A stretch of 37,937 bases of DNA from an uncultured Chlorobiaceae bacterium (GTDB lineage: Bacteria; Bacteroidota; Chlorobiia; Chlorobiales; Chlorobiaceae), in assembly GCA_903940125.1 (NCBI GenBank), contig CAJAJL010000105.1, positions 1 through 37,937 of the forward strand, written 5' to 3'. Positions within the stretch are counted from its first letter, which is position 1; each line of letters starts with the position of its first letter. The notes under the pieces were generated by a model that was not told the origin of the DNA, made no database searches, and saw only the letters and a list, made by a program, of their open reading frames with translations. Both the position numbers and the translations under genes were made by a program. This document shows, one piece after another, positions 1 through 37,937 of this stretch.

Positions 1-133
1 CATCGGCTCACGGGTTTGCTCCACGCTTCCTTCCCACATTCAGTCACCCTTATGCAGTTGCGCTTCGCTTCGTTCGCTGTGGTCAACTTACGGGAGGACT
101 TCCACCTCCAAGATTGCGCCCATGCTGGGCGCA
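1..133. other. Unidentified edge sequence with strong hairpin
   Basis: No convincing gene was found in this left-edge stretch. It contains a perfect 7-bp inverted repeat at 115-133 (TGCGCCC / GGGCGCA around ATGCT). The base composition is more GC-rich than the AT-rich sequence that follows. The stretch lies next to a small exported protein of accessory type and an integrase remnant, so it may be the end of a repeated or mobile element, but I cannot name a family and the element would continue outside the window. Confidence 0.25.
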
Positions 134-141
134 CATGAAAA

Positions 142-162
142 GCCCCGGTGGAGTAACGGGGC
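142..162 (-). terminator. Rho-independent terminator of the small exported-protein gene
   Basis: On the minus strand a 6-bp stem (GCCCCG / CGGGGC, 9-nt loop) is followed directly by TTTTC. It lies 20 bases past the stop codon of the minus-strand gene at 182-622, the expected place for its terminator. Confidence 0.6.
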
Positions 163-181
163 ATGGGATATACTATTAAAG

Positions 182-622
182 CTACCAACCGTCAACAAAC
201 ATAATTTTATAGTCCTCTGTTTTCCTCAGGTTTATAAGATATATTTTCATCTCCGAACGTCCTTCGGCCTTTTGCTGATCATTCCATCGATCAACATCTC
301 TATTATAGTTGGCATAATACTCATCATCATGATTACCTGCATATTGTCTCTCGAAAGTAACCACATTTCCTTTTGGCTTATAAAAAAACTTATCATACCC
401 TATATAGGCGCCACAACCATTCTTTGCGTTCACCTCTCCACGAACAGGGTGTGAATCCTCTTTCCCGACATGAACATTCCTGAACATTGCGGAATAGGGG
501 TCTTTCAGTGCTCGCTTAACAGCTGATTTAGCCTTCTCGATTATTCCGTTGTCTGCACACTCCCCAGCTCGAACGGCCATAACGGCCATAAGCATCGCTA
601 TAAATAACACCTTGAGCGTCAT
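182..622 (-). CDS. Small exported protein of unknown function
   Basis: A 146-residue protein with a typical N-terminal signal peptide (residues 1-22, hydrophobic core FIAMLMAVMAV, cleavage probably near Ala-Gly-Glu-Cys). The mature part contains the segment ALKDPYSAMFRNVHV followed by GEVNAKNGCGAYIGY. From memory this pattern occurs in a family of small secreted or lipoprotein-like proteins common on plasmids, prophages and islands, often with a Cys before GEVNAKN. Here that position is Arg, with a Cys four residues after the Lys-Asn instead. A Cys at about residue 22 leaves a lipoprotein possible, but no clear lipobox is seen. A terminator follows at 142-162. Its neighbours are an unidentified edge sequence and an integrase remnant, which suggests acquired DNA. 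Function unknown. Confidence 0.7.
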   Translation of the reverse strand: MTLKVLFIAMLMAVMAVRAGECADNGIIEKAKSAVKRALKDPYSAMFRNVHVGKEDSHPVRGEVNAKNGCGAYIGYDKFFYKPKGNVVTFERQYAGNHDDEYYANYNRDVDRWNDQQKAEGRSEMKIYLINLRKTEDYKIMFVDGW

Positions 623-677
623 AATCTCCCCCGTTTAAGTTGATAAGCATGCCGTAATTTACTTTAATTTGTCAAAA

Positions 678-1097
678 TCAAAGCAAGTCGACGGCTAACC
701 GCTTGATTGAGTCTACTATCCTTCCGTATACCTTCGTTACCTTGATATCTTTGTGCTCGAACAGATTGCTTAAGGTGAATAGGTCAACACCTGCGGGCAA
801 TAGCAGTGAGGCGTAAGTGTGTCGGAAAACATTGAAGACGATCTTTTTAGGGTATGCCAGATACTTATTGTAAAGTTTGTTTCTGAGTCCAGGGAAATGC
901 AATGAGTCCGGTTTTAACTCGCTGACAAGATTATACCAGTAGTGCTCGTCCCAAGAAACGACAAATCACCGGATGCCATGCCAGGTCATGCCTTCTCCCG
1001 CTTTTTGCTCAGCAACCACCATGAGCGACCTGTTCACATCTCGCTCATTTGGCTGGCGCGGGTCAATATGAATTTCAATATCCTGGGAGTTCCGCCG
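678..1097 (-). pseudogene. Tyrosine recombinase (integrase) remnant
   Basis: The 3' part (678-965) encodes the C-terminal catalytic end of a phage-type integrase: an FRHTYASLLL box, a degenerate FEHKDIKVTKVY box with the candidate nucleophile Tyr, and a short tail. The usual HxxR is NxxR and the usual LGH is FEH. Upstream, after an in-frame TGA at 966-968, the same frame stays open to 1097 and reads DIEIHIDPRQPNERDVNRS, similar to the N-terminal arm-binding segment of Bacteroidota/Chlorobiota integrases. The middle of the protein, including the first catalytic Arg, is absent. I infer an internal deletion plus a nonsense change, so the gene is not functional. The only possible start for the short 3' ORF is a TTG at 902 without a visible ribosome site. 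Confidence 0.6.
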
Positions 1098-1365
1098 TCA
1101 AGGTCTGCCGGTTAATGGGTGTATGACTGAATTTGACCAGTTGAGAAAAAGGTTGTACCTTTTCCAATACTTCGAGAGATTTTTGAGTATCGAAACGTTC
1201 ATACTGCCTGTACCTTCATTTCTTCAGCGTACAGAATAAGCAAAAAAAAACATTGAAAGATATTTAAATCCTGCAATAGGAACTGGAGCAAAAGGGCTTG
1301 AAAATACAAGTGTCTGACAAGAAAACTAATGGATATTGAAACTCCACAAAAGATGGCAAGTGTCA

Positions 1366-2004
1366 ATGCTTATAACATTTGAAGGAATAGATGGAGCGGG
1401 CAAAACAACTCAGATTAATAAACTGGTAACCTATCTGACCAGCCAGAACAGGGAGGTTTTAACTTTAAGGGAACCCGGAGGCACTGAGGTTGCTGAAAAA
1501 ATCCGCACTATCCTTCTTGAAAGCAGGCAAGACATCAGCCCCATCGGTGAACTGCTCCTGTTTTCGGCAAGCAGAACCGAACTTGTTCAACAGGTCATCG
1601 TGCCCGCACTGGCCATTGGGAAAACCGTCATACTCGACCGTTTTTTTGACTCGACAACAGCTTATCAGGGTTATGGCAGAGGCATCGACCTGACTCTTCT
1701 TCAGTCAATCATTGACATTTCGACCTGCGGCACTGTTCCGGATATCACTTTTTATCTTGATATAGAACCGCAAGAGGCTTTACACAGAAAATTTGCTAAA
1801 ACATCAATTCCTCTTACTTTTGAAAATGATGAGCTCGACCGTATGGAGCGTTCAGGATTGGAATTCTTCCAGAATGTACGCCGAGGATACCTTGATCTCA
1901 TCAGCTGCAATAAAGATCGCTTTGTCTGCATCAACGCTCTTTTGCCGGAAGCTACAATTCAGCGTCAAATCATAACAGTTCTTGAGGAAAGATTCCACGC
2001 CTGA
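1366..2004 (+). CDS. tmk: Thymidylate kinase
   Basis: Phosphorylates dTMP to dTDP with ATP in the cytoplasm, an essential step in dTTP supply. The 212-residue protein has the usual family length. It shows the P-loop [12 protein letters not shown] right after the N-terminus, the [13 protein letters not shown] substrate segment, and the [18 protein letters not shown] nucleotide/dTMP-binding stretch (family form DRY/DRF). The ATG at 1366 is chosen because tmk proteins start two to four residues before the first beta strand; an upstream in-frame TTG at 1336 would add ten unconserved residues. The 268 bases upstream, back to the integrase remnant, hold no gene I can support. The next gene starts 177 bases downstream. 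Confidence 0.95.
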
Positions 2005-2181
2005 TTACTGTTTTTTATATACACAGAAAATATAGGTGCTATATAAACAGTGTAGAGAGTCAATGTGCAACTAATATTTCAATTCTTCTGTTATTTGTTA
2101 ACTTTTTGTATAGTTTTTTGCAAAGATTTTGCTTAAATTACGGAACATATTACTTTATCTTCACTTCTTTACCGGTAACGC

Positions 2182-3444
2182 ATGCACGAGAGTATTCTTA
2201 AAGAACGTCAGCTGAGCACATGCGCAACTTCGATCACGTTACAGGATATCCGTACTCTTAAAGAACTCTACCAACTGAAGGCAGAAACACGTGAGCTGCG
2301 GGAACCTGTCGTCAGAAACATCATCAAGCAGAGAGTTGTTGGGCAGTCGTGTGTAGAGTCGCTTAAAAATGCGCTTTACTCGCTGGAAACCATCTATATT
2401 GACGACGATACCGGGCAAAGACTGCTGCGTCTGGACGGAATGAAGCAGATAGAGGTCGATCTTACGTATGAAATCAGGGAACTCCAGAAGGACATCTACT
2501 ATCTCGAGTATGGAGAGGATAAATTTATTGATTATCTGGCCAAGTTTATTCCCGATTTCCGGATGTTCATCAACAAAGGGGTTGGATTACTCAGGGGAAA
2601 ACGCTTTAATGCCTTTATAACAGATCGGGACGGTACCACGAATAACTATTGCGGACGATACCGATCTTCAGTACAACCTATATATAACTCAGTCTTTCTG
2701 ACCAGGTTCGCAAAGAACTGCTGTCAGTACCCTATTATTATCACTTCTGCTCCACTAAGAGACTTCGGCATCCTGAATGTCTCAATCAACCCGAGCAACA
2801 CATTTGTCTACGCGGGATCGAAGGGAAGAGAGTTCATTGATCTTAACGGTGAATTCAACAGTTTTCCAATCGAAGAGAAAAAGCAGAAACTTATTCGTCT
2901 TTTAAATGACCGGATGCTTGTACTCCTTCAGGATCCGAATTTCGAAAAGTTCAACTTTATAGGTTCAGCCTTACAGATAAAATTTGGGCAGACCACTGTT
3001 GCCCGCCAGGATATAAGCCACTCTATCAAAGAGGCCGAATCTGCTGCTTTTCTTGAAAAGGTAAAAGGTATCGTCCGTGAAATTGACCCGAGCGGCAATA
3101 ATTTTAGAATTGAAGATACCGGTCTGGATATTGAAATCATTTTAACAATTGAAGGTGCTTCCGGTGAGGCGCCAATTAAGGATTTTGACAAGGGAGATGG
3201 ACTTTCCTTCATCTGCAGCAAGCTTGATTTAAACCCTTCCAAAAGTGCATCTCTGGTGTGCGGCGATACGCCTTCAGATATTCCGATGCTGAAAAAGGCA
3301 GTTGAGATGTTCGATGATGTCTGGGCAGTATTTGTCACAAGGGATGAGCAGCTTAAAAAACAGGTTGAGGATATCTGCCCGAACAGCTTTACAGTCCCCT
3401 ATCCTGATATCCTGCTGACCATTCTCGGCCTTCTCTCTCTATGA
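2182..3444 (+). CDS. HAD-family trehalose-6-phosphate-phosphatase-like protein
   Basis: A 420-residue cytoplasmic HAD-superfamily phosphatase with all core motifs: motif I DRDGT at 148-152 (nucleophile Asp148, acid/base Asp150), motif II ITSAP near 187-191, a Lys in KGDG near 337-340, and motif IV GDTPSD at 361-366. The motif set and the cap between II and III resemble OtsB-type trehalose-6-phosphate phosphatases. The N-terminal 140 residues are an extra, helical, charged region not found in short OtsB proteins. It ends 37 bases before a beta-PGM/GH65 fusion and is probably co-transcribed with it. No otsA (trehalose-6-phosphate synthase) is visible in the window. Another sugar phosphate could be the substrate. 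Confidence is high for the fold and moderate for the substrate. Confidence 0.75.
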
Positions 3445-3481
3445 ATACAATCTGCGTCATGTTAATCTATAAAAAAACGTT

Positions 3482-6400
3482 ATGAGCAACATCTTCAAAG
3501 GAGCAATATTTGATCTTGACGGAGTCATAACAGGCACGGCAAAAGTGCACAGCCTTGCCTGGGAATCGATGTTCAACTACTTCCTGAAAAATTATGCAGA
3601 AATCAACGATGAACTTTATGTTCCTTTTGACCCTGCTCATGACTATCACAGATATGTCGATGGAAAGCCGCGTATGGAGGGTGTTAAAAGCTTCCTTTTG
3701 TCGCGGGATATTGAGCTGCCCTATGGAGAACTTGACGACATCCCTGAAAAGGAGACCATCTGCGGTTTAGGAAACAGAAAAAACAACCTTTTTTCTGAAA
3801 TTCTCATAAAGGAAGGCCCTGAAGTATATGCCTCTTCGGTTGAACTGATCAATGAACTCATAAAAAGAGGTATCAGAATCGGCATCGCCTCGTCAAGCCG
3901 TAACTGCCAGCTTATTCTGCAGCTTGCCAAGCTTGAACATCTTTTTGAAACCCGCGTTGATGGCGAGGTTTCTATTGAACTCGGATTGAAGGGCAAACCA
4001 AACCCTGATATTTTTATAAGAGCAGCACAAAATCTCGGGCTTGAACCTCATGAATGTGTTGTTGTTGAGGATGCTATTTCCGGCGTTCAGGCAGGAGCCC
4101 GAGGCAATTTCGGCCTGGTGCTCGGCATTGCCCGCGACATCGAAGGATCGAAGCTGAGGGAAGAGGGGGCGGATATTGTGGTCAGGGATCTTGCGGAAAT
4201 TACTATTGCTGATATCGAGCAATGGTTCAGCGAGGGACTTGAATTTGAGGGCTGGAATCTGACCTATACGGATTTTTCGGCTAAGGACGAAAAACTTCGT
4301 GAAACACTTACATCTACCGGTAACGGGTATCTTGGCATACGAGGCGCCTATGAAGGTTCTTCCATTTCACACTACCACTATCCCGGCACTTACATTGCGG
4401 GAGTTTTCAACAGAGTCCCTTCGGATGTTCACGGGCAGACAATTTTCAACAATGACTTTGTAAATACTCCGAACTGGCTCCCGATTACGTTCAGAATAGG
4501 TGGTGGTGAGTTCATCGATCCGTTTGATCAGAAGATACTCAGCTACCGGCAGAACCTGAATATACGCAACGGCCTGATGGAGCGTGATTTCGTTATCCAG
4601 GACAACCTCGGAAGAATAACAAATATACGTACCCGCAGATTTGCAAGCATGGATAATCCTCACTGCTGTGCACTGACATTCACCCTGAAGCCGATCAATT
4701 ACACTGCTGAAGTCGAGTTCCGCTCAGCAATCGACGGACGAGTGAAAAACAAGAATGTCGCGCGATACAACGGGCTGACTAACGACCATCTTGAACACAT
4801 CGAAAGCAGCATGGAAAAAGAGATAATGCTGCTTCATGTTCAAACCGGGGTTTCACATTACGGCGTTGTGACCGCCGCCAAAACAAGGGTATTGAGCCAC
4901 GGAAAGCCTGTTACCATTGAGCGAACAACAATCAGCGATACGCGATATATCGGGGAGTCCTTTAAAGTGCATCTCAATCCCAACAAAGGATGCACTATTG
5001 AAAAACTGGCCTCTATTCATACGACACTTGACCAGAACACTGCCAATCCAGTTAAAGCAGCCCGTCTGTCGCTTGAAAACAAGGATTCTTTCGACTCTCT
5101 GTTTAAGGAACATGCGGAAGCCTGGGAAAAAATCTGGGAAAAGGCGGACATTATCATTCAAGGCGACCGTTTCAGCCAGAAATTGCTCAGACTGCACACC
5201 TATCACATGATGTGCACAGCATCGCCGCATAATGTATCCATTGATGCCGGAATGCCTGCGCGCGGTCTTAATGGTGAAGCATACCGCGGACATATTTTCT
5301 GGGATGAAATTTTTATTCTGCCATTTTTTAACCGCCACTTTCCTGATATTTCAAAAGCGCTCCTGATGTACCGCTACAACCGGCTTAATGCTGCCAGGGA
5401 GTATGCGCGTGAACACGGTTACAAGGGCGCCATGTTCCCCTGGCAGACGGCAGATGACGGCCGTGAGGATACCCAGATCCTGCACTTCAATCCAAAAAGC
5501 GGCTCATGGGGACCTGACCACAGCAGTCTGCAACGACATGTTTCCATAGCGGTATTTTATAATGTGTGGCGCTATATCTATGACTCCGATGACACGGATT
5601 TCCTGAATCAGTACGGTGCAGAACTGATGTTTGAAATTGCCCGTTTCTGGGCATCGATCGCTACCTATTCACCTGAAACCAGCAAGTACCATATCGAGGG
5701 AGTGATGGGACCGGATGAATTTCATGAAACACTTCCAGGCAGCGGTAAAGAAGGGCTGAAAGATAATGCCTACACCAATATTATGGCTGTCTGGCTTTTT
5801 GAAAAAGCCGCTGAAGTCGGTGAAAAAATTGATCCTACCGTACTCAGACACCTTATTTCGAAAATCCATCTCGGCTTTGATGAACTCAAGCAGTGGAGAG
5901 ATATCAGCAGCAACATGAATATCCTTGTTGACAGCGATGGCATCCTTGAGCAGTTTGACGGTTACAAGAGTCTCAAGGAGCTTGACTGGACTCACTATCG
6001 CTCCAGATATGGCAATATCCACAGAATGGACAGGATATTGAAAGCCGAGGGAGATACACCTGATCTTTACAAGGTTGCCAAACAGCCAGATGTATTGATG
6101 ACTTTTTATACTATCTCACCAGGAGAAGTTGCTGAACTGCTGGGCAAGATCGGATATAAAATTCCTGATGACCTGACTCTGGTCAGAAACAATTACGCGT
6201 ATTACGAACCAAGAACAAGCCATGGTTCTACGTTGAGCAAGGTGGTTCACAGTATCATTTCAAGCTACCTGCAGGATGGGCATGAAATGGCATGGAAATG
6301 GTTTTCAGAGGCTCTCAAGAGCGACATTCAGGACACCCAGGGCGGAACTACCCAGGAGGGGATTCATTGCGGCGTCATGGCGGGAACGCTTGATACGGTT

Positions 6401-6646
6401 ATCCGTTATTTTGCAGGTATTTCGTTCTACAACGAGAAACTCAATGTGCATCCCAACAGGCCGAATCACTGGAAAAAGCTCAGTCTGAGCATCTGTTTCA
6501 GAAAAAACCGTTATGCTATCACCATCGCAGAGAATGATATCATTATCACGCTGCTTGAAGCAGAGGGAGATGAAGCGCCGGCATGTATTGCGGGAATACA
6601 TCTCACGTTGAAAAAAGGAGTTCCCTATCACTCCGCTTCGATTTGA
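3482..6646 (+). CDS. Fused beta-phosphoglucomutase-like HAD and GH65 glycoside phosphorylase
   Basis: A 1054-residue two-part enzyme. Residues 1 to about 235 form a beta-phosphoglucomutase-like HAD domain with nucleophile motif [11 protein letters not shown] (Asp11, Asp13), the ASSSRN motif II, KPNPDIF motif III and [13 protein letters not shown] motif IV. From about residue 255 a family-65 glycoside hydrolase/phosphorylase follows, with [14 protein letters not shown], the substrate-loop [17 protein letters not shown], and VMGPDEFHE, whose Glu746 corresponds to the general acid of maltose and trehalose phosphorylases. In this family phosphorolysis of an alpha-glucoside gives beta-glucose-1-phosphate, which beta-PGM turns into glucose-6-phosphate, so the fusion makes sense as a channelled pathway. 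Trehalose, maltose or kojibiose are all possible substrates; the adjacent trehalose-phosphatase-like gene favours trehalose. Likely cytoplasmic. Confidence 0.85.
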
Positions 6647-6690
6647 ACTATATAGCATTCTTATCTTTTTGATCTATTGGATTTCTGTTT

Positions 6691-7731
6691 ATGCGTCTCT
6701 CAAATTTTCGATATACCCTCCCGAAAAGTAAAATTGCCGAGGAACCATCTTCGCCGAGGGATAAATGCAAAATGATGGTACTGAACCGGCGGAAAAAAGA
6801 TATCGAACATAAGGTTTTCGATGATATCGCCGCCTTCTTTAAAAAGGGAGACCTTCTCGTCTTAAACAACAGCCGGGTTTTCCCTGCCAAAATATTTGGA
6901 CAGAAAGAAAAGACTGATGCTAAAATCGAGGTGTTCCTGCTCAGAGTTCTCAATAAAGAAGCTGGATTGTGGGATGTACTTGTTGATCCTGCACGAAAAG
7001 TAAGGGTAGGAAACAAAATTTATTTTGAAGAAGATGTCGTAGCAGAAGTGGTAGACAATACCACATCCCGTGGCAGAACTATCAGATTTCTTAATCCTGA
7101 CATTGATGTTTTCAGCCTTGTGGAAAGAATCGGCACAATTCCTCTTCCGCCCTATTTTACCCGGTCGCCGATTGCCTCTGACAAGGAAAACTATCAGACC
7201 GTCTATGCGAGCCAGACAGGCGCCGTTGTTGCTCCAATGGCAGGATTGCATTTCACCATGCCGCTCCTTCAGAAAATTCAGAAAATCGGGGTAAAAATTC
7301 TACCGATAACCCTTCATCCAAGCTTGAGCACTTTTAATGCCATTGAAGTCGAAGATGTTTCCAAACATAAAATGGATTCGGAATATTTTAATATTCCCTA
7401 TCAGACGGCAATGGAGATTAATGAAACCAAGGTCAATAAAACTGGACGGATCATTGCGGTAGGAACAACAACGTGCCGTGTCCTTGAGGCCAATGCCACG
7501 GTTGATGGAAAAATAAAATTCGGAAGAGGCTGGACTGACAAGTTCATCTATCCACCATACCAATTCAAGGTTACCGATGCACTTGTCACCAATTTTCAGC
7601 TCCCTGAAACAACCCTGCTCATGGCTGTCAGTGCATTTGCTGAACACCGGTTGCTTATGGAAGCTTATAAACTTGCATTGAAAGAGGATTACCGCTTCCT
7701 GGCATACGGAGATGCCATGTTTATCCATTAA
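6691..7731 (+). CDS. queA: S-adenosylmethionine:tRNA ribosyltransferase-isomerase
   Basis: Transfers and isomerises the ribosyl group of S-adenosylmethionine onto preQ1-modified tRNA to form epoxyqueuosine at wobble position 34. The 346-residue length is typical. Recognisable conserved parts are the N-terminal LPKSKIAEEPSSPRDKCKMMVL, the LVLNNSRVFPAKIFG segment, GAVVAPMAGLHFT in the centre, and the C-terminal TNFQLPETTLLMAVSAFA with YGDAMFI at the end. The gene lies 44 bases after the GH65 gene and 30 bases before ispD, so it is probably in a transcript with one or both. A small CCCC-TGAA-GGGG hairpin sits at 7734-7745 between queA and ispD; it is too short to call a terminator. Confidence 0.96.
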   Translation: MRLSNFRYTLPKSKIAEEPSSPRDKCKMMVLNRRKKDIEHKVFDDIAAFFKKGDLLVLNNSRVFPAKIFGQKEKTDAKIEVFLLRVLNKEAGLWDVLVDPARKVRVGNKIYFEEDVVAEVVDNTTSRGRTIRFLNPDIDVFSLVERIGTIPLPPYFTRSPIASDKENYQTVYASQTGAVVAPMAGLHFTMPLLQKIQKIGVKILPITLHPSLSTFNAIEVEDVSKHKMDSEYFNIPYQTAMEINETKVNKTGRIIAVGTTTCRVLEANATVDGKIKFGRGWTDKFIYPPYQFKVTDALVTNFQLPETTLLMAVSAFAEHRLLMEAYKLALKEDYRFLAYGDAMFIH

Positions 7732-7761
7732 ACCCCCTGAAGGGGATTGATTTCTCTCACT

Positions 7762-8493
7762 ATGAATGCAATTGCCATTATTGCCGCAAGCGGCATCGGA
7801 AAGCGAATGCAGCTCAAGAACGGACAGTGTAAACAGTTGCTTGAAATTGCAGGGTTTCCTGTTATTCATCATACCATAAAAGCATTTCAGGCTGCCTCTT
7901 CAGTCAGCACCATCTACATCGCCACAAAAGAGGAAAATATAGCAACACTGGAGGATATGGCAGCATCTGAGGGCTTCAGCAAGGTTAAAGCTGTTATTGA
8001 AGGCGGCAAAGAGCGGCAGGATTCGGTGAAGAACTGCATCAGGGCAATTGAGCATGACATACGCATGACCGGCAATGAACCGGACACAATTCTTGTGCAT
8101 GACGGGGCCCGCCCGTTTATACAGCCTGAAGAGATCGATGACATCTCGCGTTTATCGCTCCAGTTCGGAGCTTGTGTGCCTGCAACAAGACCAAAAGACA
8201 CGATCAAGTATATAGGGTCAAATCCTGACTTTTTCGGGGAAACACCAGACCGGAGCAGGCTTCTTCAGGTTCAGACTCCGCAGGGATTTCGATGCGGCCT
8301 GCTCATCCAGGCTCATGAACAGGCAGAACTTGAACACTGGTATGCAACGGATGACGCCGCACTGGTAGAACGTTTTTTTCCTGAACAGCCCATAAAAATT
8401 TTTGAAATGGGTTATCACAATATTAAAATCACGACACCGGAAGATATTCCTGTTGCTGAAGCGATTTTCAGTCAGAGGGCTTCATGGTCTTAA
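7762..8493 (+). CDS. ispD: 2-C-methyl-D-erythritol 4-phosphate cytidylyltransferase
   Basis: Catalyses the third step of the MEP isoprenoid pathway, joining CTP and methylerythritol phosphate to give CDP-ME. The 243-residue protein has the nucleotide-binding N-terminus IAASGIGKRM, then KQLLEIAGFPVIHHTI, the HDGARPFI motif, TRPKDTIK, QVQTPQGFR and TDDAALVE, and ends with the usual ITTPEDIPVAEAI. Two small deviations are seen: the Pro usually preceding Lys-Gln is Cys, and the first glycine-rich loop reads AASGIGKRM. The ATG at 7762 is used; a TTG five codons upstream is less likely. A terminator follows at 8521-8560. Confidence 0.93.
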   Translation: MNAIAIIAASGIGKRMQLKNGQCKQLLEIAGFPVIHHTIKAFQAASSVSTIYIATKEENIATLEDMAASEGFSKVKAVIEGGKERQDSVKNCIRAIEHDIRMTGNEPDTILVHDGARPFIQPEEIDDISRLSLQFGACVPATRPKDTIKYIGSNPDFFGETPDRSRLLQVQTPQGFRCGLLIQAHEQAELEHWYATDDAALVERFFPEQPIKIFEMGYHNIKITTPEDIPVAEAIFSQRASWS

Positions 8494-8520
8494 CACGCTG
8501 AAAAAGAACAAATAAAACAT

Positions 8521-8560
8521 TGCCATTGCTTGTTTATTCATCTGTGCAATGGTATATTTT
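8521..8560 (+). terminator. Terminator after ispD
   Basis: A 9-bp stem with one G-T pair (TGCCATTGC at 8521-8529 with GCAATGGTA at 8546-8554) is followed by TATTTT. It lies between the ispD stop and tRNA-Met, consistent with a rho-independent terminator of the upstream operon. Confidence 0.5.
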
Positions 8561-8573
8561 CAGCCCGGAAAAT

Positions 8574-8647
8574 GGTGAGGTAGCTCAGTTGGTTAGAGCA
8601 CAGGATTCATAACCCTGAGGTCGAGGGTTCAACTCCCTCTCTCACCA
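8574..8647 (+). tRNA. tRNA-Met (CAT)
   Basis: A complete cloverleaf: 7-bp acceptor GGTGAGG with TCTCACC (one G-T pair), D arm TAGCTCAGTTGGTTAGAGCA, anticodon loop TTCATAA, and T arm GAGGG-TTCAACT-CCCTC. The discriminator is A and CCA is not encoded. The anticodon stem has an A-C mismatch next to the loop (31-39). G1-C72 is paired, which argues against an initiator tRNA. A CAT tRNA read as Ile after lysidine modification cannot be fully excluded. Confidence 0.9.
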
Positions 8648-8658
8648 CACATAAAAAA

Positions 8659-8731
8659 GCGGGTGTAACTCAGTTGGTAGAGTGTTTGCTTCCCAAGCAA
8701 AATGTCGCGAGTTCGAATCTCGTCACCCGCT
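8659..8731 (+). tRNA. tRNA-Gly (CCC)
   Basis: The cloverleaf is clear: acceptor GCGGGTG with CACCCGC, D arm GTAACTCAGTTGGTAGAGTG, anticodon stem TTTGC/GCAAA around loop TTCCCAA, T arm GCGAG-TTCGAAT-CTCGT, discriminator T. The loop places CCC at positions 34-36, decoding GGG. CCA is not encoded. It lies 11 bases after tRNA-Met, so both are probably on one transcript, and the thioesterase start codon is only 42 bases downstream. Confidence 0.92.
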
Positions 8732-8773
8732 CGTTTCCGGATACCATTATTTCCTGTTGCTACATTCCTTCCT

Positions 8774-9223
8774 ATGACTCTATCTTCTATTTTCGTTACC
8801 CCGGTCAGTATTGAGGAAATCAACACCACTCAAATCATTGATGGCCAGATGGCCCGCCATCTCGGCATTGAAATGACCGAGATCGGAGTGGATTTCATGA
8901 CAGCCAGGATGCCTGTCGACCACCGTACCATCCAGCGTATCGGAATTCTGCACGGAGGAGCATCACTTGCTCTTGCTGAAACCGTGGGAAGCATTGCCGC
9001 GTCCTACTGCGTTGACCGGAACTCCTTCTATATTGTGGGACAGGAGATAAATGCCAACCATATCCGCCCGGTCAGAACAGGATTTGTCTATGCAACCGCC
9101 ACCCCCCTGCACCTTGGAAAAAGCTCTCAGGTATGGGATATCAAGGTGAGAAATGAAGAGGGGAAACTGACCTGTGTCAGCCGGTTTACAGTTGCTGTCC
9201 TGAAGAAAGAGCCGCGCGGTTAA
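8774..9223 (+). CDS. Hotdog-fold thioesterase, probable DHNA-CoA hydrolase (MenI/YdiI type)
   Basis: A 149-residue protein of the PaaI/YdiI hotdog family. The signature GILHGGASLALAETVGS contains the conserved HGG and the catalytic Glu of LAE. In YdiI/MenI this family hydrolyses 1,4-dihydroxy-2-naphthoyl-CoA in menaquinone synthesis, which would suit a menaquinone-based phototroph; paralogues act on other aroyl- or acyl-CoA substrates, so the substrate is inferred. The ATG at 8774 is chosen because the open frame upstream runs into tRNA-Gly (to 8702). Only 42 bases separate the tRNA from this start and no terminator lies between, so the mRNA may arise by processing of a tRNA transcript. Confidence 0.85.
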   Translation: MTLSSIFVTPVSIEEINTTQIIDGQMARHLGIEMTEIGVDFMTARMPVDHRTIQRIGILHGGASLALAETVGSIAASYCVDRNSFYIVGQEINANHIRPVRTGFVYATATPLHLGKSSQVWDIKVRNEEGKLTCVSRFTVAVLKKEPRG

Positions 9224-9288
9224 ACCGAGTGGTAAGGAGCAAACCGCTAAAAGTGGGACTGGATTAATACAAAGGAAAAATCCTGTTG

Positions 9289-9618
9289 TTATTCGCTTTT
9301 AAGCATTCTGTCAGTAAGCATGGTCAGAAAATCCCGGCGGGTCGATACAAACATATAGACATAAACACCCTGCACATCAACCTCATAGATGACTCTGGTT
9401 TGACCAACCAACCTCTGTCGAATCCCTTGCAAACCAAGCTTAATGGTCTCATCAGGAACAATACCGGCTAAAGGAAACTCCCCGATCTCCTTTAGAACCT
9501 CTTTGAATTTTAGCTCTGAGGATCTCCAGACCTCCACGCTAAATTTATGGGTAACATATTTTCTGATTTCACGATAATCATCTTTCGCACAATCCAGGAT
9601 ATAAACGGAATGCGCCAC
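9289..9618 (-). CDS. RelE/ParE-family toxin
   Basis: A 109-residue toxin of the RelE/ParE superfamily: N-terminal beta strand HSVYILDCAKDD, a two-helix segment to about residue 55, then the C-terminal sheet with GIRQRLVGQTRVIYEVD and VYVYMFVSTRRDF. The length and the basic sheet match ParE-like gyrase poisons or RelE-like ribonucleases; I cannot tell which. The start is GTG at 9618, and the antitoxin stop TAG shares its last base with this start (TAGTG), so translation is coupled. It is co-transcribed downstream of the Phd/YefM antitoxin gene. Confidence 0.85.
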   Translation of the reverse strand: MAHSVYILDCAKDDYREIRKYVTHKFSVEVWRSSELKFKEVLKEIGEFPLAGIVPDETIKLGLQGIRQRLVGQTRVIYEVDVQGVYVYMFVSTRRDFLTMLTDRMLKSE

Positions 9619-9884
9619 TATCCCTCCTTCTCCATTTCAGCAAAGAAATCCTCTGTACTCTGAAATTTCCCTTGTGAGATCTCTTTCCTGCCCATATTGA
9701 TGAGTTTCAGAAAAGCCATGGTTTCAATCTGTTCTTCGTACGTACGAATGTCCATGACAACAATTTTGGCTTCACCATTCTGTGTAACGATAAGCGGAGT
9801 GCGGTTCTCTTCAAAGTCTCTTACGATCTCGGCAGCATGGGACTTCAGGTAGGAAATCGGGCGAACCCTTTCTGATAGTTTCAT
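9618..9884 (-). CDS. Phd/YefM-family antitoxin
   Basis: An 88-residue antitoxin with the Phd/YefM N-terminal DNA-binding fold: VRPISYLKSHAAEIVRDF, then TPLIVTQNGEAKIVVMDIRTYEE, and an acidic C-terminal tail (FQSTEDFFAEMEKE) that would cover the toxin. The ATG at 9884 is preferred to an earlier frame opening at 9914 because an AGGAA ribosome site lies 6 bases upstream and the protein then starts just before the conserved domain. As in related pairs it probably represses its own operon; a 20-base palindrome at 9913-9932 lies just upstream. Confidence 0.88.
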   Translation of the reverse strand: MKLSERVRPISYLKSHAAEIVRDFEENRTPLIVTQNGEAKIVVMDIRTYEEQIETMAFLKLINMGRKEISQGKFQSTEDFFAEMEKEG

Positions 9885-9912
9885 TGTAGTTCCTGTTCGG
9901 ATGTTCGCATAC

Positions 9913-9932
9913 ATTTAGTCATAAAACTAAAT
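9913..9932 (-). promoter_or_regulatory. Operator-like palindrome of the toxin-antitoxin operon
   Basis: Perfect 7-bp inverted repeat ATTTAGT / ACTAAAT with a 6-base spacer, located 29 bases upstream of the antitoxin start codon in AT-rich DNA. Phd/YefM antitoxins bind such palindromes for autoregulation. The role is inferred from position and symmetry. Confidence 0.45.
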
Positions 9933-9997
9933 ATAGACCACATTCGGATTTTTCCATCTAACAATCGCCATGGAAATTTCTATAACGAGTACTACGC

Positions 9998-10028
9998 AAC
10001 AAGAGTCTGACACTGCCAGACTCTTGTT
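9998..10028 (-). terminator. Long perfect hairpin after aspS
   Basis: A 12-bp perfect stem (AACAAGAGTCTG / CAGACTCTTGTT) with 7-base loop lies 7 bases past the aspS stop. The minus-strand side lacks a long T-run (only TTG follows), whereas the plus side continues with TCTTGTATTTATTT. It may end aspS transcripts inefficiently or act in both directions. Confidence 0.55.
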
Positions 10029-10035
10029 CTTGTAT

Positions 10036-11856
10036 TTATTTCTTCTCTTCCGGTTTTTTGGGTAAATCGACCTTGAGATGCAGCTCACGAAGCTGTGCGG
10101 GGGTTACTTCCGAAGGTGAGGACATCATGAGATCCTGGGCCTGCTGGTTCATGGGGAAGGCAATAACTTCGCGAATGTTCTGCTCGTCCCGCAAAATCAT
10201 CACAAGGCGGTCAAGGCCGGGAGCTATGCCGCCGTGGGGTGGCGCTCCAAGTTTGAATGCCTCGATCATGTGACCAAATCGCTCGTCAACCTCTTCTTTG
10301 GAGTATCCGGCAATACCGAAAGCTTTGTACATGATATCGGGTCTATGGTTACGGATGGCTCCGCTTGACAGTTCGATGCCATTACAGACTATATCGTACT
10401 GATAGGCGAGAATATCGAGAGGAAGCATTGTTTCGAGCGCGTCCATCTCTCCCTGCGGCATTGAGAACGGGTTGTGTGAGAAGTCGATCTTTTTTGCTTC
10501 TTCGTTGTATTCATACATCGGGAAGTCAACAATCCAGCAAAACGAGAGTTCGTCTTTGTCAAGCGTAAAGAGATCAGCAAAATAGGTTCTCATACCTCCC
10601 ATTATTTTACAGGTTGGTTCCCATTTGCCTGCGCCGAAAAAGACTACGTCGCCAGTTTCAAGACCAAGCTGCTCTTTAAGACGTGTGAGATCGTCTTCAG
10701 AAAGAAACTTGACAACAGGACCTTTCGGGCCTTCCTCTCTGAACTGGATATACGCAAGACCTGCAGATCCGAGCTCCTTTGCCCGTTTTTCCGCCTTGTC
10801 GAAAAAAAGCCTCGATTCATTTGCCCGGCCTTTTAATACAAGAGCTTTAACGCAAGTTCCCTCTCTTGTATTATTTGCAAATACCTTGAATCCTGAGTCC
10901 ACGAAGAGTGAAGTTACATCACTGATTTCAAGGGGAATCCTCAGATCGGGCTTATCTGTCCCGAAACGGTTCATGACCTCTTTATAGCTGATCCTCGGGA
11001 AGGGAAACTGAGGAATCCTCTTGTTAGACATTGTGCGGGTAAGATGCTCAATCAGGCCTTCAAGAATGGAGAACAGATCATCCTGCTCAATAAATGCCAT
11101 TTCCATATCGAGCTGATAGAACTCCCCCGGACTGCGGTCGGCTCGTGCATCTTCATCTCTGAAACAGGGTGCTATCTGGAAGTAGCGGGGAAAACCCGAC
11201 ACCATAAGCAGCTGCTTGAACTGCTGGGGTGCCTGAGGCAGTGCATAAAATTTGCCCGGATGAAGACGGCTTGGAACCAGAAAGTCCCTTGCGCCTTCCG
11301 GAGAACTTGAGGTAAGAATCGGCGTCTGTATTTCAATAAATTCTTTCTCTTCAAGATAGCGACGGACAGCTGCCGTCAGTCGGCTGCGAAAAATAATATT
11401 CTCATGAATTTTTTCACGACGCAGATCAATAAAACGGTACTTCAAACGAAGTTCCTCTGAGGTCGGCACCTCATCAGCAACTGGAAAAGGTAACGGTTGC
11501 GCGTGACTTTCAATGGTGATCTTGTTGACCACAACCTCTATCCCGCCTGATGCCAATCGTGGATTGACTGCGCCCGGAGCGCGGCGGACAACGATGCCCT
11601 CAATTCTGATAACCGATTCCACATGCAGCTGTTCGGCTTTTACAAACAACTCTCGCTGTTCCGGCTGTATAACAAGCTGACTTATACCGGTATGATCCCT
11701 TAAATCTATAAAAATCAAACCACCATGATCTCTTTTTCTATGAACCCATCCTGCAAGCTTCACTGAGGTATTCTCAAGCTCCGGACTTAACAACCCGCAA
11801 TAATCAGAGCGGAACCGGTTTTTCAGAGTCTGCGTGCTCCATGCAGCTTTACTCAT
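10036..11856 (-). CDS. aspS: Aspartyl-tRNA synthetase
   Basis: Class II synthetase charging tRNA-Asp (possibly also tRNA-Asn; no discriminating feature checked). The 606 residues match the long bacterial form: N-terminal OB-fold anticodon-binding domain ([23 protein letters not shown]), motif 1 region, motif 2 ([28 protein letters not shown]), the bacterial GAD insertion in the middle, and motif 3 ([26 protein letters not shown]). It is 98 bases downstream of dnaX on the same strand and may be expressed from the same long transcript. A 12-bp hairpin follows its stop. Confidence 0.97.
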
Positions 11857-11954
11857 ATTATTCTATCGTCCTTTGGTATTGAAAAAAATTTAACCCCGCC
11901 TGAAAAAACTGAATATGTAGAATTTTTAATAATTTATGAAACCTCTTCAAGCAC

Positions 11955-13633
11955 TCAGTAAACCAGTTCGCCACCGAATTCCTTGATAATAAACCTTATG
12001 ACCTCATTGCTTTCAGCAAGTTCCTGAAAAATGGTAAAGAGTGTCTTCTCTTTTGTGCAGGCATCTTTCTCAGCATCATAGAGAATACGGAGCTTCAGGG
12101 GCAGTGCGTAAAACTCTGACACCTCCTTCTGTAGAATATCTATATCGAGCAGAAGCTCTTCATAGGAAAACTTTTTGCAACAGACAATGTCGAGTACTCC
12201 GCCTGGACTGCACGCTCCAAGTTCACAGGATTGAAGGTGGGTTGCCATGAAGTTCTGGGTTTTCCTGGAAATATGATCAAGAAACTGACGCCATTCAACC
12301 TTCAGAGTGTCCAGATCTGCAATCTTTTCGAGTGCAACCTCATTGCCATCATTAATTTTGCTTGTTGCCACACTGGCTCGAAGCTGCTGCACAGCTGAAT
12401 TTGATGCAAAACCTGAAAGTTTTTTCTGCCATGAACCAAGATCAAGATCCCCGGATACCGGCTGCTTTTTCAGTGGCTTGTCAGGGGCTTTTTTTTTTGA
12501 GGATCAGTGTGCACAATATCAATAAGCTTCAGAAGTGCAAGTTCGAAGCGGAACTGGTATTCGAACTGAAATTTCAGCTCTTTCTGGGTCAGCAGCAAAA
12601 AATCAACCATCTGCATAACCGAGAGTGGAGAAAAGTTGGCCGCATCATGCAGATAACGCTCACGTACAGCATCGGGGCGCTCAACAAGACGTGTAGAAGA
12701 AAGATTCTGCACTACCAGAAAATTTCTTAAATGTTCGATCAGTTTTTCAAGAAAATCCTGTTCATCATAACCATTTCTGATGACAAACTGCGCCACATCA
12801 AGCATCCCTGCAGGATTGTGCTCAGCAACTGCGTCAGTCACAGCAAACATCTGATCATCGTCAATATAGTTCAGCAGCTCGGCAACACCCTGATAACTGA
12901 TAGAACCTCCATAATCGTTCTCAGCTGAAAAGGCTATAACCTGATCCAGAATACTCTGAGCATCACGCATCGACCCCTGAGCCTTGCGGCCAATAAGCTG
13001 AAGAGCATCACCATCAACAGTAATATGCTCGGCATCACAAATAAGCTGAAGCTGACGCTGGATGTCCTCAAGTGGAATCCGCTTGAAGTTGAAACGCTGA
13101 CATCGGGAAGCAATGGTTGCCGGAATCTTGTGAAGTTCGGTGGTGGCAAAAATAAAAATGGCGTGCGGTGGCGGCTCCTCAAGGGTTTTGAGAAATGCAT
13201 TGAACGCTGCAATGGAAAGCATGTGTACCTCGTCGATAATATAGACACGGTACTTCCCTTTCTGCGGTCCATACCGGACATTCTCTCTCAGCATGCGGAT
13301 ATCATCAACACTGTTGTTGGAGGCCGCATCAAACTCCGCAATGTTGAAACTGGTGCCCGAATCAAAGTCTCTGCAGCTTTCGCATTCACCACAAGGTTCG
13401 GTGACCTGCTGCAGATAGTCAGGGTCTTCCATCATTTTCTGGCAGTTCACTGCTTTGGCAAAAACCCTTGCCGCGGTTGTCTTGCCAACTCCCCGTAATC
13501 CTGAAAATATATACCCATGTCCAACCCTTCCCATGCGAAGCGAGTTCTGGATTGTGCGGGTGACATGTTCCTGTGCGGTAATATCGGCAAACTTTGCGGG
13601 TCTGTATTTTCTGGCTATAACCTGATAACTCAT
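11955..13633 (-). CDS. dnaX: DNA polymerase III tau subunit, long product requiring a -1 frameshift
   Basis: Clamp-loader subunit of the replicative polymerase. The long product would use the zero frame from ATG 13633 through codon 382, slip -1 on the A10 run at 12498-12489, and continue from 12488 for 177 residues to TGA at 11957-11955, giving about 559 residues. The -1 extension starts with a Lys/Pro-rich linker. It then carries a domain containing KVEWRQFLDHI and ends ESNEVIRFIIKEFGGELV, which matches the typical ending of bacterial DnaX tau proteins. This region has no credible start or ribosome site of its own (only a GTG at 12392, inside the linker). The intact extension argues that slippage is real or that one A is missing in the assembly. 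It overlaps yihY by ATGA at its start. Confidence 0.75.
12470..13633 (-). CDS. dnaX: DNA polymerase III gamma-like subunit, zero-frame short product
   Basis: The zero-frame reading of dnaX, 387 residues. It has the Walker A GLRGVGKTTAAR, the zinc-binding cysteine set ending PCGECESC, Walker B with the DEVHMLS box, the sensor/arginine-finger stretch IPATIASRCQRFNF, and the oligomerisation domain (clamp-loader domains I-III). The frame ends nine codons after entering the A10 run: Gln-Lys-Lys-Lys-Pro-Leu-Thr-Ser-His-stop (TGA at 12472-12470). This is the size expected of gamma, which lacks the helicase- and polymerase-binding tau domains. Start ATG 13633 overlaps the yihY stop (ATGA), implying coupled translation. 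Confidence 0.9.
   Translation of the reverse strand: MSYQVIARKYRPAKFADITAQEHVTRTIQNSLRMGRVGHGYIFSGLRGVGKTTAARVFAKAVNCQKMMEDPDYLQQVTEPCGECESCRDFDSGTSFNIAEFDAASNNSVDDIRMLRENVRYGPQKGKYRVYIIDEVHMLSIAAFNAFLKTLEEPPPHAIFIFATTELHKIPATIASRCQRFNFKRIPLEDIQRQLQLICDAEHITVDGDALQLIGRKAQGSMRDAQSILDQVIAFSAENDYGGSISYQGVAELLNYIDDDQMFAVTDAVAEHNPAGMLDVAQFVIRNGYDEQDFLEKLIEHLRNFLVVQNLSSTRLVERPDAVRERYLHDAANFSPLSVMQMVDFLLLTQKELKFQFEYQFRFELALLKLIDIVHTDPQKKKPLTSH
12488..12498 (-). promoter_or_regulatory. Slippery site in dnaX (A10 followed by G)
   Basis: On the coding strand ten A residues are followed by G, read in zero frame as CAA AAA AAA AAG. It contains A-AAA-AAG in the right phase (12494-12488), the same heptamer used for -1 frameshifting in Escherichia coli dnaX. 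The long A-run would also allow transcriptional slippage, as known for Thermus dnaX. Just downstream a CCGG-TAT-CCGG element (near 12451-12461) and CCCC/GGGG stretches could form a stimulatory structure. No clear internal Shine-Dalgarno element is seen upstream. Confidence 0.65.
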
Positions 13634-14913
13634 AACTGCTCTTGATTAATGTCGTCCAACAATGTCGCAACGGGCATATTGAGGTTGTTTTTCAGGCAAT
13701 CCGACACTCCCCTGCTGATTGTTTCCAAATGTACGTTATTACCGTCTGAAATCAGTGATCCGTTTTCATCCCCGACAAACCCAGGCGGAATGATTGTATA
13801 GAGATCGTATATCGATAGGGTATAAAGATCGCGACTGACCGCCATATCACCATTTGCCGTAACATGTACTACATCGTTTTGAAGCAGAATATCAACAATT
13901 TTTCTTAAATCTGACGGCTGCAGCGAGTGAACCGTCTTCAAAATTTTCTTCATATTCATTGAACGACCACTCTTCTGACCATTCCATATTGAAGCCAGTA
14001 CTGCAAGAATCTCAGGAACACCCCGTATTGGATTGAATGATTCAACTCTCCCGCCAAGGGGTTTCAGAGCACCAAGGCAAAAAACAAATTCCGCCCCGGT
14101 CAACACGACTACCCAGCCGAGATAAATCCAGAAAAAAAGCATGGGAATCACCGATAATGCCCCGTAAATATGCTCAAACGTTGCAATATGAGTGATATAA
14201 AAGAGAAACCATATTTTTGAAAGTTCGAACATAACTGCAGCAAGGAACCCGCCGGACATTGCATGAACAAACCTGACCCGACGATTCGGCACAAGCATGT
14301 ACAGCAGAAAAAATGCAAAAATCGAATTAATGAAGGGAAGATAGGAGAGGAGACGGGTTTTCAGCTCGAGCAGCGGACCTTCGGTAAACACCGTATACCA
14401 GACGTATGAGCTTGCAGCAAGACTGCTGCCGATAAGCACCGGCCCAAGCGTCAGTACAGTCCAGTAGAGAGTAAAGCCCTGCAGCGCTTTTCGGGGAGCA
14501 TGCACCTCCCATATTTCATTCAGCGTATGGTCGACAGTCGAAATAAGAAAGAGCGCAATAATAAATAAAAACACCCCGCCAAGCAACGGAACACTGGCTG
14601 TCTTTTCAATAAAATCTGCAAGGTAGCGATTCAGCACTGCTCCCGTACCCGGCAGGAAATTCTGAACGAGAAAGTCCTCTATCGAACGCTTGAAAGGAGT
14701 AAAGACTGTAAAGACACTCAATATTGAAAGTATTACGGCAAGAACCGGCACAATTGAAAGCAGAGTCTGAAAAGCCAGAGACCCGGCTCCAAGAAATATC
14801 CTGTCATGAATAAAATTTTTCCAGAAAAAAGGGGCAAATGCGCGGATATACTGCGCCATATCAGAGCGGGTGCTGACTGCGTTTTTTTTTATTGTTTTTT
14901 CTGCCTCTTCCAT
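13630..14913 (-). CDS. YihY/BrkB-family inner-membrane protein
   Basis: A 427-residue protein. Residues 30-285 are the YihY/UPF0761 membrane domain (once misnamed ribonuclease BN) with about six membrane segments and the family's conserved DHTLNEIWEV, the Pro-rich SIVPVLAVILSI helix and FFWIYLGWVVVLTGAEF. After about residue 290 comes a soluble C-terminal region containing MNMKKILKTVHSLQPSDLRKIVDILLQNDVVHV, which looks like a winged-helix-type cytoplasmic extension seen in many members of this family. Biochemical role unknown; some members have been linked to membrane transport. The stop overlaps the dnaX start by ATGA, and the MFS gene ends 15 bases upstream, so the three genes form an operon. 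Confidence 0.88.
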   Translation of the reverse strand: MEEAEKTIKKNAVSTRSDMAQYIRAFAPFFWKNFIHDRIFLGAGSLAFQTLLSIVPVLAVILSILSVFTVFTPFKRSIEDFLVQNFLPGTGAVLNRYLADFIEKTASVPLLGGVFLFIIALFLISTVDHTLNEIWEVHAPRKALQGFTLYWTVLTLGPVLIGSSLAASSYVWYTVFTEGPLLELKTRLLSYLPFINSIFAFFLLYMLVPNRRVRFVHAMSGGFLAAVMFELSKIWFLFYITHIATFEHIYGALSVIPMLFFWIYLGWVVVLTGAEFVFCLGALKPLGGRVESFNPIRGVPEILAVLASIWNGQKSGRSMNMKKILKTVHSLQPSDLRKIVDILLQNDVVHVTANGDMAVSRDLYTLSIYDLYTIIPPGFVGDENGSLISDGNNVHLETISRGVSDCLKNNLNMPVATLLDDINQEQL

Positions 14914-14928
14914 AGTTCTCTTTTTTCT

Positions 14929-16191
14929 TCACTCTTCAGGGCAGTACTCGGTACCAGCAGATCTGACTCTTGTCATAAGCAGCAAACCAATGGTGAAAAA
15001 CATCAACAGCGATGCAAGTGCTGCTTTCTGACTGCCGGCATAGGCCGACACAAGACCAAACATAAGCGGACCGACTATGGCAGAAGCTTTACCGAAGGTG
15101 CCATCATAAAAACCAAAAAACTCGGTAACATGTTCTCTCGGTGTGAGTCTGGCCATCATGGATCTGGATGCAGCCTGGGATGACCCCATTGAAAGACCGG
15201 CAAGCATTCCTGTATAAAAAAACAACTCTTTCCTGTCCGCAAAAATTGCAGCTAATACAACAACAAACCAAATCAGGAGCGTAATGACAATAGTTCTTTT
15301 CGGCCCGATTTTATCGGTAACAAAACCAAAAATAATTGAACCGGCAATAGCCGTCGTCTGCACAAGCATAAAAAAGACAATCAGCTCTCCGGTAGTAAAA
15401 CCAAGGGTATTCTGTGCATAAATGGACGAGAAGGCTATAACGGTTAAAATAGCATCATTATAGAAAAAATAGGCGAGGAGAAAACGCACAAGATCAGGAT
15501 AGCTCATGATATGCCGAACCGTATGCTTCACCTCTTTTATTGAACTGCCAAGCGCAGCAAAGGAGATGGCCGGTCTCTCCTCTTTCTGCTGATCACGAAG
15601 CACAAGAAAAATCGGGGCTGCAAAGAGTGCAAAAAAAACTGCAGCAGCCAGAAAGCTTAACTGCACATTAGGTGCATTGGAGAGAACGATTCCTTTGTTC
15701 AGCAATGGCTTCGTCAGCAGAAGTATGGCAAACGCTCCAAGATACCCCATTGCAAAACCATATCCGGAGACTCTGCCTACACTCTTGTCTGTAGCGATTT
15801 CCTTAAGATAGGCGTCATAAAACACAAGGCCGCCCTCAAAACCTATGTTGGCAAGAACAAATAGAGCGACTGCGGCAACAGCCATTCCAGGACCGGACAG
15901 GGAAAGCAAAGCCGTTGCAATAACTGAAATCAGGGTAAAAACGAAAAGAAACCGTTTACGTTTTCCGGAATAATCAGCTGCAGCTCCAAGAACAGGAGAA
16001 ATAAGAGCAACAATCAGCATTGAAAGGCTGATGCTGAACCCCCATAACGCATCTCCCGATGGCTCACCGCTGCAAATAACATTTTTGAAGTAAAGGGGGA
16101 AGACAAAGGTAACCATTATAACGCTGAAGGAAGTGTTTGCAAAGTCAAAGAGCAACCAGGAAAACACTTTATGCTTCTGCGTCACAGGCAT
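14929..16191 (-). CDS. MFS transporter, UMF1/Atg22-like family
   Basis: A 420-residue polytopic membrane protein with about twelve predicted helices. The N-terminal FSWLLFDFANTSFSVIMVTFVFPLYF is the hallmark of the UMF1 (bacterial Atg22-like) branch of the major facilitator superfamily. The loop AADYSGKRKRFLF after helix 2 and VTDKIGPKRTIV in the second half are the MFS loop motifs. Substrate unknown; eukaryotic Atg22 exports amino acids from vacuoles, but bacterial members are largely uncharacterised. First gene of the run with yihY and dnaX; its promoter should lie in the AT-rich region after 16191. Confidence 0.85.
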   Translation of the reverse strand: MPVTQKHKVFSWLLFDFANTSFSVIMVTFVFPLYFKNVICSGEPSGDALWGFSISLSMLIVALISPVLGAAADYSGKRKRFLFVFTLISVIATALLSLSGPGMAVAAVALFVLANIGFEGGLVFYDAYLKEIATDKSVGRVSGYGFAMGYLGAFAILLLTKPLLNKGIVLSNAPNVQLSFLAAAVFFALFAAPIFLVLRDQQKEERPAISFAALGSSIKEVKHTVRHIMSYPDLVRFLLAYFFYNDAILTVIAFSSIYAQNTLGFTTGELIVFFMLVQTTAIAGSIIFGFVTDKIGPKRTIVITLLIWFVVVLAAIFADRKELFFYTGMLAGLSMGSSQAASRSMMARLTPREHVTEFFGFYDGTFGKASAIVGPLMFGLVSAYAGSQKAALASLLMFFTIGLLLMTRVRSAGTEYCPEE

Positions 16192-16282
16192 AACTTATTT
16201 ATATAAAGATTGATACGGACATTTTATTTTAACAATAACTCCTAAATAGGTATAAAAAGCAACATTCCCAATAAAAAATTAA

Positions 16283-16307
16283 GCCTCCCGATAACAAGTC
16301 GGGAGGC
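16283..16307 (-). terminator. Strong terminator downstream of the antitoxin-like gene
   Basis: Perfect 9-bp stem GCCTCCCGA / TCGGGAGGC with 7-base loop; on the minus strand it is followed by TTAATTTTTT. It lies 247 bases after the antitoxin stop (16554), so it ends transcription coming from the purQ side or from an unannotated short RNA in 16308-16553. Confidence 0.65.
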
Positions 16308-16373
16308 AACGAGGAGCGAAAAATAATAGAAGGTAGACCATCACTAACCGATTGGTTAAAAGTAATACATTTA

Positions 16374-16475
16374 ATGAGTCATTCTAACTCTTTCGTTATC
16401 GCTGCAGCTTTCGGGATTGCTTTTGCTGGTACTGGCTCTGCTTTGCATATCAAACCTGCGAAGTGTCAACAATAA
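16374..16475 (+). CDS. Possible 33-residue hydrophobic micro-protein
   Basis: An ATG-to-TAA frame of 33 codons within a 362-base interval (16192-16553) that otherwise holds only the terminator at 16283-16307. Residues 7-24 (FVIAAAFGIAFAGTGSAL) form a plausible small membrane helix, and the tail is Lys/Cys/Gln-rich. No good ribosome site is seen (AAAGTAA about 12 bases upstream), and no family is recognised. It is as likely to be chance as a gene. Confidence 0.2.
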   Translation: MSHSNSFVIAAAFGIAFAGTGSALHIKPAKCQQ

Positions 16476-16553
16476 CAGCTCCTTGTAAGAATCAGACCTT
16501 GTTTCTGCCATGATAACAGCTGAGTCGCGAGTGATGAAGGTGGCAACTTGCTT

Positions 16554-16757
16554 TTATTCTGTGCTCTTTTTACGAAGTGCACGCGCTCTGGTAGCGAGGG
16601 ATGCAACTGTCTCTTGTTGCCATTGGGTTTTGCGCCATTCGGTATAGTCAAACCGATCACGATTAATCAAAGCAATAAATCGTTCTGCTTCTACAGTGCC
16701 CAAAACTTCAATTAAAGCGCGAATGCCTTCAAATCGGATGTCTGTATCAGTCTTCAT
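16554..16757 (-). CDS. Antitoxin-like small protein paired with a PIN toxin remnant
   Basis: A 67-residue acidic-then-basic protein with segments TDIRFEGIRALIEVLGTVEAERFI and RDRFDYTEWRKTQW. From memory this pattern is found in short proteins adjoining PIN-domain toxin genes, so an antitoxin role is inferred. Start ATG 16757 is supported by GAGGAG 7-8 bases upstream; the frame opens earlier at 16778 without a ribosome site. The start lies inside the last codons of the PIN remnant (11-base overlap), so the two were translationally coupled. Because the toxin is truncated, this gene is probably an orphan. Confidence 0.6.
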   Translation of the reverse strand: MKTDTDIRFEGIRALIEVLGTVEAERFIALINRDRFDYTEWRKTQWQQETVASLATRARALRKKSTE

Positions 16758-16896
16758 TTGTTGTCTCCTCAAGAACACGAATAAAATCTACTGGATCGAC
16801 CAGATGCAGGTTATCGTGATTCGCCATTTTACGAAGCAGCGCTTTATCTGTTGTCAAAAAGTATTCAGCTTTTGCCAGAAATGGAATCAGGGGTAC
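16747..16896 (-). pseudogene. PIN-domain toxin, C-terminal remnant
   Basis: Forty-nine codons are open between an in-frame TAG at 16899-16897 and the stop TGA at 16749-16747. The peptide reads VPLIPFLAKAEYFLTTDKAL, then LHLVDPVDFIRVLEE, the usual last third of a PIN domain with the conserved TTD acidic residue. The N-terminal two thirds, with the first two catalytic Asp residues, are gone: the sequence joins directly to a short AT-rich stretch (16900-16922) before the purQ stop. No start codon remains, so the toxin is inactive. Confidence 0.65.
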
Positions 16897-16922
16897 CTAT
16901 ACCTATATAACACCACCAACCA

Positions 16923-17627
16923 TTACGATCCGACAATATGCTTGTAGAGCGATTCAAACAGTGGCCTTCCATCAAGAGAGCCGAGAAGCTTTTCGCTTGC
17001 TCTTTCCGGATGAGGCATCAGACCGAGCACATTACCCTGGCGATTAATAATGCCTGCAATATTTTTCAGCGAACCGTTGGGATTAGCTTCATCGGTTACT
17101 TCGCCCAATGAGTCGGTATATTTAAAAACAATCTGGTCGTGATCTTCAAGGCTTTCGATCACCTCAGAAGGGGCAAAGTAGTTCCCTTCTCCATGAGCGA
17201 TTGGAATGCTGAGAACGTCGCCCTCTTTATACTGGTCGGTAAAAATAGTGGCACAATTGACAGGCCGGATGTTTGTCTGACAACAGAGAAATTTTTTATC
17301 TCTGTTCCGGGAAAGAGCGCCTTCAAGCAGTCCGCTTTCAAGCAGTACCTGAAATCCATTGCAGATGCCAAGTACAGGAAAACCTTTGCGAGCGAACTCG
17401 ATAACCTCCTGCATGATAGGTGAAAAACGTGCAATTGAACCTGCTCGCAGATAGTCGCCGTAGGAAAAGCCGCCGGGGAGAATAATTGCCTGTGCCCCTT
17501 TAAGGTCATGCTCATTATGCCAGAGCATAACAGGCCTGACACCCTCAAAAGAAGCTACTGCATACTCAGTATCATGATCACAGTTTGAACCAGGGAAAAC
17601 AACAACGCCTACAAGTACATCAGCCAT
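16923..17627 (-). CDS. purQ: Phosphoribosylformylglycinamidine synthase, glutaminase subunit
   Basis: Provides ammonia from glutamine for the fourth step of de novo purine synthesis, working with PurS and PurL. The 234 residues form a class I glutamine amidotransferase: N-terminal [14 protein letters not shown], the nucleophile elbow [17 protein letters not shown] (Cys in ICNG), and the catalytic His/Glu pair in [12 protein letters not shown]. The length is typical. It lies 13 bases after purS. purL, the synthetase subunit, is not in the window. Confidence 0.96.
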
Positions 17628-17640
17628 AGTTGAATGCTAT

Positions 17641-17895
17641 TTATTTAACGTGTTCCAGCTCAAAGGAATAATTTTCCATAACCGGATTCGATAACAGTTT
17701 TTGAGAAATCTCATTGGCGATGCGTTCGGCTTGAAGCAGTTCCTGTTCATTGATAGTGACTTCAATATATTTGCCAATTCTTGCCGATTCCACGGTGCCG
17801 TATCCAAGGTTATTCAAAGCATGCTCTACGGCTTTTCCTTGAACATCAAGAATTGACTGACGCAGTGTAACCTTTATTTTTGCAGTATAGGGCAT
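17641..17895 (-). CDS. purS: Phosphoribosylformylglycinamidine synthase subunit PurS
   Basis: The small structural subunit that bridges PurQ and PurL in the three-part FGAM synthase. It has 84 residues, the normal size, with the characteristic start YTAKIKVTLRQSILDVQGKAVEHALNNLGY and the following ARIGKYIEV strand. It lies 30 bases after pssA and 13 bases before purQ on the same strand; the order purS-purQ is standard. Confidence 0.94.
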   Translation of the reverse strand: MPYTAKIKVTLRQSILDVQGKAVEHALNNLGYGTVESARIGKYIEVTINEQELLQAERIANEISQKLLSNPVMENYSFELEHVK

Positions 17896-17925
17896 TATGA
17901 GACGTATAGTTGAATGGAAAAAAAA

Positions 17926-18726
17926 TCACAGCTGCCACTGACGGCACAACAGCGTGAACGACCTGACCATACCGAGCAGAATATACAACAACATGGCAAG
18001 AAAAAAAGCCTTGGCATGAAAGAGAAGAACACAGAAAATGGCAACAATATAGAGCGACATCTGCAGAGGCTTCTGCCGGAAAGATTCAACTGTAGGCTTA
18101 GGAAGAGCATCATAATTCACCTTGCTGACCATGAGTACGGCAAGAGCGGTCGATAGCCATGCAAGAACAACCTGCATCGACTTTGCAGGGAATACCGGAT
18201 CAACGCTCATCCAGAGAACAAAGCCCGCAATTGTTAACGCCTGTGCCGGAGTGGGGAGACCGGAGAAAGATTCTTTGGTATAACCTATCATACTGATATT
18301 AAAGCGCGCAAGCCTCAGACCACTGCCGATCATAAGCAGTGCACTGACACAAATCCCGGTAATTCCGGGCAAACCTTCAAGTCCGAATTTGTAGACCAGA
18401 TATGCGGGAGCCGCTCCAAACGAGACAAGATCCGAAAGTGAATCGAGCTCAACGCCAAAATCAGAGGTTCCGTTGGTGATTCTGGCAACGAACCCGTCTA
18501 TGGTATCAAAAAAAGCTGCAAGAATAATAAACCAGCATGCCATCATAAAGCTCCCCTCTCCTGCCATAACAATTGCTATATAGCCGGAAACCATGTTCAT
18601 GACGGTAAAAACGGAGGGAACAAATGAACGCGATACGAACGAAAATAACTGGGGTCTATCCTGAGAACTGTTTCTCAAAAAAGGAGGATAGCGCTTTTGA
18701 GACCTTTTTTTGCCAGTTTCATCCAT
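17926..18726 (-). CDS. pssA: CDP-diacylglycerol-serine O-phosphatidyltransferase
   Basis: Makes phosphatidylserine, precursor of phosphatidylethanolamine, in the inner membrane. The 266-residue protein carries the CDP-alcohol phosphotransferase signature: FFDTIDGFVARITNGTSDF followed by GVELDSLSDLVSFG, with the four invariant Asp residues. Several hydrophobic helices follow, including one near the C-terminus (LYIVAIFCVLLFHAKAFFL). The first 30 residues are charged and cytoplasmic. The shorter pssA type of Gram-positive and Bacteroidota-like bacteria fits better than the E. coli phospholipase-D-type enzyme. It is 131 bases after panB and 30 bases before purS. Confidence 0.9.
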   Translation of the reverse strand: MDETGKKRSQKRYPPFLRNSSQDRPQLFSFVSRSFVPSVFTVMNMVSGYIAIVMAGEGSFMMACWFIILAAFFDTIDGFVARITNGTSDFGVELDSLSDLVSFGAAPAYLVYKFGLEGLPGITGICVSALLMIGSGLRLARFNISMIGYTKESFSGLPTPAQALTIAGFVLWMSVDPVFPAKSMQVVLAWLSTALAVLMVSKVNYDALPKPTVESFRQKPLQMSLYIVAIFCVLLFHAKAFFLAMLLYILLGMVRSFTLLCRQWQL

Positions 18727-18768
18727 ATAATAAAAATGTCGAACATCAGAATAAAGATTATCCGGAAA

Positions 18769-18782
18769 GGCACAAGAGTGCC
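18769..18782 (-). terminator. Weak hairpin between panB and pssA
   Basis: A 5-bp GGCAC / GTGCC stem with a 4-base loop, followed on the minus strand by TTTCC. It could attenuate transcription leaving panB before pssA. It is short, so this is tentative. Confidence 0.3.
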
Positions 18783-18857
18783 GTTTTGGGTTGTAACTTT
18801 GAAAAGTACAATCTTTTCAGCAAGTTATTAAACAGAAAAAAAGAAGAGAAACCACCC

Positions 18858-19691
18858 TCAGTAACTTTCATCAGCCGTAGGGAACTGCTTATCCCTGACA
18901 TCGTGAACATACTGGCGGACGACATTTTCTATAACCGTGTTTAAATCAGTGTACTGACGGACGAAACGTGGATGAAATTCACGGTTCAACCCAAGAATGT
19001 CGTTGATGACGAGCACCTGGCCGTCACATTCAGCGCCGGCACCGATACCGATGGTGGGAATGGTCAGGGAGCGCGTGACTTCGGCGGCAAGTGAAGATGG
19101 AATTTTTTCGAGCACTACGGCAAAGGCTCCAGCCTCTTCGAGAAACTGCGCATCTTCGAGAAGTTGTGCGGCTTCCATTCCTTCCTGGGCTCTGACCTTG
19201 TAACTCCCGTACTTATAAATCGACTGCGGCATGAGTCCCAGATGACCCATAACCGGTATGCCTACATCAGTAATCCTCTTGACAGTTTCGGCTATGAGTC
19301 TGCCCCCTTCAAGCTTTACGGCATCGCACTCATGCTCCTTCATGATCTTTCCGGCATTACGCAGCGCTTCCTCACCGGAAAGCTGGTAGCTCATGAACGG
19401 CATGTCGATGACCACCATCGCCCTGTTGGTCTCGTCCTTCACTCCCCTGACAACAGCTTTCGCATGATAGATCATTTCGTCGATCGTGATAGGCAGGGTC
19501 GTACTGTGACCAGAAAAAACATTGCTTGCTGAATCGCCTACAAGAATGACATCAACACCGGCACGGTCAAGAATCCTTGCCATCGTATAGTCGTAGGCAG
19601 TCAGAACCGAGATTTTTTCGCCGGCATGCTTCATATCGAGCAGCCTTCTCGTTGTAACATGCGCAGATTTCTGTTGAGCGCTTCTGTTCAT
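18858..19691 (-). CDS. panB: 3-methyl-2-oxobutanoate hydroxymethyltransferase
   Basis: First committed step of pantothenate (coenzyme A) synthesis: adds a hydroxymethyl group from methylene-tetrahydrofolate to alpha-ketoisovalerate. It has 277 residues, standard length. Conserved parts: [28 protein letters not shown] (metal ligand Asp), [16 protein letters not shown], the [14 protein letters not shown] segment, and [21 protein letters not shown] near the end. It begins 12 bases after the lipoate-ligase-like gene and was probably co-transcribed with it. Confidence 0.96.
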
Positions 19692-19703
19692 AGTTTTTCC
19701 TGC

Positions 19704-20507
19704 TTAATGGATTAGATATTCATGACCTTCGAGAATATGCGACAACTGATCAGTATCAAGTTCCTCAACGTCACTACCATACAGCTTTGGCAGAGCATTC
19801 AGCATCAGTTCCTTCAGATGGTCATATTGTGGAATGTAGCCAAGAATTTCGTCGAGAGAGATGGTTTTTCGCTCCATTTCATCCCTGATACTCTCAAAAG
19901 CACCGCTTTGAGAAAAAGTAATATACTCCGAGAGATCTTTGTGACGCACGGAAAGTGGAAGCGAACCATGCTGCAATAGTACATTTCTGGTCTTACGCTG
20001 TGCCGAACCAACTAATTTACGCCCTTCGACCTGCAATTCATGCCTGGCTGATGCAGTAAAACAACTGACCGAGCCGACCGCAGGAGATCTCTGAAGAGTC
20101 GACCGGCAGAACTCTGCATGAACCCCCATACCTTCAAGAGCGAGCTGAATCACCTCATGCACCATCTTGTAGAGCACAGCATTCTGTTCAGAAGAGTCTG
20201 AAAAAAAGCTGTAGGTAAATTCATCGGCATGAAAAACCGCCCGTCCACCGGTCGGCCTTCTGACAACGTCAACACCGGCAAGGCGACATTTGTCGGCATC
20301 AATCACCGAAGCATCCTGATTGTACCCTATTGTTACAGCATAAGGCCGCCAGGCATAAAAGCGCCAGAGACAACTTTTCTGACCATATTGCTGCTGAAAC
20401 CGGCCATCCAGAAATGCTGCCATGAGCCGCCGGTCAAACTCCATATTTTCCTCACCAGAATGCAAACCGGTATCAATACAATAAACCTTAGAAAAAAGGG
20501 AATTCAC
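19704..20507 (-). CDS. Lipoate-protein ligase A family protein
   Basis: A 267-residue protein of the biotin/lipoate ligase fold: VTIGYNQDASVIDADKC near residue 60, the adenylate-binding VRRPTGGRAVFHADEFTYS, and HELQVEGRKLVGSAQRK with the candidate catalytic Lys of GRKLVGSAQ, then QHGSLPL. These proteins either ligate free lipoate or move octanoyl groups onto lipoyl domains; the sequence alone does not decide between LplA and LipM-like action. The start is GTG at 20507, with an AAGGA-like ribosome site about 8 bases upstream. It heads the minus-strand run with panB, divergent from ddl. Confidence 0.83.
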   Translation of the reverse strand: MNSLFSKVYCIDTGLHSGEENMEFDRRLMAAFLDGRFQQQYGQKSCLWRFYAWRPYAVTIGYNQDASVIDADKCRLAGVDVVRRPTGGRAVFHADEFTYSFFSDSSEQNAVLYKMVHEVIQLALEGMGVHAEFCRSTLQRSPAVGSVSCFTASARHELQVEGRKLVGSAQRKTRNVLLQHGSLPLSVRHKDLSEYITFSQSGAFESIRDEMERKTISLDEILGYIPQYDHLKELMLNALPKLYGSDVEELDTDQLSHILEGHEYLIH

Positions 20508-20686
20508 AGCTCAAATCCTTTCTAATAAATGATATAATCGTAAAAAAAACACAATGTGCTGACTTTAATAATAAAAAAGTTACAATCCACCGGGAGAGGA
20601 ACTTTCATTTTCTGATTATTTTTGCCAGTTACATTGTTAGTGTCCTTCGATACGGGTATTTTGCGAAAATCTGTTAATCCCATCAG

Positions 20687-20715
20687 TTGATAAACAAAGC
20701 TTTTACCATTAGAGT
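20687..20715 (+). promoter_or_regulatory. Candidate sigma-70-type promoter of ddl
   Basis: TTGATA at 20687-20692 and TAGAGT at 20710-20715 with a 17-base spacer, 66 bases before the ddl start codon. The match to the -35 is good and to the -10 moderate. It sits in the 270-base divergent interval between the lplA-like gene and ddl, which otherwise shows only AT-rich sequence. Confidence 0.35.
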
Positions 20716-20781
20716 AAAAATCATCTGTAGACAGTGCAATCCGAAATTACAAAACAATCTACAACCATCACAAAAGCACCT

Positions 20782-21888
20782 ATGCAACTTATCACCGTTG
20801 CTCTCATTTTTGGAGGCAAGTCAGCTGAACATGAAATATCGATTATCTCAGCAAGATCAATTGGAGCGAATATCAGTACTGACCGATACAGAATTGTTCC
20901 GCTCTATATAACTCATGACGGCGTCTGGTTCTGTGAAGGCATAGCCTGCGACATTCTGCATCAGGATCTGTCGGCTCTTTTAAGAGCATCATCGCCTGAA
21001 GCAGTGTCTCAACATCTCAGAAACATTGTACAGCACTCCCCTCAGAAACCTTTTGATTTTGATTTCAAGGCGGCAGGTATTGATGTCGCATTTCTTGCGC
21101 TCCACGGCTCGTATGGTGAAGACGGCCGTATTCAAGGTTTTCTTGATACCTGCGGCGTTCCTTATACAGGGTGCGGCGTTCTCGCCTCAGCACTCACCAT
21201 GGACAAGGCGCTGACGAAACTCTGTGCGGCTGATACAGGCCTCGTAGTAGCACCATCCATAACATTGTTCAGCACCGACTACCATGCCGACCCTGAAGGA
21301 GTTCATAAAGCAATCGAAAAACAGTTCGAATACCCGTTTTTTATAAAACCGGCACATCTCGGTTCTTCGGTAGGAATATCAAAAGTACATTGTTTCGAAC
21401 AATTGCCTGATGCACTTGAGAGTGCCTGCGCGCTGGATTCGAAAGTACTTGTCGAAAAGGCAATTACAGGAAGAGAAATAGAAGTTGCGGTGCTTGGTAA
21501 TGAGCTGCCGACAGTCTCTATATGCGGTGAGATCGAGCCGGGTGGCGACTTTTATGACTATCAGGATAAATATATCCGTAACACGGCCAAGCTCTTCATT
21601 CCTGCCCGCATTCCCGGAGAACTCCAACAAGAGGTACAGAGTGCGGCACTCAAAGTGTACAAAGCACTTGGATGCAAGGGTATGTCAAGAATTGATTTTT
21701 TTGTTGACGAACAGACCGGAACCGTCGTTCTCAACGAAGTCAATACCATTCCAGGCTTTACCGATATCAGTATGTTCCCGAGACTCATGGAGGCAACCGG
21801 TATCAGTTTTCCGGAACTTGCAGATCGGCTGCTGCAGTTAGCACTTGAAAAGAACGAACCATGCAATATTGCTGACACAAGATCTTGA
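20782..21888 (+). CDS. ddl: D-alanine-D-alanine ligase
   Basis: Joins two D-alanines with ATP for peptidoglycan precursors. The 368-residue ATP-grasp protein begins with [21 protein letters not shown], has [37 protein letters not shown] split between the N- and central domains, the ATP-binding [17 protein letters not shown], the [11 protein letters not shown] strand, and the C-terminal metal-binding [28 protein letters not shown] 20782 places the conserved N-terminus four residues from the start; an in-frame GTG at 20734 would add 16 unconserved residues. The following TPR gene starts two bases after the stop. Confidence 0.96.
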
Positions 21889-21890
21889 CC

Positions 21891-22505
21891 ATGACTGACT
21901 CCGAAACCAATCAGGATGAGGGTAATGCCATGATCCGCAAACCCCACCTTTTTTTTGCGGAGGTTTCGCTTGACTTGTCCAGGGGAAAATTTCAGTCTGG
22001 TCTTGACAAACTTGTACCATTTTCCGACCATTTTTCAGACTCATATGTTTTTCACCTGTTGTATGCAAAAGCTCTCCGGGGTCTTAAAAACCACTCTCTT
22101 GCGAGAGAATATTTACGAAAATGCTGCGCTATTGCTCCAGCTAACCAGGTCGCATGGAAAGAACTTTTAGACCTTCAGACCTCAGGGGATGAAGAAGAAA
22201 CCGGTATTCAATCCGCTATTTTCGACCCAATTTCGGATGAACTTGAAAAGCTAACCGCGGAACTCATGAAGTTTAATCCTGTACAAACAACCGAGAACTC
22301 CGATCCAACCTCAATCCATGAACAAAAACTGCCTTTTTCTGACGATACCGCCATTGCTGTCCCCACGGAAAGCCTCGCCTGCCTTTTCACTGCGCAAGGG
22401 GCCTACAAAAAAGCCATAAAAATCTACACGGTTCTCATACAGCTGAAACCGAACAATGCTGAGCATTACAAAAAAGAGATTGATTCACTCCTGAACCGGC
22501 TTTGA
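21891..22505 (+). CDS. TPR-repeat protein
   Basis: A 204-residue protein without a signal peptide. TPR-like helix pairs occur at about residues 50-95 (YVFHLLYAKALRGLKNHSLAREYL) and at the end (SLACLFTAQGAYKKAIKIYTVLI), separated by an acidic linker with EKLTAELMKFNP. It probably mediates protein-protein contacts; partner unknown. The ATG at 21891 is two bases after the ddl stop, so translation is likely coupled to ddl; a TTG at 21885 is a less likely start. A link to cell-envelope assembly is only suggested by this position. Confidence 0.7.
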   Translation: MTDSETNQDEGNAMIRKPHLFFAEVSLDLSRGKFQSGLDKLVPFSDHFSDSYVFHLLYAKALRGLKNHSLAREYLRKCCAIAPANQVAWKELLDLQTSGDEEETGIQSAIFDPISDELEKLTAELMKFNPVQTTENSDPTSIHEQKLPFSDDTAIAVPTESLACLFTAQGAYKKAIKIYTVLIQLKPNNAEHYKKEIDSLLNRL

Positions 22506-22635
22506 GCGGAAACAGGAGAGACAACGTTCAATGACAGGAACTATTTAACCTCTCTTAACGTATTGAAATCCTTATATTGGCACTCAACAAGTTACGTTCA
22601 ACAATTGACAATCTAAACGGTTAGCACACAGTATT

Positions 22636-24048
22636 TTGGTTTCACGACTTGTCCTCTCTCTCTGTATAACAGCGCTTGTTATGGTGCCCCCTTCATCAGG
22701 GATGTGTAACGAAGTGAAAGAACAAACGCTCTCTCTGGCAAAATGCATTGAAATCGCGCTGAATAATGCAACTTCTGCAAAAAAAGCGAAATACAATCTG
22801 AAGCTGCAGGGTGCCGATGTTCTGAAAAATTACGGGACCTTTCTTCCAAAACTCTCTTTTTCGACCTCTTATACCCCCTCTGCACTCAGCAAAACCTTTA
22901 TTCAATACGACCCTTCAATTCCACCATACAAAATCAAAACTGAGAGCGCATCGATTAATCTCGCTCTTGCAACATCCCTGAATCTCTTCAACGGTTTCAG
23001 TGATTATGCATCCCTGCAGTCAGCGCTCAATAAAGAACAAGCAGCCAAATACACTCTTTCACGGGCACTCCAGACCATAGTCTATGATGTTACCCAGTAT
23101 TATTATCAGGTACTTCTCAACCGTGAACTCCTTGATATAGCCCGGGAAAATCTTCTCTCGGTTAAAGATCAGCTTACACTTACTGACCGGCAATTTCAAA
23201 TCGGCCTGAAATCCAGGACTGATCTCTACCAGCAACAGGCTGCTGCTGCAGAAAGCAGTCTCTCGGTTATTCAGGCAGAAACTCGAATGCAGCGCAGCAT
23301 GATAGAACTGCTCCGCCGCCTGCAGATCGACCCACTCACTAAAATTTCCATCGAGCCTGCCCCGAACGAACTGACCGTTGCCTTTTCTTCGAAACCCGAT
23401 AGAGACTCTCTTATCACCCTTGCCTATGAACGTCGAAGCGACCTGAAAAGCAAGGGATTTGAAACAAAAGCTGCGAAGTGGCAGATTACGCAGTCCAGAG
23501 CGGCATGGTATCCGCATCTTGATCTTAACGTCAACGTCAGCAGTGGCGGAACAGAGTTTATGCGACAGAGCTATGGTGGATATACTACAGATTACTCCTA
23601 TCCTCCACTTTCAGATCAGCTGCGAAACTCAATCGGATATTCGGTGGGACTGAGCCTCAGCTGGTCGATCTTTGACGGTTTTCAAAGGCACTACAATGTT
23701 GAATCAGCTAAAATAAACCATCTCAACCAAAAGCTTGATTATGACGATCTGAAAAACAATATCGCCCTTGACCTGCAACTTGCGACAAATGACTATGTTT
23801 CGGCATTGATGCAAATCGAAAAATCTAAAGTCAGCCTGACCGCTTCAAGCTCAGCTTTTCAAGACATCAAGAGAAAATATGAACTCGGAGCAACCGGTTT
23901 TGTTGAGCTCAGCACTGCGCGGGGATCTCTCTTCAATGCACGCTCCAATCTTTCCCAGGCCACCTATAATCTGGCGCTTCAAAAAAGCGTTCTTGATTAT
24001 GCTACAGGCACCATACTCATACCATCGCAACCAGAATCAAGTAAGTAA
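22636..24048 (+). CDS. TolC-family outer-membrane efflux protein
   Basis: A 470-residue outer-membrane channel subunit. An N-terminal signal peptide (VLSLCITALVMVPPSSG) leads to the first OEP repeat LAKCIEIALNNATSAKKAKYN. Long amphipathic helices follow, then a second repeat with LQLATNDYVSALMQIEKSKVSL and YELGATGFVELSTARGSLFNARSNLSQATYNLAL, both typical of TolC. The start is a TTG at 22636, needed to include a full signal peptide; the next ATG (22681) would cut it. First gene of the export operon, four bases before the MacA-like gene. Confidence 0.88.
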   Translation: MVSRLVLSLCITALVMVPPSSGMCNEVKEQTLSLAKCIEIALNNATSAKKAKYNLKLQGADVLKNYGTFLPKLSFSTSYTPSALSKTFIQYDPSIPPYKIKTESASINLALATSLNLFNGFSDYASLQSALNKEQAAKYTLSRALQTIVYDVTQYYYQVLLNRELLDIARENLLSVKDQLTLTDRQFQIGLKSRTDLYQQQAAAAESSLSVIQAETRMQRSMIELLRRLQIDPLTKISIEPAPNELTVAFSSKPDRDSLITLAYERRSDLKSKGFETKAAKWQITQSRAAWYPHLDLNVNVSSGGTEFMRQSYGGYTTDYSYPPLSDQLRNSIGYSVGLSLSWSIFDGFQRHYNVESAKINHLNQKLDYDDLKNNIALDLQLATNDYVSALMQIEKSKVSLTASSSAFQDIKRKYELGATGFVELSTARGSLFNARSNLSQATYNLALQKSVLDYATGTILIPSQPESSK

Positions 24049-24052
24049 ATCC

Positions 24053-25303
24053 ATGAGCACACAAAAATCCCTGCTGAACCGCAAAACGATATTGATAACT
24101 CTTGCTGCACTTCTCGTTGCCGGAGGAGCAATCTTTACGTTTCTAACTCTCAGGGAAAAACCCGTTGAGGTAACAACCGAAAAAGTTTCCGTAAAAGAGG
24201 TTGTCCATATCGTTACAGCAACAGGAAAAATAGAACCTGTTCTTGTCGTTGCCATCTCACCGGACGTCTCTGGTGAAATTCTCGAACTGCCCATCCAGGA
24301 TGGGCAAAACGTAAAGAAAGGAGATCTGCTGCTTAAAATTCAGCCCGACCTCTATATCAATCAGGTTGAACAGAGCCTTGCCCAGCTTAATTCAGCAAAA
24401 TCACAAAGCCTTGAATCACGATCGAGAAAAATGAAGTCGGAAGATGATTTTCGGAAAGCGCAGCTCCTGTTCAAGGATAAACTTATATCCGAAACTGACT
24501 ACCTGGCTTCCAAAACAAATGCCGATGCTGCCCGGGCGGTTTATCAAGCATCTCTTCATCTCATAGAACAGAATAAAAGTCTTCTTGACCAGAATCAGGA
24601 TCGCTTGAAAAAGACAGTAGTCCGTGCTCCTGTCAGCGGTTCCATCATCGTTCTGAACAACAAGCTTGGTGAACGTGTTGTCGGTACAGGGCAATTCCCC
24701 GGCACTGAGGTTCTCCGGCTTGCCAACCTTGACAGCATGCAGGTCAAAGTAGAGGTCAATGAAAACGATATAATCAATGTCAAACCAGGCAATCCTGTTT
24801 CAATCAAGGTCGATGCCTTCGGCTATCGAATATTCCAGGGAGTGGTGCATGAAATATCGAATTCAGCCATTTCCAAAGCTACAGGAACACAAGAGGAGGT
24901 TACAAATTTTTCGGTCAAGATTCACATCCTGAACCATCATCGCCTGCTTAAACCCGGCATGAGCGCTACAGCGGATATTGAGTCGCAACGTGTCAAAAAC
25001 GCCCTTGTTGTCCCTATTCAAAGTGTAACCATCAGAAGCAATACCAAAACTCCGGAAAGCGAAAGTCCTGACAAATCCATCACCATTGCAGCTAAACCCA
25101 AAGCAGCCGACAGCCAGCAGGGCGTATTTGTCGTCAAGTCCGGAAGAGCATCATTCCGTCCAGTCAAGACAGGCACGACGGACAATACCCATATTATTAT
25201 TACTGAAGGACTCACAAAAGGAGAAGAGGTTGTTTCAGGAAGCTATACAGCCATCACCAGCCAGCTTAAAGAGGGGTGCCTTGTTAAACAGCAGCAACGA
25301 TAG
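24053..25303 (+). CDS. MacA-like periplasmic adaptor (HlyD family)
   Basis: The membrane-fusion protein linking the inner-membrane transporter to the TolC-like channel. In its 416 residues, a single N-terminal membrane segment (residues 13-33, [17 protein letters not shown]) anchors it. The lipoyl-like half motif [19 protein letters not shown] follows with [15 protein letters not shown], then a coiled-coil hairpin (about 105-185) and the second half [19 protein letters not shown]. The C-terminal barrel includes [11 protein letters not shown] and VVPIQSV. The ATG at 24053 is used; the open frame extends upstream inside tolC but does not match the family. The ATPase gene starts 7 bases after the stop. 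Confidence 0.9.
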
Positions 25304-25310
25304 CAGCGTA

Positions 25311-26000
25311 ATGACATCACCAGCAATCATTATCATGCAATCGCTCTGTAAATTCTACACCATGGGCGACCAGGTTGTACGGGCACTGGATTCGATCAAC
25401 CTTGATTTCAGGCGAAACGACTATACCGCTATTATGGGGCCATCAGGCAGCGGGAAGTCAACGCTCATGAACATCATCGGTTGTCTGGATACACCAACTT
25501 CCGGTATTTATGAACTTAACGGGCACCATGTTGCAGAAATGGATGAGGATGAACTGGCCCGCATCAGAAATAAGGAAATAGGCTTTGTTTTTCAAACGTT
25601 CAACCTGCTCCCACGCCTTAACTGTCTTCGCAATGTCGAACTGCCCCTGATTTATGCCGGCGTCCCGCCTGAAGAACGCGAACAGCGTGCGGCGGAGGCA
25701 CTTGTTAAAGTGGGGCTCGGTGACCGGATCACGCACAAACCTGCGGAACTCTCCGGAGGTCAGATTCAAAGAGTAGCCATAGCAAGGGCATTGATAAACA
25801 AACCTTCGATCATTCTTGCAGACGAACCTACGGGAAATCTCGACACCGCGACCAGTCACGATATTATGGATATCTTCGGAGCGCTTTCTGAGGCAGGCAA
25901 CACCATCATACTGATTACCCATGAAGAGGATATTGCCCGATACACCCGCCGGGTCATCCGTCTCAGGGATGGGAAAATAGAAAGTGACATCAAACAATGA
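25311..26000 (+). CDS. MacB/LolD-type ABC transporter ATPase
   Basis: A 229-residue stand-alone nucleotide-binding protein. Walker [10 protein letters not shown] at 43-51, Q-loop [21 protein letters not shown] (the MacB/LolD-type sequence), ABC signature [15 protein letters not shown], Walker [14 protein letters not shown] and the His switch LITHE. It drives the two permeases that follow. Unlike E. coli MacB the ATPase is not fused to the permease. ATG 25311 is chosen; the frame is open upstream inside the MacA gene but lacks family similarity. The stop overlaps the next start (ATGA). Confidence 0.93.
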
Positions 26001-27262
26001 ACCTGACCTACCGACAGTTTCGCTATGAAACTACAGAGAGCCTTAAAATGGCTCTCTTTCAGATCAGGGCAAATAAAATCCGCTCGTTTCTTACCGCACT
26101 CGGGGTTATCATAGGTATTGTCGCCATTACGATGATGGGCACAGCGATCAACGGCATCGACCTAGGATTTGACAAAAGCCTTGCCATGCTCGGTTACGAT
26201 GTCATCTACGTCCAGAAATCATCATGGACCACCATGGGACAATGGTGGCTTTACCGCAACCGTCCAGACCTTAAAACAGAGTACGCCGATCAGCTCAACA
26301 GGATTATTGCCGCCAATCGACGTTCGGAACTCCTCCTTGCGGTGCCACAGATGTCAACCTATCAGGCATCGGCAAAGTACAGGGATCGGATCCTTGAGCA
26401 GGTTTTTTCTCTCGGCACCAATCATGAGTACCTGCAAACTGCATCAGGAGGGCTAACCACGGGCAGGTTCTTCACCCCTTCTGAATCTGCAAGCAGTGCA
26501 ATGGTCTGCGTCATCGGCGATGATATTGCCACCGGCCTTTTTCCAAATGAACCTGCTCTTTATAAATCAATCCAACTGAAAAACGGCAGGTGCCGCATTA
26601 TCGGGATTTTCAGAAAACAGGGAAAGTTCCTCGGGCTCTTCAGTTTTGACAATCAGATCATCATGCCTCTAGGAGCTTTTGAAAAGATCTACGGTAAAAA
26701 AATGTTCACTACTATCAGAGTGAAGATTAAAGATCAGACACATGTTACAGAAGCAAAGGAGGAGCTGCTGGGTTTGATGAGAAGAATCCGCAGAATTCCG
26801 GCAGGAAAGGAAGAAGATTTTTCGATCAATGAACAGAGAGCTTTCAAAAGCCAGCTCGACCCGATAAAAAACGGAATTGCAATCGCAGGTATCTTCATAA
26901 CCGGGATGTCACTTTTTGTCGGTGCTATCGGTATCATGAACATCACTTTCGTCAGCGTGAAAGAACGCACAAGGGAGATCGGACTTCGCAAGGCACTTGG
27001 AGCAAGACGGCAGACCATTCTGCTGCAGTTTCTGATAGAATCTGTGATGATTTGCCTTATCGGAGGATTTACCGGGCTCTGCACCGCACTGTTTATTACC
27101 TTAGCCATTGAAAAAATTGTACCCGATTTTCCGATACAATTCTCTCTTGACCTTGTTCTGGCGAGTCTAGCTGTTTCAGTGATTACCGGCATTATCTCAG
27201 GTCTTGCACCTGCTGTCACAGCTTCGAAGCTCGACCCGGCAGATTCGCTGCGTTATGAATAG
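25997..27262 (+). CDS. FtsX/MacB-type ABC permease (first)
   Basis: A 421-residue inner-membrane permease with the MacB topology. The N-terminal helix is [23 protein letters not shown], then a periplasmic domain of about 230 residues (ending near residue 275), then three C-terminal helices ([21 protein letters not shown] and following). The FtsX motif [25 protein letters not shown] connects the first two of these. It starts ATGA-overlapped with the ATPase gene. It probably pairs with the second permease as a heterodimer, or each forms its own homodimer. Confidence 0.88.
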
Positions 27263-27270
27263 GAGTGCTT

Positions 27271-28506
27271 ATGCTGCTGCGTGAAACCATCACCCAGGCG
27301 ATTTTTTCTCTGACCGTCAACAAACTCCGATCGTGGCTGACCATTATGGGTGTAGCCGTCGGCGTTTTTTCCATCATTGCCGTTATGACTGCGCTTGATG
27401 CTGTTGACAAAAGCGTTGAGTCGGGGCTGACAAGCCTCGGAGCCAACACCTTTCAGATACAGAAAAACCCTGCCACAGTCTTCGGGAGCGGCCACAAACG
27501 GAACATCTATGCCAACAGAAAGGATATAACCTATCCACAGGCACTGATATTTAAAAAAAGCATGGAAACACATGCCCGCAATGTCGGCTTCACCATTTCA
27601 AGTCAGGCCAACCTGGCAAAATATGCCAATCGCACGACCAATCCCGATGTCACATTGACAGGCGGAGATGAAAACTTTTCCGCATCAAACGGCTACAATG
27701 TTGTGATCGGCCGTAATCTCTCACAAAACGACATCAAGTCAGCAAGAAACACCGCAGTGATCGGCAGCGAGCTTGCAGCAACACTCTTTCCTTCAGGCGA
27801 AAACCCGCAGAACAAATTCATCAAGGTCAATGGAGAGATCTATACCGTTACTGGAGTTTTTGATAAAAAAGGTGCTGCTTTCGGACAGAGCCAGGATAAT
27901 TTCATCCTTATACCTATTACCCGGTATCTGGATCATATCAATGAAAAAAGCAGTCTGAGCATTACGGTTGAAGCCCTTTCACGTAAAGACTATCCGCTTG
28001 CCATTGACCGGGCAATCGGAGCCATGAGACTCGCCAGGGGATTGACTGTAAAGGATATCAATGATTTCGAGATCAGAACAAATGAATCACTCATAGACTC
28101 GTTCAGAGATATTCAGCGCGCCATCAGCACCGGCGCCTTCATCATCAGCTTTATGGCACTTCTTACTGCGGGAGTGGGTATTATGAACATCATGCTGGTG
28201 AGCGTAACTGAAAGAACCAGGGAGATCGGCATCAGAAAATCGATCGGAGCACCTAAAAGCAGCATTCTACGCCAGTTCCTTTTTGAGTCGCTTTTTTTGT
28301 CGATAGTCGGAGGTGTCATCGGCATTATTGTCGGTATTGTTGCCGGCAATATCGTTGCCTTGAAATTCAATCTTCCGCCAATATTTCCCTGGGTCTGGAT
28401 AACCGTCTCCATGATTGTCTGCTCCACAATCGGCATGACGTTCGGACTCTTTCCGGCATGGAAAGCAGCGAATCTTGACCCGGTTGAAGCGTTGAGGCCA
28501 AAGTAG
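27271..28506 (+). CDS. FtsX/MacB-type ABC permease (second)
   Basis: A 411-residue paralogue of the preceding permease with the same layout: N-terminal membrane helix after LTVNKLRSWLTIMGVAVGVFSI, a large periplasmic domain containing NAGFTISS-like strands, and three C-terminal helices with VTERTREIGIRKSIGAPKSSILRQF. ATG 27271 is supported by AGGAG five bases upstream. The paralogues differ clearly in the periplasmic domain, so gene duplication is old. It ends the export operon; a convergent gene lies 18 bases away. Confidence 0.9.
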   Translation: MLLRETITQAIFSLTVNKLRSWLTIMGVAVGVFSIIAVMTALDAVDKSVESGLTSLGANTFQIQKNPATVFGSGHKRNIYANRKDITYPQALIFKKSMETHARNVGFTISSQANLAKYANRTTNPDVTLTGGDENFSASNGYNVVIGRNLSQNDIKSARNTAVIGSELAATLFPSGENPQNKFIKVNGEIYTVTGVFDKKGAAFGQSQDNFILIPITRYLDHINEKSSLSITVEALSRKDYPLAIDRAIGAMRLARGLTVKDINDFEIRTNESLIDSFRDIQRAISTGAFIISFMALLTAGVGIMNIMLVSVTERTREIGIRKSIGAPKSSILRQFLFESLFLSIVGGVIGIIVGIVAGNIVALKFNLPPIFPWVWITVSMIVCSTIGMTFGLFPAWKAANLDPVEALRPK

Positions 28507-28523
28507 GTGAGATGAAAGATCTA

Positions 28524-29432
28524 TTATGTTCCAGGGGTAGTGATGGTTTCATCCCCCTTCAGCGCATCACAGAGCAAGGGAGATCGGGGATCGCAATTCT
28601 GGCGTGCGACACATGCGTTTATATGACTGGACACAGCATAACAATAGAGACAGCCGTGCGTACAGGTGTTATACCGGCCGATATCGCGGCTCTCTATGCA
28701 GCCACAGGCTTTGCGTTGTCTGCCATCCTTTTTTTTGACTGTTAACCGCCGTCCGGAAATGCGCTCGACAAGATCACTATCGATACAGCGGCTGTGCATG
28801 ATGCCGAGATGCGAAAGGTCAATATCCTCACTGCAGGTCAATAGTGCAATACCATTCCGGTCTGCGTCATCAGCAAACATTTTCGATAGTTCTCCCATCA
28901 ATGCCTTGTCGGGCATGATGCTGCCGATATGGCGCATTCGGGTTCTGACCTTGCGGTAATCATCAAAAAAACTGATGATACATCGCCGAGTATAGCCGGA
29001 AAGTTCATCGGCAAGCTGACGAAACGAGGCTGCATGCCAATCGGGAGTGTAAACATCAGTCAGAATAACGGGATCATAGCGCCAGACCACCTTTTCCGGT
29101 CCAATAAGGCATGAAAGCCGTTTGAAAACATCAATAATGAACCGTTTATCCATGAGACCAGGTTCAAGCACGGCATCGTAAGGGGTAAGCGTAAACAGGA
29201 AATAGTAAACGTATCCCAAGGAATCAATTTCCGGTAAACGGGAGAGAAAGTCTGCGGGATTTTTTGTCCAGAAAACAATGGCGTCAACCACGTCAGGAGA
29301 GAGCAAAATCCTGCTTACCTGTTTAGGCTGCATAGGATTGCGTACCAGCACCTCTCCAGCCTGCAGACGATGGATAAACCACTCACCATAAAACGCTGGA
29401 ATATCACTTCTTCTGCTTGCACTAATAATCAT
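28524..29432 (-). CDS. DUF1848 protein with C-terminal CX3CX2C motif
   Basis: A 302-residue protein of the DUF1848 family, named from its start IISASRRSDIPAFYGEWF and the following RNPMQPKQVSRILLSPDVVDAIVFWTKNP. Near the C-terminus stands CTHGCLYCYA (Cys257, Cys261, Cys264), an exact CX3CX2C radical-SAM-like pattern preceded by ACGC. An iron-sulfur cluster is therefore likely, but radical SAM activity is not proven, because in classical enzymes this motif is N-terminal. ATG 29432 is preferred over the longer frame to 29474, which adds 14 unconserved residues. It faces the export operon, with no gene partner on its strand. Confidence 0.75.
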   Translation of the reverse strand: MIISASRRSDIPAFYGEWFIHRLQAGEVLVRNPMQPKQVSRILLSPDVVDAIVFWTKNPADFLSRLPEIDSLGYVYYFLFTLTPYDAVLEPGLMDKRFIIDVFKRLSCLIGPEKVVWRYDPVILTDVYTPDWHAASFRQLADELSGYTRRCIISFFDDYRKVRTRMRHIGSIMPDKALMGELSKMFADDADRNGIALLTCSEDIDLSHLGIMHSRCIDSDLVERISGRRLTVKKKDGRQRKACGCIESRDIGRYNTCTHGCLYCYAVSSHINACVARQNCDPRSPLLCDALKGDETITTPGT

Positions 29433-29574
29433 TAATAAGGGTTTTGTACCATCCTGTTGCCAAGCGTATGTCAATTATAACTTTTATAGTATCTTTTTTC
29501 AGAGAAATAGAGCTTCGCAAACCTGTCCGTAATGCATAAATATATTCATTATCGGAGATAAAATTATTTTAATA

Positions 29575-29600
29575 ATTCAAATATTGTTGTATAATTGAAT
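29575..29600 (+). promoter_or_regulatory. ArsR operator-like palindrome
   Basis: Imperfect 26-base palindrome ending just before the arsR start codon: ATTCAA-n-TAT and ATA-n-TTGAAT around a central TGTTGT. SmtB/ArsR repressors bind AT-rich palindromes of this kind at the promoter of their own operon. Because it abuts the start codon, repression might also interfere with translation initiation. No Shine-Dalgarno sequence is visible in it. Confidence 0.55.
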
Positions 29601-29960
29601 ATGAAAAAAATCACAGCAACAACAATTTTTGAATCGCTCTCATCCGGTGTGAGGCTGGATGTGTATCGATTACTCGTCAAAAAAGGCACCGAAGGTATGG
29701 TGGCAGGCGAGATCGGTTCGACACTCGATGTGCCACCGACAAATCTTTCGTTCCATCTGAAAACACTCACGCATACCGGTCTCCTTACCGTGGAGCAGGA
29801 AGGCCGCTTTCAGCGATACCGGGCAAACCTTCCGTTAATGCTTGAGCTGATTGCCTATCTCACGGAGGAGTGCTGTGGCGGCAATCTGGAGCAGTGCGGC
29901 GATTTCAGTGCTCATGCAGTTTGTCCGCAGTGCATTGATCCGTCATCAGACATGAAATGA
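29601..29960 (+). CDS. arsR: ArsR-family arsenical repressor
   Basis: A 119-residue winged-helix repressor expected to release the ars operator on binding arsenite. The recognition helix region is LDVPPTNLSFHLKTLTHTGLL, followed by the wing EQEGRFQRYRA. Cysteines lie at the C-terminus: Cys91, Cys92 and Cys99, plus Cys108 and Cys111. The C-C-x6-C arrangement recalls the C-terminal As(III) site of Acidithiobacillus ArsR rather than the helix-located site of plasmid R773 ArsR. ATG 29601 is used; a TTG at 29595 is within the palindrome. arsC follows 25 bases later. Confidence 0.9.
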   Translation: MKKITATTIFESLSSGVRLDVYRLLVKKGTEGMVAGEIGSTLDVPPTNLSFHLKTLTHTGLLTVEQEGRFQRYRANLPLMLELIAYLTEECCGGNLEQCGDFSAHAVCPQCIDPSSDMK

Positions 29961-29985
29961 ATTCTTAATCCATTCCTCGTTTACC

Positions 29986-30414
29986 ATGAAGAAATCAATC
30001 CTTATTCTCTGTACTGGAAACTCATGCCGCAGCCAGATGGCCGAAGGCTTTCTCCGTTCATTTGACAGCGCTCTTGAAGTGTTTTCGGCAGGTACGAAAC
30101 CAGCTGAGTCAGTTCATCCGATTGCTGTAAAAGTAATGCGTGAAGAGTGGATCGATATCAGTTTGTACAAACCAAAAAGTGTTGAAGAATATCTTTATAG
30201 ACCATTCGACTATGTCATAACGGTTTGTGATGCAGCAAACGAGTCCTGCCCGCTCTTTACCGGTACTGTGGAGCACCGGCTGCATATCGGGTTTGATGAT
30301 CCTGCCGAAGCCAAGGGGACACAGGAAGAGGTGCTTGCCGTTTTCAGACGGGTTCGCAACGAAATCAATCAGCGGTTTCGAAAGTTTTATAACGATAATC
30401 TAACCGGCAAGTAA
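29986..30414 (+). CDS. arsC: Arsenate reductase, thioredoxin-coupled type
   Basis: Reduces arsenate to arsenite using thioredoxin, in the low-molecular-weight phosphatase fold (142 residues). The P-loop is CTGNSCRS (Cys9-x5-Arg15). The two further redox cysteines are in [11 protein letters not shown] (Cys81, Cys88), matching Cys82 and Cys89 of Staphylococcus pI258 ArsC. The phosphatase acid is in FDDPAEA. It is 5 bases before the ACR3 pump gene. Confidence 0.94.
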
Positions 30415-30418
30415 CGCG

Positions 30419-31474
30419 ATGAGCAAAGCAACAAAACAATTGTCATTTCTTGATCGTTACCTCACACTCTGGATTTTTCTTGCCATGGCGGCTGGTGTGC
30501 TGTCGGGCTATCTCTTCCCTGGTATCACTGTGTTCTGGAACAATTTTCAGTCGGGCACAACCAACATCCTTATAGCTGCCGGTCTCATCGTGATGATGTA
30601 CCCACCGCTGGCAAAGGTAAAGTATGAGGAACTGGGCGAAGTGTTTCGGAACACAAAAGTACTTGCCCTGTCACTTGTGCAGAACTGGGTGATCGGACCG
30701 ATTCTGATGTTTGTCCTCGCCGTACTTCTGCTCTCCGATATGCCGCACTACATGGCTGGCCTCATTATGATTGGTCTTGCCCGCTGCATTGCCATGGTCA
30801 TTGTCTGGAATGAACTTGCCAAAGGTGATACTGAGTATGCCGCCGGACTTGTCGCCTTCAACTCGGTCTTTCAGGTGCTCTTTTTTCCCCTCTATGCATG
30901 GATTTTTCTGACGGTACTGCCAAAGTGGCTTGGTCTTGCCTCATTCGCTGTTGACATCTCCATAGCGGAAATTGCCACTTCAGTCTTTATCTATCTTGGT
31001 ATTCCCTTTATCGCAGGCTTCCTGACCCGTTTTATCCTGTTGCGTCTTAAAGGAAGGAAGTGGTATGAAGGTGAATTCATTCCCCGGATCAGCCCGCTCA
31101 CGCTCGTTGCGCTGCTCTTCACTATTCTGGTCATGTTTTCACTGAAGGGGGAATATATTGTTAAAATACCAATGGATGTGGTGCGTATTGCCATACCCCT
31201 TGTGCTTTACTTTGTCATCATGTTTCTGTTTTCGTTTTATATGGGAAAGAAAATCGGGGCCGATTACTCCAAAACAGCTACACTATCATTTACGGCAGCA
31301 AGCAACAACTTTGAACTTGCCATTGCCGTGGCCATAGCTGTTTTTGGCATCAATTCCGGGGAAGCCTTTGCAGCGGTGATAGGGCCGCTGGTTGAGGTTC
31401 CCGCTCTTATTGCACTTGTCAATGTCGCCCTCTGGTTCAGAGACAACTATTTCGGTGAAACAACAGAAGTCTGA
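30419..31474 (+). CDS. acr3: ACR3-family arsenite efflux permease
   Basis: A 351-residue inner-membrane transporter with ten predicted helices. Key ACR3 features: the segment [30 protein letters not shown], the conserved Cys123 in [19 protein letters not shown], and [24 protein letters not shown] near the end with the critical Glu. It exports the arsenite formed by ArsC. Many annotations call such a gene arsB, but E. coli ArsB is a different family. arsD follows 91 bases downstream. Confidence 0.94.
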
Positions 31475-31565
31475 TGGCGACATAGTATATCAACCAGCAG
31501 GTTTTCAAGAGCGTTTAACGAAATTTAAGCATCTGTTTCTTTTTAACGTATAATCAAGGTTCAAG

Positions 31566-31928
31566 ATGAAAAAAATTCAGGTATTTGACCCGGCTCTTTG
31601 TTGCAGTACAGGTGTGTGTGGTGTCGATGCAGATCAGGCATTGATCAACTTCTCAGCAGATGTTGAGTGGGCGATGAAACAGGGCGTCCAGATTGAACGA
31701 TTCAATCTGGCACAGCAGCCAATGGCTTTTGCAGAAAATCAGATTGTAAAATTATTCCTCGAACGATCAGGTCAGGAAGGCCTTCCGCTAATTCTTCTTG
31801 ATGGCGCAATAGTACTGGCTGGACGATACCCGAGCCGGGAAGAGTTGGCCCGTTGGGTCGATATCACGCTGCCTGATGCTGAAGATAAACCCGCAAAAAG
31901 TTGCTGCTCAGGCAGAAGCTGCTGCTGA
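31566..31928 (+). CDS. arsD: ArsD arsenical metallochaperone
   Basis: A 120-residue protein that hands As(III) to ArsA. All three conserved N-terminal thiols are present (Cys12, Cys13, Cys18 in LCCSTGVCG), and the vicinal pairs Cys113-Cys114 and Cys119-Cys120 are at the C-terminus, as in R773 ArsD. An AAGG ribosome site lies 6-7 bases upstream. A TATAAT hexamer at 31549-31554 is so near the start codon that it would give an almost leaderless transcript, so I do not count it as a promoter. Confidence 0.95.
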   Translation: MKKIQVFDPALCCSTGVCGVDADQALINFSADVEWAMKQGVQIERFNLAQQPMAFAENQIVKLFLERSGQEGLPLILLDGAIVLAGRYPSREELARWVDITLPDAEDKPAKSCCSGRSCC

Positions 31929-31942
31929 AAAATTTGAAACTA

Positions 31943-33697
31943 ATGCTCTTTCTTGAACAACCACCGCGCTTCCTTTTCTTTACCGGTAAAGGCGGTGTCG
32001 GGAAAACGTCCATAGCATGCGCAACGGCCATGCAACTTGCTTATGACGGCAAAAGAGTGCTGCTTGTCAGCACCGACCCGGCATCCAACGTCGGTCAGGT
32101 TTTCGGTATCACCATAGGCAACCACATTACAGGCATTACTTCAGTTGAACGTCTGTTCGCTCTGGAAATTGATCCTCAGGCAGCAGCTCAGGAATATCGA
32201 GACCGCATTGTTGGTCCGGTACGCGGCCTGCTCCCTGAAAACGTGGTCAAAAGCATTGATGAGCAACTTTCCGGAGCCTGTACAACTGAAATTGCCGCTT
32301 TCGATGAGTTCACCTCGTTACTGACTGATACCGTATTGCATGCCGACTACGACCATATCATTTTCGATACAGCGCCAACCGGCCATACCATCAGGCTCCT
32401 GCAGCTGCCCGGTGCCTGGAGCAGCTTCATTGAGGAGGGGAAAGGGGATGCTTCGTGCCTCGGACCGCTTTCCGGACTGGTAAAGCAGCGCGAACAGTAT
32501 AAGACCGCGGTTGAAGCTTTGGCCGATCCCCTGCGCACACGTCTGATATTGGTCTGCCGAGCCCAGAAGGCAACCTTACAGGAGGTCGCCCGAACCAGTC
32601 AGGAGCTTGCTGCCATTGGTATTTCACAACACTATCTGGTCATAAACGGGTTGTTACCCCAAAGCGAAACCCTGCAGGACTCACTCGCCAAGGCAATCTT
32701 TGCACGTGAGCAGGCAGCGCTCGCAGCAATGCCGGCTATTCTCAAAACATTGCCTTGCGATCATCTGCAGCTCAAGCCCTTCAATCTTGTTGGTCTTGAG
32801 GCCTTACGCCAATTATTCACGATCAGCGTATCGCCGTTGATGGTCAAAGCAGATAAGCCGATCACCATTGACGCGCCAAAACTTTCAGCACTTGTTGATG
32901 AGATCGCCGCCGATAGTCACGGACTCATCATGTTTATGGGTAAAGGCGGGGTTGGTAAAACCACATTAGCCGCTGCAGTTGCCGTTGAGCTGGCACATCG
33001 AGGCCTCCCGACACATCTGACTACTACAGACCCTGCAGCTCATCTCACCGGAACGCTGACTGGCAGAGTTGAAAACCTCCTTGTGAGCCGGATTGATCCT
33101 GACGTTGAAACCAAACGCTACCGCCAGCAGGTTCTGGACAGCAAAGGTTCGCAGCTCGATGCAGAAGGTTTCGCACTGCTTGAAGAAGACCTGCGGTCTC
33201 CATGCACAGAAGAAATTGCTGTATTCCAGGCATTTTCTCGGATCATCCGTGAGGCAGACAAAAAATTTGTTGTTATCGATACCGCTCCGACAGGCCATAC
33301 ACTGCTGCTGCTTGATGCTACCGGAGCTTATCATCGCGAAGTCAGCCGTCAGGGGGGGAGCACTGGCTTGCACGAGATCACACCCATGATGCAGTTACAA
33401 GACCCGAAACAGACAAAGGTGCTGATTGTCACTTTAGCCGAAACAACACCTGTGCTTGAAGCCGTCAATCTTCAGGGAGAGTTGCGCCGGGCCGGCATCG
33501 AACCCTGGGGCTGGATCATCAACAACAGTATCGCTGCAGCTCATGCCGGCTCCCTGCTCTTACAACAGCGAGCGCAAAATGAAGTCAGTGAAATTAATGC
33601 TGTTGCACATCACCATGCCACTCGCTACGCCGTTGTCCCCATGTTGAAAGAAGAACCTGCAGGTAGGGAGAGCCTCCTTCAGCTTATCAAAACGTGA
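31943..33697 (+). CDS. arsA: ArsA arsenite-transport ATPase
   Basis: A 584-residue two-half ATPase that energises arsenite export. Each half has a P-loop (GKGGVGKTS near 15-23; GKGGVGKTT near 333-341) and a DTAPTGHT signal-transduction motif. The As(III) cysteines lie in ACTTEIAAFDEF and PCTEEIAVFQAF, corresponding to Cys113 and Cys422 of R773 ArsA, and a third Cys is in DASCLGPLSG (Cys172 position). ATG 31943 is preferred over a TTG at 31901 that lies inside arsD. ArsA normally partners ArsB; here the pump is ACR3, a combination also known elsewhere. Confidence 0.95.
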   Translation: MLFLEQPPRFLFFTGKGGVGKTSIACATAMQLAYDGKRVLLVSTDPASNVGQVFGITIGNHITGITSVERLFALEIDPQAAAQEYRDRIVGPVRGLLPENVVKSIDEQLSGACTTEIAAFDEFTSLLTDTVLHADYDHIIFDTAPTGHTIRLLQLPGAWSSFIEEGKGDASCLGPLSGLVKQREQYKTAVEALADPLRTRLILVCRAQKATLQEVARTSQELAAIGISQHYLVINGLLPQSETLQDSLAKAIFAREQAALAAMPAILKTLPCDHLQLKPFNLVGLEALRQLFTISVSPLMVKADKPITIDAPKLSALVDEIAADSHGLIMFMGKGGVGKTTLAAAVAVELAHRGLPTHLTTTDPAAHLTGTLTGRVENLLVSRIDPDVETKRYRQQVLDSKGSQLDAEGFALLEEDLRSPCTEEIAVFQAFSRIIREADKKFVVIDTAPTGHTLLLLDATGAYHREVSRQGGSTGLHEITPMMQLQDPKQTKVLIVTLAETTPVLEAVNLQGELRRAGIEPWGWIINNSIAAAHAGSLLLQQRAQNEVSEINAVAHHHATRYAVVPMLKEEPAGRESLLQLIKT

Positions 33698-33787
33698 GAA
33701 CGATAAAGAGAATAGATACCCGGTTTTCGGATCCATCTTCCGGGGACGGCTTTCAACGAGTTGTTCACAGCATATCAGCAATATTCC

Positions 33788-35107
33788 CTATGAGGATGTC
33801 AGACTGCTTGCGGGGTTTTCGAGGCTGAGGATGCCTGAACTCTCTTCGTAGGCGAAATGTTCGGCATAACGACCCCACTCGACAGCTACCTGAAGCACTC
33901 TTTCGGCTTCTTCTTCGCTGAAGAAATCTTCCAATTCACGCAGAAAGCGGTCTTCTGGCGCACGATTACCTGGACGTTCATCGATAACATGACGGATATG
34001 AGCTGCCAGGGCAACGTGACGGATGAGCTGTTCTGCAAAAATGACCTTGCGTTGAAGGATGTCGGCATCCACATAGCTTTTCCCTGATGTGGTCAGTTCA
34101 ACGTCACCACCTTCAGTTCGTGCGAACAGCAGGATTTCAAGAGCTTCAAGCAAGGGAAAAAGTTCCTCAACGTCAAATCCCATCTGATCGGCCAGTTCCG
34201 GAAGATCGGCTCTTCCATTATAGGGCTCTGCGGCCAACGCTTCCATGAAACCCGCAAGTTGATTGATGGACGCACTTGGCAGCCGGTAAGACAATGGCAC
34301 TGCTTCGACCTTAGGCGCTGAACTGCGGGGTCGCTTGGTCATGAGTTCATAAACCCGATCAACAAGTTTCCGGAATTCCGGAGCCTCGCGATCGCGCGGA
34401 TGTTCGAGGGGAATTTTGATTTCAGCCAGAATTCTTCCTGGATTAGTCCCAAGAATGACAATACGATCGGCAAGAAGTACCGCTTCCTCGATATTATGAG
34501 ATACAAGCAGAATCCCTTTGGTAGGAATACGGCGCTCCAGCCAAAGTTCAATCAGATCGGTGCGAAGCGTTTCGGCTGTGAGAACATCAAGAGCTGAAAA
34601 GGCTTCGTCCATCAGAAGCAGTGTGGGTTCAACCACAAGTGCCCGGGCAAAACCCACCCGTTGCCGCATCCCACCGGAAAGTTCTTTCGGGTAGGCAGAT
34701 TCAAAACCGTCAAGACCGATGAGGTCAATGGCAGCGAGTGCGCGCCTCCGTCGTTCTTCTTTATGCACCCCAAGGGCATCAAGCCCGAGTTCGACATTTT
34801 CGAGAACAGTAAACCAGGGAAAAAGGGCAAAGGTTTGAAATACCATTGCGAGCCCTTTTACTGGACCGGTAACCGGTTTACCGCAGTATAAAACTTCGCC
34901 GCTTCCCTGCCTTGCAAGACCTGAGATGATACGGAGGAGAGTGGACTTTCCTGATCCTGACCGTCCCAGAAGCGCAACAATATCACCCTCCTTGATGGTA
35001 AGGCTTACACCATCAAGAACAAGGTGCTCCTCTCCTCCCGACTTTTTGAAGGATTTACTGATATTTTTCAATTTCAGCAGGTCAGTCTCAGGATGCAATG
35101 TTTTCAT
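33788..35107 (-). CDS. NitT/TauT-type ABC ATPase with C-terminal extension
   Basis: The 439-residue protein has two parts. Residues 1 to about 250 are an ABC ATPase of the nitrate/sulfonate/taurine type: Walker A ALLGRSGSGKST, Q-loop VFQTFALFPWFTVLENV, signature LSGGMRQRVGFARALV and Walker B LLLMDEAFSALDV. After about residue 280 follows an extra domain (INQLAGFMEALAAEPYNGRADLPELADQMGF, then a section ending FFSEEEAERVLQVAVEWGRYAE), the 'AAA-associated' helical domain known from related systems. Substrate unknown. It lies 11 bases after the permease gene. Confidence 0.85.
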   Translation of the reverse strand: MKTLHPETDLLKLKNISKSFKKSGGEEHLVLDGVSLTIKEGDIVALLGRSGSGKSTLLRIISGLARQGSGEVLYCGKPVTGPVKGLAMVFQTFALFPWFTVLENVELGLDALGVHKEERRRRALAAIDLIGLDGFESAYPKELSGGMRQRVGFARALVVEPTLLLMDEAFSALDVLTAETLRTDLIELWLERRIPTKGILLVSHNIEEAVLLADRIVILGTNPGRILAEIKIPLEHPRDREAPEFRKLVDRVYELMTKRPRSSAPKVEAVPLSYRLPSASINQLAGFMEALAAEPYNGRADLPELADQMGFDVEELFPLLEALEILLFARTEGGDVELTTSGKSYVDADILQRKVIFAEQLIRHVALAAHIRHVIDERPGNRAPEDRFLRELEDFFSEEEAERVLQVAVEWGRYAEHFAYEESSGILSLENPASSLTSS

Positions 35108-35118
35108 AAGTGAGCGAT

Positions 35119-36837
35119 CTAATCCAGACGAAAACGGGTCTGGGACATGTTATAAAGCCGCCTCCAGAAAAAGCGGTTGAAAAACACAACGTACAGGCTC
35201 ATAACTGCAATGCCAAGGACAATATGCGGATAGTCGCCTTTTTCAGTCCACTGTGCAATATAGGAACCGAGACCAGTAGCGGTAATGGTTGTGCTGCCCC
35301 AACTTACAACTTCCGCAACAATACTGGCATTCCAGGTACCGCCTGATGCCGTGATCAGGCCGGTGATGAGTGACGGGATGATTCCCGGAAGCAGCAGGTG
35401 TTTCCAAAGTCGCCATCCTGAAAGGCCAAGGTTTTTTGCCGCTTCGCGAAGATCAGTGGGAATGGCCGATGCTCCAGCAATAACATTGAACAATATGTAC
35501 CACTGGGTACCAAGGATCATAAGCGGTGCAGTCCAGATTTCCGGTGAAAGACGGTATCGCACCAACAGAAAGACTGCGACCGGAAAAAAAAGATTTGCAG
35601 GAAAGGCTGCCAGGAACTGCGCAAGGGGCTGAACCTTTGTTGCAAGTCGAGGATTCAGACCAATGATGACACCCATCGGAACCCAGACAATACTTGCCAG
35701 AAGCAGTAACACCATAACACGAGTGAGAGTTATGAGGCCAAGTAAAAAAACTTTTAAAATTTCAGCGTGATCAACCCCGCTCATGACGAAACTCATCAAC
35801 ATCCATGTTCCAAAACTCATTCCGCTGATCAGGATTGCATACCATGTCAACCCCTGTATCTTCACCACGAGTGAGGAACTCTCCTTGAACTTCAATGAAC
35901 GACGGGGCAGGTTCGGGAGTTGTTCGAAGAGTAGAGCCGATTGATAAGCAATCCATTGTACAAGGTTACGCAGCATGTGGGCCCGTTGAAAAAGGGTTAA
36001 AATCCATGATTCAGCTGCATCCTGACTTTCAGTCAGTTCAAACTTGAACTTTTCGGCCCATGCCACCAGCGGACGAAAGAGAAGTTGATCGTATACAAGA
36101 ATGACAATCAGCATTGTCAGCAGGGCAAAGCCAATTGCAGAAAGGTTTTTACTCTGGATAGCCTGTGCCACATAGGATCCAATACCGGGAAGCGTCACAG
36201 CAGTCTTGCCGACGGTGATTGCTTCAGAGGCCACGACAAAAAACCAGCCGCCTGAAACAGACATCATGGTATTCCAGATCAGGTTCGGCGTGGCGAATGG
36301 AGCCTCAAGTTTCCAGAACTTCTGCCAGGATGAGAGGCCAAAGAGGTCTGATGCTTCCTGAAGTTCTTTGGGAACAGTTTTCAACGACTGGTAAAAACTG
36401 AAGGCCATATTCCATGCCTGGGAGGTGAAGATGGCAAAGATGGCGGCCATTTCAACGCCGAGCAGGTTGCCCGGGAAGAGGGCTATAAAACCGGTAACGG
36501 TAATAGAAAGAAAGCCAAGGATCGGAACTGACTGGAGAATGTCGAGCAACGGCACGAGAATGCTTTCGGCACGACGACTTTTTGCAGCTACTGTCGCATA
36601 GGTAAAGGTAAAAGCAAATGAGGCAATGAGGGCTGCAACCATTCTAAGCACGGTGCGCAGTGCATACATAGGAAGATGCACTGGATCGAGAGAAAGCGGT
36701 ATCTGCTCGCCGGGAATATAGGGTACCGCCATTTGACGACTCCCCCACGCTAAAAGAGTGATCAAGCCCATGACAAGAGCAAAGGCGGCGATATCCCAGA
36801 AATAAGGCAGGTGTTGCTTACTATTCTTTTCTACCAT
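35119..36837 (-). CDS. Fused double-domain NitT/TauT-type ABC permease
   Basis: The 572-residue permease contains two consecutive BPD-type membrane domains in one chain. The first (about 60-270) has EAA-loop LKTVPKELQEASDLFGLSSWQKFWKLEAPFA; the second (about 335-560) has ASAIPTDLREAAKNLGLSGWRLWKHLLLPGI. Each has about six helices, so the protein alone can serve as the complete transmembrane part. No periplasmic binding protein is encoded in the window. Substrate is not predictable; nitrate, sulfonates and metal chelates are all carried by relatives. It starts at ATG 36837 and is transcribed away from the CYTH-like gene. Confidence 0.86.
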   Translation of the reverse strand: MVEKNSKQHLPYFWDIAAFALVMGLITLLAWGSRQMAVPYIPGEQIPLSLDPVHLPMYALRTVLRMVAALIASFAFTFTYATVAAKSRRAESILVPLLDILQSVPILGFLSITVTGFIALFPGNLLGVEMAAIFAIFTSQAWNMAFSFYQSLKTVPKELQEASDLFGLSSWQKFWKLEAPFATPNLIWNTMMSVSGGWFFVVASEAITVGKTAVTLPGIGSYVAQAIQSKNLSAIGFALLTMLIVILVYDQLLFRPLVAWAEKFKFELTESQDAAESWILTLFQRAHMLRNLVQWIAYQSALLFEQLPNLPRRSLKFKESSSLVVKIQGLTWYAILISGMSFGTWMLMSFVMSGVDHAEILKVFLLGLITLTRVMVLLLLASIVWVPMGVIIGLNPRLATKVQPLAQFLAAFPANLFFPVAVFLLVRYRLSPEIWTAPLMILGTQWYILFNVIAGASAIPTDLREAAKNLGLSGWRLWKHLLLPGIIPSLITGLITASGGTWNASIVAEVVSWGSTTITATGLGSYIAQWTEKGDYPHIVLGIAVMSLYVVFFNRFFWRRLYNMSQTRFRLD

Positions 36838-37205
36838 GGCCGCAAAAACAGTCCATTATCAACAGAGCTCTCTACAAGGGGCATAACAATGGCGAATATA
36901 CCCATTTCATGGTCGATTCTACCCGTCCTTGTAAGCTGTCTTCCGGAAGCGGTAAAAAAAGTCATCACCCTGCCTGCCTCGATTTGGTCTATTCTGTAAA
37001 AGATACATCAATAAGCGAAAATGTATTGTTACAAAACAGTTAAAGAAAAGAAAAAGAGATGTCCAGAGTAAAGCAAATCGACCCTCTTAACAAAAAATGT
37101 TTATAATAACACTATACTATTATCAAGGGGAAACTGCGATGATGCCATCCACTACCTCCAGCACGGCAGTTCGATGAAAGTATCTTCGATTCAGGCAGAT
37201 AAAGC
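36838..37205. other. Divergent intergenic region with two candidate leader ORFs
   Basis: A 368-base interval between the ABC permease (minus) and the CYTH-like gene (plus). It contains an open frame of 36 residues at 36889-36999 (plus), with an AGGGG-like site about 8 bases upstream and two short hydrophobic stretches. It also contains a 12-residue frame at 37139-37177, with AAGGGG at an ideal 8-base spacing and TATAAT at 37102-37107 upstream. Neither matches a known family. The promoters of both flanking genes must be here; I cannot place them with confidence. Confidence 0.3.
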
Positions 37206-37937
37206 ATGTACACGACGAAAACAAAATATTTTACAGTAACACCATCAGAGGACTCCGAACTGGTATTACAGAAAGTGCTTCTTCCGGGATGGCAACTCAA
37301 TGCACTTTCATCAACAAGAGAGCATCTTGATTTTTACGATACGTTTGAATGGAATGCATACGAAAAAAAGGTAGCTATCATAAAAAAAAAGGCTTCACTC
37401 TCTCTTATAGACCTTCATACCGGCCAAGAAACAGCCTCTGCCTTATTCAACCGTAATCTCTTGTCTTTTTCCCCCGTTGACCTCCCATCAGGAACACTGA
37501 AAGATATTCTCTCTGCGTACAGCGATATAAGAGCTTTCATCAGGATCTGTTCCATCGATACTTTCATTCGTACATACCACATCTTCGACGACAACAAAAA
37601 AACCATCGGCGTTCTGACTGCGACATCATTCCGCCTTGCCGACAATAAAAGTGGGGAGCCATTCGCATCTCTTTTTTCTCTGATACCATTACGGGGATAT
37701 CAGGAAGAAATAGAGAAGGCGGTTCGTCATAACTCATTCAGGCATACTCTCGATTTCAAGGAGCTTTTTCTGTTGATCATGACCGCGTCCGGACACAATG
37801 TTCAAGGCTACTCCTCAAAAATTCTTCTCTCTCTTGATCCAGATGCCCCCATTTATGAAAGCACCCAACGCCTGCTCCAATGGACGCTCTCGATCCTGCA
37901 AAAGAATGAATATGGCATCATCAATAACATCGATACC
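37206..37937 (+). CDS. CYTH/CHAD-like protein, cut by the window edge
   Basis: An uninterrupted frame of 244 codons runs off the right edge. The N-terminal 190 residues resemble the CYTH-type region that precedes CHAD domains, with EHLDFYDTFEWNAYEKKVAIIKKKASLSLI (YDT-FEW motif) and the closing LIPLRGYQEEIEKA. The classical ExExK motif of adenylate-cyclase/thiamine-triphosphatase CYTH enzymes is not evident. A CHAD domain, if present, would lie outside the window. An in-frame stop TAA directly precedes ATG 37206, which fixes the start at or after this codon. CHAD domains bind polyphosphate in characterised members; function here is unknown. Confidence 0.55.
   Translation, partial: MYTTKTKYFTVTPSEDSELVLQKVLLPGWQLNALSSTREHLDFYDTFEWNAYEKKVAIIKKKASLSLIDLHTGQETASALFNRNLLSFSPVDLPSGTLKDILSAYSDIRAFIRICSIDTFIRTYHIFDDNKKTIGVLTATSFRLADNKSGEPFASLFSLIPLRGYQEEIEKAVRHNSFRHTLDFKELFLLIMTASGHNVQGYSSKILLSLDPDAPIYESTQRLLQWTLSILQKNEYGIINNIDT

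Follow-up and report, generated by a model that had tools for sequence, protein, structure and literature searches.

Among described dnaX genes, the closest to the one considered here are those which need recoding to yield tau, of which 17 were reported from 12 genera, nine of them with 10 A, together with a proposal of transcriptional realignment (Antonov et al., 2013; PMC3711429). Run lengths given in that study include 9 A in Chloroherpeton thalassium, 8 A in Chlorobium chlorochromatii and 7 A in C. phaeobacteroides. A later review of recoding notes reversed gamma and tau roles in C. phaeobacteroides (2016; PMC5009743). Transcriptional slippage is known for Thermus dnaX, at A9, and there adds up to six extra nucleotides. 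Slippage is also needed for the longer product of mxiE in Shigella (PMC1088944). According to a 2012 review, most bacteria outside the enterobacteria and Thermus lack dnaX frameshift signatures (PMC3290774).

The window analysed here, by which we mean the whole stretch of 37,937 nucleotides from an uncultured Chlorobiaceae bacterium, carries a dnaX gene in which gamma is the zero-frame product and tau is reached only by a shift to the -1 frame at a run of ten A, as an earlier note on this DNA had proposed. This split arrangement is real, conserved and ordinary for the family, and was already published in 2013. Comparison of sequences leads us to regard the locus as a functional, recoded two-ORF dnaX, in which RNA polymerase slippage on A10 would yield both gamma and tau messages, and to which reading we assign a probability of roughly 0.78. 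The locus comprises the following features:

12470..13633, minus strand: dnaX zero-frame ORF, gamma-like, 387 aa, made up of domains I-III and nine codons at or after the run
12489..12498, minus strand: A10 slippage run (T10 on the plus strand)
12488..12494, minus strand: A_AAA_AAG heptamer in the zero-frame register, inside the run; a possible ribosomal slip site, read from the sequence
12470..12472, minus strand: TGA stop of gamma, zero frame
12481..12483, minus strand: TGA stop in the third frame, with which both non-tau frames end near the run
11955..12488, minus strand: C-terminal segment of tau in the -1 frame, 177 codons and a stop
12057..12317, minus strand: predicted KH-like domain, tail residues 58-144, taken as tau domain V (AlphaFold model)
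13630..14913, minus strand: preceding ORF of 427 aa, resembling a membrane protein, whose stop overlaps the dnaX start (ATGA)

The dnaX start is an ATG at 13633 on the minus strand, and the A10 run begins at the second position of codon 379, within the junction CAA AAA AAA AAG CCC CTG ACA AGC CAC TGA, the last codon of which is the zero-frame stop (codon 388); the 387 residues, the A10 run and the stop after it, all as given in the earlier note, agree with the sequence. The -1 frame is open through the run until the stop ending at 11955 and, as had also been stated, lacks a start signal of its own: no start-like codon precedes a GTG that lies ~32 codons into the tail, on which ground an independent start for the -1 ORF was rejected. 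The ATGA overlap suggests that the preceding ORF and dnaX lie on one transcript, and because of it the dnaX message is probably polycistronic. Elsewhere in the window, two small overlapping ORFs of 98 and 109 aa (9289-9914, minus strand) lie near aspS, and by eye look like a Phd/YefM antitoxin followed by a RelE/ParE toxin.

The zero-frame product matches the Pfam families DNA_pol3_delta2, DNAX_ATPase_lid and DNA_pol3_gamma3, which represent the ATPase, lid and domain III, as well as NCBIfam PRK14955 (397 positions; E 3e-247) and, above its cut-off, the N-terminal clamp-loader module TIGR02397 (E 1.4e-127). A Pfam search of the -1 tail returned no match above chance; NCBIfam supplied one, to the C-terminal positions 452-620 of PRK14954 (E 1.2e-62), the sole model matched, which is a 620-position full-length model named 'DNA polymerase III subunits gamma and tau'. 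The earlier description of a -1 frame that is open for 177 residues and ends in a DnaX C-terminus is borne out by this match. Alignment of the window's tail with those of 39 relatives from the genus and order contains 11 invariant columns, and pairwise codon comparison shows changes that are mostly at third positions, with dN/dS of 0.10-0.20 in the tail as against 0.01-0.06 in gamma; on these grounds the -1 frame is evidently translated, and the tail is, by this measure, under purifying selection.

Given the 40 aligned tails, AlphaFold predicts a confident domain at tail residues ~58-144, the top structural match of which is 4tps_B (Z 10.2, rmsd 2.2 over 80 residues). The 4tps entry is a complex of SirA with DnaA domain I, and chain B is taken to be DnaA domain I, judging from chain length. 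A KH fold is common to DciA, DnaA domain I and DnaX domain V, the latter two of which are described as DnaB binders (PMC9912922). E. coli tau domain V (2aya) is a poor Foldseek match to the tail (rank 33, TM < 0.3) and does not appear in the 50-entry VIA-align list for the tail domain, neither of which excludes anything; because this direct match is poor, the assignment of the tail's KH-like domain to tau domain V is tentative. In the 98.6%-complete genome no second dnaX was found, and such a gene was rejected as a source of tau; the other matches in the genome are weak, at ~30% identity, as expected of a clamp-loader paralogue. The short (397 positions, PRK14955) and long (620 positions, PRK14954) NCBIfam models look like one gene in two template frames. 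Annotation which relies on these models hides the tau that is also encoded in 'short' genomes, and annotation which calls just the ORF of 387-400 residues misses tau in approximately four-fifths of family genomes.

We propose that RNA polymerase slips at A10, giving rise to a mixed pool of mRNAs. Unslipped A10 messages, and likewise those with A9, A12 and so on, would terminate a few codons past the run and yield gamma, with domains I-III and a role in clamp loading; messages with A11, or with one extra A plus a multiple of three, would restore a single frame and yield tau, the tail of which would carry a KH-like domain of a type that binds the replicative helicase. Ribosomes shifting by -1 at the A_AAA_AAG within the run may contribute some further tau, and the junction peptide DPQKKKAPDKPLK would be expected of tau by either route. 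We infer that slippage occurs and that it is mainly transcriptional, as we do its rate.

The main alternative named in the earlier note was a homopolymer miscall, whereby the true run is A11 and the gene a single frame, and homopolymers are indeed prone to error. To the results of a search of 86 family genomes we added earlier loci, which together gave 79 family dnaX genes that could be read across the junction. The run is A10 in 76 of these, A9 in two and A11 in one; both non-tau frames stop within nine codons after the run in all 79; and 63 of the genes encode tau in the -1 frame, the other 16 in frame 0. The single gene with A11 (L016) reads as one frame, as a miscall at the window would imply for its own run. 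Against this, dozens of species from separate assemblies have A10 and tau in -1, A9 or A10 with tau in -1 is also found in single-contig genomes, and the stops behind the run are conserved. Moreover, the genome itself has 18 runs of A10 or longer, several of which sit inside intact ORFs of up to ~500 codons, and its assembly therefore does not generally break at homopolymers. Where the earlier note had allowed that close relatives might have a continuous frame and no slippery run, A9-A11 is instead present in every one of the 79 family genes. The survey thus led us to reject the miscall, the probability of which we consider vanishingly small, and the suspicion that hung over this gene is cleared. 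The A7 and A8 runs that Antonov et al. describe in C. phaeobacteroides and C. chlorochromatii do not occur in our 79 family genes, a set which may not include those strains. In the order outside Chlorobiaceae, the ten genes that we examined are all gamma-first, carry a run of A9 or A10 and encode tau in -1.

Phase variation or decay would suit the facts that poly-A tracts are also hot spots of mutation and that the template frame flips between species; on this reading, mutation of the run length in the DNA would turn tau on in some cells and off in others, or the gene would be evolving towards gamma alone. We hold this to be very improbable, given the purifying selection on the tail (dN/dS 0.10-0.20, as above), its conservation across the order, the single dnaX in the genome, and the uniform length of the run with its paired stops. 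It would also be costly for some of the cells to lose tau.

Within a narrower set of 37 genes, comprising 36 of the genus and one named Chlorobiaceae record, both off-frame stops are present in 37 of 37, as against 8.6 expected upon synonymous randomisation of the codons after the run, with the qualification that these genes are not independent trials because they are related. In five species (L032-L034, L036 and L037) the amino acids after the run differ, and the stops are reached via different codons. All 32 genes of that phase have CAA as the run's first codon, a free synonymous site at which an A outside the minimal heptamer is conserved; by comparison, ten invariant Gln columns of the same genes use CAA in 7.5% of cases on average, with none uniformly CAA, and no invariant Lys column is uniformly AAA. 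As judged from these alignments, selection demonstrably acts on the run, the off-frame stops and the -1 tail. The A run is a real control element, because it is kept in essentially every relative. The template frame is less constant: five changes are placed on the gamma tree, at least three of which are forced by supported branches, with the run retained. In the sister genus g19, for example, L219 (genome G141) has A10 with tau in frame, and L216 (genome G095) has A9 with gamma first; the two share the same upstream context, come from single-contig genomes and differ by one A, and therefore one base flips the template frame.

To gauge the spread of the run we drew 148 evenly sampled genomes from the phylum in the GTDB sense, 146 of which have dnaX. 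A run of A9-A11 directly follows DnaX domain III in 107 of the 146, representing 22 of 32 families and all three codon phases; A8 occurs in none, and the longest A run elsewhere in the same genes is at most 8. Both off-frame stops fall within nine codons in 95 of the 107, compared to 19-20% at other places of the same genes. Tau lies in frame 0 in 63 of these genes, in -1 in 43 and in +1 in one, and thus in -1 in 43 of the 44 that are gamma-first, a number which overstates the frequency of that arrangement because the sample is rich in the window's family; counted by family, gamma comes first in 9 of 32. The picture is the same in a second, unevenly drawn set of 80 named records, where 46 of 63 Bacteroidota and 2 of 3 Ignavibacteriota have a run of at least A8. 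Families f7, f19, f28 and f12, among others, have dnaX as one long frame and, at this position, no run of A8 or longer; as whole families are without the run, the element was lost or never gained there. Tau is encoded in +1 in two genes from one Flavobacteriales-like genus, L276 (genome G126; A10 with an extra C before it) and L323 (genome G232; A12, in a fragmented assembly), which would need one A lost or two gained, so that a -1 ribosomal shift cannot reach tau in either. On balance, we think it more likely than not that the phylum as a whole, taken here as Bacteroidota, Chlorobiota and relatives, is characterised by a transcriptional-slippage element of A9-A11 after domain III, which may occupy any codon phase while the template frame drifts freely between tau in frame and gamma in frame and the output is unchanged. 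If true, this would contradict the view that frameshift signatures in dnaX are largely confined to enterobacteria and Thermus (PMC3290774).

The same surveys bear on whether the ribosome, rather than RNA polymerase, makes the shift. Programmed -1 ribosomal frameshifting at A_AAA_AAG would yield tau from an unedited A10 message, by the mechanism of E. coli but with the two frames in exchanged roles. Both the window and all gamma-first genus members with CAA AAA AAA AAG have the heptamer in register, from which it follows that the sequence alone permits ribosomal slipping. Further, tau lies in -1 in nearly all gamma-first genes of the phylum sample (the 43 of 44 given above), a short hairpin may form just 3' of the run in the window (-13.6 kcal/mol over 45 nt, z -1.7, where E. 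coli has -19.7 kcal/mol and the same z), and ribosomal stimulators were suspected in C. phaeobacteroides (PMC5009743). This downstream structure is not conserved, however, as the genus mean is -7.5 kcal/mol with z 0.1, and no signal of conserved RNA structure was found across the genus either upstream or downstream of the run; an upstream SD-like motif is absent from the window and occurs in just 3 of the 37 genus genes. We consider a purely ribosomal origin of tau unlikely. Transcriptional slippage is favoured because the run measures 9-11 and never 8 in the phylum sample, in which other A runs reach 8 at most; because an A beyond the minimal heptamer is also under selection; because the third-frame stop is kept, although it plays no role in a -1 ribosomal shift; because the run has outlasted repeated flips of the template frame; and because two relatives, L276 and L323, have tau in +1, beyond the reach of -1 ribosomal slipping. 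The preponderance of -1 among gamma-first genes may be explained by transcriptional slippage that is biased towards insertion, and a ribosomal contribution would explain it also.

The earlier note had described the frame arrangement as the reverse of the textbook logic. The gamma-first template stands. It is not unreported (Antonov et al., 2013; PMC5009743), and 'reverse logic' overstates the case, because in relatives an indel has flipped the template frame while the run was kept, and because, if slippage is transcriptional, a pool of A10, A11 and other mRNAs would give both proteins whichever frame the template holds. The likeliest account, in our analysis, is that the reversal is largely a matter of template phase, with RNA polymerase slipping as in Thermus dnaX. 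The presence of the run in any codon phase across the phylum extends the published arrangement and is possibly unreported; for a wider survey of Bacteroidota, the open-access literature gave only Antonov et al. More broadly, our results indicate that, throughout one bacterial family, production of an essential replication protein relies on slippage. Natural frame flips around the same run offer a test of whether RNA polymerase, and not the template frame, sets the ratio of gamma to tau, and also bear on the need for gamma outside the few bacteria studied.

Of the known systems, the dnaX cluster of GeneTack (PMC3711429) is the nearest, with gamma in the zero frame, tau in -1, a poly-A junction, and members from Chlorobium and Chloroherpeton. 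The window gene shows the two-ORF features of this type, namely domains I-III in the upstream ORF, the tau C-terminus in the -1 downstream ORF and a conserved poly-A junction; it differs in nothing of substance, and its species adds a member. To that description we add that the run is constant across the family, that stops are paired behind it, that the template frame flips and that the run is spread through the phylum. Thermus thermophilus dnaX likewise has an A9-A10 run after domain III and stops in both off-frames, with mixed mRNA lengths expected, and the window shares with it a coding-strand homopolymer of at least 9 A and stops soon afterwards in both non-tau frames; the template frame encodes tau in T. 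thermophilus, where slippage yields gamma, whereas in the window it encodes gamma. Shigella mxiE is similar in that homopolymer slippage joins two ORFs to produce a longer protein with full function, but it is an unrelated gene, with a T run on the coding strand, and encodes a regulator rather than a replisome subunit. Escherichia coli dnaX resembles the window in its in-register A_AAA_AAG approximately two-thirds through the gene and its two DnaX products. There, however, the site is A6G, accompanied by a stem-loop and, upstream, by an SD-like motif, and tau occupies the zero frame with gamma made by the shift, whereas the window has A10, no SD-like motif and no conserved stem, and its zero frame ends at codon 388, such that tau would be the product of the shift.
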